Shown here: one piece after another, positions 1-54,031 of the stretch | Layout: every line of letters begins with the position of its first letter | Position numbering within the stretch: position 1 is the stretch's first letter | IMG/VR virus record: IMGVR_UViG_3300021180_000001 | Coordinates: 1-54,031 of that record | Origin: a virus | Length of the DNA: 54,031 bases | Strand: one strand, 5' to 3' | Position numbers and translations under genes: made by a program | The notes under the pieces: generated by a model | Seen by the model: the letters and a program-made list of their open reading frames with translations, nothing else | What the model was told of the DNA's origin: nothing | Databases searched by the model: none

Positions 1-127
1 AAGATATATTAGAAGGACAAGAAGAGCCAAAACCTTCTGAATTAGATTTTTATGCCAATCTAGCTGAAGAACTAGATGAAGGCACTTTAAATAGCCTTGC
101 TATCCGTCTTATTGAAGAAATCAATGA
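1..127. repeat. Terminal direct repeat, left copy (assembly overlap)
   Basis: The first 127 bases match the last 127 bases of the window exactly. The repeat lies inside the portal coding sequence and both copies read in the same frame. This fits a circular assembly cut at an arbitrary point with one k-mer of overlap, rather than a biological terminal repeat, so the unique circle is about 53,904 bp. Confidence 0.95.
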
Positions 128-2300
128 AGATAAAGATTCTCGTCAAGAATGGGAAAATACCATTGTTATTGCGCTTAAATATACAGGATTTAAGGTAGAA
201 GAATTTAAAAGTGTTCCATTTTCCCAAGCCTGTGCTGCTTTCGATACAACTCTTTCTGCTTCTCTTTTGAAATCCTGGTGCACCTTTAGAGCGGAGCTTT
301 TTCCCGCTATGGGACCTGTTCGTTCAGAAATTAATGGAGTTCCGACTACTGAAGACGAGGATAGAGGTGAGCGGGTCAAGATGTTCATGAACTATTATCT
401 GACCCAAGTAGATAGAGATTATTATCCAGACTCAGACAGATTATTATTATATGTAATACTTTTTGGATGCGCTTTCAGAAAAGTCTATCAAGACCCAGTA
501 TCAAAATTACCAGTCGCTAAAACTATAGACCCACAAGATTTTATTATTAATCATCATACAACTAGCATTCTTTCTTCTAATCGAATGACTCATAGAATGT
601 TCCTATCAAGAAAAGAAGTAATTTTGCGAGAAATGTCAGGAAATTATATTAATGCTGCCCTCCCAGTGACTAATGACGATAATGACAATGAAGAATCTAA
701 TATCCAAAAAACTATTAAAAATATGGAAGGCGTAGATACAAGCGCTTCTGAAAATAAATCCCTTTTTACTTTTTATGAATCCCATGTTGATTTGAGCGCT
801 AATGACATAGAGCCAAATGACGAAGAAGATGAGTATGACTTACCGCGCCCTTATATAGTAACTATCTGCGAAGCTACTAAGAAAATAGTCTCTATTCGCA
901 GAAATTGGAAAGAAGGCGATAATACTTATAAAAAGAAAGATTACTTCGTTCATTATTATTATTTACCCGGTTTTGGAATATATGGCTCTGGATTAGCTCA
1001 ATTAATTGGTTCAAATAGCATCGTTTTAACAAGTCTTTTAAGACAACTAGTAGATGCTGGAACTCTACGGAACTTCCCAGGCGGTCTAAAAGAAAAAGGT
1101 CTTAGAATTGAAAATAATGACAAAGCAGTAGGACCTGCTGAATTTCATGAAGTAGAAACAGGAGGACGAGCAATTTCAGAATGTGTGATGCTCATGCCTT
1201 ATCAAGAACCATCCATTGTTTTAAATGAATTAAGGAAGGAATTAATAGAGCAAACAGGAATGATTGCTGGAACTATTCTGCAAGAACTTCCTGAAAATTC
1301 TACCAATGCTCCTGTTGGTACGACATTAGCACTCTTAGAAGTTGCTCATAAAATGCAATCTTCAATTTTACGCTCTTTACATGTCTCTTTAGGACTTGAA
1401 TTAAAACTTTTATTCAACCTGTTTGCAGAATATTTGCCAGATGAGCCTTATCCTTTTGTAGTTCCTGGCGCTGAAACTGCTATTATGCGCCAAGACTTTA
1501 ACGATAAAGTAAATATTGTTCCAGTTTCTGACCCAAATGTTTTAACAAGTACTCATAGACTTTTAAAATCAGAAGCATTGTTAAAACTTGCTGAAAGTGC
1601 GCCTGATATTCATGATAGAAGAGAAGCCTATCATCGTATGTATTCTGCGATGAATGTTGAAAATATTGATAAATTATTGCCACCTTTACCTCAGCCAGTT
1701 CCTTTTGACCCTATTACAGAAAATATGAATCTCTTACTGGGGAAACCCTTATCAGTTGCTCTATTTCAAGATGATGATGCTCATAACGTGGTTCATCGTA
1801 AGTTTGTTCAAGAAATACAGATGAATCCTCAGACATCTAATCCACAATTAGTGGCTCAGATGATGCTTCATATTCAAGCTCATGAAGCTTATAAAATATT
1901 GAAACAAATTCCTGAATTAATGCAGCAAGTCCAATCTATGGATATTTCTCAATTAAAGCCAGAAGATATATTAATGACACCAGAAATTCAAAATATGCTT
2001 GCTATGAAGGATTCTCAAGAAGCTCTTCAAGCAATGGAAATGCAAAGACAGCAACAGGAAATTATTAATTCTCAACAAATTGACCCTATGAAAGTTGCAT
2101 TAGAAGAAGTAGAGCAACGTAGAGAATCTGCATATCTTAAGAATGAAGAATCTAAATTAAGAGCAGAAACTGAAGCCTTTAAGGCTCAAACTAATTTCGA
2201 AGGCAATAAAGCCAAAATAGAATCTGAGAAAGAAATAGCTAGTGAAAAAAATCAAGTTGAACTAGCTATTGCAGAGATGAAAAACCTTGATCACATTTAA
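1..2300 (+). CDS. Portal protein (3' part; the gene crosses the window ends)
   Basis: The frame is open from base 3 and continues the reading frame that starts at 53772. The joined protein is about 810 residues, in the size range of P22-like portals. A portal forms the dodecameric ring at one capsid vertex, through which terminase packs DNA and to which the neck attaches. The C-terminal quarter is rich in Gln, Glu and Met and predicted to be helical, like the barrel of large podovirus portals. Terminase lies upstream and scaffold and capsid genes downstream, as expected. The ATG at 267 is internal and should not be used as the start. The call rests on size, composition and gene order, since a portal has no short catalytic motif. 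Confidence 0.85.
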   Translation, partial: DILEGQEEPKPSELDFYANLAEELDEGTLNSLAIRLIEEINEDKDSRQEWENTIVIALKYTGFKVEEFKSVPFSQACAAFDTTLSASLLKSWCTFRAELFPAMGPVRSEINGVPTTEDEDRGERVKMFMNYYLTQVDRDYYPDSDRLLLYVILFGCAFRKVYQDPVSKLPVAKTIDPQDFIINHHTTSILSSNRMTHRMFLSRKEVILREMSGNYINAALPVTNDDNDNEESNIQKTIKNMEGVDTSASENKSLFTFYESHVDLSANDIEPNDEEDEYDLPRPYIVTICEATKKIVSIRRNWKEGDNTYKKKDYFVHYYYLPGFGIYGSGLAQLIGSNSIVLTSLLRQLVDAGTLRNFPGGLKEKGLRIENNDKAVGPAEFHEVETGGRAISECVMLMPYQEPSIVLNELRKELIEQTGMIAGTILQELPENSTNAPVGTTLALLEVAHKMQSSILRSLHVSLGLELKLLFNLFAEYLPDEPYPFVVPGAETAIMRQDFNDKVNIVPVSDPNVLTSTHRLLKSEALLKLAESAPDIHDRREAYHRMYSAMNVENIDKLLPPLPQPVPFDPITENMNLLLGKPLSVALFQDDDAHNVVHRKFVQEIQMNPQTSNPQLVAQMMLHIQAHEAYKILKQIPELMQQVQSMDISQLKPEDILMTPEIQNMLAMKDSQEALQAMEMQRQQQEIINSQQIDPMKVALEEVEQRRESAYLKNEESKLRAETEAFKAQTNFEGNKAKIESEKEIASEKNQVELAIAEMKNLDHI

Positions 2301-2315
2301 ATCGGAGAACCTAAA

Positions 2316-2942
2316 ATGCGTGATATAGCCCCTACTAAGTTTCAAGCCGGATATGAAGGCGAAGATTCAATGAGAAACAAAGCAGAAAGAATGTTTAGAG
2401 ATGAAATGAAAGGATACGATGAGGTTAAATCTCCTCAAAGCATGTCCTCAAAAGGTAGAACGAATATGAGGCTTTATAAAAAAGGCGGTCATGTAAAACA
2501 CCATAAAATGGAAGAAACTCAGCATGATATGGTAATCCCACGTCGCCCAAAAACCCCAAAACTTAATGTAGAAAATTTTGCAGAAGTAGAGCATATGAAA
2601 CGTGGTGGTAAAATTCACCATAAATCTCATATGAAAAAACATTGCGCTTCTGGCGGAACTATTTATGAGAGAGAAATGTTAGGCGAGAAAACCTCACATA
2701 AACGTCCTCATATTAATTATGAATCTGATATGAAAGGCGAACGTGCAGAACATATGCCAACCAAAAGTAGCAGACATGCCGCTGGTGTTGATGCTTCTCA
2801 TGGAGAATACATGAAGAAAGGCGGAAAGGTAAAGAAAATGGCAATTGGCGGAGTCGGTAAAGTTCGTCATGAGGCTGCTACTAAACGTGGAATGCCGATA
2901 AGCAAAAAGGTTAATAAAGGAAGATATAGCGAGGGCAGATAA
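2316..2942 (+). CDS. KGG-rich basic virion-associated protein
   Basis: The protein has 208 residues, rich in Lys, His, Gly and Met. Short elements recur: YKKGGHVKHHK, MKRGGKIHHKS and MKKGGKVKKMAIGG. Small KGG-type proteins beside the portal are common in tailed phages and their role is not established. The high positive charge suggests binding to DNA or to the acidic scaffold. It follows the portal by 15 bases, with a GGAG site before the ATG. The family resemblance is seen in the repeats; the function is inference. Confidence 0.7.
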   Translation: MRDIAPTKFQAGYEGEDSMRNKAERMFRDEMKGYDEVKSPQSMSSKGRTNMRLYKKGGHVKHHKMEETQHDMVIPRRPKTPKLNVENFAEVEHMKRGGKIHHKSHMKKHCASGGTIYEREMLGEKTSHKRPHINYESDMKGERAEHMPTKSSRHAAGVDASHGEYMKKGGKVKKMAIGGVGKVRHEAATKRGMPISKKVNKGRYSEGR

Positions 2943-2944
2943 TA

Positions 2945-3172
2945 TTGCTTCTAAACTATTGTGAAACTTTATTAACACAAATAAGAGAGCGTCAGAAGAT
3001 TTATTCTGAACGGTTGTGTTCTGGCGCTTTTCTTACTTTTGAAGAATATAAATTTGTATCAGGAATACTGAAAGGATTAAAGGAATCTGAAATTTTAACA
3101 GTAAACCTTTACAAAAATATATTCGAACCTAATAAATCATCTGGTAAAGAAGGAGAAAATTTTAGTGACTAA
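2945..3172 (+). CDS. Small helical protein of unknown function
   Basis: The 75-residue protein uses a TTG start, preceded by GAGGG about ten bases upstream. No ATG in this frame gives a comparable length. It starts three bases after the preceding stop and overlaps the next gene by eight bases, so it sits tightly in the portal-scaffold operon. The sequence is mostly helical and charged, and I recognise no family. Confidence 0.65.
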   Translation: MLLNYCETLLTQIRERQKIYSERLCSGAFLTFEEYKFVSGILKGLKESEILTVNLYKNIFEPNKSSGKEGENFSD

Positions 3173-3653
3173 TTTTAAATCTATCGTTGATAAATTATCT
3201 TTTTATAAAGATAAAGTTAATAAATCTATGTATAGTTTTATAGATGATAATGAAGAACAGGAAGCCAAAGAACTCATAGAAAAACATCTAGGATTTCCGG
3301 CGCCTAGAGCAACTGGTTATTATATGGCTGTAAAAATATATTTACGTCCTGAAGAAATAGCAACTGTCGTTGATGAAGTAACAGGAAAAACAAAATCTAT
3401 TTATCTTCCAGAATCGGTAACGGCTAATGATAAGTATAGAAATTGTACAGCATTAGTAGTTTCTCAAGGAAGCGAATGTTACAAAGGTAAAAGATTTAAA
3501 AATAGTGGTCCCTGGTGCAAAATCGGAGATTGGATAGCTATTCCAAGGAATGAGGGTACCCAATTAAATTATCGTGGAATTCCAATGCAATTTATCCCAG
3601 ATGATAGAGTTTTATGCGTTGTAGAAGACCCAAGTTATATCACAAGAGATTGA
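3165..3653 (+). CDS. GroES-like co-chaperonin domain protein
   Basis: The 162-residue protein starts at a GTG after AAGGAG, overlapping the upstream gene. From about residue 50 the pattern resembles the Cpn10/GroES fold: a beta-rich segment VKIYLRPEEIATVV, a gap, ALVVSQG, GDWIAIPRNEG, then the terminal IPDDRVLCVVEDP. Such proteins recur near head genes of marine and environmental phages, and T4 gp31 shows that a phage co-chaperonin can help the host chaperonin fold capsid protein. The position just before scaffold and capsid supports that job. The N-terminal 45 residues are extra and helical. The fold assignment is by pattern only. Confidence 0.6.
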   Translation: MTNFKSIVDKLSFYKDKVNKSMYSFIDDNEEQEAKELIEKHLGFPAPRATGYYMAVKIYLRPEEIATVVDEVTGKTKSIYLPESVTANDKYRNCTALVVSQGSECYKGKRFKNSGPWCKIGDWIAIPRNEGTQLNYRGIPMQFIPDDRVLCVVEDPSYITRD

Positions 3654-3665
3654 TGAGGAGAAATT

Positions 3666-4679
3666 ATGGAATCTATTAGAGAATTTTCAGAAGATAATTA
3701 TGACCATGTTGTAGGGGATAACCAAGAAATTGAACCTAATAATGATTCTTCTGAAGAAGTTTCACAAGAAGTCCCAATAAATGAGATTTCTGCTGAAGAG
3801 CCTTTTTCGGAAGAATCTGAAGAAGTTAAAGATAAGCCAAAACCTAAACATAGAATACCTGCAAAGACCAGGATTAATCAAATTCAGCGCGAGAAATATC
3901 AAGCTTTAGATGAAGCAAATAGATTAAGGGATGAAGCACAACGTTTATTAGAGGAAAATGAACGTCTAAAACAAATTGCAGACTATTCTAGCGAAGCTGC
4001 TGAAAAGCATTACGAAAATGGTATTAAGCTTAGAATGGACCAAATAAAACAATTAAAGGCTCAAGCTATCGAATCTGGGGATGTACAAGCACAAATAGAT
4101 GCAGATGAAAAATTAGCCTCAGCAGCAGCAGAAATGTATGGACAGAATAGCTGGAAAGCAAGCCAGGCTATGAAAATGGAACAGCAAAGAAGAGCAATGG
4201 AATCCGTCCAATATCAACCATCTGGTCCTAGTCCTATTGCTCATCAATGGGTAGAAGAAAATGCTTCCTGGTTTCATCCAGACAGTGAAGATTATCATCC
4301 TGATTTGGCAGCAGAAGCAGAGAGTTTTGCTGATAGATTGGACGCTCATTATTATAGGACAGGACAGCAACATCTTATTCAAAATTCAGAAGAATATTTT
4401 AATGAGATTAACGCACATCTTAGGAATTTTTATCAACAAAGATACATGAATAATCAAGCTCCAAAAAGAGGTTTAAATATGAAGCAATCTAGAACGATGG
4501 TTGGAACGGTTAGAAGTGGTGTTCATCAGTCAAATGGAATGTCAGGACAAACAGTTAAAGTTACCCTTAATCCTGATGAAAAGGATATGGCACGAAGAAT
4601 GGGAGTTACAGACCAAGTTTTTCTTCAAAAGAAGATAGAAGATATGAGAAATAATCCAGGTAAGAGGAGAGGATATTAA
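3666..4679 (+). CDS. Head scaffolding protein
   Basis: The 337-residue protein has a very acidic N-terminus (residues about 1-60), then a long charged coiled coil (about 65-150) and a basic C-terminus ending NNPGKRRGY. This composition, and the position between portal and capsid genes, fit a scaffolding protein, which guides procapsid assembly and binds capsid protein through a basic C-terminal tail. GAGGAG precedes the ATG. No protease motif is visible, so the scaffold would have to leave intact or be cut by another enzyme. Confidence 0.7.
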   Translation: MESIREFSEDNYDHVVGDNQEIEPNNDSSEEVSQEVPINEISAEEPFSEESEEVKDKPKPKHRIPAKTRINQIQREKYQALDEANRLRDEAQRLLEENERLKQIADYSSEAAEKHYENGIKLRMDQIKQLKAQAIESGDVQAQIDADEKLASAAAEMYGQNSWKASQAMKMEQQRRAMESVQYQPSGPSPIAHQWVEENASWFHPDSEDYHPDLAAEAESFADRLDAHYYRTGQQHLIQNSEEYFNEINAHLRNFYQQRYMNNQAPKRGLNMKQSRTMVGTVRSGVHQSNGMSGQTVKVTLNPDEKDMARRMGVTDQVFLQKKIEDMRNNPGKRRGY

Positions 4680-4680
4680 T

Positions 4681-5187
4681 ATGTCAACAAAAAGAGAAAA
4701 TAGAGAAATTGAAGATAGAAGTGCTGAGATAAGACGTTTGGAGGAACGATTAGCTGAACTCAGACCTAAATATAATATGATGTATAGAGACCCCTTAAAT
4801 TTTGATGAAAATGAAATTCCTTATGGATGGGAATATCATTGGTTTAGGTCGACTATTTACGATGTGCCTGATAGGAGTCGTATGGTAGAAGCACAACAAA
4901 GAGGTTGGACAATTGTACCTCCTGAAAGACATCCTGATAGATGTTTTGCTGATTATGATGGGACTATCCAAAAAGTTATTTCTCATAAAGGATTAGTTTG
5001 TATGGAGCGTCCTAAAGAAATTGGTGACGCAGAAAGAAAAAAGCAGTCTGAATATAATAAGGTTAGAGAAAGCTCTATGCCTGGCCTACATAATGTTTTA
5101 GGAGAAGCGCCTGGAGCCATTCCATTGAAATCGTATGTAAATGAAGTTAACTGGGGACCAGAGCCTCCTGCTTCTTTTGGATATTAA
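4681..5187 (+). CDS. Conserved phage protein of the head operon (WxR/GW family)
   Basis: The 168-residue protein has an N-terminal coiled coil (residues 5-30), then a W-F-R motif (YHWFRSTIYD), a GWTIVPPERHP motif and a GLVCMERPKEI strand. I recognise this arrangement from proteins located between portal and capsid in many tailed phages, without a proven role. Two accessory-region genes here (48069-48395 and 48415-49029) share the W-R / GW(I/V)P / hydrophobic-strand pattern. It starts two bases after the scaffold stop. Confidence 0.6.
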   Translation: MSTKRENREIEDRSAEIRRLEERLAELRPKYNMMYRDPLNFDENEIPYGWEYHWFRSTIYDVPDRSRMVEAQQRGWTIVPPERHPDRCFADYDGTIQKVISHKGLVCMERPKEIGDAERKKQSEYNKVRESSMPGLHNVLGEAPGAIPLKSYVNEVNWGPEPPASFGY

Positions 5188-5210
5188 TAATTAGTCCTTA
5201 TCAACATAGA

Positions 5211-5234
5211 GGGAGATAGCAGTTTGCTTCTCCC
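5211..5234. terminator. Bidirectional terminator hairpin
   Basis: GGGAGA plus AGCA (with one bulged T between them) pairs with TGCT plus TCTCCC around a GTT loop, giving a ten-pair stem. It lies exactly between the convergent genes ending at 5187 (+) and 5242 (-), and T-rich sequence follows on the + strand. Confidence 0.75.
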
Positions 5235-5241
5235 TTCCCTT

Positions 5242-5775
5242 TTATTGCTCTGCTATTTTCTCTTTATCCTGATTATCAATAGCAAATGCTATGCAAACAA
5301 AGGCATCTTCAATTAATGTTTTATCTCTCATCAAATCAGGAGGGCAATCAGACCTGCTATAGGTAGATGGAGAAAAAAGACCATTGTGCAATCGACAAAA
5401 CCAAATTTTTATGGGACCTAATATTGCAACATTTTTCTTTAAATCCACTTTCCAAGGAGCTGATGGTCCGCCTCGCTCTTTTACTTTCTTCAAAATGGTA
5501 TTAAGCTGCATAGCGTTATGCCGATAAATTTTGATTTTCTCAGCAATCTCATCAAAATCACTTAATACGCTATCTATCCCATCTGGACGCCATGGCATTC
5601 CAATTCGGTGTAAACGTAACCACGCCTGAAGTGTTTGTTCGGCAGGCCCTGTCATCTTCGCAGAATTATCAACCCATCTCATAACTGTACGTATATCAAC
5701 TGATAAAAGCTTTGCTACTTCTGTTTTGGTTAGTACTAGCTCATTTAAAGTGTTTATAAGAGCTTGATTGAGCAT
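5242..5775 (-). CDS. Helix-turn-helix transcriptional regulator
   Basis: The protein has 177 residues when started at the ATG whose codon ends at 5775, which has GAGGA six bases upstream; a longer in-frame start at 5820 lacks such a site. Residues about 13-37 (LTKTEVAKLLSVDIRTVMRWVD) form a helix-turn-helix. The C-terminal part is unfamiliar and has no S24 peptidase motif. It is the only minus-strand gene in the structural arm and is divergent from the capsid operon. A strong promoter with an embedded inverted repeat lies just upstream, so autoregulation and control of the late leader are plausible. Confidence 0.7.
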   Translation of the reverse strand: MLNQALINTLNELVLTKTEVAKLLSVDIRTVMRWVDNSAKMTGPAEQTLQAWLRLHRIGMPWRPDGIDSVLSDFDEIAEKIKIYRHNAMQLNTILKKVKERGGPSAPWKVDLKKNVAILGPIKIWFCRLHNGLFSPSTYSRSDCPPDLMRDKTLIEDAFVCIAFAIDNQDKEKIAEQ

Positions 5776-5806
5776 AATGTCCTCATAAAAAGTGAATAAT
5801 AGATTA

Positions 5807-5836
5807 ATTATAGAAGACAATATGATAAATTGTCAA
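5807..5836 (-). promoter_or_regulatory. Promoter of the HTH regulator gene
   Basis: On the minus strand TTGACA (5836-5831) and TATAAT (5812-5807) are separated by 18 bases. Both hexamers match the sigma-70 consensus exactly. Confidence 0.75.
5816..5834. promoter_or_regulatory. Candidate operator (inverted repeat between -35 and -10)
   Basis: GACAAT and ATTGTC form a perfect six-base inverted repeat with a seven-base spacer, placed within the regulator's own promoter. The position suggests a repressor site, probably for the adjacent HTH protein. That link is inference. Confidence 0.5.
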
Positions 5837-5872
5837 TTCTAAATTTAGTCTAATGCTTAAATATAAATACTA

Positions 5873-5899
5873 TTGACATAACGAATTATCTGTTATATT
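5873..5899 (+). promoter_or_regulatory. Promoter of the capsid operon
   Basis: TTGACA at 5873-5878 is followed after 15 bases by an extended -10 (TGT then TATATT at 5894-5899). The spacing is short, but the TG extension compensates. It points to the gene at 6051 and diverges from the regulator promoter. Confidence 0.6.
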
Positions 5900-5940
5900 G
5901 TTGGTCATGAAAGAGAGGACCAAACTCATTAAATAGGTCA

Positions 5941-6018
5941 GATAGTCAACTATCCACCGTGTGTAAACACGCTAAATCAAGACGGACCAGAGTCTTAAAA
6001 CGGTCGGGATTTTTTCCC
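5941..6018 (+). ncRNA. Structured 5' leader of the capsid operon (candidate)
   Basis: Four consecutive small hairpins can form in the roughly 145-base leader: GATAGT/ACTATC (5941-5954), CGTGT/ACACG (5958-5971), AAGAC/GTCTT (5979-5996) and GGGA/TCCC (6006-6018). The leader precedes the decoration and capsid genes. It might stabilise the message or control translation; no known RNA family is recognised. Confidence 0.4.
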
Positions 6019-6050
6019 TGTCACAGTTGAATTGATTAGCGGAGTAGTTT

Positions 6051-6743
6051 ATGTACGGTTTTAATCAAAATACCCCTAAGGGTTTACAGCCATCTCAATA
6101 TTTAAATGGCTCAACTTGGTCGGGTCAAACAGGTCAATATTACGTCCTTTCTGGTTATGCTAATTCTCTTTTCCAAGGAGACCCGGTTACGATGCTTAAT
6201 ACCGGTGGTATTGGCATTGGAGTAGCAGGCTCAGGCATTATCGGAGTTTTTTGGGGCGTTACTTATCAGGATTCTACAGGGAATTATGTTTATTCTCCTT
6301 TTTGGACTACAGGAACTGTAACTTTTCAAGCACAGCCTGCAATTGCTTATGTCATTGATGATCCAAATGTTCTTTTTGACATACAGATTGCTTCAAGCGC
6401 TGGCGCTCTTGTTGATGCTCCAGGATTAACATTAACTCAATTAAATAATAACGCTAATTTTGCCCTTGGTGCTGGTACTACTTATAACCCAGTTAATGGA
6501 GTAACACCTTTAACTAACCCAACAGGTGGTTCAACACTTACTGGACAATCAGCTTTTTATTTAGATTCTACAACTATTCAAACTGGGCAGGCTGCATTCA
6601 GTTTGAAAATAATTCGCCTTACTCCTAATCCGACTAACGTATTTTTTAGCGCTGGTCCTCCAATAGTAGGTGCATTCAATAACGCATTAGTCCTTATCAA
6701 CAATGACATCTACAAAGGTGGCACTGGTACGGTTGGAATTTAA
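6051..6743 (+). CDS. Capsid decoration or minor head protein
   Basis: The 230-residue protein is rich in Gly, Thr, Asn and Val and predicted to be nearly all beta, with few charged residues. It lies 12 bases before the capsid gene behind the same leader. Beta-rich genes at this position often encode decoration or head-stabilising proteins. A GCGGAG site precedes the ATG. I do not recognise a specific family. Confidence 0.55.
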   Translation: MYGFNQNTPKGLQPSQYLNGSTWSGQTGQYYVLSGYANSLFQGDPVTMLNTGGIGIGVAGSGIIGVFWGVTYQDSTGNYVYSPFWTTGTVTFQAQPAIAYVIDDPNVLFDIQIASSAGALVDAPGLTLTQLNNNANFALGAGTTYNPVNGVTPLTNPTGGSTLTGQSAFYLDSTTIQTGQAAFSLKIIRLTPNPTNVFFSAGPPIVGAFNNALVLINNDIYKGGTGTVGI

Positions 6744-6755
6744 TAGGAGAAAAAA

Positions 6756-7658
6756 ATGGCAATTAATACCGTCGCAATAGCTAATCTTTTAAGACCGGGA
6801 ATAGCTGCAGTTTTTGGTGATTATCCGAGCTACCCTTCTCAATGGTCTGATATATATGGGGTATACGAATCTGACAAAGCAGTTGAAATAGAAGTTGAAA
6901 TGAAGATGTTAGGTCTTGCTCAAATTAGACCGGAAGGTTCACCTACTGCTCAAGATACGATGGGACAAAGAGTTATCACTCAATATCAACATCGTTATGT
7001 TGCTCTTTCGTTTTCCATAACGCGTCAAGCAATAATGGATAATTTATACAAAACTAAATTCCCATTAATGGTAAAAGCGTTAAAGAAATCGATGGCTCAA
7101 ACAAAAGAAATTCTTGGTGCATCGGTTCTTAATAATGGATTTAATGCTGCATTTCCAATTGGAGATGGACAACCATTATTAAGTACTGCACATCCAATTG
7201 ATGTCGGAACTGTCGCTAATACACCAACTGTTGCTGCTGATTTGAATGAAGGCTCTCTTGAAGCTGCCATCATTGCAATTCAGCAGTTCAGAGACCAAGC
7301 AGGTCTTATTGTAATGACGAAGCCTGAGAAGTTGATTGTTCCTCCTCAAGGACAATTTGTTGCTGAAAGGTTGTTAGCGTCTGCTTTCAGAACTAATACT
7401 AACAACAACGATATCAGTGCAATTTATAACATTACCGCTGTTCCTAGTGGTTATAGAACGAATCACTTTTTAACTACTGCAAATAGCTGGTTCCTTTTAA
7501 CGGACGCACCAGATGGTTTCAAACATTATGTTCGGGAATCAATTGAAACTGATGTCTACACTGATTTTACGTCAGATAACTTACTTGCAAAAGCAGTAGA
7601 GCGCTATAGTTTTGGGGTCAGTAATTTTAGAGCTATTTACGGTAGTGCTGGAACCTAA
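6756..7658 (+). CDS. Major capsid protein, HK97 fold (probable)
   Basis: The 300-residue protein carries patterns seen in capsid proteins of the Mu gpT / N4gp56-like type: an early VEIEVEMKMLGLAQIRPEG segment (43-61), a helical spine from about 90 to 125, and DLNEGSLEAAIIAIQQFRDQ (162-181) in the P-domain region. AGGAG lies seven bases before the ATG. A strong terminator overlaps the stop codon, so this gene ends a high-level transcript. Fragments of residues 43-61 and 162-181 reappear in the small gene at 39216-39551. Confidence 0.85.
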   Translation: MAINTVAIANLLRPGIAAVFGDYPSYPSQWSDIYGVYESDKAVEIEVEMKMLGLAQIRPEGSPTAQDTMGQRVITQYQHRYVALSFSITRQAIMDNLYKTKFPLMVKALKKSMAQTKEILGASVLNNGFNAAFPIGDGQPLLSTAHPIDVGTVANTPTVAADLNEGSLEAAIIAIQQFRDQAGLIVMTKPEKLIVPPQGQFVAERLLASAFRTNTNNNDISAIYNITAVPSGYRTNHFLTTANSWFLLTDAPDGFKHYVRESIETDVYTDFTSDNLLAKAVERYSFGVSNFRAIYGSAGT

Positions 7659-7680
7659 GACTTAAACACTTAGGTTTTTT
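7652..7680 (+). terminator. Rho-independent terminator overlapping the capsid stop codon
   Basis: AACCTAAG (7652-7659) pairs perfectly with CTTAGGTT (7669-7676) around a nine-base loop, and the T-run continues to 7680. The capsid TAA (7656-7658) lies inside the left arm. Partial termination here would favour capsid over downstream tail proteins. Confidence 0.85.
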
Positions 7681-7697
7681 ATATTAGGAGTTTTTAA

Positions 7698-8414
7698 ATG
7701 AGTGGTATTAATTTAATTTCACCATCAGGGTCTACTTCAGCATTTTTAATTGCGGATACAGTTAAAACGACAGGTGGCTCTAACGATACTATTTCGACAA
7801 TGACTCAGGTCAATGGAGTTACTGTTAATGCTGCATTGGAAGTTCAGTCGACATTAGGCTCTGTGCTTTTTCCGAGAATGACTCAAACTCAGATTAATGC
7901 CTTAACGACTGTTGTAGATGGAATGTTGGTTTTCAATACAACTACCGCTGCCTTTAACTTTAGACAAGGTGCCGCATGGGTAGTTTATTCTCTTCCTATA
8001 GTTCCTCTTGTATTTCAAGCAAGTGTTACTTTATCTTCCCCGCAATTGTTAGCTTTAAATGCAACTCCAGTTACTGTTTTAGCGGCATTAGGTGCGAATG
8101 TTGTTATTGTTCCGCTTAGAGTTGTCTACGAATATAAATTTGGTACGACTCCTTATGTAAATTCAGGTGCTCAAGCATTTGAATTAATAATTGGTACTGG
8201 GCCAACTGTTGTATCAACTACCACAAGTGCCATTGGCTTAGTAGACCAAGCGGTTAATACGACTGCAATGGGTGCTGCTGCAAGTAGTACTGGCGCTGCA
8301 AATACAGCACTGGCAAATACTCCATTAAAAGTTACTAATACTGTCGGAAATTTTACTGCCGGTGATGGAACAGTGGTTGTTACTGTCTGGTATCAAACGA
8401 TTACTTTAACCTAA
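7698..8414 (+). CDS. Virion protein with fibre-type N-terminal repeat
   Basis: The 238-residue protein contains LEVQSTLGSVLFPRMTQ, followed by GMLVFNTTTAAFNFRQG and a WV. This short module recurs in the two giant fibres at 10966 and 14976 and is common in phage fibre and head-fibre proteins. The C-terminal half is beta-rich and low in charge. It may be a head fibre or short tail appendage. Confidence 0.6.
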   Translation: MSGINLISPSGSTSAFLIADTVKTTGGSNDTISTMTQVNGVTVNAALEVQSTLGSVLFPRMTQTQINALTTVVDGMLVFNTTTAAFNFRQGAAWVVYSLPIVPLVFQASVTLSSPQLLALNATPVTVLAALGANVVIVPLRVVYEYKFGTTPYVNSGAQAFELIIGTGPTVVSTTTSAIGLVDQAVNTTAMGAAASSTGAANTALANTPLKVTNTVGNFTAGDGTVVVTVWYQTITLT

Positions 8415-8426
8415 TAGGAGTATGAT

Positions 8427-8639
8427 ATGGCTGAAGCCGTTAATAAGATTGAAGACCACTTAACACGTTTAAAAGAAGAATTGCAAAAAGGCGTTACTTA
8501 TTTAAATGAGCTTGATAATGCGATTAAAAAGCTTAGGAACGACCGAATAATCTCTCAAAAAAATATCGATACTATTAATGGTGCAATTCAGGCTTATGCT
8601 GAATCTGTTCGTTTAATTAATGAAAAACCTCAAGGATAA
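8427..8639 (+). CDS. Small coiled-coil protein
   Basis: The 70-residue protein is almost entirely heptad-like and charged (residues 5-65). AGGAG precedes the ATG by seven bases. It lies between two virion proteins and is probably a small structural or assembly factor. No family recognised. Confidence 0.6.
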   Translation: MAEAVNKIEDHLTRLKEELQKGVTYLNELDNAIKKLRNDRIISQKNIDTINGAIQAYAESVRLINEKPQG

Positions 8640-8641
8640 TA

Positions 8642-9286
8642 ATGGCGAGGAGAGTAGTATTTACATGGCCTGCTGCAAGTGCGACAGGTGTAGCTGCCCT
8701 TCAAACATTAGTTGGAGCAGGCTCTTTATCTATTAATGGTGGATTAGCAATCCCAATTAATGGGATTTCTGCTCCAAACTTTGTTCAATTCTCTGGAATA
8801 TCTAGGACAATTTCTATAACTTCTACTAATGACCTATCAGCAGTTCATTTTACGATTACTGGAACTTATAGAAATGCGCCTCAGACTGAAACTCGTATTG
8901 GTCCAAATAATGCGACTGTTTTAACAACTGCATTATTCGATACGGTTACTAGTATTACTACAGATGCAGCAGCGGCCGCAGTTTCTATTGGAAGTGGAAC
9001 TACGGGTCAAACTCATTGGAAGAATAGTAATTTTCAATCGACAGTTGTAAATATGTCTATTCAGGTAGTAGTCACAGGAACAATCACTTATTCATTTATT
9101 ACAACATTAGATGATGTTCAGAAAATTGCAGCTCCTACAACTTTCTCACCTATCGCGGCAATGACAGCTGCTACGACAAACCAATTAGGAAATTATCTAA
9201 ACGCTACTGCTTATTCGGCTATTCAAATTACTGCCGCTACTACAGGTTCGTTAGTGTCAACCTTTATTGAGCAAGGAATATTGTAA
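8642..9286 (+). CDS. Beta-rich virion protein
   Basis: The 214-residue protein is rich in Ala, Thr, Ile and Ser with alternating hydrophobic strands, typical of phage structural proteins. It starts three bases after the preceding stop, and its TAA overlaps the next ATG (TAATG). No catalytic motif is seen. Confidence 0.6.
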   Translation: MARRVVFTWPAASATGVAALQTLVGAGSLSINGGLAIPINGISAPNFVQFSGISRTISITSTNDLSAVHFTITGTYRNAPQTETRIGPNNATVLTTALFDTVTSITTDAAAAAVSIGSGTTGQTHWKNSNFQSTVVNMSIQVVVTGTITYSFITTLDDVQKIAAPTTFSPIAAMTAATTNQLGNYLNATAYSAIQITAATTGSLVSTFIEQGIL

Positions 9287-9489
9287 TGGGTAGGTCTAAA
9301 AAAATGTTTATCCAGGAAGCTATAAAACATCCAGGCGCTTTGCTCAAATCTTTGCATGTTCCAAAAGGACATAAAATTCCAGAGTCTAAGTTAAAAAAGG
9401 CTTCTCATTCTAAAAATCCTACTTTAAGGAAGAGAGCTATTTTAGCTGAAACCTTTAAAAAGCTTCCTAGGCATCATGGTCCGAGGTAA
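9286..9489 (+). CDS. Small basic phage protein
   Basis: The 67-residue protein is rich in Lys and His and contains HPGALLKSLHVPKGHKIP and SHSKNPTLRKRAILAETFKKL. This resembles a short basic family seen next to head and neck genes of many phages, of unproven role. It is translationally coupled to the upstream gene by TAATG. Confidence 0.65.
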   Translation: MGRSKKMFIQEAIKHPGALLKSLHVPKGHKIPESKLKKASHSKNPTLRKRAILAETFKKLPRHHGPR

Positions 9490-9502
9490 GGATGTTAAAT
9501 AA

Positions 9503-10561
9503 ATGTCTACTTCAGGTACTTACTTATTTAGCTCTCCTCAGAGCGAACAGATAATAACTGATGCATATGAGCGCGTTAGTATAAAGCCTGATTTACTTAC
9601 TTATCAGCACATACAAACAGCGCAACGCTCCCTTAACTTTATATTGCAATCTTGGATTAATAGAGGTTTAAATCTCTGGACTGTTAAGCAAGGAATGATT
9701 GCTCTTTATAACAATCAAACTAGTTATAATCTTCCACCATTTGCTACTGATTTATTAGAAGCAACTGTCAGGACTTCTGTTCGAAATTTAGGGGGAATGC
9801 CTTTTTCAAGTGCAGGAGGTGTGGCTTCAAATGCTTTTGATAATAATCCTGCAACTGCTTGTACACAAACTGCTTCTAATGGATATATAAGCTATAATTG
9901 GAATACAGCTCAATATGCCATAGCAATGGTCGGAATCCAATCAAATGTAGATACGACTTATACATTGATTGGAGAATATTCAAATGATAATGTTAATTGG
10001 ATAACGGCAGTCACAATTCCTGCTCAGAATTATCCATTAGGAATAATTGAATGGTTTATAGTACCTGTTCCTACTCTTGGTAGTTTATTTAGAGTTAGAG
10101 AAACTGGTGGCGCTACTTTGAATATTCAAGAACTTTATTTCAATACGGCCTTAAATGATACTGTCATTACTCGTGTTTCAAGATCAGAGTATATTGCATT
10201 TCCTAATAAGAGTATTACTAGTCGTCCTAGTAGTTTTTATGTAGATAGGCAGATAAATCCAGTACTTTATTTATATCCAACTCCTAATACTCAATATAAC
10301 AATTTATATTTTAGCTATATCCAGCAAATGCAAGATATTGGGACGATGCTTAATAATGCTCAAGTCCCTGCTCGATTTTTAGAAGCACTTTGTTCCAATT
10401 TAGCACATCGGCTAGGGGTTAAAGAACAACTTGAAATTCCTAGAATTGAGATTTTAGAAAAGCTAGCAGAAAAAGAATTCAATCTTGCTGCTGCTGAAGA
10501 TAGGGAACGTGTGCCATTACGTATTTATGGTGATTATATGCAAGGGTGGACCCAAGTATGA
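9503..10561 (+). CDS. gp4-like neck adaptor with inserted discoidin-like domain
   Basis: Residues 1-95 and about 210-352 resemble P22 gp4-type head-completion proteins (ITDAYERVSI near the N-terminus, a run of helices, and an EFNLAAAEDRE-like C-terminal helix). Between them, about 97-212, sits a beta-rich block with F5/8 type C (discoidin) features: ASNAFDNNPATACTQT, YISYNWNT, YSNDNVNWITA and FRVRE. Discoidin domains often bind carbohydrates. A gp4-like protein seals the portal exit and starts the tail. The insertion is the unusual feature. Assignments are from patterns alone. Confidence 0.6.
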   Translation: MSTSGTYLFSSPQSEQIITDAYERVSIKPDLLTYQHIQTAQRSLNFILQSWINRGLNLWTVKQGMIALYNNQTSYNLPPFATDLLEATVRTSVRNLGGMPFSSAGGVASNAFDNNPATACTQTASNGYISYNWNTAQYAIAMVGIQSNVDTTYTLIGEYSNDNVNWITAVTIPAQNYPLGIIEWFIVPVPTLGSLFRVRETGGATLNIQELYFNTALNDTVITRVSRSEYIAFPNKSITSRPSSFYVDRQINPVLYLYPTPNTQYNNLYFSYIQQMQDIGTMLNNAQVPARFLEALCSNLAHRLGVKEQLEIPRIEILEKLAEKEFNLAAAEDRERVPLRIYGDYMQGWTQV

Positions 10562-10965
10562 CTTATAGACCAAAAGGTAAGCATGTTCGTATTAGCCAAT
10601 CAGCACCACAAGCATTGGGAATTTGTGACTATACGGGTTTTGTTTTTAATAGAAAAGATTTGGTTAGACAAATGGAATGGCGTGGAAATGCTCTCATATG
10701 GACAGGATTTTTAGTGGGTCGTCCTTATGTTGATGAGCCTAATGAGCAATTAAGGCCACCTATTTTACCTCCAGACCCAGTTCCCGTTATGTATCCTAGA
10801 TTGCCTTTTGAATCTACTGTTACTTGGTCAACAATTGGTAGTCCTACTTGGAGTACGTTGACTATTGATGCTTGGATTGATTGGTATGGAAGTTTTGACG
10901 GTATTCCGGCATTACCAGAAGACCAAAGATTACAAGCCCTACAAAATTATTATTGGGGAGCATAA
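10558..10965 (+). CDS. Conserved neck/virion protein (CDxTGF family)
   Basis: The protein has 135 residues from the ATG that overlaps the preceding TGA (ATGA); an in-frame ATG 12 bases earlier is possible. ICDYTGFVFNRKDLVRQMEW and the later proline-rich LRPPILPPDPVPV match a recurrent small phage protein (CDRSGF...LV..W.G) in neck gene clusters. The protein is Trp- and Pro-rich. The role is unproven. Confidence 0.55.
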   Translation: MTYRPKGKHVRISQSAPQALGICDYTGFVFNRKDLVRQMEWRGNALIWTGFLVGRPYVDEPNEQLRPPILPPDPVPVMYPRLPFESTVTWSTIGSPTWSTLTIDAWIDWYGSFDGIPALPEDQRLQALQNYYWGA

Positions 10966-13900
10966 ATGTCTCAATTAACAAATTTAGTTCCAGCATCTTC
11001 TTACGGAGATTTATTGACTACTACTAATAATGGTCAAGGATTAACGACAGTTTTAACAAATTTACAAGATGGATTGGGGAATAATAGTACTGTACAGATT
11101 GCAACTACGGCAATTAATTTTAGTAGGAGTGGTCCTAATACTTTTCAGTTAGATGGAATATCATTAATTTCGGTTGTAACTGATATTAACAATATTTGTA
11201 AACCTAATCCTATATTACCAGGAGTTGGTGGAGTTGTTTTGCCAAGCGGTACAACTGCTCAAAGACCTAATCCTGCAACAGATGGAACTCTTAGATTTAA
11301 TACAGATTCCCATATTTTAGAGTTTTCTTTTGGAAATGCATGGACCAGCTCTGGGTTTGGAGATGTAATTGGACCAAATGCTTCTGTGTCTGGAAATATC
11401 GCTATTTTTGATTCTAATACAGGAAATAGTATTTCAGATAGTGGTGTCCATATTGATGCGGTAGTTCCACCTCAACCTTTAAATCGTTTCAATTCTTTTT
11501 TTTCTACCCCTAGGCCATTAGCCCCACAAGTAGATGTTCTTCAATTAAGTAATATTGGTGTATTGGCTTTTGATGATGAATTAGCTACTAGCGGTGTAGG
11601 AAATATAGTTGTCGGCACTGAGCAGATATTGAATCTTTTTGTACAACCTACTACTTTTTTAAGAAATGCTGTTTTTACGGATGGAGTAGATACTGCGCCA
11701 ACGAGTTTTTCTGCTCTGGTGGAATTGAGCTCTACGACTGGTGCCCTTTTATTATCTAGGATGACTACTGTAGAAAGAGATGCATTAGATGCCGTTAATG
11801 GTATGTTTATTTATAATACTACTACTCATCAGGTTAATGCTTATGTAAATGGAGCTTGGACTGCTGGAACGGGTGGTGGCTCTCCAACAACTTCAACTTA
11901 TATTTTAAATACTGCTGACGCAAATTTACCTAGTGCTCAAAGCTTAGGAACTTTGCCAACAGGATTGCTTAAAAATAATCTATCAGGAAGTACAGGTACG
12001 TTAAGTACTTCTATAGCTGGAACAGATTATTATGCGCCTGGATTTCCGACCCATATTTTAGATACTTTTGGAGGAAATTCTAATTTTGGAATAGGCTCTC
12101 CAACTCCTAATAATACGGGACTTTTTAATACTTTTATAGGCTTAAATGTTGCTCAGAGCTCTAATAGTTCTTCTACTTCAAATGTGGGAATTGGTTTTTC
12201 TGTGCTTTCTGGATTAACATCAGGCACTAATAATACAGCAATAGGAATTATTGCATTACCCACTTTAACAACTGGAAATGATTGTACTGCTATTGGAGCA
12301 AATTCTTTAAATGGTAACATGGGTAATCAAAATACTGCGATTGGCTCTCAATCTGGATATCATACTATAAGCCATACTGCCTGTAGTTTTCTTGGATTTA
12401 TGTCAGACGTAGACCAATCAGCGGGAACTTTCTCAAATGCAACCGCTATTGGGGCAAATTCAGTTGTTTCTATAGGAAATTCAGTTGTTTTAGGAAATTC
12501 TTGTAATGTTGGGATTGGTCTTTCTAATCCTACTTTCCCTCTAGATATAGCCAATGTCAATAATCAAGCAGCTATTAGGTTTGTAAATTCTACTTCTACT
12601 CCAAATTCACCAGGCGCTAATCATGGAAATCTATACTTAAGCGGTGGAAATTTATTTTTCATGAATTCTTCTAGTATTAGTATTCCTATTGCAACGCCTA
12701 ATAATGCCACTTATATCTTAAAATCTGCTAACTCAGCATTACCAGATTCTCAAAGTATTGGTGCATTAACAACTGGATTAATGAAAAATAATGTGTCTTC
12801 TAGTATTGGAACTGTAAGTACTGCTGTGGCTGGCACTGACTACTATTCACCTGGTTTCCCTGCTTTTATTGAAGTTAATACTGTAAATAATAGTTTTTAT
12901 ATTGGAAATGCATCAGGAAATAATGCAGGAACTTTTGACACTCTCGTAGGATTTAATGTTGCACTTAATAATAATACCTTTTCTTTTGCAAATACAGGAT
13001 TAGGAAGCTCTGCTCTTCTCAATATGGTTTCAGGAATAGATAATACTGCAATTGGAAGGAATTCTTTAGGAAATACTATTAGTGGTCAAGCCAATACTGC
13101 TGTTGGCTCTTTTTCATTATTCCAAGCCTTAGGAAATAATAATACAGCATTTGGGGCGGGCGCTGCAGATAATTTTGTAAATTACGATTCTTGTACTTTT
13201 ATTGGTTCAGATGCAGATGCTAGTGTCGACCACTTAACCAATTCTGGCGCAATTGGTGCTAATTCTTTAGTAGGAGTCAGCAATGCTATTTCAATTGGTA
13301 ATGGTTGTTATGTAGGAATAGGAAATAATTCTCCAGCATATACTCTAGATTTAGGGAATATCGCAAATCAATGTGCTATACAACTTGTTAATTCAAATAA
13401 TACCCCAACAACTCCTGCTGCTAATCATGGTGTTTTATATCTTAGCAGTGGAAACTTATTTTTCTTAAATTCTTCAGGAACAAGCATACCAATCGTTACT
13501 CCTAATACTGCTACCTTTATTGTACAAACTGCAAGCGCTTCTCTTCCTGATGCTCAAAGTTTAGGCTCTTTAACGACTGGTTTATTAAAGAATACAGTAA
13601 CAGGAAGTACAGGTATTCTTTCTAAGGCAGCAGCTGGGACAGATTACTATTCTCCGGGAAATCCAACAACTATTACTGATAGTGCCGGCTCTGCTAATAA
13701 TTTTTCTATTGGAACAAATTCATCTCCAAATGCAGGTGGACTTAATACTTTTGTTGGAATAGGTGCAGGTCAAAATACTAATAATAGTTCATCTAACAAT
13801 GCAAGTTTAGGTTATAATTCACTAAATTCATTAACTGGAGGTGTAAATTGCACTGCTGTCGGGGCAAATGCATTAGCATCAAACACAGCAAATGGAGTGA

Positions 13901-14979
13901 CAGCTTTTGGAAATGGCGCTGGCTCTGCTTTTTCCAATAATACCAGTTGTACATTTATAGGTAACTTAACCAGTTCAAGTGCTAATAATTTATCAAATTC
14001 TACTGCTATTGGAGCAAATGCATCTTTTTCTGCAAGCAATTGTATAGTTCTTGGAAATGGATGTAATGTTGGAATTGGAATAAGCAATCCATCTTATAAT
14101 CTACATATTAGTAATATTAGTAATGTTGCAGCAATTGGTTTACATGATACGACAAATACTCCTTCAACTCCTTCCCTTGGTATTGCTGTTTATAGCTCAG
14201 GAGGGGATTTATGGGTAATCCATCCAGATTCTTCTACTACTCAAGTTACAGGTTATACAGATACTACTAACCCTAATGTAGTAGAATTTACAAAACCTAT
14301 ACAAGTAACTGGAAGTGTTCCTCTTACTAATAATTATGCTTTTTATGCATTATCTGGAACGTCTCCTAGCACTGGATATGCGGCTGGTGGAAGTGGTAAC
14401 TATGGTCTTTATACTACTTTTAGACTTTTAGCATCTGAATTTGATGCAACCAGTTCTAAAAAGATTAAGGATATTATTTGTCCTGTTTCTGATATAGAAG
14501 ATGAGCTTATAGAATCATTTTTAAAGATTCCATTCTTTAAATATCAATATAAAGACAAGGTAAGAGATGGGAATGCTGATTGTTATGGCGTTATAGCAGA
14601 ATACTTAGAAGGAGTATTTCCTGGATATGTTAGCAATTCTCAACAGCAATTTGTCCCTAATATATTAAAATTTGGGAAAGTTTCTAAATTTGGAAGTGAA
14701 AAAGGCGTTTATTCTATAGAATTAGAAGAAAATATCCCTCAATTAGAAGGAACGCGTCTCCAAGTTTTGTTAGAAACTGATGAGCAAATAGAGGTAGATA
14801 TTTTCGATTCTATTGGAAAACTATTGATTGTTAAAACAGAAAGAGCATTGCCTGAAAAATTATTAGTTTATGGAACATATGAAACATGTCCCGTCGTTTC
14901 AAAGCCTAGATTATTTGAGATTGGATTAGTTATCCTTCAAGGACTCATTAAAAAACTTCTGGACAAGGGTGTTTTATGA
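10966..14979 (+). CDS. Giant tail fibre with S74 intramolecular chaperone
   Basis: The 1337-residue protein has fibre modules (TTAQRPNPATDGTLRF, SSTTGALLLSRMTTVERD) and then three long repeats starting near 11899, 12709 and 13511, each with LPxAQSxGxLxTGLxKN and AGTDYYxPG. Each repeat also carries YadA-head-like strands such as NTAIGxxxL and AIGANS. The C-terminus is a peptidase S74 / endosialidase chaperone: ATSSKKIKDI places Ser1163 and Lys1168 five residues apart, as in the autocleavage dyad, followed by FFKYQYKDKVRDGNADCYGVIA. The chaperone would trimerise the fibre and cut itself off. It probably recognises the host surface. Confidence 0.85.
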   Translation: MSQLTNLVPASSYGDLLTTTNNGQGLTTVLTNLQDGLGNNSTVQIATTAINFSRSGPNTFQLDGISLISVVTDINNICKPNPILPGVGGVVLPSGTTAQRPNPATDGTLRFNTDSHILEFSFGNAWTSSGFGDVIGPNASVSGNIAIFDSNTGNSISDSGVHIDAVVPPQPLNRFNSFFSTPRPLAPQVDVLQLSNIGVLAFDDELATSGVGNIVVGTEQILNLFVQPTTFLRNAVFTDGVDTAPTSFSALVELSSTTGALLLSRMTTVERDALDAVNGMFIYNTTTHQVNAYVNGAWTAGTGGGSPTTSTYILNTADANLPSAQSLGTLPTGLLKNNLSGSTGTLSTSIAGTDYYAPGFPTHILDTFGGNSNFGIGSPTPNNTGLFNTFIGLNVAQSSNSSSTSNVGIGFSVLSGLTSGTNNTAIGIIALPTLTTGNDCTAIGANSLNGNMGNQNTAIGSQSGYHTISHTACSFLGFMSDVDQSAGTFSNATAIGANSVVSIGNSVVLGNSCNVGIGLSNPTFPLDIANVNNQAAIRFVNSTSTPNSPGANHGNLYLSGGNLFFMNSSSISIPIATPNNATYILKSANSALPDSQSIGALTTGLMKNNVSSSIGTVSTAVAGTDYYSPGFPAFIEVNTVNNSFYIGNASGNNAGTFDTLVGFNVALNNNTFSFANTGLGSSALLNMVSGIDNTAIGRNSLGNTISGQANTAVGSFSLFQALGNNNTAFGAGAADNFVNYDSCTFIGSDADASVDHLTNSGAIGANSLVGVSNAISIGNGCYVGIGNNSPAYTLDLGNIANQCAIQLVNSNNTPTTPAANHGVLYLSSGNLFFLNSSGTSIPIVTPNTATFIVQTASASLPDAQSLGSLTTGLLKNTVTGSTGILSKAAAGTDYYSPGNPTTITDSAGSANNFSIGTNSSPNAGGLNTFVGIGAGQNTNNSSSNNASLGYNSLNSLTGGVNCTAVGANALASNTANGVTAFGNGAGSAFSNNTSCTFIGNLTSSSANNLSNSTAIGANASFSASNCIVLGNGCNVGIGISNPSYNLHISNISNVAAIGLHDTTNTPSTPSLGIAVYSSGGDLWVIHPDSSTTQVTGYTDTTNPNVVEFTKPIQVTGSVPLTNNYAFYALSGTSPSTGYAAGGSGNYGLYTTFRLLASEFDATSSKKIKDIICPVSDIEDELIESFLKIPFFKYQYKDKVRDGNADCYGVIAEYLEGVFPGYVSNSQQQFVPNILKFGKVSKFGSEKGVYSIELEENIPQLEGTRLQVLLETDEQIEVDIFDSIGKLLIVKTERALPEKLLVYGTYETCPVVSKPRLFEIGLVILQGLIKKLLDKGVL
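11899..14110 (+). repeat. Three tandem fibre-coding repeats
   Basis: Units start near 11899, 12709 and 13511 and share a coding pattern for LPDAQSLG-TTGLLKN-GTDYYSPG followed by NTAIG-type strands. A fourth copy lies in the next gene near 17570. Units differ at many positions, so they are old or under diversifying selection. Confidence 0.7.
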
Positions 14980-17900
14980 GTCTAAATCAGCTATCTTCTC
15001 CCACATTTCCTACTACTACATTAATTGCAGATTTTGGGGTTAATCCATCTCAGCCTGTCGATTCTATTCCAAGCATTACTAAAGTTAATAATGTACCAGT
15101 TTCTGTTGCTTTAGAAATTCAATCTGAAACAGGTAGTCTTCTAATTCCTAGATTAAATCAAGACCAAATAGATTCATTAATTACTACTGATGGAATGTTA
15201 ATTTACAACGCAGATACCCTTAATTTTAATTTTAGACAGGGAAATACTTGGGTAGCATTTGGAACGGGTGCTGGTAATGGAGATGTTATAGGACCTGGAG
15301 AATCTATTAGTGGAGATATAGTAATATTTTCTGGTACTAGTGGAACTTTAATAGCAGATAGTGGTGTTAGCATTACTGATGTCCCGCGACCATCTCCATT
15401 AAGAGGTCCATTAGTAAATGTTATTCAATTAAGCGGAATTGGAATATTAGCATTTGATGATGCTGCAGCTACTAGCGGAATAGGTAATATTGTTGTTGGC
15501 ACTGAACAAGTATTAAATTTATTTGTTCAGACAGGCAGTTTTTTGAGAAATTCAGTATTCACTGATGGTGTTAATACAGCTCCTACTAGCTTTTCTGCTT
15601 TGGTTGAATTGAGTTCAACTACTGGTGCACTTCTTTTATCAAGATTAACGACTACTGAAATAAATGCATTAAATCCAGTTGATGGAATGATGGTTTATAA
15701 TTCAACAACTAATCTTTTTAATTTCTATCAAAATGGTGGATGGACACCAGCAGCTCAAGGTGGGACGGTCAGTAGCATTACTGCTGGAACTGGTTTAACT
15801 GGTGGGACAATTACGAGTACAGGGACTATCGCATTAGCAAATACTGCTGTAACGGCTGGTTCTTATACTTATCCTTCTTTAACTGTTAATGCTCAGGGTC
15901 AGATTACGACAATTTCCAATCAAACCGCAGTTACTAACATTATGACTGGAACTGGTTTAACAGGTGGTCCTATCACAACAGCAGGTACCATTGCTTTAGC
16001 GAATACTGCGGTTAGTCCTGGTAGTTATATAAATTCTAATATTACAGTGGATGCTCAAGGTAGAATTACTTCTGCTTCTAATGGGACTTCTGGTATTACG
16101 TCAGTCGTTGGAACTACAAATCAAATAACTGCATCTGGTACGCCAACAGCCACAATAGCTATCGCGAATAATCCTATTATTCCTGGAACTGCAAGCATCA
16201 CAGTCCCAGTAGGAACAACCGGACAGCGTTCTGGCTCTCCAGTTATTGGAATGGTTCGATATAATACGAGCATTCTAGCTTTAGAAGCTTATGTAAATGG
16301 TTCATGGCAAGCTATTAGTATTGCAGAAGCTAATTTTATTTTAGCACATCCAAATTCTAGTTTGTCTAATGCTCAAGCTATATCAGATTTAAATGTATCA
16401 AATGGACTTTTGAAAACTTCTCTTACTGATGACAGTGTTATAGCAATTGCTCAACCTGATGTTGATTATGTAACCGCTGAAACTTTTTTAATAATTTCAA
16501 ATGAAGTTATTGCATTAGATTCGCAAGTCAATAATCCTGCAACTGGTTTACCTACTACTTTTGCTGTTGCGACAGGCGCTGCGGCTGCTGCTTCTGCGGC
16601 TACTACTATTTTAGGAGAAGGCACATTTATTGTGCAGGAATCTTTATTTGGTTTGGAAAATGCTCAAAGTTTAGGCAATATAGGAAGTGGAATTGTAAAA
16701 AATAATAACAATGGATTTGGTACTGGAACTTTAAGTATTGCTTCTGCTGGAAGTGATTATGGGACTGTTAGTTCTGTTTCAGCCAGCACAACTTCTGCTG
16801 GTCTTATTATAAGCGGCTCTCCTATCACAGGCTCAGGTACTTTAACCTTTACTTTAGATGCAGAATTACAAGGCTTGGCTGTTTTAGCGGTTAATGGAAT
16901 TATTGCGAGAACAGCTCCTGGTGTTTACACTCCTGTAACAATCACTGGAACATCTAATCAGATTTCTATAACGAATGGAGATGGTGTTTTAGGGAATCCT
17001 ACAATTTCTATTTCTAGCAATCCGACTATTCCAGGCGCAGGCGGTTTAGTTGTGCCAATGGGAACAACTGCTCAACGTCCAGTTTCTCCGACAAATGGAA
17101 CTATTCGTTATAATACAGATATTGGTAAGTTAGAAGCATTTATGAGTAGTGTCTGGGTACAACCAGCGGGTGGTACCGTAATGAGCATTACCGCAGGCGC
17201 TAATTTAACGGGTGGTACAATTACTACAACAGGAACAATAGCTTTAAGTACTACTTTAGTAGGCTTAGTTTCTGCTGCAATTGGAAACTTATCTTTATCA
17301 GCAGGAACTATATTAAATAGTTTAACTAATGGAAGTATTGTTATAGCTCCAAATGGTACTGGAGAATTACAAAGTAATAATAATATTAATATTCAAACTG
17401 GTAATAAATTAAAGTTTTTTAATTCTTCGAATACTCAAACAGTTTCATTTCAGGCAGGAACATTGATAGCTAGCACTGCTTATACTTTGCCTACTGCATT
17501 TCCAACTGCAAATGGACAGGCTTTAACTTCTACGACCGCAGGTATTCAAAGTTGGACTACTCTTGCGCCAAATACGTCTGATTATATATTGAAAACAGCC
17601 GATGCAAATCTCCCAAATGCACAAAGTTTAGGTGCACTGACAACTGGATTATTGAAAAATACGGTCTCTACAGGTATTGGAACTTTATCAACTGCCACAG
17701 CAGGAACAGATTATTATTCACCAGGTCATCCAACAACGATTGTAGATACATCAGGCGGAAATGGAAATTTTTATATAGGAACAGGAACAGGTACAAATAA
17801 TGGGACCTCTAATTTTTTTATTGGATTAGGTGTTGGTGCAAGTTCCACAGCTTTATCTTTCCAAAATGTTGGTGTTGGTATTGGTTGTCTCTTAAATCTA

Positions 17901-18647
17901 ACAGATGGAGGCTTAAATGTTGCTGTTGGACAAGATGCCTTAGGAAGTATAACAGTTGCAAGTAATAATGTTGCTGTTGGAGGAGGAGCTTTATTAGAGT
18001 TGGAGACAGAATCTTTTAATACTGCTGTTGGAGATTCTGCTGGAGCAATTTTTTCTGATTATACAAATTGTACTTTTTTAGGGTCATCAGCTGATGCGGG
18101 CGCTAATAGTTTAACAAATGCTTGTGCCATTGGTGCTAATGCAATTGTACATATTAGTAATGCTTTAGTATTAGGTAATGGGTGTAATATTGGAATTGGA
18201 ACTGGTTCTCCTGCAAACATTCTTCATATTGTTGGAACTTATCAACAGAAAGGTATTATTTCAGGTTATACGGGAACAGATTTAATAAAAGGTCAATCAA
18301 GTATTCAGACTACTAATAATACAACGACAACTATTTTAACTATTCCTGTTCCAACTAGTCTTGATACATCAGTTATGGCTAATATAAATCTCACTTGTAT
18401 TAGAACTACGGGTGCTTCTGCTGCTTATGGAAGTTCATTTGCAGCAGCTTGGTATAATGGTACAACCACTGCTTCAATTAGTACTTTACCAACTATTACC
18501 ATGACTAATTCAGGAACATTTTCAGTTGCTGCTAATTGGTTAATATCAGGAAATAATCTTTTATTACAAGTAACTGGAATAGCTGCTGAAACCATAAATT
18601 GGGTCGTTAGTTATGAACATTTTGCTGTAACAACTTCAACTTCTTAG
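14976..18647 (+). CDS. Second giant tail fibre, lacking the S74 domain
   Basis: The 1223-residue protein starts at the ATG overlapping the upstream stop (ATGA). It repeats the fibre module several times (ETGSLLIPRLNQDQ, SSTTGALLLSRLTTTEI, VPVGTTGQRSGSP, VPMGTTAQRPVSP). From about residue 866 it carries a further copy of the LPNAQSLG-GTDYYSPG / YadA-head-like block found in the preceding gene. The C-terminus is a beta-sandwich-like tail ending SYEHFAVTTSTS, with no S74 motif. It may co-assemble with, or compete with, the S74-ended fibre. Confidence 0.8.
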   Translation: MSLNQLSSPTFPTTTLIADFGVNPSQPVDSIPSITKVNNVPVSVALEIQSETGSLLIPRLNQDQIDSLITTDGMLIYNADTLNFNFRQGNTWVAFGTGAGNGDVIGPGESISGDIVIFSGTSGTLIADSGVSITDVPRPSPLRGPLVNVIQLSGIGILAFDDAAATSGIGNIVVGTEQVLNLFVQTGSFLRNSVFTDGVNTAPTSFSALVELSSTTGALLLSRLTTTEINALNPVDGMMVYNSTTNLFNFYQNGGWTPAAQGGTVSSITAGTGLTGGTITSTGTIALANTAVTAGSYTYPSLTVNAQGQITTISNQTAVTNIMTGTGLTGGPITTAGTIALANTAVSPGSYINSNITVDAQGRITSASNGTSGITSVVGTTNQITASGTPTATIAIANNPIIPGTASITVPVGTTGQRSGSPVIGMVRYNTSILALEAYVNGSWQAISIAEANFILAHPNSSLSNAQAISDLNVSNGLLKTSLTDDSVIAIAQPDVDYVTAETFLIISNEVIALDSQVNNPATGLPTTFAVATGAAAAASAATTILGEGTFIVQESLFGLENAQSLGNIGSGIVKNNNNGFGTGTLSIASAGSDYGTVSSVSASTTSAGLIISGSPITGSGTLTFTLDAELQGLAVLAVNGIIARTAPGVYTPVTITGTSNQISITNGDGVLGNPTISISSNPTIPGAGGLVVPMGTTAQRPVSPTNGTIRYNTDIGKLEAFMSSVWVQPAGGTVMSITAGANLTGGTITTTGTIALSTTLVGLVSAAIGNLSLSAGTILNSLTNGSIVIAPNGTGELQSNNNINIQTGNKLKFFNSSNTQTVSFQAGTLIASTAYTLPTAFPTANGQALTSTTAGIQSWTTLAPNTSDYILKTADANLPNAQSLGALTTGLLKNTVSTGIGTLSTATAGTDYYSPGHPTTIVDTSGGNGNFYIGTGTGTNNGTSNFFIGLGVGASSTALSFQNVGVGIGCLLNLTDGGLNVAVGQDALGSITVASNNVAVGGGALLELETESFNTAVGDSAGAIFSDYTNCTFLGSSADAGANSLTNACAIGANAIVHISNALVLGNGCNIGIGTGSPANILHIVGTYQQKGIISGYTGTDLIKGQSSIQTTNNTTTTILTIPVPTSLDTSVMANINLTCIRTTGASAAYGSSFAAAWYNGTTTASISTLPTITMTNSGTFSVAANWLISGNNLLLQVTGIAAETINWVVSYEHFAVTTSTS

Positions 18648-18656
18648 GAGAATTTT

Positions 18657-18806
18657 ATGCCACTTGTTAAAGGTAAAAAAGCGAAAACGAAAGAAGGAAT
18701 TTCGGAGAATATTGCGACTGAAATTAGAGCTGGAAAACCAAGACCTCAAGCAATTGCAATCGGAATGTCTTTAGCTGGAAAATCTAGGAGTAAAAAGAAA
18801 AAATGA
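18657..18806 (+). CDS. Small basic phage protein (GxSxNI...QAVAIA type)
   Basis: The 49-residue protein has KGKKAKTKEGISENIATEI and PQAIAIGMSLAGKS with a poly-Lys tail. This matches a short family I recognise from many phages and prophages, of unknown role. AGGAG lies seven bases upstream, and its TGA overlaps the next ATG (ATGA). Confidence 0.7.
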   Translation: MPLVKGKKAKTKEGISENIATEIRAGKPRPQAIAIGMSLAGKSRSKKKK

Positions 18807-19435
18807 CAATGACTTATAATAGTCTGGTTAATCAACTACTAGATTATTTAAATAGAACTGATGCTGACACTACTGCTGAAGTTCCAAATTTTATTTATCA
18901 GGCAGAGCAAAGAATTTGTCGTGAATCTAAAAATATTGGACTTGAAGTATATGTTACTGGAACTTTTACGGTTAATGTTAATGTTATGGCAAAACCTGGA
19001 CGGTGGAGACGTAACATTACCTTTAATTTTGGTAATGGAATAGGAAATAATACAGCCAATCAAATTGTCTTAAGAAGTTATGAATTTGTTAGAAATTATT
19101 GGCCAGATGCAACTCAATTGGGTCCTCCTAAATTTTATTGTGATTATGGTTATGATCACTTCTTAATGGCTCCTACTCCAGACCAGAATTATCCATTTGA
19201 ATTAGGATATTTAGAGCTTCCAGAACCATTAAGTGTTAATGTTCAAACTAATTTTCTTACTAATAATGCTCCTGATGTATTGTTATATGCGAGTTTATTA
19301 GAAGCTACTCCATTCTTAAAAAATACAGACCTTATTCCGACTTGGGAACGAATGTATGAACGCGGATTAGCAAGTCTTAATTCTCAGGACGATCAACGCG
19401 TTGTGGATAGAGCAACCAATAGAGGTGCTGATTAA
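18803..19435 (+). CDS. Phage adaptor / neck protein
   Basis: The 210-residue protein begins YNSLVNQLLDYLNRTDADTT and continues VPNFIYQAEQRICRE, the typical opening of phage adaptor proteins (DUF6682-like). It then has a beta-rich centre and a helical end WERMYERGLASL. Such proteins join the portal or neck to the tail in podoviruses. It is coupled on both sides by overlapping start and stop codons. Confidence 0.7.
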   Translation: MTMTYNSLVNQLLDYLNRTDADTTAEVPNFIYQAEQRICRESKNIGLEVYVTGTFTVNVNVMAKPGRWRRNITFNFGNGIGNNTANQIVLRSYEFVRNYWPDATQLGPPKFYCDYGYDHFLMAPTPDQNYPFELGYLELPEPLSVNVQTNFLTNNAPDVLLYASLLEATPFLKNTDLIPTWERMYERGLASLNSQDDQRVVDRATNRGAD

Positions 19436-20934
19436 TGCCTCGAGGACAGTTATTTCCATTAGTTACTCAACCTGGCATTAAAAGAGATGGAACTCAATTT
19501 TTAGGTAAATGGTACATTGATGGTCAATGGGTAAGATTTTATCGAGGACGTGCTCGTAAAATAGGTGGCTATAAGCAAATTATTGGAGGTCTTCCTAATA
19601 TTCCAAGAGGAGTCTTTGTCACTCCTAGCACCCCTAATTTTGATGTTTATATAGGAGACCAAAATACTCTAAATTTTTTCCAAATGGATCAAAATGGTAA
19701 TGCAATTAGTGGACTAAATAATATAACGCCAGCTGGTTTTAATCCAGATGCCGATAATCTATGGCAATTTGATGAGATGTTTTCAACAGTCAGTAATGAA
19801 AGCATATTAATTGCCCATGCGGCGCCTAATGCTTCTTTTATTGGCAGCACCGTAGAAAGACCTGTTTACTATGGCCCTATTGATATGAATACTCCATTAA
19901 TTTCTACAGGGCAGGATGTATCAGGTGGCATAGTTGTTTTACATCCTTATCTTTTTATGTTTGGGAATTCAGGGGATGTTCGTTGGTCTGCGGCTAATGA
20001 TCCAACAACTATTTTAGGAACTGCCAGAATAGCTTCCGAAAAGATTGTTTATGGAAGTTCAACAAGAGGTGGCAATTCTTCTCCTGCTGGACTTTTATGG
20101 ACATTAACCAGTCTTATTAAAGTTACTCAAGTCGGGACAACCGATATTTTATTCAAATTTGATACCGTAACAGACCAAAGCTCTATACTTAGTAGTAGGT
20201 CAGTAATTGAGTATGATGGTCTTTATTTTTGGGCAGGAATTGACCGATTTTTAGTCTATAACGGTGTTGTTCAAGAAGTTCCAAATCAGATGAATTTAAA
20301 CTATTTCTTTTTGAATCTAAATTATCAACAACGTCAAAAAGTATGGGCAACTAAAGTTCCTCAATATGGTGAAATCTGGTGGTTTTTTCCATTAGGAAAT
20401 AGCGTTGAATGTAATCATGCCATTATCTATAACAAACGTGAAAATACATGGTATGACACCTCTATTACTCGTGGCTCTGGTTATTTTGAACAGGTATTTG
20501 CAGATCCCATTTGGGCAGATACTTCCTTGATTAATGGCAATTATACTCTATGGCAGCATGAATCTGGTGTAGACCAAAGAATTGGCAATAATCTAACTGC
20601 TATAGATTCTTTTTTTGAAACAGGAGATTTAGCTTTTGTCGCATTGGGCCCTACTGGTAGTTGGACTGGCGATGAAATATGGATTGATTTATATCGTCTA
20701 GAACCTGATTTTATTCAGGCTGGAGCCATGAGTCTTGTTATAAACGGAAGAGAATATGCTCGTTCTCTTGTCCAATCATCTATTCCTTATCCTTTCGATC
20801 CAGCTACCACTAAAATTGACTTACGCGAGCAACGTAGAGAAATGACTTTACGCTTTGAAAGCAATGTTGTTGGAGGATTTTATGAATTGGGAGAGACATT
20901 ACTGTACTTTAGAACAGGAGATGTCAGAGCATGA
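19435..20934 (+). CDS. Packaged-DNA stabilisation protein, gp10-like
   Basis: The 499-residue protein shows repeated beta blades (GKWYIDGQWVRFYRGRARKI, FDVYIGDQN, RWSAANDPTT, YDGLYFWAGIDRFLVYNG, YNKRENTWYDT). This is typical of the P22 gp10-type tail-hub protein that plugs the filled head. Its ATG overlaps the upstream TAA. Position directly after the adaptor supports the call. Confidence 0.75.
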   Translation: MPRGQLFPLVTQPGIKRDGTQFLGKWYIDGQWVRFYRGRARKIGGYKQIIGGLPNIPRGVFVTPSTPNFDVYIGDQNTLNFFQMDQNGNAISGLNNITPAGFNPDADNLWQFDEMFSTVSNESILIAHAAPNASFIGSTVERPVYYGPIDMNTPLISTGQDVSGGIVVLHPYLFMFGNSGDVRWSAANDPTTILGTARIASEKIVYGSSTRGGNSSPAGLLWTLTSLIKVTQVGTTDILFKFDTVTDQSSILSSRSVIEYDGLYFWAGIDRFLVYNGVVQEVPNQMNLNYFFLNLNYQQRQKVWATKVPQYGEIWWFFPLGNSVECNHAIIYNKRENTWYDTSITRGSGYFEQVFADPIWADTSLINGNYTLWQHESGVDQRIGNNLTAIDSFFETGDLAFVALGPTGSWTGDEIWIDLYRLEPDFIQAGAMSLVINGREYARSLVQSSIPYPFDPATTKIDLREQRREMTLRFESNVVGGFYELGETLLYFRTGDVRA

Positions 20935-20967
20935 TGATGTGCCACGTGGAACAATATTGCATGGAAA

Positions 20968-21210
20968 ATGGGAAATCAAATCATGATATTACCTGAAAAT
21001 GTGACATTAAGAATGTGGGCAGGTTCTTTAATTATTGATTTTCCCGAAGATGATATTCCAATTTTAATTGATGAAAAGGACTGGAAGGAATGGGGAAATT
21101 TTTTGATTGAATCGACAAGTTTTATTCAAAACAATGCTCCCAGTACAGCTATTTACCAGGATTGGAAGGAATGGGCAAGTGCTGTTTACTTTACCATGAA
21201 TGACCTATGA
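20968..21210 (+). CDS. Small acidic Trp-rich protein
   Basis: The 80-residue protein contains two DWKEW motifs about 31 residues apart. The ribosome-binding site is weak and other starts are possible nearby. It lies between the gp10-like gene and the glycine-rich virion protein. No family recognised. Confidence 0.5.
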   Translation: MGNQIMILPENVTLRMWAGSLIIDFPEDDIPILIDEKDWKEWGNFLIESTSFIQNNAPSTAIYQDWKEWASAVYFTMNDL

Positions 21211-21256
21211 TTAATTTGATGATAAAATAGTTTTATGTTTAGAGTGAGGTATTAAT

Positions 21257-23158
21257 ATGTTTACGAGAAATCAATACGGAATGCCGGCTCCCATGAGTCC
21301 AGCACCAAATTCAACTTGGCCTCCATTGTTTCCTAATATGACTACTCCCCAAGTAACACCTGGAGGTGGTTTTCCAAACTACAATCAGGCTCAAGCTCAA
21401 TTTGCAGGGGGAGGCAGAGTATCTCATGGGCATCATGCAAAAACCCTTCGAGATTTAGCAGATTTACTAGAAATGTCGGGGGAAGGTCGAGATACGATTT
21501 TAGCTCATATTAATCCTGAAGAAGCTGAAGAGTTATCAGAAACACATGGTGGAGATATTAATCCTTATACAGGACTGCCACAGTTTGGGTTTTGGGATGA
21601 TATAGGTAGAGGATTGGCTCAGCGAGGATTAGGCGCTCTAGATACAGGTATTCAGGCTGGTTTTAGACGTGGATTGCCTATGCTTGGAAAAGGGGCTGGA
21701 ACTTTATTAGGTGGTGCAATTGCAGCTCCTACTGGTATGACATCAGTTCCAAGAACATTAGGCTCATTAGGTGAAGGTGCCGGTAGAAGTGCTGGGGAAG
21801 CTTTGAGTGGTTGGTATGGAGGCACAGGTGGATTAAGAGGATTAGTAACACCCCATTTAGATGTTATGGCTCAGGCGGGAGGTCCTAATAGACAAACTCT
21901 AGGGACATTCGGTCAAGGTATTAAAAGAGATGTTAGAGCTGGAATAGGTGGTCTTGGTCAAAGAGGTCTTGGTGCTGCTGATACGAGAATTGGTTCTCTT
22001 ATTCCTAGGGCAGCTTCATCTTTGGGTTCAAGAATTGGTAGTTATTTTGGTGGTAGAGGTTCTGAAGTTGGACGAAATGTAGGCAGTCAATTAGGTGAAT
22101 ATGCCGGAAAACAATTTGGGGAAAGAGGCGGACTAAGTTCAACTTTTGGTCCTAAAATTGGAACTCATTTTGGATTAAACCCTATGACTGGTAGTGGTCC
22201 AGGAGAGCCAATACTTGGTGAAGAAATGCAACAGCAAGTTCCTGCTATGGCAAGAGGAGGGCGTGTTACACATTACCCTTTTACTGATGCGTCTCATCCA
22301 TTTAATGAAGAAGCTGAAATGTTGAGACGCCATGGTCAAGACGAAGATATGATTCTTGCTCATATTAATCCTGAAGAAGCAATGGAGTTAGATGAAGAGT
22401 ATGGAAGTGATATTAATCCGGAAACAGGATTACCACAGTTTGGGTTCTTAAAGAAGTTAGAGAAAGGATTAAGGCCATTATTAAAAATGGCTATCCCTGC
22501 TGCTGTTGGTATGGGGACTGGTATGTTTTTGCCCAATATTTTTGGTAATGTTGGGAAACAACAATCAAGAGATGTTGCTTATGAAGATTTTTTGAAACAA
22601 CAACAAAAGGAAAAAAATCCGGAACCTGGATTTTTAGATAAGTTAGCACAAGAATTTGGAGGTTATGGAAATCTTGGGTTATTAGGAGTATCTGGTCTTG
22701 GTGCTCTAATGAGACGAGAAAGGATACCACATGAACCTTCTTTTGCAGAAATGGTTGAGGCTAATAAACCTAAATGGGGTCCTGAGCATCAATATAAAAA
22801 GGCAAAACCTTTTAAATTAACAAGAAAGGAACTTAGAAAAGGCTATAAGGCCGGATATGAGCCAGAAGAGGAATTCTTTGAAGGCTTTAATCCAGAAGTT
22901 GAATATTATGCAGACGGTGGATATTTAGAAGGTGGCTCAGGCGGTCAAGACGATAATATTGATGCTAAATTATCACCTGGTGAATATGTAATGGATGCAA
23001 CTACTGTTTCTTTGTTAGGAGATGGAAATAATAAGGCAGGCGCTAAAAAGTTTGATTTATTCAGGAAGGAACTTAGGTCCCATAAAGGCGTCAATAAGTT
23101 TTTACCGCCTAAGTCTAGGCCAATTGGGTCATATTTGAAAATGGGAGGTAGAATATAA
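21257..23158 (+). CDS. Glycine-rich internal/tape-like virion protein
   Basis: The 633-residue protein carries a duplicated motif ILAHINPEEA followed by DINPxTGLPQFGF (near residues 75-115 and 366-400). This motif is familiar from large virion proteins of environmental podoviruses. The Gly/Arg-rich middle (120-310) could contact DNA or membrane. The C-terminus has DDNIDAKLSPGEYVMDA, LLGDG and AGAKKFD, another widespread phage motif. It probably belongs to the ejection or tail-tube machinery. The motif is recognised; the function is inferred. Confidence 0.6.
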   Translation: MFTRNQYGMPAPMSPAPNSTWPPLFPNMTTPQVTPGGGFPNYNQAQAQFAGGGRVSHGHHAKTLRDLADLLEMSGEGRDTILAHINPEEAEELSETHGGDINPYTGLPQFGFWDDIGRGLAQRGLGALDTGIQAGFRRGLPMLGKGAGTLLGGAIAAPTGMTSVPRTLGSLGEGAGRSAGEALSGWYGGTGGLRGLVTPHLDVMAQAGGPNRQTLGTFGQGIKRDVRAGIGGLGQRGLGAADTRIGSLIPRAASSLGSRIGSYFGGRGSEVGRNVGSQLGEYAGKQFGERGGLSSTFGPKIGTHFGLNPMTGSGPGEPILGEEMQQQVPAMARGGRVTHYPFTDASHPFNEEAEMLRRHGQDEDMILAHINPEEAMELDEEYGSDINPETGLPQFGFLKKLEKGLRPLLKMAIPAAVGMGTGMFLPNIFGNVGKQQSRDVAYEDFLKQQQKEKNPEPGFLDKLAQEFGGYGNLGLLGVSGLGALMRRERIPHEPSFAEMVEANKPKWGPEHQYKKAKPFKLTRKELRKGYKAGYEPEEEFFEGFNPEVEYYADGGYLEGGSGGQDDNIDAKLSPGEYVMDATTVSLLGDGNNKAGAKKFDLFRKELRSHKGVNKFLPPKSRPIGSYLKMGGRI

Positions 23159-24051
23159 TGCCTTTAACAAGTGCTACTGAGTTTGCAGCCTTACCTCCAT
23201 GGCTTCAAGGAATTGTTCAGGAATTAGCTTCTAGATCAGAAGCTTTATCTAAGAGGCCTTATGAGAAGTATCCTTTAGAACGTTTAGCACCTCTCCCAGA
23301 AGATATTCTTCAAGCTCAGGCGCTTGGCAGAAGGTTAGGAGTTTCTCTTCCGAACATAGAAGCTTCGGAAGCTTTGACAAGAGGTGCTGCTCAAAATTTC
23401 CCTTCACAGGTTGAGACATATCTTGGTGCGGGTGCTCCTTTTCAGCAAAGAGTTCTAAATAGAATTGCAGAAGAAGGTGGTCGTGCCATGAACGAACAGA
23501 TAATGCCAGCCTTAGAAGCTACTTTTGTAGGTCTTGGTCAACATGGGTCTTCTAGGCACAGAGATTTAGCACAAAGAGCGGCAAGAGATTTACAAAATGA
23601 GATATCTGCAAGGCAAGCTGATGTTTTACTCAAAGGATATCAACAAGCAGGGCAATTATTTAATGCAGACCAATTAAGAGCTCTAGAAGCAGCTCGAGAA
23701 ATGTCTGGGCTTGGAACTCAGAGACAGGGCTCTCAATTAGCAGATATTGAAGCTTTAACTCAACAAGGTCGATATCAACAGCAACAGGAACAAGCATCTA
23801 GAGATGTTGCTTATGAAGATTTTTTAAGACGACAACAACATCCTCCTCAACTTCTTGCAGAGCATGCAGCTACTATTCATGGATTGCCTACGCCTATGCA
23901 AACAACATCATTTTCACAAACACCCGGAGCTCCACAAACAAATGTTATTGGTAATTTAGGTAGTTTGGCGGGTCAAATATTGAGTTCTAGGTTAGCATCA
24001 ACTGGTAGGAAAAGAGGTGGAAGTATTAGAAGACGTTATAGGAATTTTTAA
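23158..24051 (+). CDS. Internal virion protein, helical
   Basis: The 297-residue protein overlaps its neighbour by one base (TAATG). The middle (about 90-210) is helical with AEEGGRAMNEQIMPALEATF and GQHGSSRHRDLAQRAARDL, a pattern seen in minor structural or ejection proteins of podoviruses. The C-terminus is basic (GRKRGGSIRRRYRNF). RDVAYEDFLRRQQ near the C-terminus also occurs as RDVAYEDFLKQQQ in the preceding protein, a short shared element. Confidence 0.55.
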   Translation: MPLTSATEFAALPPWLQGIVQELASRSEALSKRPYEKYPLERLAPLPEDILQAQALGRRLGVSLPNIEASEALTRGAAQNFPSQVETYLGAGAPFQQRVLNRIAEEGGRAMNEQIMPALEATFVGLGQHGSSRHRDLAQRAARDLQNEISARQADVLLKGYQQAGQLFNADQLRALEAAREMSGLGTQRQGSQLADIEALTQQGRYQQQQEQASRDVAYEDFLRRQQHPPQLLAEHAATIHGLPTPMQTTSFSQTPGAPQTNVIGNLGSLAGQILSSRLASTGRKRGGSIRRRYRNF

Positions 24052-24881
24052 TGTTTCGTTATAAATTATTTCCTAATTCTCCAATTTATTTTAATGCGCT
24101 TCCTCCTGCACAATATTTTGGACCACAGGTTCCCTTCGTTAGAAATCCAGATGGAACTTATGAGCCTGCTCCAAAGCCTGAGCCTGTTTATCATCATCCA
24201 GCTCCAGCCCCGGCTCCTGCTCCACCTGTTCATATTCCGGCTCAGGATCCTGCTCCTGCTATTGTAGCAGCTCAGCCTCCAAGAACAGAAAATATTCCTC
24301 CAAGAAGCGGTAGAATACAGCCATTTATTAATCAAGTTATTGAATTAAGAAATAAGAGGAATAGAGAAAGTGCACATAAGTTTCCGCACGCACATCCATT
24401 AGATTTTACCAGTGCATTTAATTCAGCTTTACAAAGTGGTGTCATTACTGCTGAAGATGCGCCATTTATTATTGAAGATTTATATAATCAGGGATTGGTT
24501 AATTTTGGACTTCCTCAGACAGAATATCTTATGACAAAATATAAGAGAGCTCCTGGAGCTAGAAATGCTGTTCCTGAATTGGCTGCTAATCCTATGGCTG
24601 AAGCACAAAGACCAGTACCGGGAGCGCAAATGCAGCGACTAGCATCTCGCGAAATGAGACCGGCAGCGCCTATTCTTAATATTATTCAACAACAAGGTAA
24701 TGTGGATAGAAATATTATTCCACCTTATATTAGAGCATTGAGACAAGCTGCTGAAAATCCACCGATTGCAACTCAATATGTGAATAGAGGTCCAAATAGA
24801 AGAGAAAGAATGCAGCGTGTTATGCAACATTTAGATCCTACTGCTTATGCAGGAGAAATACCAGAGGAGGATGAAGAATGA
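24051..24881 (+). CDS. Proline-rich virion protein
   Basis: The 276-residue protein has a Pro/Ala-rich linker at about residues 40-85 (AP and PAP repeats), then basic helical segments. It sits in a chain of overlapping genes (TAATG upstream, ATGA downstream) with the internal proteins, so it is probably packaged or used in tail assembly. No family recognised. Confidence 0.5.
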   Translation: MFRYKLFPNSPIYFNALPPAQYFGPQVPFVRNPDGTYEPAPKPEPVYHHPAPAPAPAPPVHIPAQDPAPAIVAAQPPRTENIPPRSGRIQPFINQVIELRNKRNRESAHKFPHAHPLDFTSAFNSALQSGVITAEDAPFIIEDLYNQGLVNFGLPQTEYLMTKYKRAPGARNAVPELAANPMAEAQRPVPGAQMQRLASREMRPAAPILNIIQQQGNVDRNIIPPYIRALRQAAENPPIATQYVNRGPNRRERMQRVMQHLDPTAYAGEIPEEDEE

Positions 24882-26098
24882 ATCCAGCTTTAATGGAAAT
24901 AGCAATGGCAAAACAACAGCAGCAACAGAATCAACCTCAGCAGAATATTAGTCCGATTGATTCTGGTGCGATGGCAGGAATGGAAGCCACAAAGAGATCT
25001 CTAGAAATGGATGAAGTTCAGAGGAAAAGAGCCTTAGGAAGAGCTATGTCCAGCTTTTTTACAAATCTTTCTAAACCAGGATATGGGCCTGGATTCTCGG
25101 GTGCTTTATCAGCAATGAATGCCTCATTTGAGCCAGGTTTAAGAACTTATCAAGATGAAGAAGAAAGAGCTATGCGCCTAAATGCAGCGGCACTTCAAAG
25201 GCAAGACACTCTTAGGAGAGAACAAGAGCAAGCATCGCATCTACAACAAAGACAACAAGAAGAAGCATTATATCGACAACAAAGAGAACAAGAAATGCAA
25301 AGAAGATATAATGAATCTATGGCTTTCAAGAGAAGGCAGCTTGAAGAGATGACTCCTTATCAAAAAGCCCATATTGATATTTTAAAGGGTAAATCAGAGG
25401 CTAAGAAGTCAAATATTAAAGACTTTGTTGATACTGCAACAGGCTCTCTAGATGTTTCTGAATATCCCATAATAGAGACTGTAAATCAGAAGAATATGTA
25501 TGCTAAAGACTTTAAATCTTGGAGTGAAGTTTCTAGAGATTTAGAGAGTATCAATAAAGATGTAGAAGAATTAAAAGAAATATCTCAAGGAAATTTATTT
25601 TCACCACTTGGGTCTGTTGCGGGTGAGGCTCCAAATATTGCAAAAGATTACTTAGCTAGATTAGGAACTGCTATTAGTCCAAGTAGTCCATCTGTCAAAA
25701 GGTTAAATAAAGAATCTATTGTCAGAAATAGATTAGTCTCTAAAATTTCTCAAATTGAACCTCTTTTGGAAAGGAGTTCAAAAGGTGGTGCTCCAGATGC
25801 TCAGCTTCTGAAGAGATTTCATGAATTGAAGGTTTATTTAGGCTCTAATCAGCCTATTAATGTTGTAGAGGATAAACTTAGAGAATTACTCAGGAAATCC
25901 CATGAAAATAAAGAAACTGCCCATTTGAGTCTTAAGTCAGGAAGACAAATTGACTTTTTACCTACCGAAGAAACTGCGAAAGAATCTCCGGATGAGCAGT
26001 CCTTAATTGGGAATGTTAGAAGTCAATATCCTGAATTTAAAAAGTTCACAGATGAACAGGTTTTAGAATGGGCATTGAGAAATAAAGGAAATAAATAA
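24878..26098 (+). CDS. Internal virion protein, coiled coil
   Basis: The 406-residue protein has a Gln-rich N-terminus (residues 9-24) and a long Gln/Glu/Arg coiled coil (about 90-165), then a helical domain. The ATG overlaps the upstream TGA. Composition and position suggest an ejection-complex protein, as with P22 gp7/gp20-type proteins, but I see no sequence signature. Confidence 0.5.
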   Translation: MNPALMEIAMAKQQQQQNQPQQNISPIDSGAMAGMEATKRSLEMDEVQRKRALGRAMSSFFTNLSKPGYGPGFSGALSAMNASFEPGLRTYQDEEERAMRLNAAALQRQDTLRREQEQASHLQQRQQEEALYRQQREQEMQRRYNESMAFKRRQLEEMTPYQKAHIDILKGKSEAKKSNIKDFVDTATGSLDVSEYPIIETVNQKNMYAKDFKSWSEVSRDLESINKDVEELKEISQGNLFSPLGSVAGEAPNIAKDYLARLGTAISPSSPSVKRLNKESIVRNRLVSKISQIEPLLERSSKGGAPDAQLLKRFHELKVYLGSNQPINVVEDKLRELLRKSHENKETAHLSLKSGRQIDFLPTEETAKESPDEQSLIGNVRSQYPEFKKFTDEQVLEWALRNKGNK

Positions 26099-28353
26099 TG
26101 CACTATTTAGACGAAATGGATGAGATTGCTCAAAGAAAGGCTGGACAAACATCTGTTCCCGAATTTATTCCATCTTATCTCGAAGAAATGGATAAAATTG
26201 CTGCTAGTAAGCAGCCTATAGTTGATGAATTAGAAAATCCGGAAGAGTATACCTATACAGAGCGCGGCTTACAAGCATTGAGAGGAGCTGGAAAAACATA
26301 TGGAAGCCTTGCTGATGTTGCATCCCGGGGAATTTCAGCAGGTATGGAATTAACTAAAGGATTAGGAAAAAAGTTATTGGCAGAAAGACCAGAAGAGTTA
26401 GTTCAGAAAGAAAGAGGAATAGCAGAAGCTCAAGAACTATTTGCACATCCGACTTATGGAGAAACTATTCCTAGGGCAGTTGAAAAATTAGCTGGAAGAG
26501 AGTTAGAGCCAAAAGAAGGAGATATTATTGGAAAAATTTTAACTACAGCAGGAGAACTTGGAGCGCCTTTACCTATTCCTGGAGGAGCGCTCCTTAAGCC
26601 AGGTCTTAAAGGTTTAGCTATAAAAGCAGGCCGTGAAGTAGCAACGGCTGGAGGTGCTGCTGCAGCTCTTCATTTAACTCCTGAATTAGCTGAAGAAGGA
26701 ACAGTAGGAAGAGTAGGCGAAGATATCGTTAAAATAATGCTTGGTGGTCATTTAGGTAGTAAATTAGGTACAAAAGCTTCTAAAATTGCTAAAGATGTTG
26801 GGAATTTAGCTTCCCAAGGACGTTATAAAGATATTCTTATGAAACCAGTTGAAGCAATTACTGAAATCCCTATCAAAGGAGCTGCTAAAATCGCATCTTT
26901 AAAGGCAACTCCTAATGTAGAAACTCTTAATTTAGCTAAAAAACATGGAGTAGAAGTTCCATTCAATGTAGGAATGGGTAGTACTCCTTTAAATTTTATG
27001 AAGAATAATTTTTTGAAATCTATGTTTGTGTCAGATGCCTATAAAAAAGTCTTACGAGATGCAGATACCTCTATGATTAATAAAGTAAAGGAGTCTATCG
27101 ATACTTTAGGAACTTCAACTTTAAAGCCAAATGAAGCATCAGCAGAATATAGACATTTTTTAAAAGAAGATGAAAAAAGACTTATGAAGGAATCTAACAT
27201 TATTTATGATGAGGCTCAGAAATCTTTAAATCCTACAGATGTCGTTTTACCTAAAAACACCATTAATTCTATTGATTCTATGAAAGAATTATTAATGAGG
27301 GATATTCAATCTCCGGCAACCAAAAGAATCGCTGGTGTTATTGGAAATATTGCTCAATCTTGGGGAATATTACCATCTTCAAAGTCTTTAAAAGAACTTG
27401 AAGATAATCCTAAACTTATTGAAGGAGTATTATCTGCTTTTAAAAAACAACAACAACCTATTTCATTAGAGCGGTTAAATGGTGTTAGAAAAGAGCTTTA
27501 CAATATTATTGATTATGACCCAGGAGTAAGAGGAGTAGAAGCTTATCTTTCGAAATTAACTCGTGATATCACTAAAGACATAGAATCATCTTCCAATCAA
27601 GAATTTGTTTCGAAATGGAAAGAAGCTAATAAATTCTATCGAAATAACATAGCCTCCAGATTTAGAACTGACCTATCTAGGAGCATTATGACAGGTGAAA
27701 TACCTATTGAAGCTTTTAATAAAATGAATTCAGTTGAAAACATTAAAACATTAGAGAAAATAGCAGGAGAATCTCCAAAAGGAAAAGAGATATTTGATGC
27801 TCTCAAAAAAGCAAAAGTTAAAGAAATTATTGAGAAAACAGCACAACATGGTCTTGAAGAAGGCTCATTACGAACAGCTGCTTTTGCTAATCTTTTTGAA
27901 AAAGGAGAAAAAGGGCAAGAAATATTAAAAGAGCTTTTAGGAAGTACAGAATATAATAAATTAGCTGATATTGCTCATATTGCAAGAGAATTTTCAAAAT
28001 CTGGCTCTGAGCTTTTAAATACAAGCGGCACTGCTTTAGCCTCTGCAGATATTGGGAGAATTGATAAAATGGTTTCTCTTATATTAGGGACTGTATTTGG
28101 AGCTGGAATTGGGGCAGCAACTGGACCAGGCGCATTAATAGGTGCTGCTACAGGAATTGGGACCCCTTATCTTCTTTCTCGTCTTATAGTTAACCCTAAA
28201 TTTGTCAATCAGGCTCGGGCTTATGCCATTGCGCGCCAACAAGGAAAAGACAAATACGCTACAACTTTATTAAATAATCTTATCAAAATTGCTAAAGCAG
28301 AAGCTCCTCATATTGCAAAATATGAAGCCAATCAGATAGCTGAGGAAGAATGA
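26098..28353 (+). CDS. Large internal/ejection protein with C-terminal membrane-active segment
   Basis: The 751-residue protein opens with a duplicated element (HYLDEMDEIA at 2-11 and SYLEEMDKIA at about 28-37). It is mostly helical, and near residues 660-700 has a Gly/Ala-rich hydrophobic segment (ILGTVFGAGIGAATGPGALI) that could insert in a membrane. It ends with a charged helix. This layout fits a podovirus ejection protein that lengthens the short tail through the envelope. No lytic transglycosylase motif was recognised. Confidence 0.55.
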   Translation: MHYLDEMDEIAQRKAGQTSVPEFIPSYLEEMDKIAASKQPIVDELENPEEYTYTERGLQALRGAGKTYGSLADVASRGISAGMELTKGLGKKLLAERPEELVQKERGIAEAQELFAHPTYGETIPRAVEKLAGRELEPKEGDIIGKILTTAGELGAPLPIPGGALLKPGLKGLAIKAGREVATAGGAAAALHLTPELAEEGTVGRVGEDIVKIMLGGHLGSKLGTKASKIAKDVGNLASQGRYKDILMKPVEAITEIPIKGAAKIASLKATPNVETLNLAKKHGVEVPFNVGMGSTPLNFMKNNFLKSMFVSDAYKKVLRDADTSMINKVKESIDTLGTSTLKPNEASAEYRHFLKEDEKRLMKESNIIYDEAQKSLNPTDVVLPKNTINSIDSMKELLMRDIQSPATKRIAGVIGNIAQSWGILPSSKSLKELEDNPKLIEGVLSAFKKQQQPISLERLNGVRKELYNIIDYDPGVRGVEAYLSKLTRDITKDIESSSNQEFVSKWKEANKFYRNNIASRFRTDLSRSIMTGEIPIEAFNKMNSVENIKTLEKIAGESPKGKEIFDALKKAKVKEIIEKTAQHGLEEGSLRTAAFANLFEKGEKGQEILKELLGSTEYNKLADIAHIAREFSKSGSELLNTSGTALASADIGRIDKMVSLILGTVFGAGIGAATGPGALIGAATGIGTPYLLSRLIVNPKFVNQARAYAIARQQGKDKYATTLLNNLIKIAKAEAPHIAKYEANQIAEEE

Positions 28354-28356
28354 TTT

Positions 28357-29643
28357 ATGACTACTTATACTAATATTTTTGGTGGAACAACTGTTCAAAC
28401 AGCCGATGTGAGCTATTTATCTATTGCTCTAAGTCAAAATACTACTTTGAGCTGGCCTACTCAATTTCAAGACACTAATCTAGTAGTTGCTCATATTTTA
28501 GATGTGGTTCCAACAGGAAATGGATTTAATTTAACATTACCAGACGCCACCCAAACTAGCGTGGGTCAAGATATATTAATTAATAATCCCTCTGCTTTTA
28601 CCTTTACTCTAAAAGCAAATGATGGAACTAATTTATTGTCTCCTGTTCCCGCTGGCTCTAGTAATTATTTTTATTTGATTGATAATACAACACAAGCAGG
28701 AACATGGAGAAATGTACCATTCGGGACAGGTGGGGCAGTTGTCACTTCTATAGCTGCTACTTCTGGTTCAACAGCTTTAACTATTACAGGCTCGCCTATA
28801 ACAAATGCTGGCACATTGGCATTTAATATTGTGGGTGATTTGGCTTCTATTAATGCGTTAGGAAGTACTGGATTGGGAGTAAGGACAGCCGCTCAAACAT
28901 GGGCTGTAAGAACTATTATAGGAAGTACAAATATAACTGTTAATAATGGAGATGGTGTTGCTGGAAACCCTCAAATTGTTTTAAACAATTCATTAACAAA
29001 TCTAACTCAAGTGACTATTGGAAATATTACTATTGGTTTTCCAAATGCTCAAACTATCACTACAACAGCAGGAAATCTTGAATTATTTGCATCAGGAACG
29101 AATCCTATACAATTATTATCATCTACCTGGATGGTAGGAGATGGTGTAAATGCGAGACCAATTTTATTTTTTAATGGTGCTAATACTTTTGCTACTGGAT
29201 TGATAGCAGGCGCTAATACTTCAACTGTTGTTTTTACATTACCTATTGCAGATGGAGTCGCTAATGCTTTAATGAAAACAGATGGCGGTCAAAATTTAGG
29301 GTTTACATCACAGTATACAACTAGTAAAGGCATATTGCAAAGTTTTATATCTTTTACTGGTATAGGTGCTGCAACTGTTGTTACTTCTTATAATGCTACT
29401 GTTGCAAGAGTTACTGGGGGAACCTATACTGTTACTTTTCCGGGAGGTATGTTTTCCAGTGGAACCAGTTATATATGGAATATTACGGCAGGACAAGGAG
29501 CTGCTGGCACAGGTGGTTTTATAGTTAATGCACCATCTACTGGAACTACTCCAACTTCTACAACTTTTACATTTACCGTAAATACGACTGCTGGAACTCC
29601 AACAGATGCTGAATTTGTTTCAGCCATGTTTATAGGAACATAA
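28357..29643 (+). CDS. Tail/head fibre protein
   Basis: The 428-residue protein has an N-terminal domain TNIFGGTTVQTADVSYLSIAL plus LPDATQTSVGQDILINN, a pattern I recognise from phage fibre N-termini that attach to the virion. Beta-rich repeats follow (TSIAATSGSTALTITGSP, NITVNNGDGVAGNPQI), the latter also used in the giant fibre at 14976. The C-terminal 110 residues form a Thr/Gly-rich beta domain. It closes the structural arm. Confidence 0.65.
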   Translation: MTTYTNIFGGTTVQTADVSYLSIALSQNTTLSWPTQFQDTNLVVAHILDVVPTGNGFNLTLPDATQTSVGQDILINNPSAFTFTLKANDGTNLLSPVPAGSSNYFYLIDNTTQAGTWRNVPFGTGGAVVTSIAATSGSTALTITGSPITNAGTLAFNIVGDLASINALGSTGLGVRTAAQTWAVRTIIGSTNITVNNGDGVAGNPQIVLNNSLTNLTQVTIGNITIGFPNAQTITTTAGNLELFASGTNPIQLLSSTWMVGDGVNARPILFFNGANTFATGLIAGANTSTVVFTLPIADGVANALMKTDGGQNLGFTSQYTTSKGILQSFISFTGIGAATVVTSYNATVARVTGGTYTVTFPGGMFSSGTSYIWNITAGQGAAGTGGFIVNAPSTGTTPTSTTFTFTVNTTAGTPTDAEFVSAMFIGT

Positions 29644-29647
29644 AATA

Positions 29648-30733
29648 TCAAAATAAATTTTTTATCTTCTCCTTATTTAAATCCAATGTCTTAGGGGAAG
29701 AATTATCCTGTGATAACTGTGGAGCAATTGTTCTAGAAAACATTAAAATTCTATTACTTTCTATTTTAGTAGAAAGCTCTTCATTGTTTTTTTCTGAAAG
29801 AGATAATTTTTGTTGTAAAAAATCAATATTTGAACATAATCTATTCATCTCATTCATTTGACTAGATATTTTATTGGAAAGATTTTTTACCATATCTTCT
29901 TTTTCTAAAATCGTATCTTTTAATAGATTGACTTGCAATTTTATTCTATTTTCTATCTCTATTCTTTCAGATTCAAAGGCATTTTTCATATTATTAATAG
30001 TATCTTGTAAATTTTTATTTTCATTTTGAATGTAAATGATTTTTCCAACTTCAATATCTAACTTACTTGCTAATAAATTGATAGCATTTTCTTTATCTTT
30101 GATTTGTGCTTTTAAATTTTCTACAATATTTATAAAATTATTTAAATCTCTTGTTTTATCTTTATTATCTTTTAAAAGCTCTTCCATCACAGAATTCATA
30201 GAGCCAACTTGCAAACGAGCAGAATTATCAGCATAAAGTAACTTTTCATTTAATTCCTTGTTGAAATTTATTAATTGTAGTATTTGAGTTTGAATTACCT
30301 TAAATTCATCAAAAAGTTGAGTATTAGCCAATAATTTTTCGCTCATTCTATTATTTAATAAATCCATTTCTCTTAATTTTGCTTCATTTTGTTGTAATTT
30401 TTCAAACCTAATAATATTTAATTCAATATCTTTTACTTTCAGTTTTTCTTCTAAATCAATAAGTGTTTGTTCTAAATCTAACACACGATTAGTACCTTCT
30501 AACAAAGAATCCTGAAGGATCTTTATTCTTTGCTGTTCTTCAGTATTCTTAATAATTAATTGTTCTTCTTCTGATGTCATTTTTTTATTTTTTTCATTAT
30601 CGACAATTTCATTTAAAATAAGCTCGAATTCTTGACTGCTCAAACTATCACTTTTTTCAGTCATTAGAGCATTATTATTTATATTGTTTAAACTACGATT
30701 GCTTTCTGCTCGCTTAATGATTCTATTAAACAT
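29648..30733 (-). CDS. Long coiled-coil protein
   Basis: The 361-residue protein is almost continuous heptad repeat from about residue 40 to 330, rich in Glu, Lys, Asn, Leu and Ile. An excellent AAGGAGG site precedes the ATG. It is transcribed against the structural genes, directly after a small membrane protein gene on the same strand. It has no enzymatic motif. It could tether a membrane complex or act as a cytoskeletal or host-takeover factor. Confidence 0.7.
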   Translation of the reverse strand: MFNRIIKRAESNRSLNNINNNALMTEKSDSLSSQEFELILNEIVDNEKNKKMTSEEEQLIIKNTEEQQRIKILQDSLLEGTNRVLDLEQTLIDLEEKLKVKDIELNIIRFEKLQQNEAKLREMDLLNNRMSEKLLANTQLFDEFKVIQTQILQLINFNKELNEKLLYADNSARLQVGSMNSVMEELLKDNKDKTRDLNNFINIVENLKAQIKDKENAINLLASKLDIEVGKIIYIQNENKNLQDTINNMKNAFESERIEIENRIKLQVNLLKDTILEKEDMVKNLSNKISSQMNEMNRLCSNIDFLQQKLSLSEKNNEELSTKIESNRILMFSRTIAPQLSQDNSSPKTLDLNKEKIKNLF

Positions 30734-30760
30734 AAATCCTCCTTAGGATATTATTCAACT

Positions 30761-30931
30761 TTATTCTTTCTTTATCTCTTCATCTGCTGTTTCATTTTCA
30801 TCAACATGTTGACTACTATCAGCCCTATTCTTCTGAGAAGAATTAATAGCGCTGGTAACTAACAAAGTAATACCACCAATAATAATAGCAAAATATATAA
30901 TTAAGTCTATAACCTTTATTCGCTTATTCAT
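30761..30931 (-). CDS. Small single-span membrane protein
   Basis: The 56-residue protein has a short basic start (MNKRIKVID), one hydrophobic segment (LIIYFAIIIGGITLLVTSAI) and an acidic tail. AAAGGA lies upstream of the ATG. It precedes the coiled-coil gene and may anchor it. A holin is a weaker alternative. Confidence 0.65.
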   Translation of the reverse strand: MNKRIKVIDLIIYFAIIIGGITLLVTSAINSSQKNRADSSQHVDENETADEEIKKE

Positions 30932-31035
30932 GATAAGTTCCTTTATCTTATTACTAATATATCCTAATATATATTACATTAATCCAATAGTCAAATATTT
31001 TTAAAAATTAGACCAACAATTAAATATATAGCTTA

Positions 31036-31329
31036 TTAAACATCACGTCCTCGATAAGTATTAAGGATATTTTTTGCTTCCATTTTCAACTTTCCAGGCG
31101 CTATCTTTTGATAGGCAAGTTCTTTTTTGTCCATCTGTTCAGATATTTCCTTAGTATCTCCTATTAATTCGATTTCAAATCCCATTTTCCCGACCCATGG
31201 TAATTCATGAGTTTCTAATCTTCCCCGTCTCAAAAGATAAAATAATGCCTCTGACTTAGGACATCCAGGGTAAATGTGAGATTCACCATAAATAAATCTG
31301 GTTTTAAATATCATCTTTTTATCTTCCAT
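31036..31329 (-). CDS. Hypothetical early protein
   Basis: The 97-residue protein starts at an ATG with GAGGAG six bases upstream; a second ATG five codons later is possible. It contains IYPGCPKSEALFYLLRRGRLE, and the rest is charged. It is divergent from the recombination operon. No family recognised. Confidence 0.6.
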   Translation of the reverse strand: MEDKKMIFKTRFIYGESHIYPGCPKSEALFYLLRRGRLETHELPWVGKMGFEIELIGDTKEISEQMDKKELAYQKIAPGKLKMEAKNILNTYRGRDV

Positions 31330-31456
31330 ATAAACTCCTCTCTATTATTTAATAGTATATCAAAATTTTATAAAAAACAATAGTATATTTTATTTTTTAT
31401 TATAATTCTTATAAATATACTGACAAATGCTTACAATTTTTATGTGTAATATATTA

Positions 31457-31484
31457 TTGCTGTAACATTTAGGAAATTTATAAT
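31457..31484 (+). promoter_or_regulatory. Promoter of the recombination operon
   Basis: TTGCTG at 31457-31462 and a perfect TATAAT at 31479-31484 are separated by 16 bases, in a very AT-rich divergent gap 38 bases before the exonuclease ATG. Confidence 0.6.
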
Positions 31485-31521
31485 AAATTTTTTAATATTC
31501 TGAATATATCAGGTAAATTAT

Positions 31522-32397
31522 ATGAAAGATGGTTTCTTAAAAGTTAGAAAAACAGGAATTGGCGGTAGCGATATCGGGGCAATCATGGGTGAAAATAAAA
31601 ATAAGAGCGCTTATGAAGTTTATTTAGATAAGACAGAGGAAGTAGAGATTCAATGTGAGGATAATGAGCCTATTGTGTGGGGAAATTTATTAGAAGATCC
31701 AATTTCCACACGATATGAACAATTGACTAATAAGGAACAAATTTTTGTAACTGATACTTTTAGGCATCCTAAATATCCATTTTTAATTGCTCACCCGGAT
31801 AGGATTATGCCTATAGAAAAAAAAGGATTAGAAATAAAAACTGCAGGATTTATGTCGAGGGACTTATGGGGAGAAAGTGGGTCTCAACAAATTCCAACTC
31901 ATTATTATCTCCAAATTGCTCATTATATGTTGGTTCTGGACTATGATTCTTGGGACATAGCTGTTTTGATAGGAGGACAAGAATTAAGGATTTATACCTT
32001 TGAAAGGCTTAAAGAAGCCGATGATATTATCTTAGAAAATGGTATAAACTTTTGGGAAAATCATGTTTTAAAGCGTAATCCTCCTACTTTGGAAAATATT
32101 AATTCAAAAACAGTTGAATTTCTTAAAAAAAGATATAAACTAGTTTCTCCTGAAATTGTTCCTTTTGGAGATAATCTTTTCCAATGGAGAGATATATGGC
32201 TAGAAGCCAAAGAACTTGTGAAACGATATCAAAATCAAGTTGATATTGCCCAGGCTCATTTGTTAGAAGCCATGAAGGAAGCTGGAAGAGGAAATTTTAG
32301 TGATGGGAGTTCTTTTGTTAGAAAATTGGTCAAGGCAAAAGAATATATGGTTAAAGAAAGAGAGTATGTACGTTTTGAATTTAGAAAAGGAGGCTGA
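31522..32397 (+). CDS. YqaJ-type viral recombinase (exonuclease)
   Basis: The 291-residue protein begins with the YqaJ signature [12 protein letters not shown] (12-23). It then shows a PD-(D/E)xK core with Asp93 (HPDRIMP) and Glu104-x-Lys106 (LEIKTAG), followed by [10 protein letters not shown]. Such enzymes resect double-strand ends 5' to 3' to leave tails for an annealing protein. A RecT-like gene follows 250 bases on, the usual partner. An AGGT site precedes the ATG. Confidence 0.85.
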
Positions 32398-32398
32398 A

Positions 32399-32644
32399 AT
32401 GTTAATTTTAACTAGGAATATAGGACAATCTATCAAAATTGGAGATGATATAACTGTAATGATTTTAGATGTCAGGGGAAAGCAAGTTCGAATAGGGGTA
32501 TCTGCTCCAGATCGGATAGAAGTTCATAGAGAAGAAATTTATAGGAGAATTCAAACGGATAAATTAAAGACGGCGGAAGATAAGGCTAAGGAATTAGCAG
32601 AGTTATATTTTCCGGTTCCAAATTCTAAACCATCTGATATTTAA
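32399..32644 (+). CDS. csrA: CsrA/RsmA-type RNA-binding regulator
   Basis: The 81-residue protein begins [17 protein letters not shown] and contains [10 protein letters not shown] and [11 protein letters not shown], the full CsrA pattern. The RNA-contact residues Leu4, Arg6 and Arg44 are kept. CsrA dimers bind GGA in message leaders and repress or stabilise host transcripts. It is preceded by a perfect AAGGAGG five bases from the ATG, overlapping the exonuclease's end. The C-terminal tail (residues 55-81) is longer than in E. coli CsrA. Confidence 0.92.
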
Positions 32645-32653
32645 GGAAAAATT

Positions 32654-33547
32654 ATGGATAGTAGCAACATTGTAGATCTAAGTATCCCACCTAAAAATCT
32701 TAATAAAGGTTTTATGGTAATAGATTCTTTAGATAAGGCAAAAGAAGTGGCAGTTTTAATGATTGAATCTGGCATAATTCCAGATTTCCATCTTAAAGCT
32801 AAAAATCCAGTGGCTTCAGTTATTATGTGTCTTCAAAAAGGATTAGAAGTAGGATTATCTCCTACTCAATCTGTTCAGGATATTGCTAATATTAATGGTA
32901 GGCCCGTTGTATGGGGAGATGCCGCTTTAGCTTTATGTAAAGCAGCGCCTGATTATGAATATTGTCATGAAACATATGAGGAAAAAACTGAAACAGCAAT
33001 TTGCGAAGTTAAAAGAAGAGGAGAAGAAAAAGTTGTTAGAATTTTCTCTATAGCAGATGCAAAAACTGCTGGGCTTATAGATAAAAATATTTGGAAACTT
33101 TATCGAAAAAGGATGTTGCAAATGAGAGCTCGAGGATTTGCTCTACGAGATTGTTTTCCTCATATTTTAAAAGGATTACATTTAGCTGAAGAATATGTAG
33201 GAGTCAAAGAAGTAGAGATTAATCCAATAGAGAAAACTATTGAAATCAACGAAGGTCTTGTAAGATTTGAAAGCATTTCAAAAAATCCTCTAGAATCTAT
33301 TAAAGAAAGATTAGAAAGAAGAAAAGAGAGAGAGATGAATTCAACATTATTTACAGACCAGATTATTACTACAGAAACTCACGCAGAACTTATGAAATGG
33401 ATAGGTTATAAGAAGGTTCCATCTTCTGTAATTAATAAATGGTTGACTAAAGCGAATGTCGTTAATTTGAGTGATTTGACAGACATTCAAGCTCAAGCTA
33501 TTATAGAAATGCTAATTTCAAAGGAGGAAAATTATGAGCAAGACTAA
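32654..33547 (+). CDS. RecT-family single-strand annealing protein
   Basis: The 297-residue protein has RecT features: NPVASVIMCLQKGLEVGLSP, VQDIANINGRPVVWGDAALA, WKLYRKRMLQMRARGFALRD and HLAEEYVG. RecT proteins coat single strands and anneal homologous DNA. Paired with the YqaJ exonuclease they form a recombination module that can also drive phage mosaicism. AAGGAA precedes the ATG. Residues beyond 230 are an added C-terminal helical domain. Confidence 0.85.
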   Translation: MDSSNIVDLSIPPKNLNKGFMVIDSLDKAKEVAVLMIESGIIPDFHLKAKNPVASVIMCLQKGLEVGLSPTQSVQDIANINGRPVVWGDAALALCKAAPDYEYCHETYEEKTETAICEVKRRGEEKVVRIFSIADAKTAGLIDKNIWKLYRKRMLQMRARGFALRDCFPHILKGLHLAEEYVGVKEVEINPIEKTIEINEGLVRFESISKNPLESIKERLERRKEREMNSTLFTDQIITTETHAELMKWIGYKKVPSSVINKWLTKANVVNLSDLTDIQAQAIIEMLISKEENYEQD

Positions 33548-33743
33548 AACTTATATTAAGATTGCATTGGATAAATCTGCTCCTATTATTTCCTGTATAG
33601 AGCTTATGGAGAGCATCAAGAAAAATAATATTGTTGAGAAAGTGCAAATATTTTCAGAAACAAAAAAAGATAGGTCATTAACTTATTTACCTTTCAGGTT
33701 GGATATTGATGCAATTTATGGCAATAAAGAATTTCCTATGTAA
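33534..33743 (+). CDS. Small protein of the recombination operon
   Basis: The 69-residue protein overlaps the RecT end by 14 bases, with AAGGAGG just upstream of its ATG. It has a mixed alpha/beta pattern with no recognised motif. Confidence 0.6.
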   Translation: MSKTKTYIKIALDKSAPIISCIELMESIKKNNIVEKVQIFSETKKDRSLTYLPFRLDIDAIYGNKEFPM

Positions 33744-33758
33744 TTACTGGAGGATAAA

Positions 33759-33995
33759 ATGGATATTGAAATTTTAGAACGAAAGGCAGCAGCAATTTCG
33801 GAAGCATTGGTTGATGTTAATCTCACATTATCTTGTTTAAATGACCTGCTATATGAATATAATAAACTTTTGGTAGAGCATCAATCTTTAAAAGATAAAA
33901 TAAAAGAGATTGTTTATGACATGCAGAGTGAAAATAGAGATTTATTACTTCATTCAGAAGAAATAGAAGAGATTTTAAATGGAATTGATATTTGA
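33759..33995 (+). CDS. Small coiled-coil protein
   Basis: The 78-residue helical protein (EILERKAAAISEALVDVN, then acidic heptads) starts after a GGAGG site. It is the last gene before the non-coding origin region, and a terminator follows at 34104. Confidence 0.6.
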   Translation: MDIEILERKAAAISEALVDVNLTLSCLNDLLYEYNKLLVEHQSLKDKIKEIVYDMQSENRDLLLHSEEIEEILNGIDI

Positions 33996-34103
33996 AGTTT
34001 TGTGAAAGTGCCTATCTTTAAGATCAATACTCTTGAACAAAAATATCCGATCAGATATAATTTATTCAATCTGTATTGCTCTTAAACACGGTTACAGATT
34101 ACG

Positions 34104-34133
34104 AAAAGGCTAGGAGTGTCACCCTGGCCTTTT
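34104..34133 (+). terminator. Terminator of the recombination operon
   Basis: AAAAGGCTAGG pairs with CCTGGCCTTTT (11 pairs, one G-T wobble) around an eight-base loop. The T-run is short and lies within the stem. Confidence 0.65.
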
Positions 34134-34460
34134 CACTTTAATAAGCTCAGAACTATGTCTTGTTTACTTCAATTCCGCTTGAAACTATTGATCAGATCGA
34201 CTTTTAGTTTTTTCATGCACTTTTGTCAAAAAATTTATCAATATGCAAGCATATTCGTAGCAGATCGACATGAAAGATTTATCTAAAGTGCCTTTTCTTT
34301 AGAAACCACTGTATAATATTTTGTTTGTTTTTCTAATAACTAACTAATTCGGTTTAGCATTTGTTTTCCTAATTTTTACAGTCTGGGAATTATTACCTGG
34401 GTATTAGCCAAATAAACATTCGAGAATGCCCCAAATCTTTCCATACAGGCGTTTTTAATG

Positions 34461-34527
34461 AAAGGTGCACCTTTGTATACCCAATCCATAAAAACTCTCA
34501 AATATCGAAATATTTAAGGTTTTTATG
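34461..34527. repeat. Palindrome and cruciform in the origin region
   Basis: A perfect 14-base palindrome AAAGGTGCACCTTT occupies 34461-34474. At 34487-34527, CATAAAAAC pairs with GTTTTTATG, enclosing AAATAT/ATATTT around a CGAA loop. These may be protein-binding or extrusion sites linked to replication. Confidence 0.55.
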
Positions 34528-34639
34528 CTTATCTGTGTTTTTGTATAGATATATTTTTTTCTTGTCTAAGGAGCGCGCATAGGCGCGTGCACACGCTCAC
34601 GCACACACGCTCGCACTCGCGGAGTTATGTCTATGGCCT

Positions 34640-34960
34640 AAACATTGCGATGTAGCCTAAATATCTAAAATTATTTTATATTTATTATTATTATTAAACT
34701 AATATAAGGTGTAGGTATACAGTTTGATCATAGGTCTGTGGATAAGTCCGTTGTAGGTCTGTGGATAACCCTGTGGACAAGTCATGTATAACTTTTTTTT
34801 TAAATTCTCAAAAAATTGAAATTTAGAGTGTCTGTGGATAAGTATATTTTATCATTCTTAACTAAATAATAGGTATTTATATAACTTTAATTAATATTGT
34901 TTGTGGTTTGACTAAATTAATATTCTGATGTAATATGTTATACAGTGTTTTTTTAAACTA
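34640..34960. other. Probable origin of replication with DnaA boxes
   Basis: Three perfect DnaA boxes read TGTGGATAA (34737-34745, 34760-34768, 34833-34841), with a one-mismatch copy TGTGGACAA at 34772-34780. They lie in an AT-rich stretch, between the recombination operon and the first accessory gene, in a gene-free interval of almost 1 kb. No replicase gene was seen, so recruitment of host DnaA is a reasonable reading. Confidence 0.7.
34908..34936 (+). promoter_or_regulatory. Promoter of the accessory arm
   Basis: TTGACT (34908-34913), a 17-base spacer and TAATAT (34931-34936) lie 36 bases before the ATG at 34973. Confidence 0.6.
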
Positions 34961-34972
34961 AGGAGAGTATAA

Positions 34973-35434
34973 ATGATATTTACTAGTAATTATGCAAGAT
35001 TAAGTTTTTCTAAATTTACTAAGAAGGGTAATAAATTTAGAAATATCCCAAAAGGAGATCAAAATGCTATTGTTTTATATTTGATTATAGAAATGAAAAG
35101 TATTTTGGGAATAAATGAAGATAAAATTTACAATTGGATGAATTCCTTATTAGATTCAAATTTATCCGTTAAATCTATATTTTTAGGGCTAAAAAAGGTA
35201 ATGGAAAACAAAGATTTTTATATGGAGCGTATCCATAATACGGCACGTATCCCTATAAATCCTATGTATTTTATTGCTATTTGTAAAAGAGAGTTTGATA
35301 ACACATTTTTTACAATAAATAATAATCCTCAAGTAAAAGAAATTGCTGAAAAATGTTTATTGCAACTCAGAAAAGAATTCTTAAGAATACCTAAGTCTGC
35401 TCCGTCTCTATTTGTTGGAGAAGTCTCATTATGA
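34973..35434 (+). CDS. Origin-adjacent protein of unknown function
   Basis: The 153-residue basic helical protein has AAGGAG before its ATG and its own promoter. It is the first gene after the DnaA-box cluster, so a replication role such as loader or initiator accessory is possible. I recognise no initiator fold. Its stop overlaps the next start (ATGA). Confidence 0.6.
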   Translation: MIFTSNYARLSFSKFTKKGNKFRNIPKGDQNAIVLYLIIEMKSILGINEDKIYNWMNSLLDSNLSVKSIFLGLKKVMENKDFYMERIHNTARIPINPMYFIAICKREFDNTFFTINNNPQVKEIAEKCLLQLRKEFLRIPKSAPSLFVGEVSL

Positions 35435-35739
35435 ATTATCGATATAGGTTAGTTGAAGTAATTCCCAATGTTTATTGCTTAAGGTATGAAGCATCTGGAT
35501 TACAAAAAGGATTGGTCATAAGGAAAGAGTTAGGTAAATATCACTCTTTAGTTGGCTCTAAACAAGATAATATGATAGATAAGATAAATTTTTTTTCAGT
35601 TAGGACTTGTATTACTAAAATAAGAATGTTAGATTTGAACAATATGATATATACTAGTGGTATAGAAATATTTAGAAATGGACCTAATAAGATTTCTGAA
35701 AATGTAAATTGGAAATCTATTTGGACTGTAGAGGAATAG
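35431..35739 (+). CDS. Hypothetical protein
   Basis: The 102-residue protein is coupled to its neighbour by ATGA. It has a beta-rich pattern (YRYRLVEVIPNVYCLRYEA, KGLVIRKELGKYHSLVG). No family recognised. Confidence 0.6.
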   Translation: MNYRYRLVEVIPNVYCLRYEASGLQKGLVIRKELGKYHSLVGSKQDNMIDKINFFSVRTCITKIRMLDLNNMIYTSGIEIFRNGPNKISENVNWKSIWTVEE

Positions 35740-35744
35740 ATAGA

Positions 35745-36011
35745 ATGAAAAAAATATTTAAAGTTACCGAAAAGATACTTGATGTAAAGATACCTATATT
35801 TAATACTATATTAGAATATATTAAAAATAAGGGATTTACTCAAACGAAAGCAGGTAATGAATTAGAAGTCGCTCAATGTGAAATATCAAAATTTAAGAAT
35901 AGAAAATATGAACATTTTTCTTTAGAAAGATTATTTAGATTTTTAAAGAGAATCGGGTATAATGTGGAGATTCATTTGAAGGGTAAGGAAGAAAAAAATG
36001 AGAGAGATTAA
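35745..36011 (+). CDS. XRE-family HTH protein (HigA-antitoxin-like)
   Basis: The 88-residue protein has GFTQTKAGNELEVAQCEISK, an XRE helix-turn-helix, at about residues 30-50, then LFRFLKRIGYNVEIHLKG, the dimer tail typical of HigA-like antitoxins. I chose the ATG at 35745, with GAGG ten bases upstream, rather than an earlier one inside the previous gene. No toxin gene lies beside it, so it is more likely a phage regulator. A shortened paralogue follows. Confidence 0.7.
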   Translation: MKKIFKVTEKILDVKIPIFNTILEYIKNKGFTQTKAGNELEVAQCEISKFKNRKYEHFSLERLFRFLKRIGYNVEIHLKGKEEKNERD

Positions 36012-36177
36012 GTTTCAAATAGTAGATAAATATGAAGTAGAAGTTCCATTCCTAGAGAAAAAAGTGGAAAAATATAGATTATTTAGTTTTTTAAAAAGAA
36101 TGGGATATAATGTAAAAGTTCATTTAAAACAGATTAAGTTTAAAATACTAGGTAAAAATAAAATAGAGGAAAAATAG
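35998..36177 (+). CDS. HTH-less paralogue of the preceding regulator
   Basis: The 59-residue protein overlaps the previous gene by 14 bases. Its start (FQIVDKYEVEVPFLEKKVEKY) and end (YRLFSFLKRMGYNVKVHLK) match both ends of the XRE-like protein (FKVTEKILDVKIPIFNTILEY and LFRFLKRIGYNVEIHLK). The DNA-binding core between them is missing. It could form mixed dimers and block the regulator. This is inference. Confidence 0.6.
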   Translation: MREIKFQIVDKYEVEVPFLEKKVEKYRLFSFLKRMGYNVKVHLKQIKFKILGKNKIEEK

Positions 36178-36187
36178 GAATTATTTT

Positions 36188-36367
36188 ATGAAAAAAGTAA
36201 ATATAGATTTTATGGAAATGGAAAGAAGAATGCTTTATTCAAGAAGAACAACTAAAAAAAATAGAGAAAAGAAAATAAGCTTGAAAAATGAGGAAAATAA
36301 TGATGTGTTTATTTCAATGCAGAAACATGGAAAATGGGTAAATCCTAATTTTATTAAGAATGCTTAA
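36188..36367 (+). CDS. Small basic protein
   Basis: The 59-residue protein is Lys/Arg-rich in the middle (ERRMLYSRRTTKKNREKK). Its TAA shares a base with the next ATG (TAATG), indicating coupling. No family recognised. Confidence 0.55.
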   Translation: MKKVNIDFMEMERRMLYSRRTTKKNREKKISLKNEENNDVFISMQKHGKWVNPNFIKNA

Positions 36368-36567
36368 TGAAGATAGTATGTCAAAATTGTCATTCATCAG
36401 ATTTTATAGAAGTATCTAGCACAATGAAATTGGAAGATTTTGTAAATGATTTCGAACATAAGTATTATACCTTAATCTGTAATAAATGTAAGATATATAC
36501 AGAGTTAGATGGTAAGGATAGAATTGAACAGCAAAAGGTAATAGGAGAGAAAAATGGTTCACTTTGA
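36367..36567 (+). CDS. Zinc-ribbon protein
   Basis: The 66-residue protein has CQNC near residue 5 and CNKC near residue 38, the spacing of a small zinc ribbon. The strands between them fit. It overlaps the AAA+ gene that follows by 14 bases. Confidence 0.6.
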   Translation: MKIVCQNCHSSDFIEVSSTMKLEDFVNDFEHKYYTLICNKCKIYTELDGKDRIEQQKVIGEKNGSL

Positions 36568-37477
36568 AGAATTAAATGACGGAAGTAATAAAAGGAAAGT
36601 ATTATTTAATCAACAAAATTCTGTAAAATCGTTAATAAAAGACTTTATAGATGCCAGATGGCCTGTTCTGATAGAAGGTCCTACTGGAATAGGTAAGAAT
36701 TATCTTGTAGAAGTTCTTGCGGAAGAAGAATCTAAAAAAATTATCCGAGTAAATTTGAATGTAAATGTTTCTCAGGAAGACTTATGGGGCCAAAATGTCC
36801 TCATTAAAGATGGAGAAGCATCTATTATTAAATTTAAAGATGGACCTGTAGTAAATGCTATTAAGAATGGATATTGGCTTTTATTAGATGAAATAAATGC
36901 TGCATTGCCAGAAGTATTGTTTTCATTACATGCGTTATTAGAAAGAAATAAGAAAGAAATTTATGTTCCAATTTTACAAGATAATTTACAGGTTCACGAA
37001 GAGTTCAGAGTTATAGCAACTATGAATCCATCTGATGAATATTTTGGAACTAGAAGTCTAAATCAGGCATTCTTAAGTAGATTTATGATAGTTGAAATGG
37101 GAATTCCTTCATTATCAGATATGGCCATTATACTAAAAGAATTTTATACAGATAAAGAAATAGAGACGACTGTTTTTGTGTTGACAAAGTTAATAGGGGA
37201 GTTAAATAACTGGAAAATTAAAATGAATATCTCTATTAGAGATTTTGAAAAAGTTCTAGTTTTGTTGAAGACAGATGGATTGTATATATCAGATCACTTA
37301 GCCTCTATATTTAGAGATTATATTAGATTACTTCCAGAAAAAGCTCTAGAAACTTTTAATAAAAATAAATTTGAAAAAAATGAAAAAGAAATGGGAGCTT
37401 TAGGAAAATTCCTAAAAAATCCAGAAAAATATATAAGTTTGATTGAAATGCTTGAAAAATCTATGGAAAAATCATGA
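36554..37477 (+). CDS. MoxR/CobS-like AAA+ ATPase
   Basis: The 307-residue protein has a Walker A GPTGIGKN at 42-49, Walker B WLLLDE at 108-113, a sensor strand VIATMNPS and an SRF arginine-finger region. The Walker A ends in Asn instead of Ser/Thr, which is unusual and may weaken magnesium binding. MoxR-type ATPases work with VWA proteins to remodel or insert cofactors into targets, and the next gene encodes such a partner, overlapping by four bases. AGGAG precedes the ATG. Confidence 0.8.
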   Translation: MVHFEELNDGSNKRKVLFNQQNSVKSLIKDFIDARWPVLIEGPTGIGKNYLVEVLAEEESKKIIRVNLNVNVSQEDLWGQNVLIKDGEASIIKFKDGPVVNAIKNGYWLLLDEINAALPEVLFSLHALLERNKKEIYVPILQDNLQVHEEFRVIATMNPSDEYFGTRSLNQAFLSRFMIVEMGIPSLSDMAIILKEFYTDKEIETTVFVLTKLIGELNNWKIKMNISIRDFEKVLVLLKTDGLYISDHLASIFRDYIRLLPEKALETFNKNKFEKNEKEMGALGKFLKNPEKYISLIEMLEKSMEKS

Positions 37478-38328
37478 ATCCAACTATACTTTTGAAATTA
37501 AGGAAATTATTCCAAGTTAATACAGCACCATTATTATTAGCTGGACAACCACGCGGAAAAACTATCAGCAGTTTTTGTTTAGGAAAGGCTTTAGTTAATT
37601 CTAAAAATATTTATAATAGATTTATAGATAAAACATTAGAAGAAACTTATAAGGTTGTTATATTAATTGATGCAAGTGGTAGCAGAACTAATGGGCATCC
37701 TTCCGAAAAAGATAGTAAACATATAACCAAGCAAATAATAGAAATGTATTATAGTTTAAAAATAATTGTTGGAAAAGAGAATTTAAAAATTTATTTATTT
37801 AATCGAGTAATTGAAGAAGCATCAAAAATATTAGGGATAAAAATATTTTCTTATACAAACATTAGAGAGTTTACTATGGATTTAGGAGTAAAACAAGCAG
37901 AAGAAGCGAATAAAAAATTATGTCATTGGATGATTATGAAAAATGGAAGAGAAGGAGCTAATTGTGGTGGGAATCATGATGGATATGCCTTAGATTTTAT
38001 TTCTAAGCTTATGTGGTGGGGAAGTTTACCGAATAATAGAAAGTTAATTATTCATATTTCCGATGGACGACCTTCTTGTGATTATCCACATTGTGGATTA
38101 CCTGGATGTTTTCAGAGTACTGAAGAATTAGAAATAGATTATAAATATGTTGTTAAAAATTTATTAGAAAATAAGTTTAAATTATGTGGTTTAGGAGTAG
38201 ATAGAGAAATGGATGAATATTATGGAAAGGAAAATTGTGTGGAAACAAGTGAAAAACCTCAGAAAATGTTGGAAGATTTTATAGAATTATTTTCAAGTCA
38301 GATTAAGGAAAATAGGAGAAGTGTATGA
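37474..38328 (+). CDS. VWA-domain partner of the AAA+ ATPase
   Basis: The 284-residue protein has the MIDAS motif DASGS at 66-70, a later conserved region ANCGGNHDGYALDF and HISDGRPSCD. This is the arrangement of CobT-like VWA proteins. The ATGA overlap with the ATPase makes a two-gene module. The phage target is unknown. Confidence 0.75.
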   Translation: MNPTILLKLRKLFQVNTAPLLLAGQPRGKTISSFCLGKALVNSKNIYNRFIDKTLEETYKVVILIDASGSRTNGHPSEKDSKHITKQIIEMYYSLKIIVGKENLKIYLFNRVIEEASKILGIKIFSYTNIREFTMDLGVKQAEEANKKLCHWMIMKNGREGANCGGNHDGYALDFISKLMWWGSLPNNRKLIIHISDGRPSCDYPHCGLPGCFQSTEELEIDYKYVVKNLLENKFKLCGLGVDREMDEYYGKENCVETSEKPQKMLEDFIELFSSQIKENRRSV

Positions 38329-38615
38329 TGAAAATCATAGAATTCCTTTGGGAAGAAGATTCTGAATTATTATGTGTAAAATGCGAAGTTGAAAAAATTG
38401 AAGTTAATTTTAACTTTAGCAAGAAAACAATTGAAGACCGTATTGTTCATAAAAGAGAGGATATAATTGCTCATAGAGAAGAGGGCGTCACAATAGGGCA
38501 ATGGAAGACACTTGTTGAAGATAGAATAAAAAAACTTCTTGAATCAGATGAAGATTTTAGAAATGACCTACTAAAAACTTTGAAAAAGGAACTTTCGAAA
38601 AAAATATCAATATAA
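38325..38615 (+). CDS. Hypothetical helical protein
   Basis: The 96-residue protein overlaps the VWA gene (ATGATG) with AGGAG six bases upstream. It has beta-rich N-terminal and helical C-terminal halves. No family recognised. Confidence 0.6.
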   Translation: MMKIIEFLWEEDSELLCVKCEVEKIEVNFNFSKKTIEDRIVHKREDIIAHREEGVTIGQWKTLVEDRIKKLLESDEDFRNDLLKTLKKELSKKISI

Positions 38616-38620
38616 AGAAT

Positions 38621-38667
38621 AGATGGATAAATTTTTAGATAATGGGATTATTTTATGTGATTCTCCT
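38621..38667 (+). repeat. Leader repeat copy 1 (47 bp)
   Basis: This is the first of three near-identical 47-base units (also 38800-38846 and 39214-39260). Each covers the start codon and first 14-15 codons of a gene. Copy 2 differs at two positions, copy 3 at about four. Confidence 0.9.
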
Positions 38668-38817
38668 CTCCTAGGAAAATTAAATTCTAAAACTGAAAAT
38701 TTGTTATCGTATAGCATGAAAATCATAAAGAGGGATGAATTACATTTGATACCATTTGTGCCGAACGAATATCAGATAGAATGGAAATTAATGGAATACA
38801 GATGGATAAATTTTTAG
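38623..38817 (+). CDS. Leader-family protein 1
   Basis: The 64-residue protein begins MDKFLDNGIILCDSP, the leader shared with the genes at 38802 and 39216. The rest is unrelated to either. Its last codons (RWINF) are produced by reading the next copy of the leader repeat in another frame, so the 3' end was created by that duplication. Confidence 0.6.
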   Translation: MDKFLDNGIILCDSPLLGKLNSKTENLLSYSMKIIKRDELHLIPFVPNEYQIEWKLMEYRWINF

Positions 38818-38846
38818 ATAACGGAATTATTTTATGTGATTCTCCT
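38800..38846 (+). repeat. Leader repeat copy 2 (47 bp)
   Basis: Second copy of the leader unit, two mismatches from copy 1. It covers the start of the gene at 38802 and the stop of the gene ending at 38817. Confidence 0.9.
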
Positions 38847-39200
38847 AAAATTAAAAGGAAGACTTTTTATTTTCATCAAGTTAAACCTTCAGGAATAAAG
38901 GTTATAATAACTTGTCGTAGTCTGGAATTATCAGTTTTTGAATGTGGACATTATGGACATCCTATAACATGGGACAAATTTTATTTCAAAAAAAATGAAG
39001 AAGATGAAAAAGAATATATTTTATGGTGTAAAAATGAATCAGATTTTATAACTATTAAAGAATTTGAAAAAAGATATAATGTTTCTGTAGTGATTGAAAA
39101 TATAGGGCCTGAAGAAAATGTAGAAACTCAGATACCACCTGTTCTGAAATTCCTTCAATTCAGAAATCCAGAAGTTCAGAAATGGGAAAACCCTTATTAA
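38802..39200 (+). CDS. Leader-family protein 2
   Basis: The 132-residue protein starts with the same leader as its neighbours (MDKFLDNGIILCDSP), then a unique alpha/beta body. An in-frame ATG at 38781 would add seven residues, but alignment with the other leader genes favours 38802. The body has Cys and His scattered (CGHYGHPITW) without a clear metal site. Confidence 0.65.
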   Translation: MDKFLDNGIILCDSPKIKRKTFYFHQVKPSGIKVIITCRSLELSVFECGHYGHPITWDKFYFKKNEEDEKEYILWCKNESDFITIKEFEKRYNVSVVIENIGPEENVETQIPPVLKFLQFRNPEVQKWENPY

Positions 39201-39213
39201 ATAAGGAGAGGAT

Positions 39214-39260
39214 AGATGAATAAATTTTTAGATAATGGGATTATTTTGTGTGATACTCCA
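39214..39260 (+). repeat. Leader repeat copy 3 (47 bp)
   Basis: Third copy, about four mismatches from copy 1, at the start of the gene at 39216. Confidence 0.88.
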
Positions 39261-39551
39261 GAAAATATAAGAGATGGAGAATCTATTGATTGTAAAGAAT
39301 ATATAATAGAAAAAGTAGAAATTGAACCTGAAATGAGGATGTTAGGTCTTTCTCAAATGCTACCTGCCTACCTACCATCTGTTGGGCTTGATTTAAGCGA
39401 ATATTCTCTTGAATCTGCTATCCTTGCAATTCAGCAATACAGAAATGAGAAAACTCTTATTAAATCAAGAAGTAGAAAATCTACCACTATTACAGCAGAT
39501 GCTGAAGATAAGATAAGAGTGTTAGGTCTTTCTCAAATGCGAGCGCCTTAG
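39216..39551 (+). CDS. Leader-family protein 3: mosaic of capsid-protein segments
   Basis: The 111-residue protein has a strong AAGGAGAGG site. After the shared leader (MNKFLDNGIILCDTP) it carries VEIEPEMRMLGLSQM (34-48), matching capsid VEIEVEMKMLGLAQI (43-57). Next comes DLSEYSLESAILAIQQYRNE (59-78), matching capsid DLNEGSLEAAIIAIQQFRDQ (162-181). A second copy of the first piece, RVLGLSQM, lies near the C-terminus. The DNA is also clearly similar, so these segments derive from the capsid gene. It is too small to form a capsid fold. It may bind capsid, portal or chaperone, or act as a decoy. Function unknown. Confidence 0.75.
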   Translation: MNKFLDNGIILCDTPENIRDGESIDCKEYIIEKVEIEPEMRMLGLSQMLPAYLPSVGLDLSEYSLESAILAIQQYRNEKTLIKSRSRKSTTITADAEDKIRVLGLSQMRAP

Positions 39552-39562
39552 TAAAAATATGT

Positions 39563-39590
39563 TGATTTTATATCACAATGATATATACTT
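39563..39590 (+). promoter_or_regulatory. Promoter of the 39642 operon
   Basis: TTGATT, a 16-base spacer and TATACT lie in the 90-base gap before the next gene. Confidence 0.5.
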
Positions 39591-39641
39591 CTGTTTTAGT
39601 ATGGTTTGTTTATAGACTAAACAGTAAATAGGTAATTGGTC

Positions 39642-39992
39642 ATGGGTACTGATTATGGTAACAGTAGAGAAGCAAGGATAAATAGACAGAAAGGAAAAAA
39701 AACTGCAATTGAATTGGCAGAAAATTTCATTAAGGAGTTTTCTAAGTTTAAAGAGGAATGGGGACCAAATACTAGGAAAATGATGGGAACATGGTTTTGG
39801 AAAGAAGCGGGATATAATTCCTTGCTCACGTTGGATAAATTAATGGATAATGAAGTAAATGATGTTATGAAACTGGCTTTTAAAAGGAAAATCATGAAAA
39901 TATATGAAATAGGAAAGTATTTATTGAATGATGTGGATAAAGGGTTAAAGAAAAAGGCTGATAAACTTATTGAAAAGATAGAGGGAAAATAA
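39642..39992 (+). CDS. Hypothetical helical basic protein
   Basis: The 116-residue protein starts at the ATG at 39642; a TTG six bases upstream is possible. It has high Lys and long helices (GKKTAIELAENFIKEFSKFK, MKLAFKRKIMKIYEIGKYL). No family recognised. Confidence 0.6.
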   Translation: MGTDYGNSREARINRQKGKKTAIELAENFIKEFSKFKEEWGPNTRKMMGTWFWKEAGYNSLLTLDKLMDNEVNDVMKLAFKRKIMKIYEIGKYLLNDVDKGLKKKADKLIEKIEGK

Positions 39993-39998
39993 ATATTT

Positions 39999-40259
39999 AT
40001 GAGCGAAAATAAAGCAAATGAAAACAAAGAAATATTGAAAAAAAGATTGGTAGAATATTTAAATGAAACCATCAAACAAGTGGAAAATGATGAAACAGAG
40101 TATGTATTGGTATTAAAATCAGTATTAAAAGCAGGTGATAGTTGTATTCATCCTGTAACATGTTTTTTGAGAAACTCAGGTCCAAAAATGATGGCTGCTG
40201 TGATGGGATATCTTGACCTTATGAAGAATGAATTAATAGAACATTTAACTAAAGATTAA
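39999..40259 (+). CDS. Tandem paralogue 1
   Basis: The 86-residue protein contains LVEYLNETIKQVENDETEYVL, HPVTCFL and VMGYLDLMKNELIEHL. The next two genes share this pattern, so the three arose by tandem duplication. The fold seems to be helix-strand-helix. Function unknown. Confidence 0.6.
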   Translation: MSENKANENKEILKKRLVEYLNETIKQVENDETEYVLVLKSVLKAGDSCIHPVTCFLRNSGPKMMAAVMGYLDLMKNELIEHLTKD

Positions 40260-40274
40260 AGAGGAAAATTATTT

Positions 40275-40496
40275 ATGCATGGGAATAAAGAGAGAGTCTT
40301 AGAATATTTAGAGGAAGCTATTAGACAGGTGAAAAATGATGAAGTAGAATATATATTATTATTAAAATCATCTAATAATATTGTTCATCCTACAACATGT
40401 TTTCTTAAAGACACAACTTCGAAAGTTACGACTTCTGTCATGGGGTATCTTGAAATTATGAAAAATGACTTAATAGAATCTTTAATCAAAAACTAA
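40275..40496 (+). CDS. Tandem paralogue 2
   Basis: The 73-residue protein contains VLEYLEEAIRQVKNDEVEYIL, HPTTCFLKD and VMGYLEIMKNDLIESL. It is closely similar to the preceding gene but shorter at the N-terminus. AGAGG precedes the start region. Confidence 0.6.
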   Translation: MHGNKERVLEYLEEAIRQVKNDEVEYILLLKSSNNIVHPTTCFLKDTTSKVTTSVMGYLEIMKNDLIESLIKN

Positions 40497-40511
40497 AGAG
40501 AGGGATTATTT

Positions 40512-40808
40512 ATGATATATGAATTTCTTAAGGCCAAAATGAAAAAAAATGAACTTTTTATGGAAAATAGGAAAAAAGATGCTATAAAAGAGGTTATAAG
40601 TAAACTAGAATCTCTTATGAAAAAAGTTAAAAATAATAAGGTAAAATATGTAGTTATAATTGAAGATAATGATGAAGGAAATTCCGCAGAATTATTTACA
40701 ATTTCATGTAGTAAATTTGACTTGGGTAGTGCAATGGGGTTGATGGATGTATTAAAAAAGAGCATTATGAAAGCTATAAACAAAGGGTCTAAATATGAAA
40801 AAACTTAG
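40512..40808 (+). CDS. Tandem paralogue 3 (diverged)
   Basis: The 98-residue protein keeps LESLMKKVKNNKVKYVVII and AMGLMDVLKKSIMKAI from the two preceding genes but has a new N-terminus. Its 3' end overlaps an echo of the next gene's start (reading MKKLRKDIV before a stop). Confidence 0.55.
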   Translation: MIYEFLKAKMKKNELFMENRKKDAIKEVISKLESLMKKVKNNKVKYVVIIEDNDEGNSAELFTISCSKFDLGSAMGLMDVLKKSIMKAINKGSKYEKT

Positions 40809-40840
40809 AAAAGATATAGTTTAAAGGTAAGGAAAAAGAA

Positions 40841-41128
40841 ATGAAATACCCAAAACTTAGAAAAGATATAGATTGGAAAGAGGAGGATGGCTATATTGTA
40901 CTTTTTCCTATTTGTATTTATCAAAATTCTATTTTAAAAAAAGAACATCCACTCACTGAATTTCCATGCGATAACTGTAATCAACTTTGCTGGCTTACTC
41001 CTAATTCTGAAGAGCTTTCTCGTATTAATCCTGAAATGAAAAAATATTGTCTGACTTGTATGGATAAACTTGGTTTTCTTGATAATGAATTAGAAATTAT
41101 TGAAATATCTGAAAAAGAAGATGAATAG
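40841..41128 (+). CDS. Cysteine-rich putative zinc protein
   Basis: The 95-residue protein has FPCDNCNQLCW (42-52) and YCLTCMDKLGF, two CxxC pairs that could bind zinc. Its start (MKYPKLRKDIDW) is echoed about 55 bases upstream. It has an acidic C-terminus. No family recognised. Confidence 0.6.
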   Translation: MKYPKLRKDIDWKEEDGYIVLFPICIYQNSILKKEHPLTEFPCDNCNQLCWLTPNSEELSRINPEMKKYCLTCMDKLGFLDNELEIIEISEKEDE

Positions 41129-41157
41129 CATTACGGGTGGGGTTATAGTTGGAGCGG

Positions 41158-41183
41158 GAGTAAAAAATAATGGCTTACAAAAA
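41158..41183 (+). repeat. Echo of the 41663 gene start
   Basis: This 26-base stretch is identical to 41651-41676, the leader and first codons of the DUF5681-like gene. Here it runs into a stop after eight codons (MAYKNRGK). A degenerate copy lies at 41381-41410. The copies flank the first two array genes. Confidence 0.8.
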
Positions 41184-41196
41184 TAGAGGTAAATAA

Positions 41197-41376
41197 GTGA
41201 GCTATTATTTTCTTTTTCGCTTTGGTTGTGGTGAAGGAAATTACTTTAGTAATGGTGATGGATATGGAAATGGTTATGGTTATGATAGTGATTTATGGGT
41301 CTATGATGACAATGGCTTTGATAATAACAGTGGTGGTGATAATGGGTATGGAGATGGTGACATAGTATGCGATTAA
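41197..41376 (+). CDS. Array member 1
   Basis: The 59-residue protein uses a GTG start after AGAGGT. It reads MSYYFLFRFGCGEGNYF then GDGYGNGYG repeats and ends DGDIVCD. The stop lies in the ATGCGATTAA junction, but the frame started there (MRLNCSRIKNNDL) is truncated after 13 codons. Confidence 0.6.
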   Translation: MSYYFLFRFGCGEGNYFSNGDGYGNGYGYDSDLWVYDDNGFDNNSGGDNGYGDGDIVCD

Positions 41377-41423
41377 ATTGTTCAAGAATAAAAAATAATG
41401 ATTTATAAAAGGAATATTGGCAT

Positions 41424-41633
41424 ATGCTATTAAATTATTTTGATGGCTTTGAATTTGTCTGGCGTATTGGTTGTGGTTATGACTATAGTGATATTAATTG
41501 GTTTGGCAATGGCTTTGGAAATGGTAGTGGGTATGGATTTCCCTTTAATAGTGGTGATGGTTTTGGGAATGGTGATTATGGAGACGGAATTGGCTATGAC
41601 TGTGATGATATAGTATGCGAAATGGCGATATAA
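41424..41633 (+). CDS. Array member 2
   Basis: The 69-residue protein begins MLLNYFDGFEFVWRIGCG, then GNGFGNGSGYG repeats. It ends CDDIVCEMAI, since its terminal junction is altered (GCGAAATGG). Confidence 0.65.
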   Translation: MLLNYFDGFEFVWRIGCGYDYSDINWFGNGFGNGSGYGFPFNSGDGFGNGDYGDGIGYDCDDIVCEMAI

Positions 41634-41662
41634 TATGCAAAGCCATTCAAGAGTAAAAAATA

Positions 41663-42154
41663 ATGGCTTACAAAAAAGGTGAATCTGGTAATCCTTTAGG
41701 CAGACCTGCTGGCCTTGCTGAAATAAATTGGAAGGCGCTAAAAGCGTGTCCTGAAGTAATGGATGAGTTAATTTCCTTAGCTTTAGATAGAGATGTGGAT
41801 AATAAAATAAGAATAGCTGCCATGAAAGAGGTTTTAGATAGAGGAATGGGTAAATCTATTCAATCTATTAGACTTGAGGATAAAACGGTCCAAGAACCAT
41901 CTAAAATGGCTACGCAGGACTTAGAATTGATGCTTCAAGGTGGAATAGATATTCTTAAAGAACAAATACGCCAACAGGTTAAAAGTGAGATTTTAGGTAG
42001 TCAAATGATTATCGAAAAAAAAAGTATTACATCAGATAATAATGTGGTAAGCTACGAAGGTGATGTAGTTAACATAGAAGTTAACGAAAACGAAATGGGT
42101 GAAATGAAACATAGATTGGAATGTAACTTAACAGAGGAGAATAGTCATGAGTAA
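41663..42154 (+). CDS. DUF5681-like protein (possible small terminase)
   Basis: The 163-residue protein starts MAYKKGESGNPLGRPAGLAE, the KGxSGNPxGRPxG signature of DUF5681 proteins, which often sit near phage terminase genes. A helical region VDNKIRIAAMKEVLDRGMGK follows. If it is the small terminase it is far from the large subunit (51858), which would be unusual. It sits inside the glycine-rich array, and its 5' end has been duplicated upstream. Confidence 0.6.
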   Translation: MAYKKGESGNPLGRPAGLAEINWKALKACPEVMDELISLALDRDVDNKIRIAAMKEVLDRGMGKSIQSIRLEDKTVQEPSKMATQDLELMLQGGIDILKEQIRQQVKSEILGSQMIIEKKSITSDNNVVSYEGDVVNIEVNENEMGEMKHRLECNLTEENSHE

Positions 42155-42425
42155 AGAGATATTTATTGCAGTATTGGATAGAGGATGGGTATTCATTGGA
42201 ATAAGAGAAAAAGAAATTATAGAAGGAAAACACGTATGGAGATTAAAAAATTGTCATTGCATTAGGAGATGGGGAACTACCCAAGGAATTGGAGAAATCA
42301 GTATACATGGTCCTACCAAAGAAACAGTTCTCGATAAATGTAATGATTTAGAAATAGGATACAGGTCAGTTATTTTTTGGATAAAGTGTAATCAGGAGAA
42401 ATGGGAAAATATAATATGCAGTTAA
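42147..42425 (+). CDS. Hypothetical protein at array boundary
   Basis: The 92-residue protein overlaps the previous stop by eight bases. It has a Trp- and Cys-containing alpha/beta pattern (DRGWVFIGIREKEIIEGKHV, CHCIRRWGT). Its last ten bases (ATGCAGTTAA) are also the start of the next array gene. A 22-base piece of its 3' end (42397-42418) recurs at 42658-42679. Confidence 0.6.
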   Translation: MSKEIFIAVLDRGWVFIGIREKEIIEGKHVWRLKNCHCIRRWGTTQGIGEISIHGPTKETVLDKCNDLEIGYRSVIFWIKCNQEKWENIICS

Positions 42426-42601
42426 GCAGTCTAGATGGAAATGGCGGCGGCGACGGATATGATAATGGTGATGGATGGGGTTATGGTTGGAGCGATGGAC
42501 GAGGTCGTGGGGATGGATATAGCAGCGATTATGGCTGTGGTTACGGCAGTCTTTCTGGAAATGGTTATGGAGATGGTTGTGGCGAAATAGTATCCGATTA
42601 G
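42416..42601 (+). CDS. Array member 3
   Basis: The 61-residue protein starts at the ATGCAGTTAA junction (MQLSSLDGNGGGDG). It has GWGYGWSDGRGRGDG and CGYGSLSGNGYGDG repeats and ends CGEIVSD. Its Arg content is higher than in most members. Confidence 0.7.
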   Translation: MQLSSLDGNGGGDGYDNGDGWGYGWSDGRGRGDGYSSDYGCGYGSLSGNGYGDGCGEIVSD

Positions 42602-42676
42602 ATGAAGATAATTTTGCTATGGCCATAGTAATGACTGCTGTGGCTATAGAGCCTGACAGAAATGGAAAAATATAAT

Positions 42677-42940
42677 ATGAATTTAAGCTATTTTAATGGT
42701 TATGGATTTATCGGTGATGGTCGCTTTAGCGATAATAATGGCCATAATGATGGTTATGGCTTTAGTAATGGCGATGGATATGGGGACGGTAGTGGGTGTG
42801 GCGGCGATGGCTATGGTGGTGGTTTTGGATTTGGCTATGACTGCGATGGTTATGGAAATGGAAATGGGTATGGATATGGTTTTAGTAATGGTGATGGATG
42901 GGGTTATGGTATCGGTAATGGACCTGGCACATGCGATTAA
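42677..42940 (+). CDS. Array member 4
   Basis: The 87-residue protein begins MNLSYFNGYGFIGDG and carries many NGDGYGDG-type repeats. It ends GPGTCD in an exact ATGCGATTAA junction. An in-frame ATG 15 bases upstream lies in the duplicated leader. Confidence 0.7.
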   Translation: MNLSYFNGYGFIGDGRFSDNNGHNDGYGFSNGDGYGDGSGCGGDGYGGGFGFGYDCDGYGNGNGYGYGFSNGDGWGYGIGNGPGTCD

Positions 42941-43143
42941 GCAGTTTAGATTATTTTTGTGATTTTCATATTAGTCACGAATATGGAAATGGCTATGGAT
43001 GTGGCAGTGATGGTTATGGATTTATCACTGGTCATGGATATGGCAGTCCTTATGGACCTATTTATGGAGATGGCTATGGAGATGGAAATTTCTATGGCAA
43101 CTGCCTTGGTGATGGGCATGGTAATGGCTTTGGATATATATGA
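42931..43143 (+). CDS. Array member 5
   Basis: The 70-residue protein begins MRLSSLDYFCDFHISHEYG, with a start overlapping member 4 by ten bases. The repeats are YGNGYGCGSDGYG and YGDGYGDGN. It ends GFGYI with an ATGA overlap to the next gene. Confidence 0.7.
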   Translation: MRLSSLDYFCDFHISHEYGNGYGCGSDGYGFITGHGYGSPYGPIYGDGYGDGNFYGNCLGDGHGNGFGYI

Positions 43144-43364
43144 GCTTAAGCAGTTTAGATGAGTGGTTGCTGCATGGATATATTCAATATGGATTTAATA
43201 ATGGTGATGGACATGGTAATGGCAGTGGCTATAGTGGCGATGGCTGGGGTGGTGGTTTTCAATATGGTTTTGGCTGTGATGGTTATGGTTGTAGTTATTT
43301 CTTGGGTAATGGATATGGTTGGGGCAATGGTTGGGATGAAAATGTGGATATATTAAAGGAATGA
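43140..43364 (+). CDS. Array member 6
   Basis: The 74-residue protein begins MSLSSLDEWLLHGYIQYG, coupled by ATGA. It carries GDGHGNGSGYSGDGWGGG and ends DENVDILKE, a charged tail unlike the usual CD. Confidence 0.7.
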   Translation: MSLSSLDEWLLHGYIQYGFNNGDGHGNGSGYSGDGWGGGFQYGFGCDGYGCSYFLGNGYGWGNGWDENVDILKE

Positions 43365-43410
43365 TTACGGAAGTGATTTTGGACATAATATAGGATGATG
43401 GCGACATAGT

Positions 43411-43614
43411 ATGCGATTAGATAGTTTTAGTGATGGCTTTGGTGATGGTTATGGATATGCAAATGGCAATGGATATGGAAACGGTGACGATAATACCTGC
43501 TGTGGATATAAAGATTGTGATGGATATAGATATGGAGATGGTTATGGCAGTGGTAGTGGAAATAACTATGGGTTTAATTGTATAGAGGAAAATAACTTTT
43601 GCTTATGCGATTAA
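43411..43614 (+). CDS. Array member 7
   Basis: The 67-residue protein starts at ATGCGATTAG (MRLDSFSDGFGDGYG). It has a Cys pair (NTCCGYKDCDG) and ends NNFCLCD in an exact junction. Confidence 0.7.
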   Translation: MRLDSFSDGFGDGYGYANGNGYGNGDDNTCCGYKDCDGYRYGDGYGSGSGNNYGFNCIEENNFCLCD

Positions 43615-43907
43615 TCACTTTAGAGGACTGGTTACGGAATGATTATAATAAATATGGATATGGTAATGGCGATGGTTATGGTGGTGGATATAAGAGTAAC
43701 AGTGATTTCATTAATTATGATGGATACGGCGACGGAAGTGATTATGGGTTTGGTGACGGTGATGATGGAGATGGCGACGGCGATGGTTATGGATATTTAA
43801 ATGGTGATGGATATGGATATGGATGTGGTTATAGTTCCCAAGGCAATGGCTGGGGCGATGGAGACGAAACCGGATATGGAACTATATGTGGAACTCTATG
43901 CGATTAA
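43605..43907 (+). CDS. Array member 8
   Basis: The 100-residue protein, the longest member, begins MRLITLEDWLRNDYNKYG. It has a run of DDGDGDGDGYGY and ends CGTLCD in an exact ten-base junction. Confidence 0.7.
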   Translation: MRLITLEDWLRNDYNKYGYGNGDGYGGGYKSNSDFINYDGYGDGSDYGFGDGDDGDGDGDGYGYLNGDGYGYGCGYSSQGNGWGDGDETGYGTICGTLCD

Positions 43908-44128
43908 TCTATTTCGATGAATTTGGTTTTGGTGATGGTTTTGACTTTGGTGGTGGCAGTGGCTTTGGCGATAATATTGGAGATGGTTGGGGCTTTGGTG
44001 ATGGATATGTGGTTATGAATAAAAGTTTTGGATGGGGCCTTGGTAACGGTTGTGGAGAAGATAATGGAAATGGCTATGGTGATAGTTACAATGGAGATAA
44101 CGGTGACGGAGACGGACCATGCGATTAA
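43898..44128 (+). CDS. Array member 9
   Basis: The 76-residue protein begins MRLIYFDEFGFGDGFDFG. A non-repeat insert YVVMNKSFGWGLGNG is shared in altered form with member 16. It ends DGPCD in an exact junction. Confidence 0.7.
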   Translation: MRLIYFDEFGFGDGFDFGGGSGFGDNIGDGWGFGDGYVVMNKSFGWGLGNGCGEDNGNGYGDSYNGDNGDGDGPCD

Positions 44129-44358
44129 ATCATTTAGAATATTTTTGCTTTGACTTTTTCCAGGGCTATGGTTTTAAGGATAGTAATTGTCGTGGAAGTG
44201 GTCATGGAAATAGTCATGGAACTGGTTTTGGTGATGGATTGTGTTATGGCCATATTAATGGTAATGGTAATGGGTGCGGTGATGGTTTTAGTGATGGAAA
44301 TGGCTTTGGCGATGGTGAAAATGGAGATGACGGTGATGGAGATGGCGCATGCGATTAA
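44119..44358 (+). CDS. Array member 10
   Basis: The 79-residue protein begins MRLNHLEYFCFDFFQGYGFK. Its pattern GHINGNG-GDGFSDG-GFGDGE-GDDGDGDG is nearly repeated in member 18. It ends DGACD in an exact junction. Confidence 0.7.
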   Translation: MRLNHLEYFCFDFFQGYGFKDSNCRGSGHGNSHGTGFGDGLCYGHINGNGNGCGDGFSDGNGFGDGENGDDGDGDGACD

Positions 44359-44597
44359 TTCATTTCGATGATTTTGGATGTGATGGTTATAGTTTTGGTT
44401 TTGGCGAAGGGTATGGAGTTAAAACTGGTAGCGGATATGGGGACGGTTGGAGATATGGTTATGCTTTTGGAAATGGTTTAGGGGGTGGTTATGGATATGG
44501 ATTTGGTAGTGGTGATGGTGGCATGGATCATGGTGATAGTGGTATGACTTATGGAAATAACTATGGCGATGGATATGGATATGGAGACTTAGTATGA
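44349..44597 (+). CDS. Array member 11
   Basis: The 82-residue protein begins MRLIHFDDFGCDGYSFGFG and has YGYAFGNGLGGGYGYG. It ends YGYGDLV with an ATGA coupling. Confidence 0.7.
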   Translation: MRLIHFDDFGCDGYSFGFGEGYGVKTGSGYGDGWRYGYAFGNGLGGGYGYGFGSGDGGMDHGDSGMTYGNNYGDGYGYGDLV

Positions 44598-44818
44598 GAT
44601 TAAGTAATAATGGTTTTAATCTTAGCTCAGATTGTTTTTATGGATGGAGTGGTAGTGATGGAGCTGGTTGTGGTTATGGGTTTGGTAATGGCGATGGGTG
44701 GGGAGATAGCTGGGAAAGTGGTTTTGGTTTTGGGTATGGTTTTAATGATGGCGATGGTATGGTCTTGAATATGGCTTACGACAGTGGCAATGGAGATGCC
44801 AATATAATATGCGAGTAA
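44594..44818 (+). CDS. Array member 12
   Basis: The 74-residue protein begins MRLSNNGFNLSSDCFYGWSG. It has repeats with Trp (GDGWGDSWESG) and ends ANIICE in a variant junction ATGCGAGTAA. Confidence 0.7.
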   Translation: MRLSNNGFNLSSDCFYGWSGSDGAGCGYGFGNGDGWGDSWESGFGFGYGFNDGDGMVLNMAYDSGNGDANIICE

Positions 44819-45009
44819 GCAATTTAGATGGTGTTGGTAGAGGATATGGATTTAGTGACGGTGATGGTTATGGAGACGGATATGGCTTTGATGGTGATGG
44901 ATATGGCTGTGGCTATGGTTTTGGTGGTGATGGTTTTGGTAAAGGTCATCGATATGGCAATATTTTTAGCGATGATGATGGATATGATTATGAGGATTGG
45001 AACGGATAG
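44809..45009 (+). CDS. Array member 13
   Basis: The 66-residue protein begins MRVSNLDGVGRGYGFSDG in the variant junction. It is very regular (GDGYGDGYGFDGDGYG) and ends YDYEDWNG, breaking the CD rule. Confidence 0.7.
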   Translation: MRVSNLDGVGRGYGFSDGDGYGDGYGFDGDGYGCGYGFGGDGFGKGHRYGNIFSDDDGYDYEDWNG

Positions 45010-45020
45010 GACAGCATAAT

Positions 45021-45257
45021 ATGAAATTAATATATTTTGAAAGTTTTGATTATTGTAGCTGTATTGGTTTCACTGGCTTTGGTGACGGATATGGGTATGG
45101 ATATGGTACTGGTGAGGGAAATGGGCTTAGTGAAGGTCTTACAAATATCTTTGGTAGTAATGGTGATTCATATCGGTATCGATATGGAATAGCATATGCA
45201 ACGCGAGATGGTGATGGTTATGGCATTGGCTATGGAAATGGTTTAGATGATGATTGA
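45021..45257 (+). CDS. Array member 14
   Basis: The 78-residue protein begins MKLIYFESFDYCSCIGFTG; an in-frame ATG 24 bases upstream is possible. It is less repetitive, with a SYRYRYGIAYATRDGDG segment. Confidence 0.6.
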   Translation: MKLIYFESFDYCSCIGFTGFGDGYGYGYGTGEGNGLSEGLTNIFGSNGDSYRYRYGIAYATRDGDGYGIGYGNGLDDD

Positions 45258-45277
45258 TATGGATATGGTGACATAGT

Positions 45278-45394
45278 ATGCAATTAATCCATGGTGATGA
45301 TTATGGAGACGGTTATGGTGATGGCTGGGGAAATGGAAAGATTTGGGGAGATGACAACGATATGGAGATGATGATTATAGGCTTATATCTATGA
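45278..45394 (+). pseudogene. Array member 15, frameshifted remnant
   Basis: It starts at a junction-like ATGCAATTAA (MQLIHGDDYGDGYGDGWG), then leaves the repeat frame near 45362 and stops after 38 residues (MEMMIIGLYL). Downstream DNA keeps array-like composition, so this is a decaying member. Confidence 0.55.
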
Positions 45395-45415
45395 TAATGG
45401 AGATGGCGACATAGC

Positions 45416-45694
45416 ATGCGATTAAATTATTATGATGGCTTTGGATTTGTTTTTGATTGGACTTGTGGCTATGGTTTTGTCGATGGCGATGGCTATGGCT
45501 TTGGTAGTGGGTTTATGGTTCTGAATAAATATTTTATGTGGGGTTATGGTAGCAGTTATGGAGAAGATAATGGAAATGGTTATGGCGATGGATGGGGAGG
45601 TAAACGTGGTTACGGAGATGGAAATGATAACGGTATTGGCGATGGTAATGGAAATGGATTTTGTGACCCAATAGAAATGGCTATAAGATATTAA
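45416..45694 (+). CDS. Array member 16
   Basis: The 92-residue protein begins MRLNYYDGFGFVFDWTCG. FMVLNKYFMWGYGSSYGEDN matches the insert of member 9 (YVVMNKSFGWGLGNGCGEDN). It ends FCDPIEMAIRY, running past the CD position. Confidence 0.7.
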   Translation: MRLNYYDGFGFVFDWTCGYGFVDGDGYGFGSGFMVLNKYFMWGYGSSYGEDNGNGYGDGWGGKRGYGDGNDNGIGDGNGNGFCDPIEMAIRY

Positions 45695-45700
45695 TTTAAT

Positions 45701-45907
45701 ATGCGATTAAATGGCAGCATCTTTATCTTTGGATGTGGTTGGGGTAATGGATTTGGCTACGGCCATAATAATGGCAATGGTCATGGAAATGGTTGTACTT
45801 ATGATAGTTATGCCATAGGAAATAGCTGGGGTGACGGAAGTGGTTTGGGTGACGGCAATAATGACGATGGAAACGGGAATGGAGACGGAAGCACAACATG
45901 GGATTAA
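45701..45907 (+). CDS. Array member 17
   Basis: The 68-residue protein begins MRLNGSIFIFGCGWGNG. The repeats are rich in His and Asn (GHNNGNGHGNG). It ends STTWD in ATGGGATTAA, where one base change alters both genes at once. Confidence 0.7.
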   Translation: MRLNGSIFIFGCGWGNGFGYGHNNGNGHGNGCTYDSYAIGNSWGDGSGLGDGNNDDGNGNGDGSTTWD

Positions 45908-46134
45908 ATTATTTAGATTATTTTTTCTTTGATTTTTACCACGGCTATGGTTTTAAGGATAACCATGGCTATGGAAATAGTCATGGAAATGGCTTGGGTT
46001 ATGGAATTGATTATGGTCATATTAATGGTAATGGTTATGGGGGTGGCGATGGTTTTAGTGATGGATACGGTTTTGGCGATGGTGAAGACGGAGATGACGG
46101 TGATGGAAATGGTAATGGAGACGGTACATATTAA
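45898..46134 (+). CDS. Array member 18
   Basis: The 78-residue protein begins MGLNYLDYFFFDFYHGYGFK. It is a close relative of member 10 through HINGNGYGGGDGFSDG and DGEDGDDGDGNG. It ends NGDGTY. Confidence 0.7.
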   Translation: MGLNYLDYFFFDFYHGYGFKDNHGYGNSHGNGLGYGIDYGHINGNGYGGGDGFSDGYGFGDGEDGDDGDGNGNGDGTY

Positions 46135-46135
46135 T

Positions 46136-46312
46136 ATGCGATTAAATTATTTCCATGACTTTCACTTTATTGGTTCTGGGTATGGCTATGGATTTCATGG
46201 TGGTGATGGTCTTGGAAATGGTATGGGTTATGGAAATAGTGAGGGAGAAGGCTGGGGTGATGGCGAAGAAGATGTTGGTAATTGTGGTGGATGTGGTAAT
46301 ATGGAATGGTGA
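46136..46312 (+). CDS. Array member 19 (last)
   Basis: The 58-residue protein begins MRLNYFHDFHFIGSGYGYG. It has a Cys-containing tail (GNCGGCGNMEW) and no downstream array junction; the next gene is a tiny hydrophobic peptide. Confidence 0.7.
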   Translation: MRLNYFHDFHFIGSGYGYGFHGGDGLGNGMGYGNSEGEGWGDGEEDVGNCGGCGNMEW

Positions 46313-46324
46313 TTTGGAGGTACA

Positions 46325-46378
46325 ATGATTAGCGCGCTTATTTTGCTTATTTTTTTGCTTATAGCATGGAATGCATAA
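46325..46378 (+). CDS. 17-residue hydrophobic peptide
   Basis: MISALILLIFLLIAWNA has a GGAGG site five bases before its ATG, stronger than most sites nearby. It would span or lie in the inner membrane. Its shortness makes it uncertain, but two more small membrane proteins follow, so it may belong to a lysis or membrane-modifying set. Confidence 0.45.
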   Translation: MISALILLIFLLIAWNA

Positions 46379-46395
46379 TAGCATGGGGTGTATAA

Positions 46396-46560
46396 ATGAT
46401 GTTTAATTTTAGTAATTTTGAAATTATTATTGGTTGTATTCTTTTATATTTATGTATGTTCCATTTTATCATGTTACCTTTTATTAAGAAAAGATTTGAA
46501 CTTTCTGAGGCCAGAATTTCAGTTTTAGAATATAAAATTAAACAGATAATGAAAGAATAA
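46396..46560 (+). CDS. Small membrane protein with charged helical tail
   Basis: The 54-residue protein has a hydrophobic segment at about residues 8-30 (IIIGCILLYLCMFHFIML), then KKRFELSEARISVLEYKIKQ. The layout is like a short inner-membrane spanin or accessory protein. It abuts the next start directly (TAAATG). Confidence 0.55.
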   Translation: MMFNFSNFEIIIGCILLYLCMFHFIMLPFIKKRFELSEARISVLEYKIKQIMKE

Positions 46561-46770
46561 ATGAATATTATCAAGTTTTTATTTATATTGATAGCTCAAT
46601 TGTTTATTTTATTTCTTTTGCTTATTGTAGCACGTGTTAGTATAATTAATTATTCCAATATAGAAATGATAAAGGAAAGAATTCACAAAATAGAATTGAA
46701 ATTAGAAAAAGATGATATACAGAGATATAGGGATTTATTCTCACCCATAATAGATATAGATAAGGAGTAA
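46561..46770 (+). CDS. Small membrane protein with coiled tail
   Basis: The 69-residue protein has an N-terminal transmembrane segment (FLFILIAQLFILFLLLIVA), then a charged helix (EMIKERIHKIELKLEKDD). Together with its neighbour it could form a membrane pair, spanin-like or holin-like. No lipobox is visible. Confidence 0.6.
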   Translation: MNIIKFLFILIAQLFILFLLLIVARVSIINYSNIEMIKERIHKIELKLEKDDIQRYRDLFSPIIDIDKE

Positions 46771-46777
46771 ATAGGAA

Positions 46778-47098
46778 ATGAAAGTAAAGGTCTCACAATA
46801 TATGGATTCTCAGAATCCTAGCCATCCATATTATGATACTTTAATTAAAACAATTGGAGATTGGAACATTGTAGAACATTTGGTATTAAGATGTTCGGAA
46901 AAATTGGAAATGATTTTCTTATTAGTTGAGAATGATAACAATTATATGTTTTGTATAGCCTCTTATTTGGGAGTAGGTTTAAATGAACCAGGTCCTTATG
47001 GATTAGAGAAATGGAAATATGAAAATTGTATTAAAGATATAAAAGAAAAAATGATAGAATCAAGAGCACAAAAAAAGGAGCAAGAAAATGTTCATTAG
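46778..47098 (+). CDS. Hypothetical protein
   Basis: The 106-residue alpha/beta protein (IVEHLVLRCSEKLEMIFLLV, NYMFCIASYLGVGLNEPG) ends in a charged helix. It overlaps the next gene by 11 bases. No family recognised. Confidence 0.6.
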   Translation: MKVKVSQYMDSQNPSHPYYDTLIKTIGDWNIVEHLVLRCSEKLEMIFLLVENDNNYMFCIASYLGVGLNEPGPYGLEKWKYENCIKDIKEKMIESRAQKKEQENVH

Positions 47099-47366
47099 TT
47101 TTTTAAAAAATCTCTTTTGTCAGGAAAGTTATAATCCAATTGATGGACTTAAAAAACGTCTTGCGCAAGGATTGGAACTTTTGGAAGATTTGGGAGAACT
47201 TAAGAAAAATTTAGAAAATTCTTATGCAAAAACTTTAGAACAAAATAGGATTAAATATGAAAATCGTAAAGAAGAGCTTAAAAAGTCAGAAGAATGTATA
47301 TATGGAATATTAGAACCGTTGGAGCGTATTATTAAAGAATTTGAAAATATGAATAAGGATAAATGA
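47088..47366 (+). CDS. Coiled-coil protein
   Basis: The 92-residue protein has a short hydrophobic start (MFISFLKNLFC), then heptads to the end. AAGGAG lies in the correct place upstream. Possibly membrane-associated. Confidence 0.6.
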   Translation: MFISFLKNLFCQESYNPIDGLKKRLAQGLELLEDLGELKKNLENSYAKTLEQNRIKYENRKEELKKSEECIYGILEPLERIIKEFENMNKDK

Positions 47367-47369
47367 CAT

Positions 47370-47738
47370 ATGTTTAACTTAAAAGAGGATATAAAACCTT
47401 TTATTAGAATTGTAGAAGGAATATGTGAACTATTTGAAAAAGAGATTTACAAAGAAGATTTACATCTTATTACGAAAATTATGTTAGTGAATATTTTTCT
47501 TGAATTGGAAAGTAAAATTTCGGAAAATTTAGAATTATATCTTCGTATTGATGAAAATGAAGAGATTAAGAAACTCAAAGTAAGAATTAGTAAGATAGAT
47601 ATATATCTTTCTGAATTTGGAATAGAGTTTTCAAAAAAAGCAGAAAATGCAATAAATACGTTATTTTCAGAATTAAATAAAAATAAAGGAAGTTTTGCAA
47701 GTTTAAAAGAAAGTAAAGAAAAGGAGATTATTTATTAA
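47370..47738 (+). CDS. Hypothetical helical protein
   Basis: The 122-residue Glu/Lys/Ile-rich helical protein overlaps the next ATG by one base (TAATG). No motif recognised. Confidence 0.6.
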   Translation: MFNLKEDIKPFIRIVEGICELFEKEIYKEDLHLITKIMLVNIFLELESKISENLELYLRIDENEEIKKLKVRISKIDIYLSEFGIEFSKKAENAINTLFSELNKNKGSFASLKESKEKEIIY

Positions 47739-48088
47739 TGAAAGAAAAATATAAATTGATGTATTCAGTAGATATTATATTTCCAACTACTAAAGACCAT
47801 TTTACGAGATTAGAAGTAGAGGAAGCTGTAAAATCAGATGGACGTATGGCCGCTTGTGATGCTGTGGTATTAGTTAGCATAATTAGATATGATGATAGAA
47901 ATGACTTCGCAATCCTTTCAGGAGATGGAGAAAATAAGAGCCAAAGCCTTCCAGTAGAAGATTGGTTTTCATTGATGGTTTTTGTGGCTCATAAGTTAAA
48001 AGACTATGATTTGACAAAATTGAAGACTGATGAATTGAAAGCTTATCAAACTTTTATGGAGATTTATCATGAACATAATGAACAGTAA
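47738..48088 (+). CDS. Hypothetical protein
   Basis: The 116-residue alpha/beta protein contains SGDGENKSQSLPVEDWFSLM. It is coupled on both sides. No family recognised. Confidence 0.6.
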   Translation: MKEKYKLMYSVDIIFPTTKDHFTRLEVEEAVKSDGRMAACDAVVLVSIIRYDDRNDFAILSGDGENKSQSLPVEDWFSLMVFVAHKLKDYDLTKLKTDELKAYQTFMEIYHEHNEQ

Positions 48089-48395
48089 AAATGGGTTTTT
48101 ATCTATCGAGATTCTTGGTAAGGAAAATAAAGAATTTTTCTGGGTAAGAATCCTTACTGCAGAACATATAGATTATGAAAATATTGGAAGGAAAGTTATG
48201 AAAGGATGGATTCCAGTCCCCGTAGATTTAGCAAATTATTATCTTATGGAAGATACTTGTAAATCTCTTCAAAATAATATAGATGTAACTATTAAGGACA
48301 ATATGTTTTATGGTAGTAATAGTATGATTCTATTTACTAGAAATACTGAAATAGGCAATGAAGAAAGATTAGTTCAGCTTCATTTATTAGAATAG
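48069..48395 (+). CDS. WxR/GW-family accessory protein 1
   Basis: The 108-residue protein has a GGAG site seven bases before the ATG. FFWVRILTAEHIDYENIG followed by KGWIPVP matches the pattern of the head-operon protein at 4681 and the next gene. A second strand NSMILFTRNTEIG aligns with GLVCMERPKEIG there. It is probably a diverged copy of a structural-operon gene. Confidence 0.55.
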   Translation: MNIMNSKNGFLSIEILGKENKEFFWVRILTAEHIDYENIGRKVMKGWIPVPVDLANYYLMEDTCKSLQNNIDVTIKDNMFYGSNSMILFTRNTEIGNEERLVQLHLLE

Positions 48396-48414
48396 CTTGA
48401 AAAGGAGATAGAAA

Positions 48415-49029
48415 ATGAGTGATGATATAAATATACAATTAGATTTAATTAATAAAGAATTAATAGAAGATGAAGAGCAATTTTTGAATAATCCACTTAA
48501 TCCTTATCCTTACCAATTAAATATATTGCCATTCTCACCTGAAAATGAACTTGGATGGGTTAGAACAAGTTTAAAAGATGAAGCTAATCCTCAAAATCTA
48601 GAAAGAGCTATTCAAGAAGGATGGGTTCCTATTTCTGATGAGACGACGCAGTTTCATGAAATAGCAGGGAAATTGGGATTAACTGAAGATTCTTTTAAAG
48701 AGCTTGCGAAAAATCCTCATATCTCTTTTAAAGATGGATTCATTAGAACCAAAGATTCTATTCTATGCATAAGAAAGAAAAGAGAGCAGAAGGTTCATGA
48801 ATATCGTTTACTTTTTGGACAAACTACGGCGGCAGGATTAATACATGCAGAATTAAGCTATAATGAAGAAACTGATTGTATTGAATTGCTTACAGCTCCA
48901 TATAATGGAGAGTTTAGAGTAGATTTAAAAAATATGACAACATCTGTATTATATTCCGCAAAAGAATTATCTGAACAAATGCCAGAAGTAGATAGAATCC
49001 TTGAACCTTTTATGGAAAAACTTCCATAA
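48415..49029 (+). CDS. WxR/GW-family accessory protein 2
   Basis: The 204-residue protein has ELGWVRTSLKDEANPQNLERA, then QEGWVPIS, then DSILCIRKKREQ, the same three-part pattern as 4681 and 48069. The C-terminal 80 residues are a new beta-rich domain. AAGGAG precedes the ATG. A terminator follows. Confidence 0.6.
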   Translation: MSDDINIQLDLINKELIEDEEQFLNNPLNPYPYQLNILPFSPENELGWVRTSLKDEANPQNLERAIQEGWVPISDETTQFHEIAGKLGLTEDSFKELAKNPHISFKDGFIRTKDSILCIRKKREQKVHEYRLLFGQTTAAGLIHAELSYNEETDCIELLTAPYNGEFRVDLKNMTTSVLYSAKELSEQMPEVDRILEPFMEKLP

Positions 49030-49036
49030 AAAAATA

Positions 49037-49057
49037 GCCCTGATGAGGAACCAGGGC
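49037..49057 (+). terminator. Terminator hairpin
   Basis: GCCCTG (49037-49042) pairs with CAGGGC (49052-49057) around a nine-base loop, followed by AT-rich sequence. It separates the accessory operon from the regulator gene. Confidence 0.6.
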
Positions 49058-49127
49058 CAAATATTTTATAAGGAACCACGGTCAATGATAAACTATATTA
49101 AATATTTATGCAAGGGGTTTTGAAATT

Positions 49128-49793
49128 GTGAATATGAATTCGGAAGAATATTGGAAAAAGTATTATGAAAGTTTGATTGATGACAAAGATAAGTCATTCA
49201 AAGATATTCTTGAGAAAGAAAATTCAGTTAATTTGCTTATTGGAAGAACAGAAAAGGAAGTTCAAGATAATTTACCAATAGAAGACCAGGAGATTGGTGA
49301 TGGTATATCATTATCTTCTATGGCACATCCGAGAAATATTTCCTATTTACGGAACAACAAAAATAAAGACTTTAATGATGATAGTTTAGAAGTTTTAGAA
49401 TTTGATATGGATATTGAATTTCTAACTACTGATTTTGAATTGTCAGAGCTTGAAAATTGTGAATTTTTAAAGAAAAGAAAAGAAGTTCTAAAATTTGAAA
49501 ATAAACTTTGTAAAAGATTCTCACAACTTGGAATTAGTTATCAAAAATTCTTATCTTTATTAATTTGTGCTAAGATGATATGTAAACAAAAATCTATAAT
49601 TCCTGTTATTTCAGAAATAACAAACATATGTCACAGAAATATTTTATTTCATCTATCAGAATTAGGAGAACTTGGATTCTTAATAAAGCATGGCTTGAAT
49701 GGAAAATGGGGAGAATATGAAATAACTCCTACAGGAACAGAAATATTAAACAAAGGTATTAAGATTTGGAGGGAAATTAATGAAGAAGATTAA
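49128..49793 (+). CDS. Winged-helix regulator
   Basis: The 221-residue protein uses a GTG start ten bases after AAGGGG; an ATG two codons later is possible. Residues about 125-218 look like a winged helix: VISEITNICHRNILFHLSEL, GFLIKHG and YEITPTGTEILNKG. The N-terminal 120 residues are acidic. Standing near the terminase end, it may control late genes or be an unusual small terminase. Confidence 0.6.
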   Translation: MNMNSEEYWKKYYESLIDDKDKSFKDILEKENSVNLLIGRTEKEVQDNLPIEDQEIGDGISLSSMAHPRNISYLRNNKNKDFNDDSLEVLEFDMDIEFLTTDFELSELENCEFLKKRKEVLKFENKLCKRFSQLGISYQKFLSLLICAKMICKQKSIIPVISEITNICHRNILFHLSELGELGFLIKHGLNGKWGEYEITPTGTEILNKGIKIWREINEED

Positions 49794-50301
49794 ATTTACT
49801 AAAGAAAACATAAAGGCTGTTAAAAAACGTATTGTTTCGACTGATTCATCAGTTATTCTTAAGAAAGAGCAGAAAAAAAAGGTTAAAGTTAGCAAGGACC
49901 TTAGTGATGCTGTTGACCATGGAATAGGAAGTTATAAAAATAAATCTTCTAAAAAACATATAGAAAATTCTAAAAGGATTGAAAAAGAAAATAATATTCT
50001 TCGGGAACAAATTATCAAATATTTAGAAGCTAATTCACATAAATATTATATTTTCATGAGTTCTCCTTCTGCTTTTATAGTTGGAAAAAGTCAAAAATTA
50101 ACTACTTATTCAGTCAATGAAAATAGTGTTTTTATGCCTCGTGAGCATAAAGAGACTAAAAGTTATTTAACTTTAATATTAATATATTATGGAAATATGA
50201 TTTATTCAATAAAAGATAAGTTAGAAAATACACTTATTGACTTAGGTTGTGAAGTTGTTCATATTAGGTCAAGTAGTGAGATTCATCCTAAACTGGAATA
50301 A
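49780..50301 (+). CDS. Basic hypothetical protein
   Basis: The 173-residue protein overlaps the regulator by 14 bases. The N-terminal 75 residues are very Lys-rich, followed by an alpha/beta domain (YYIFMSSPSAFIVGKSQ, YLTLILIYYGNMIYS). No family recognised. Confidence 0.6.
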   Translation: MKKIKFTKENIKAVKKRIVSTDSSVILKKEQKKKVKVSKDLSDAVDHGIGSYKNKSSKKHIENSKRIEKENNILREQIIKYLEANSHKYYIFMSSPSAFIVGKSQKLTTYSVNENSVFMPREHKETKSYLTLILIYYGNMIYSIKDKLENTLIDLGCEVVHIRSSSEIHPKLE

Positions 50302-50303
50302 AT

Positions 50304-50621
50304 ATGTTGGAGCTTAGACTTAAACCACTTACCGGAAATATGCCTTCTGATGAAGAGGAAGAACGGGCCTTAAAAGAAATAAGAGCCGCCTATGAAGAAT
50401 ATGAAAGATTATTAGAAAAATTAGAAAATTTAAAGTCTAAATATGGACAAACCATTTGTAAGCAACCTATTGCCATTTCATATGAAGATGTTAAACAAGC
50501 TGAAGATGAGTTAAAAATCTCAATAAGTAAATTTGATGAGTTAACTAATAAAAATCCATATACCTGGAATAAAGAATTTTGGAATATTATTAATCGAGAG
50601 AAAAAAAGATTTACAGTTTGA
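50304..50621 (+). CDS. Coiled-coil protein, possible small terminase
   Basis: The 105-residue protein is strongly helical (residues 18-45 EEEERALKEIRAAYEEYERL), with a second helix at about 65-85. It is the last gene before the non-coding region and the large terminase, so a packaging role is possible but unproven. Confidence 0.5.
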   Translation: MLELRLKPLTGNMPSDEEEERALKEIRAAYEEYERLLEKLENLKSKYGQTICKQPIAISYEDVKQAEDELKISISKFDELTNKNPYTWNKEFWNIINREKKRFTV

Positions 50622-50638
50622 AATAATATGGCATAATA

Positions 50639-50732
50639 TTAAATTCTTCTAAAGGTTTGGTTTGCAATCTCCTTCCTTTAGGAGGAAGGTCCATATTTCT
50701 TATCTTAGTTGGTTATGTGGGATTTATGGACC
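50639..50732 (+). ncRNA. Structured element copy 1 (candidate RNA)
   Basis: It starts TTAAATTC and contains a CCTTCC/GGAAGG hairpin, then GGTCCATA pairing with TATGGACC across a loop of about 30 bases. It shares most of its sequence with copy 2 but has about 16 extra bases in the second loop. An AT-rich promoter-like stretch precedes it, and GGGCCC followed by a T-run lies downstream. Confidence 0.55.
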
Positions 50733-50789
50733 ATCATTTAAGATTCTCATAATCTGGGCCCTTTTTTATTTCATTCATTCTTGAAATTA

Positions 50790-50817
50790 CCGTTTGGAAC
50801 TCGATAATTCCAAACGG
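50790..50817. terminator. Perfect ten-pair hairpin
   Basis: CCGTTTGGAA and TTCCAAACGG flank an eight-base loop, between the two structured elements. No T-run follows, so a protein site or processing signal is as likely as a terminator. Confidence 0.5.
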
Positions 50818-50859
50818 AACCATCATAAACATATACTTACATATCAAAATATAGTATTA

Positions 50860-50941
50860 TGTTAAATTCCCCTAAGGTTGGCTTTGATAACTCCTTTCCT
50901 TGGGCGAAAGGTCCATATTTCTTATAGGATTTATGGACCAT
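50860..50941 (+). ncRNA. Structured element copy 2 (candidate RNA)
   Basis: Homologous to copy 1, with hairpin CCTTTC/GAAAGG where copy 1 has CCTTCC/GGAAGG, a compensatory change of one pair. The GGTCCATA/TATGGACC stem is kept exactly. The preceding AT-rich stretch (TACATATCAAAATATAGTA) is also similar to one before the gene at 51137. Confidence 0.55.
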
Positions 50942-50988
50942 AATTAATTCCAAGTTAAAACTGATATTTTTAACTACGAGTTTTATTG

Positions 50989-51040
50989 GTCGGCATTATA
51001 CATGCGCATTTTTCAGTGTTTCTTTCCATTTAATGCCGAC
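50989..51040. repeat. Inverted repeat with long loop
   Basis: GTCGGCATTA (50989-50998) and TAATGCCGAC (51031-51040) are perfect complements 32 bases apart. They lie upstream of the outer-membrane protein gene. Confidence 0.6.
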
Positions 51041-51136
51041 TTATAAGGTTATTAGCAATTAAAATAACATAAATGTAGACATACATATTAAAATATAGTA
51101 ATATAGTAATTGGTCAAAAATAATTGGAATAATCTC

Positions 51137-51823
51137 ATGAAAAAACTATCCATTTTTGCTTTATCAATATTGCTACCTTCCCTTGTCGTTGCTGATTTTA
51201 ATCCCTATATCGGGACAGATATTCAAATGCGCCATATGTCTTTTGAAAGAAATTATGGAAGGAATCTATTTGGCAGAACTTCACTAGGTGGAAGCTTGTA
51301 TACTGGATTAAATGTTTTTCCTAATTTTGGAGTAGAAGTTGGATATGACTCCATGCCAACCCAATCAAGAGAAAAAACCTTAGCTTCTGGAACTATATTT
51401 TCAGGCTCTAAAAAAGTGACGCCAGACTTGTCTCCTATTGTTTTTCAGACAAAAGAAGATATCAGAGGACCCTACATTAACCTATTAGGGCTTTATCCTA
51501 TTTCAGAAGTTTTTCCTCTAGAAATCATAGGTTCGTTAGGTATTTCCTTTTTAAGGGCTCATTTTGAAAGAGCAGTTATCTGCGCCGGGAATTATAATGT
51601 TGATATGAATAGAATTTATAAAACCCATAGAAATGTGATTAAAATAGGTACAGGATTGCAATATGGACTAACTGACTATATTAAAGTTAGGACTAGTATC
51701 TATTTTTCTCAAACTAATAAATTGAATGCCTGTTCAATCGAAGGATTTTGCGGAGTTCTTACAGATGAAATAAAGCCTAATAATTCTCTATTATTTGGAT
51801 TAGGGTTAATTTGGGGTTTCTGA
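51137..51823 (+). CDS. Outer-membrane beta-barrel protein
   Basis: The protein has 228 residues from the ATG at 51137, which opens a signal peptide (MKKLSIFALSILLPSLVVA, likely cut before DF). The earlier in-frame start would bury this signal. Alternating strands and a final Phe after GLGLIWG are typical of OmpA/opacity-type eight-stranded barrels. It probably goes to the host outer membrane, where it could block superinfection or change the surface. It resembles barrels of intracellular gammaproteobacteria in style only. Confidence 0.75.
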   Translation: MKKLSIFALSILLPSLVVADFNPYIGTDIQMRHMSFERNYGRNLFGRTSLGGSLYTGLNVFPNFGVEVGYDSMPTQSREKTLASGTIFSGSKKVTPDLSPIVFQTKEDIRGPYINLLGLYPISEVFPLEIIGSLGISFLRAHFERAVICAGNYNVDMNRIYKTHRNVIKIGTGLQYGLTDYIKVRTSIYFSQTNKLNACSIEGFCGVLTDEIKPNNSLLFGLGLIWGF

Positions 51824-51857
51824 TATAATTCAAGTCAATTCACATAACTTACTACAA

Positions 51858-53429
51858 ATGGCGGAAGAGCTTTCCGCCCGTAGAAAAGCAGAAATATCCC
51901 TTCATCAGTTTACAAAACAAGCATGGCCACAAATAGAAGGTAATAGAGCATTTGTAGATGGATGGCATATCCAAGCTATTTGTGAACATTTAGAGGCTGT
52001 AGCAAGAGGAGAAATACGTAGACTTCTTATTAATGTTCCACCTAGAACAATGAAGTCTACTTTAGTATCTGTTGTGTTCCCAGCTTGGCTTTGGATAATA
52101 AGGCCCGAAGAACAATTCGCCTATGCTTCTTATTCGTCCGCTCTTTCCATGCGAGATTCTGTTAGATGCCGCCGTCTCATTTCTTCTCCCTGGTATCAAA
52201 CTCGTTGGGGTCATATATTTAATTTAGTTGGCGACCAAAATACTAAAAGTAGATTTGAAAATAACCAAATGGGATATCGCATTTCATTTGGCGTTAATTC
52301 TTCTGTTATTGGAGAAGGCGGTAATATCCTATGCGTAGATGACGGTAATAATGCCATGGATGGAGAATCCGAAACAGTTCGAGAAAGTACCAATCTCTGG
52401 TGGGATACAGCCTGGAGTATTCGCCTGAATGACCCGAAGACAGGCGCTTTAATTGCCGTTCAGCAACGTATCGATGAATTAGATTTATCTGCCCATATTA
52501 TGGAAAGTGATATTAATAAAGAATGGACTTATCTTATCCTTCCTATGGAATTTGAAAGCTCTAGACGAGCTAAAACGATTATCTTGCCTTCTACTAACGG
52601 AAAGATATGGCAAGACCCTAGAGAGAAAGATGGAGACCTTTTATGGCCAAATCGGATAGGGGAAAAAGAATTAAAACAACTTAAAGCAAGTCTTGGCTCT
52701 GAATATGCTATAGCCGGACAATTGCAACAAAGACCTGCTCCAGAAACGGGCGGTATAATGAAAAAATCCTGGTTCCAATTATGGAAACATCCTTCTCCAC
52801 CTAATATGTTTCAAGTATTACAAAGTTGGGATACGGCATTAGAGGCCAATGAAATGAATGCTTATTCAGCTTGTTCAACCTGGGGGCTGTTCTACGATGA
52901 GCATAAGGTTGTGAACGTCATACTTTTGGGGGTCTGGAGAGGTAGGGTCGAATATCCAGATTTGAGGAAGATGGCTAAAAGACTTTATGAAGATTATCGA
53001 GATGATGGAAGTATAGAAATAAAACCAGACGGTGCTCATATTCCTGATATTGTTTTAGTTGAATCTAAAGTATCAGGTATTTCGTTAGTCCAAGACTTAA
53101 GAAAAACGGGAATCATGGCTGTTAAATTTGACCCTAATAAATATGGGGATAAAATATTAAGGGTAAGAAAAATAACTCCTATATTAGAGGCGGGAAGAGT
53201 TTGGGTGCCTGCTAGACCTCCTGGCTATACAACTCTTAGAAGCTTTGCAGATACTTTGGTTCAAATGTGTTCTATTTTTCCCAATGCAGAGTCAAGAGAT
53301 TTAGTAGATAGCATGACTCAAGTACTGTTGAGATTGGTTTATGGTGGATATTTAACCCATCCTGATGATGAGCCAAGAGAATCTGGTTCTACTAAGCCTA
53401 AGCATACATTCTATGGAGTAGAAAAATAA
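51858..53429 (+). CDS. Terminase large subunit
   Basis: The 523-residue protein has an ATPase domain with Walker A PPRTMKST (61-68), Walker B ILCVDD (157-162) and a C-terminal RNase H-like nuclease (WDTALEANEMNAYSACSTWG, VLVESKVSG, LVDSMTQVL). Met65 replaces the usual Gly before Lys in the Walker A. It packs concatemeric DNA through the portal and cuts it. The small subunit is not evident next door. Confidence 0.9.
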   Translation: MAEELSARRKAEISLHQFTKQAWPQIEGNRAFVDGWHIQAICEHLEAVARGEIRRLLINVPPRTMKSTLVSVVFPAWLWIIRPEEQFAYASYSSALSMRDSVRCRRLISSPWYQTRWGHIFNLVGDQNTKSRFENNQMGYRISFGVNSSVIGEGGNILCVDDGNNAMDGESETVRESTNLWWDTAWSIRLNDPKTGALIAVQQRIDELDLSAHIMESDINKEWTYLILPMEFESSRRAKTIILPSTNGKIWQDPREKDGDLLWPNRIGEKELKQLKASLGSEYAIAGQLQQRPAPETGGIMKKSWFQLWKHPSPPNMFQVLQSWDTALEANEMNAYSACSTWGLFYDEHKVVNVILLGVWRGRVEYPDLRKMAKRLYEDYRDDGSIEIKPDGAHIPDIVLVESKVSGISLVQDLRKTGIMAVKFDPNKYGDKILRVRKITPILEAGRVWVPARPPGYTTLRSFADTLVQMCSIFPNAESRDLVDSMTQVLLRLVYGGYLTHPDDEPRESGSTKPKHTFYGVEK

Positions 53430-53482
53430 TTTAGAAAGTCATCCGCCCTCCTTGTTCAGTGGAAGGCGGACGACTCTCTAAA
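53430..53482. terminator. Large hairpin after terminase
   Basis: TTTAGA-AGTC-TCCGCC pairs with GGCGGA-GACT-TCTAAA, 16 pairs with two A-C mismatches, around a 17-base loop. It begins right at the terminase stop. No T-run follows, so it may stabilise or process the message rather than terminate. Confidence 0.6.
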
Positions 53483-53771
53483 TTAAGAGGAAACACTAAT
53501 CCTTATCTTACTTTAAAAAACTCAGATTTTCAATCCTATACATCCTTTGAGCTAAATAAAGGGTAGGTACAAATTGCCACCCCCCTTGCTTCTTTTTTGC
53601 TTTTTTCAATCCATTGAAATATTAATACTTTTTTCTCTTATATTGGTTTAAAAAAGTCTCTTGCTTCTTTTTTGCTTTTTTTTGCCTCTCAAAGACCAAT
53701 ATTCAAACTTGACATTAATAAGTCATTAATACACAATGCTGTAATTGATTCATGGTCAATAAGGCACCTGA
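53483..53771. other. Intergenic region before portal
   Basis: No ORF seen. It contains a 22-base direct repeat (CTTGCTTCTTTTTTGCTTTT plus TT) at 53585-53606 and 53660-53681, and a TTGACA at 53709 followed by a weak -10. Confidence 0.6.
53709..53737 (+). promoter_or_regulatory. Candidate portal promoter
   Basis: A perfect TTGACA (53709-53714) is followed 17 bases later by CACAAT, a weak -10. It lies 35 bases before the portal ATG. Confidence 0.4.
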
Positions 53772-54031
53772 ATGTCATCTATTTTTCGCTTAAACCTAGA
53801 GGAAGAGCTAGGAGAACCGCCTATCAATTCTCCAGAAATGGTTCCTCTTGAGTCTATCGTTAAGACTGAAGACTTGCCAGATGGAACCTCTGTCTTTGAA
53901 ATCCAAGATATATTAGAAGGACAAGAAGAGCCAAAACCTTCTGAATTAGATTTTTATGCCAATCTAGCTGAAGAACTAGATGAAGGCACTTTAAATAGCC
54001 TTGCTATCCGTCTTATTGAAGAAATCAATGA
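53772..54031 (+). CDS. Portal protein (5' part)
   Basis: The ATG at 53772 follows an AAGG ribosome-binding site eight bases upstream. It opens an acidic N-terminus (MSSIFRLNLEEELGEPP) that reads through the end of the window into the frame at bases 3-2300. The gene lies about 340 bases after the terminase stop, behind a large hairpin and a candidate promoter at 53709. It should be merged with the feature at 1-2300. Confidence 0.85.
   Translation, partial: MSSIFRLNLEEELGEPPINSPEMVPLESIVKTEDLPDGTSVFEIQDILEGQEEPKPSELDFYANLAEELDEGTLNSLAIRLIEEIN
53905..54031. repeat. Terminal direct repeat, right copy (assembly overlap)
   Basis: This is an exact copy of bases 1-127. Joining the two ends restores an uninterrupted portal reading frame from the ATG at 53772 to the stop at 2300. 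Confidence 0.95.

Follow-up and report, generated by a model that had tools for sequence, protein, structure and literature searches.

The array of short low-complexity genes at 41197-46312 on the plus strand of the window (the whole stretch of viral DNA analysed, 54,031 nt) is best read as the product of tandem amplification of an accessory phage module. That module has two genes, one for a small protein of the DUF6948 superfamily and one for a (Gly-X)n peptide, here termed GX. It is well supported that the GX-DUF6948 module is widespread in phages and prophages of distant bacteria. It is also apparently undescribed so far, as a search of open-access literature on GX peptides, DUF6948 and phage condensates found nothing relevant. 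The unusual feature of the window array is its size, not its gene class. The initial annotation, made from the sequence, stated that no phage system was known to be organised like this; that statement does not hold, given the wide occurrence of the gene class and the smaller arrays of 3-5 copies found elsewhere.

ORF analysis finds 19 short reading frames, overlapping or closely spaced, with a mean of 72 aa. The nineteen genes first proposed are thus confirmed in number, but genes 1 and 15 look degenerate and two non-repeat genes, one DUF5681-like and one encoding the LSm-fold partner, lie inside the interval. The features, all on the plus strand, are as follows.

41197..41376, +, GX gene 1, 59 aa, GTG start and no MRL motif; 5' end probably degenerate
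41367..41408, +, remnant of a GX gene start, ATGCGATTAA..., MRLNC..., stop after 13 codons (from sequence)
41424..41633, +, GX gene 2, 69 aa
41663..42154, +, DUF5681-like gene (PF18932, E 6.1e-5, below the curated cut-off), overlapping the partner-gene start; neighbourhood, not module
42147..42425, +, predicted LSm-fold partner, 92 aa, RGW subfamily, DUF6948 (PF22253) superfamily (identity, profile, AlphaFold2, Foldseek)
42416..42601, +, GX gene 3, start MQLSSLD, overlapping the partner-gene end; in-frame ATG upstream at 42401
42677..42940, +, GX gene 4, start MNLSYFN; in-frame ATG upstream at 42662
42931..43143, +, GX gene 5, 10-nt overlap with gene 4
43140..43364, +, GX gene 6, 4-nt overlap with gene 5
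43411..43614, +, GX gene 7
43605..43907, +, GX gene 8, 100 aa, 10-nt overlap
43898..44128, +, GX gene 9, 10-nt overlap; paralogue of gene 16
44119..44358, +, GX gene 10, 10-nt overlap; closest paralogue gene 18 (DNA identity 84%)
44349..44597, +, GX gene 11, 10-nt overlap
44594..44818, +, GX gene 12, 4-nt overlap
44809..45009, +, GX gene 13, 10-nt overlap
45021..45257, +, GX gene 14
45278..45394, +, GX gene 15, 38 aa, probably truncated
45416..45694, +, GX gene 16
45701..45907, +, GX gene 17
45898..46134, +, GX gene 18, 10-nt overlap
46136..46312, +, GX gene 19

Pooled, the 19 peptides contain 30% Gly, 13% Asp, 10% Tyr, 9% Asn and 7% Phe; aromatics amount to 19%, and net charge per peptide ranges from -6 to -15. 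Gly occurs at alternate residues far above what composition predicts (lag-2 z = +19, lag-1 z = -12.5), and the pattern GGNGAYGGNTAYGG has 17 matches, against none for its reversed control. An N-terminal consensus, M-R-L-[NSI]-[YSH]-[LF]-[DE]-x-F, precedes the Gly-X core, with L3 present in 17 of the 19 and F9 in 10. The MRL consensus bears out the idea that each gene has its own start. The conserved end that had also been claimed is largely the start of the following gene, as ATGCGATTAA at the junctions represents the C-terminal Cys-Asp-stop of one GX gene together with the Met-Arg-Leu of the next; seven junctions show the 10-nt overlap and two more the 4-nt overlap. Local duplication of GX genes would have raised both peptide dose and variety in the window phage.

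Are these genes translated? The array very probably encodes separate low-complexity peptides, as initially proposed, judging from three lines of sequence evidence. A Shine-Dalgarno match of at least 4 nt precedes 9 of the 19 GX starts, compared with 11.5% of the region's 331 other ATGs (permutation p < 1e-4). Between GX duplicates, pN/pS in this frame is 0.51 and 0.58 (p about 0.03 each), which supports moderate purifying selection; one other frame is also low for one pair, so pN/pS alone does not fix the frame. Third, another phage (locus L027) has a GX core joined in frame to a DUF6948 domain. An untranslated repeat expansion, with apparent genes arising by chance, would fit the low-complexity DNA with its 6-nt period and the partly open alternative frames, but it is most improbable in view of these three findings, the conserved GX tags and the fixed overlap of the GX gene with its partner.

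Outside the window, genes for (GX)n peptides of about 89 aa, X being Y, D, N or S, were found on well over 100 viral contigs, usually with a single copy in each genome. Among the 104 evaluable loci found by the GX DNA pattern, 95 have an associated partner, directly upstream in 85, within 2.5 kb in nine and fused in one; the commonest overlap is 13 nt. The reverse test gave a similar picture: of 69 loci picked out solely by their partner gene, 66 carry a GX gene, and one of the other three is followed by two irregular peptides rich in Gly. In 1.03 Mb of unselected viral sequence (119 loci) there were neither partners nor GX genes. The junction pattern ATGCGATTAA was non-specific when used as a search and returned unrelated loci, which were reused as a control set. 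In the window, the partner ends at 42425 and GX gene 3 starts at 42416 or 42401, so that the two genes are adjacent, as in the two-gene module. PHROG 18306, a family of unknown function, aligns with GX peptides at 54-138 and with DUF6948 proteins at 144-232, and therefore looks like a GX-DUF6948 fusion; the window peptides themselves do not match it. In the L027 fusion the GX tail has an AlphaFold2 pLDDT of 40-55 and is predicted to be disordered.

The partner gene, which explains the context of the array, had been missed by the initial annotation. By sequence comparison, the window partner is a member of the DUF6948 superfamily. It is 42% and 45% identical to the partners at loci L085 and L257, and the A5 model matches it at 2.2e-33, the window partner being one of that model's 71 rows. 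Among the 71 close relatives in its alignment, 38 match PF22253 (DUF6948) at E up to 0.1 (best 2.6e-9). In a direct Pfam search the window partner itself falls below threshold, and comparing its profile with PDB gave nothing significant. As sole query in a scan, the window partner retrieved no close relative, and the DUF6948 alignment was too divergent to serve as a scan query. Profile-profile comparison places four partner subfamilies in one superfamily.

The predicted structure, a small beta-barrel whose fold appears to be of Sm/LSm type, is well supported by modelling, with all predictions made on monomers. The AlphaFold2 model of the window partner has a pLDDT of 95, and partners of two subfamilies share one confident AlphaFold2 fold. 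Of the 50 PDB matches listed by Foldseek for the window partner, all but two, whose titles are silent on Sm, are Sm/LSm proteins or Sm-bearing spliceosome structures, and top matches for the L027 DUF6948 domain model are again Sm/LSm. With regard to the five-stranded barrel of Sm/LSm/Hfq proteins, the ranking is consistent, but E-values are weak (best 6e-3), TM is about 0.5 and a helix is inserted between strands, so the LSm likeness is that of a predicted fold and not an established homology. Among the structural matches is PDB 3by7 (marine metagenome, Sm-like fold; Foldseek E 0.016, 15% identity), an Sm-like protein presumably of cyanophage origin; BFVD matches include DUF6948 proteins and a cyanophage Sm-like protein. 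The partners are not strikingly basic, with pI near neutral (median 7.6, window partner 8.3), and many small barrels of LSm type do not bind RNA.

The GX chains vary in a characteristic way. The X residues are 40% Y, 28% D, 16% N and 11% S, and among 123 pairs the X alphabet is DNY in 45 and DSY in 35. Between near-identical phages the order of X is reshuffled and the composition kept; in Barba phages, GX cores are scrambled or a 6-nt step apart, and the flanks are 99.7-100% identical. Calcium-binding repeats of RTX or EF-hand type, which the richness in Gly, Asp and Asn might suggest and which the initial annotation raised as metal-binding repeats, are very improbable, since the RTX nonapeptide GGxGxDxU has no match in the 19 peptides, Ser can substitute for Asn and the commonest X is Tyr. 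The suggestion of sticky or condensate-forming proteins fares better, as the peptides are compatible with such a role.

What might the module do? The preferred reading, to which we give a probability of about 0.4, is a translationally coupled module of LSm-fold protein and low-complexity peptide that might serve host takeover or counter-defence by forming a granule or a scaffold for sequestration. Gene A would encode the small beta-barrel protein of Sm/LSm-type fold and DUF6948 superfamily, and gene B a putative intrinsically disordered (Gly-X)n peptide, X being Tyr/Asp plus Asn or Ser, with what appears to be a short lineage-specific N-terminal tag and sometimes a C-terminal one. Gene B usually overlaps the end of gene A, and the two are thus probably translationally coupled. 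By analogy with LSm proteins, the partner may oligomerise, and it may engage the GX tag or the GX chains. The chains would work by bulk properties, with Tyr 'stickers' regularly spaced among Gly, Asp, Asn and Ser, and could form a multivalent scaffold or condensate. The module might then bind or sequester nucleic acid (RNA or DNA) or a host factor. Judged only by gene position, among genes for recombination and replication, it may act early. A more specific version, in which a dedicated granule system of two components is common among phages, an LSm-like ring and a separately encoded prion-like Gly-Tyr/Asp peptide building nucleic-acid condensates early in infection and the scaffold being amplified into long arrays in some phages, is possible but doubtful.

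Genomic distribution bears on the alternatives. Sister phages were found in IMG/VR by means of the capsid protein; an IMG/VR scan for a related terminase found nothing. Most sisters lack the module and 2 of 20 sister-phage records carry other versions at other positions, which marks it as accessory. Its neighbours include exonuclease, RecT, methyltransferase, DNA polymerase, HNH and HTH genes. Could the pair act in counter-defence without condensation, the LSm-fold protein specifically inhibiting or soaking up a host immune protein or signal, with GX as its flexible partner, decoy or chaperone? The patchy occurrence among sisters, the small size and the recombination/early gene setting are all consistent with this, as are the rapidly varying GX core, GX gene amplification in some phages, the several exchangeable subtypes within one phage group and a patatin-like gene beside the module in one sister phage. 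This is nevertheless rather unlikely: a specific inhibitor is not expected to tolerate a scrambled main chain, and no PADLOC model is matched by partner or GX proteins, that library consisting of defence and not counter-defence proteins.

Two small overlapping genes of conserved order and high mobility also recall a toxin-antitoxin-like or feedback pair, one partner harming or silencing the host and the other neutralising it. Arrays with a single LSm-fold gene per 4-19 GX genes, the natural fusion of both parts and the dissimilarity of known toxin families to either part make this improbable. A virion component, whether sticky coat, capsid decoration or the DNA-associated matrix that had been proposed initially, is quite improbable, given that the module is missing from most sister phages whose capsid proteins are similar. 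The composition does look adhesive, and in Pectobacterium phage Koroua the module adjoins tail genes; there, however, it lies on the recombination-gene strand, opposite the tail genes, and in Barba phages it is located between DNA polymerase and exonuclease genes.

How does the scaffold reading compare with known systems? Lsm4 and SmB/SmD1 are Sm/LSm proteins with low-complexity tails found in eukaryotic RNP granules. They share with the phage module an LSm-type barrel and a Gly-rich or low-complexity segment, but the phage segment is normally a separate gene, and is acidic, with a bias towards Tyr and Asp and not towards Arg/Gly or Gln/Asn. FUS and hnRNPA1 have prion-like low-complexity domains with regularly spaced aromatics whose order is not conserved. 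GX peptides likewise combine Gly with regularly spaced aromatics and polar spacers in an order that is not conserved, but differ in strict Gly-X alternation, little Arg, viral origin and separate short genes. DUF6948 is catalogued with unknown function, and the descriptions found do not mention the near-obligate GX partner, the fusions or the LSm-like fold; through the module it would gain a specific partner and a fold. Should the granule idea be right, bacterial viruses would have arrived at the same pairing of components that eukaryotic RNA granules use; should the counter-defence idea be right, the module is a common unrecognised anti-defence family. The Rheinheimera Barba phages, which are cultured and have sequenced natural variants, make the module directly testable, and Barba phage transcriptomes have been published (PMC9305737).

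In the array region, no Rfam RNA was found, promoter-like sites were not above chance and terminator-like sites were few and only slightly above chance. A diversity-generating retroelement target was considered and rejected, with no RVT_1 match in the whole record. A link to the MoxR/VWA pair located upstream in the window was unsupported (1 of 200 loci, single-sequence search). DUF2201 VWA-like proteins were seen in 4 of 102 neighbouring ORFs.

The GX genes, short open reading frames with a (Gly-X)n core, are found with a companion gene. When the neighbours of GX loci were compared all-against-all, one family recurred, encoded on the strand of the GX gene and in most cases running into its start; profile comparison joined DUF6948 and related subfamilies into this partner family. 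With HMMs of four subfamilies, a partner was called directly upstream at 85 GX loci, within 2.5 kb at 9, and fused at 1; 9 loci had no partner, and a further 16 were cut at an edge. The commonest overlap is 13 nt, and in some phages partner and GX peptide are fused. A reverse search from the partner gave a GX gene in 66 of 69 unique evaluable loci; L434 (L-numbers denote loci from other phages or prophages), one of the three others, shares a contig with L536, whose partner is followed by two irregular Gly-rich peptides. Among 119 unselected viral loci there were zero partners and zero GX genes. GX gene and partner form a near-obligate pair, which is probably translationally coupled. The window carries a clear member of the partner family, which overlaps GX gene 3.

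An array of 19 separate short genes, each with its own start and a conserved end, had been proposed in the initial annotation, and the array itself is borne out.

Features of the array interval in the window
41197-46312, + strand: 19 short ORFs (GX genes 1-19)
41663-42154: non-GX gene, DUF5681-like
42147-42425: non-GX gene, the partner

The array ORFs have a common start consensus, M-R-L-[NSI]-[YSH]-[LF]-[DE]-x-F, and cores with Gly at alternate positions (lag-2 z = 19.4). As to the conserved end, Cys-Asp-stop does recur, but it is mostly the start of the next gene, because the junction sequence encodes both: at 7 junctions a 10-nt overlap, ATGCGATTAA or a close variant, is read as Cys-Asp-stop upstream and Met-Arg-Leu downstream. 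Two further junctions have a 4-nt overlap. Two of the genes, 1 and 15, look degenerate, and there is a truncated GX start at 41367. The start of the DUF5681-like gene is present twice (GTAAAAAATAATGGCTTACAAAAA, 41160-41186 and 41655-41681), suggesting a duplication that took in GX genes 1 and 2.

Are these ORFs translated? A Shine-Dalgarno match of at least 4 nt precedes 9 of the 19 array starts, vs 11.5% of 331 other regional ATGs (p < 1e-4). A dN/dS near 1 across relatives had been named as a sign of non-coding repeats; in the coding frame, duplicate pairs 10/18 and 9/16 gave pN/pS values of 0.51 and 0.58 (p ~0.03 each), a modest effect, with one alternative frame of one pair likewise low. 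Stronger support comes from other phages: in L027 a GX core is joined in frame to a DUF6948 domain, and tags are conserved around GX cores in many phages. An annotated phage protein made of VMVM repeats (L130:3111-3401, MW202566) probably reflects a GX-type gene read in the wrong frame.

GX peptides are widespread, a degenerate GX-core pattern having matched at least the viral contigs and bacterial genomes listed. Among these matches the genes are mostly single and of ~89 aa. Lesser arrays have 5 copies (L463, L464 and, arranged around the partner gene, L465) or 4 (L466); the 19 of the window form the largest array examined here. Tags differ array by array, e.g. MNIKISRG, MGLKAFLKFG...EPNLTSAGATVVEE and MSSVKLVG...TVSTSTRRR. 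Tyr accounts for 40% of the X residues, Asp for 28%, Asn for 16% and Ser for 11%; the alphabet is mainly D/N/Y or D/S/Y in 80 of 123 peptides. Some cores carry additional domains: an N-terminal one of 'CRGFQYEVGKTY' type (L439, L054, L082), a short preceding one with motif GACxDGV (L259, L033, L049, L087, L098, L320), where the partner is mostly of the third subfamily, and, in gut-type loci L258, L279, L283, L329 and L108, a C-terminal ...YGGETIKKL... domain.

In ten records of Rheinheimera Barba phages the core differs by a 6-nt step or a substitution between identical flanks of ~740 bp; in L394, whose matched partner stretch is identical to theirs, it is thoroughly rearranged within flanks 99.7% identical. 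Given this variation between near-identical flanks, composition is kept but the X residues can stand in almost any order, a pattern that suggests a bulk property.

The window partner, modelled by AlphaFold2 with 71 relatives (pLDDT 95), retrieves almost only Sm/LSm proteins among the PDB matches listed by Foldseek (best E 6e-3, TM ~0.5), and a separate model of the DUF6948 domain from a natural fusion likewise matches them. These models support an LSm-like fold, short of proven homology, and do not directly address RNA binding. The GX tail of the fusion is predicted to be disordered (pLDDT 40-55). The module is a near-obligate pair of a small protein of predicted LSm fold and a disordered Gly-X peptide, amplified in the window. 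If LSm proteins and low-complexity domains are a guide, the partner might form an LSm-type ring and combine with multivalent GX chains into a scaffold or condensate, by which nucleic acid or a host factor would be bound or sequestered. This reading is tentative (probability roughly 0.4); its main rival is a counter-defence role without condensation. The open-access literature covered gave no description of GX peptides or DUF6948, so the novelty of the module is provisional.

Module neighbours belong mainly to DNA metabolism: exonuclease, RecT, methyltransferases, DNA polymerase, HNH endonucleases and HTH regulators. Examples are SSB, Erf and exonuclease in Pectobacterium phage Koroua, RecE/Bet in phiPLPE, and DNA polymerase and exonuclease in Barba1A. 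A published Barba18A transcriptome study describes two temporal clusters, with replication genes in the first (PMC9305737). From gene position, we infer that the module is expressed early.

Twenty records were linked to the window through their capsid protein; some form of the module occurs in only 2 of them, one with a DUF6948-type partner and a GX gene, the other with an RGW-type partner and two irregular peptides. The module is accessory, gained or lost at different sites.

Other genes were also noted. A CsrA carbon storage regulator homologue (32387-32644) lies between RecE-like and RecT-like genes of the window. At 36554-38328 a MoxR/CobS-like AAA ATPase gene is followed by one that by eye looks VWA-type and had no PHROG match; in the vicinity of partner genes, 4 of 102 ORFs encode DUF2201 VWA-like proteins. 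In the sister phage locus L536, a patatin-like phospholipase gene (L536:5068-6093) lies just downstream of the module, and after it comes a gene that by eye is GroES-like.

Follow-up and report, generated by a model that had tools for sequence, protein, structure and literature searches.

Tandem structured elements upstream of an outer-membrane-protein gene in a low-GC phage: candidate sibling small RNA genes

The window analyzed here is a single IMG/VR virus record of 54,031 bases, derived from a low-GC phage. Its major capsid protein aligns with five phage capsid proteins at 39-48% identity, and the 21 records listed as capsid protein matches extend down to 27% identity. The gene for the terminase large subunit (Terminase_6C; 45% identity to Roseobacter phage CRP-901) is located on the forward strand at 51858-53429. 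It is preceded on the same strand, at 51137-51823, by a gene encoding an outer-membrane beta-barrel protein, for which the match to Pfam OmpA_membrane lies just above the threshold (24.6 bits, cut-off 21). Upstream of this pair is a gap of 488 nt (50622-51109) in which neither strand contains an ORF of at least 50 aa; a 105-aa ORF borders it on one side, and the OmpA-like gene, followed by the terminase gene, on the other. A sequence-only reading of this DNA had described two structured elements that sit alone in this position, upstream of the outer-membrane-protein and terminase genes. That placement holds, and all the sequences quoted in that reading were found in the DNA by direct inspection.

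Several other regions of the window have features of their own. Positions 5850-6050, 5' of the capsid-region gene at 6051, contain a promoter-like TTGACA and a leader that is hairpin-rich by eye. At 36554-38328, an AAA_5 ATPase gene (Pfam and PHROGs matches), which we take to be MoxR-like, is followed by a gene without a family match that presumably corresponds to a VWA-type partner, which it resembles. Between 43886 and 46312, small ORFs follow one another in a row, overlapping or adjacent; most of them start with MRL, and they are rich in Gly, Asp and Tyr/Phe (FGDGYGYG type); GC skew in this region reaches 0.6, and the ORFs look like a tandem family of repeat proteins.

The two elements in the gap are homologous, as had been proposed: a repeat search gives 81% identity over 52 nt together with a second block of 18 matches in 19 nt, and in a self-comparison of the gap the elements are 78% alike over 79 nt (E 1e-14). 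Not a base differs between them in the stretch AGGTCCATATTTCTTA, nor in the stem GGTCCATA/TATGGACC, also correctly identified beforehand, which forms the second hairpin, P2, of each element on the forward strand. In element 1 (P2 at 50688-50732), GGTCCATA at 50688-50695 pairs with TATGGACC at 50725-50732; in element 2 (P2 at 50910-50939), the same arms lie at 50910-50917 and 50932-50939, and the apical part of the hairpin is 15 nt longer in element 1 than in element 2. The first hairpin, P1A, occupies 50644-50686 in element 1, where 50644-50655 pairs with 50675-50686 in the minimum-energy fold and stays paired as the folded prefix grows. In element 2 it is found at 50867-50908 on the same strand, with 50867-50877 pairing with 50898-50908 and one C/C mismatch. 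The P1A loop is large in element 1 and contains CUCCUU in both elements. The 5' arm of P1A, situated directly 3' of the promoter-like DNA, is UUCUUCUAAAGG in copy 1 and UUCCCCUAAGG in copy 2, and is predicted by RNAfold to pair with CCUUUAGGAGGA or CCUUGGGCGAA. Two perfect 10-bp hairpins are also present on the forward strand, one between the elements (50790-50817, CCGTTTGGAA/TTCCAAACGG) and one 3' of element 2 (50989-51040, GTCGGCATTA/TAATGCCGAC). In a list of perfect stems of at least 9 bp with loops of up to 40, no others have 5 G or C in an arm.

The proximity of the large terminase gene raises the question of whether the gap acts as DNA, in the form of packaging (pac/cos) sites, operators or a replication origin. 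The repeated dyads and the AT-rich character of the gap would fit such a role, but the two arms of P2 are separated by 29 nt in one element and 14 nt in the other, unlike an operator dyad, and the gene that probably encodes the small terminase subunit lies 9 kb away, at 41663-42154 (DUF5681-like, with a score below the Pfam cut-off). A better candidate for an origin is found at approximately 34.7-34.85 kb, where there are three TGTGGATAA sites, and we regard a DNA-level role for the twin elements as quite unlikely. The candidate origin lies in a 686-nt ORF-free gap (34287-34972) that has near copies of TGTGGATAA around 34.73-34.85 kb in addition to the three sites; this sequence is DnaA-box-like, and the gap is likely to be the replication origin.

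The 15-nt difference in P2 is a multiple of three and one reading frame is similar in both copies, as might be expected if each element encoded a short hydrophobic peptide (copy 1, around NLLPLGGRSIFLILVGYVGFMDHH; copy 2, around LLSLGERSIFLIGFMDHN). We give this very little credence: only TTG starts are available, with no convincing ribosome-binding site, in element 2 the frame is immediately preceded by an in-frame stop, and within the P2 half the third positions of codons are no less fixed than the others.

For the first hairpin, the sequence-only reading had selected a different stem, here termed P1B, in which CCTTCC (50671-50676) pairs with GGAAGG (50684-50689) in element 1 (50671-50689, forward strand) and CCTTTC (50893-50898) with GAAAGG (50906-50911) in element 2. 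This choice is not upheld. P1B is incompatible with P1A and with the two bottom pairs of P2, and it belongs to the minimum-energy fold of neither copy, the longer P1A stem winning by 9-11 kcal/mol (the penalty for forcing P1B is 8.8 kcal/mol for copy 1 and 11.1 for copy 2). The compensatory change that drew attention to P1B is nevertheless there: one pair has changed from C-G to U-A and all six pairs are kept, so that the alignment of this stem contains one double change and five unchanged pairs. It is the only compensatory change between the two sequences, with none in P1A or P2; the 11 pairs of P1A comprise four one-sided changes, one broken pair and six unchanged pairs, and no double-sided change.

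How much weight this single pair can bear depends on when the stem is chosen. A double change in P1B, had that stem been named beforehand, has a chance of about 1% (0.0135 and 0.011). Among random descendants of element 1 with the observed number of substitutions, a kept stem of at least 6 bp that includes a double change is present in 661 of 2000 and in 330 of 1000. Because about a third of such descendants show one, a single compensatory pair proves little if the stem is picked afterwards, and here it is close to what chance would give. The proposal that the covarying pair points to a selected RNA structure is plausible, and still the best reading, but not for the reason originally offered, since the pair lies in a stem that is not of minimum energy and one double change is weak with two sequences. 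The two sequences likewise do not present the several independent compensatory changes that would mark a structured RNA family.

Simulated copies are more informative about the structure as a whole, with the proviso that these nulls place substitutions at random and are based on two sequences. Among 200,000 of them, at least 10 of the 11 P1A pairs are kept in 4.5%, P1B remains whole in 4.4%, and both hold in 0.2%. Element 2 folds at -26.7 kcal/mol, as against a mean of -17.8 for random descendants of element 1; descendants as stable as element 2 number 73 of 3000, or 81 of 3000 when substitutions are confined to their halves. Structure has been retained better than chance, and selection is modestly favoured. 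It may be instead that a segment containing a promoter and a hairpin was duplicated in tandem and that the likeness of the copies reflects recent descent and constraint on promoter sequence, with no selected RNA function. The ease with which one double change arises by chance agrees with such a neutral history, but the retention of fold stability and of both P1 stems above expectation does not, and neither does the distribution of the 15 substitutions in the aligned elements, 12 of which fall in the P1 half and three in the rest, leaving P2 and its arms nearly invariant. We regard neutral duplication as rather unlikely.

The folding of the region as a whole also departs from chance. In a scan of 540 segments of 100 nt across the window, those starting at 50640, 50740, 50840 and 50940 rank 5, 31, 11 and 12 by fold z-score, and a segment starting exactly at element 2 (50862) ranks 34 of 540. 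Four segments elsewhere outscore the best one in the gap; the strongest z-score of the scan, -5.8, belongs to 41140-41239. When folded in full with their flanks, the elements have z-scores of -2.2 and -3.0, and the same stability is reached by 3 of 200 and 1 of 200 shuffles, respectively. By themselves, the core folds are weaker (z -2.05 and -1.46; 7 of 200 and 17 of 200 shuffles as stable).

Promoter-like DNA precedes each element. A sigma-70-like promoter on the forward strand at 50610-50637 (TTTACA, 16 nt, CATAAT, with TG before the second hexamer; 10/12) ends 6 nt 5' of P1A of element 1. Directly 5' of element 2, and reaching its P1A, is a promoter-like AT-rich repeat (50824-50865), and a third such sequence, 81% identical to the second, precedes the outer-membrane-protein gene at 51068-51109, both on the forward strand. 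The 20-nt core shared by the second and third repeats occurs, with up to three mismatches, only at those two sites in the window. A consensus scan of the region found nine promoter-like sites as against 6.2 in shuffles, so that these sites are leads and a single match is weak. An ordinary Rho-independent terminator was not found 3' of either element in a scan of 50200-51500, in which the only stem detected was inside element 2.

A terminator-like structure could, however, form in element 1 by another route. The forward-strand sequence at 50755-50767, TGGGCC followed by C and then TTTTTT, can pair alternatively with GGTCCA at 50688-50693, thereby excluding P2. The fold with this GGUCCA/UGGGCC stem is 1.3 kcal/mol above the best fold (-32.5 vs -33.8), and it represents 6% of the predicted ensemble, as compared with 93% for P2. 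Attenuators and riboswitch expression platforms use mutually exclusive terminator and anti-terminator stems, and element 1 resembles them in having mutually exclusive stems, one of which abuts a U-run. The elements would then be regulatory leaders: transcripts from the first promoter, and perhaps the second, would head for the outer-membrane-protein gene, with element 1 choosing between P2 (read-through) and the GGUCCA/UGGGCC stem with U6. The small energetic cost of the alternative is in keeping with this, as are the mutual exclusion of P1A and P1B and the rarity of such sites: when T-runs of at least six were tested for an abutting stem of at least 5 bp, with four G-C pairs, within 100 nt, the element 1 site was one of only two that qualified among 128 in the window. 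A switch of this kind is the most interesting alternative, yet we consider it on the unlikely side. P2 dominates the ensemble and forms first, direct reading of element 2 reveals no equivalent of the T-run stem, promoter-like DNA lies between the two elements, and a promoter-like repeat of its own precedes the outer-membrane-protein gene. In contrast to known attenuators and riboswitch platforms, there is no known aptamer family, no second example in element 2 and no downstream gene tied to the switch.

A more elaborate version, which we think very unlikely, would assign the pair to a novel class of switching RNAs in phages. P1A and P1B have both been retained although only one of them can form at a time, formation of P1B opens the base of P2, and the P2 arm of element 1 can shift to the U6 stem; a trigger (a host RNA or protein) that captured the 5' arm of P1A would refold the RNA downstream and thereby control transcription in the direction of element 2 and the outer-membrane-protein gene.

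Relatives of the elements were sought at several levels. The best blastn hits were at E 0.2 for the gap against phages and E 0.3 for the element pair against plasmids. The P2 pattern has no match in viral contigs and two in genome contigs, both of which lack P1 and were judged to be chance. Likewise, GGATTTATGGACCATNATT is absent from viral contigs, and of 25 viral loci containing AGGTCCATATTTCTTA, which were checked for the P2 partner only, none has it within the next 74 nt. Looking for close relatives by means of the terminase and outer-membrane protein alone likewise gave none. A covariance model built from the two sequences, and thus of low power, gave best non-self E values of 1.2 (80 loci), 2.1 (80) and 1.6 (79), none of them credible, in terminase- and capsid-related loci, the first and last of these sets having some contigs in common. 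In a set of nine loci its best value (E 0.22) fell on a locus picked by pattern, and 19 whole related records gave no match. The sequence-only reading had named a lack of further covarying homologues, together with a lack of transcripts, as what would speak against it; no credible homologue of this kind turned up in 160 + 79 related loci and 19 whole records, and no conserved aptamer shared by several phages or bacteria emerged from these related loci and records. Rfam has no match at gathering score anywhere in the window. The best sub-threshold match is of element 2 P2 to sar RNA (RF00262; 22.7 bits vs a gathering score of 43, E 0.044). A literature search found no paper on the element, which is no proof of absence.

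Loci of related phages came from two terminase-based scans (80 + 80 loci) and a capsid-based scan (80 loci). Among 296 ORF-free gaps of at least 180 nt, the window's included, self-comparison found no similar twin elements outside the window; several repeats in the gaps of other relatives appear, by eye, to lie in repetitive coding sequence. One relative (L210) has a 78% near-repeat (GTTTCTACGCAACTTAAAAGCGT) at 16012-16066 and 16147-16205 of an ORF-free gap, and two others (L014, 1620-2151; L016, 1096-1668) have homologous ORF-free gaps of more than 500 nt with several hairpins by eye, unlike the elements described here. tblastn detects distant homologues of the outer-membrane protein in two of the 80 loci of the last terminase scan (L240, 12788-13465; L212, 13545-14300; 25-26% identity) and, the window's own aside, in none of 172 earlier loci. 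The L240 gene has its own TTGACA-type promoter just upstream, and no twin elements were seen in the sequence before the homologue in either locus. In L014 and L015, another beta-barrel gene lies directly 5' of the terminase gene (5221-5919 in both; ORFs and Pfam). What recurs near the terminase gene in relatives is thus an accessory outer-membrane gene, not the RNA elements. That L240 and L212 retain the outer-membrane protein without the elements, and that relatives at about 40-60% terminase identity have no homologues of them, would also be consistent with neutral duplication.

The observed homology, fold signal, placement of promoter-like DNA and absence of long ORFs are best explained, in a tentative reading that falls somewhat short of probable, by a tandem pair of sibling small non-coding RNA genes in an accessory-gene locus. 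Since no relatives of the elements were found, their function has to be inferred. One unit comprising a promoter and an RNA would have been duplicated to give two related genes. Each RNA, with both its ends predicted, would be made from a sigma-70-like promoter ending about 6 nt 5' of the first hairpin and would fold into P1A, with the conserved CUCCUU in its large loop, and then into P2, whose sequence is invariant. The sequence-only reading had suggested small RNAs, immunity RNAs or regulatory leaders; the first and last are the two leading readings, and nothing indicates immunity RNAs in particular.

Pairs of this type are known in bacteria, as in AbcR1/AbcR2, PrrF1/PrrF2 and OmrA/OmrB (PMC4211561). 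The elements share with them the arrangement of two homologous units, about 70-80% alike, in one intergenic region, as well as similar predicted hairpins and promoter-like DNA before each copy (to be read against the nine sites vs 6.2 in shuffles noted above). They differ in being located in a phage and known from sequence alone, in lacking an ordinary Rho-independent terminator, with a long-loop alternative in element 1 only, and in having no Rfam match at gathering score. One parallel is NmsRA/NmsRB of Neisseria, which are tandem small RNAs, 70% alike, with UC-rich anti-Shine-Dalgarno stretches, and which demonstrate that the design works (PMC5362039); a similar exposed UC-rich stretch is predicted here. 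Short phage-encoded RNAs also have precedent, several of which base-pair, including sar of P22, OOP and aQ of lambda, VpdS and PreS (PMC12197685). Of these, sar is antisense to a phage gene; here, no antisense partner was found.

The CUCCUU of the loops is complementary to Shine-Dalgarno sites, and the most likely action of the putative RNAs would be to base-pair, through the UC-rich loop, with ribosome-binding sites of the infected host. At the phage's own 71 start sites, loops with shuffled flanks pair at least as well as the two real loops in 193 of 200 and 165 of 200 trials, and at the start of the outer-membrane-protein mRNA pairing is no better than chance (shuffles at least as good in 112 of 300 and 146 of 300). 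With no preference for either, the target, if the loops pair at all, is probably in the host. Sequestration of a Shine-Dalgarno sequence by P1 was also considered and rejected: AGGAGG is present in element 1 and absent from element 2.

If the elements are not transcribed, they are a useful caution: about a third of the time, two repeats can be expected to differ by one compensatory pair when the stem is chosen afterwards. If they are, they would be phage RNAs in the tandem-sibling layout known from bacterial small RNAs, located beside an outer-membrane-protein gene of a type found repeatedly near the terminase gene of related low-GC phages, and would offer an entry to RNA-level control of the host in a phage group in which no studied member is close to this phage.
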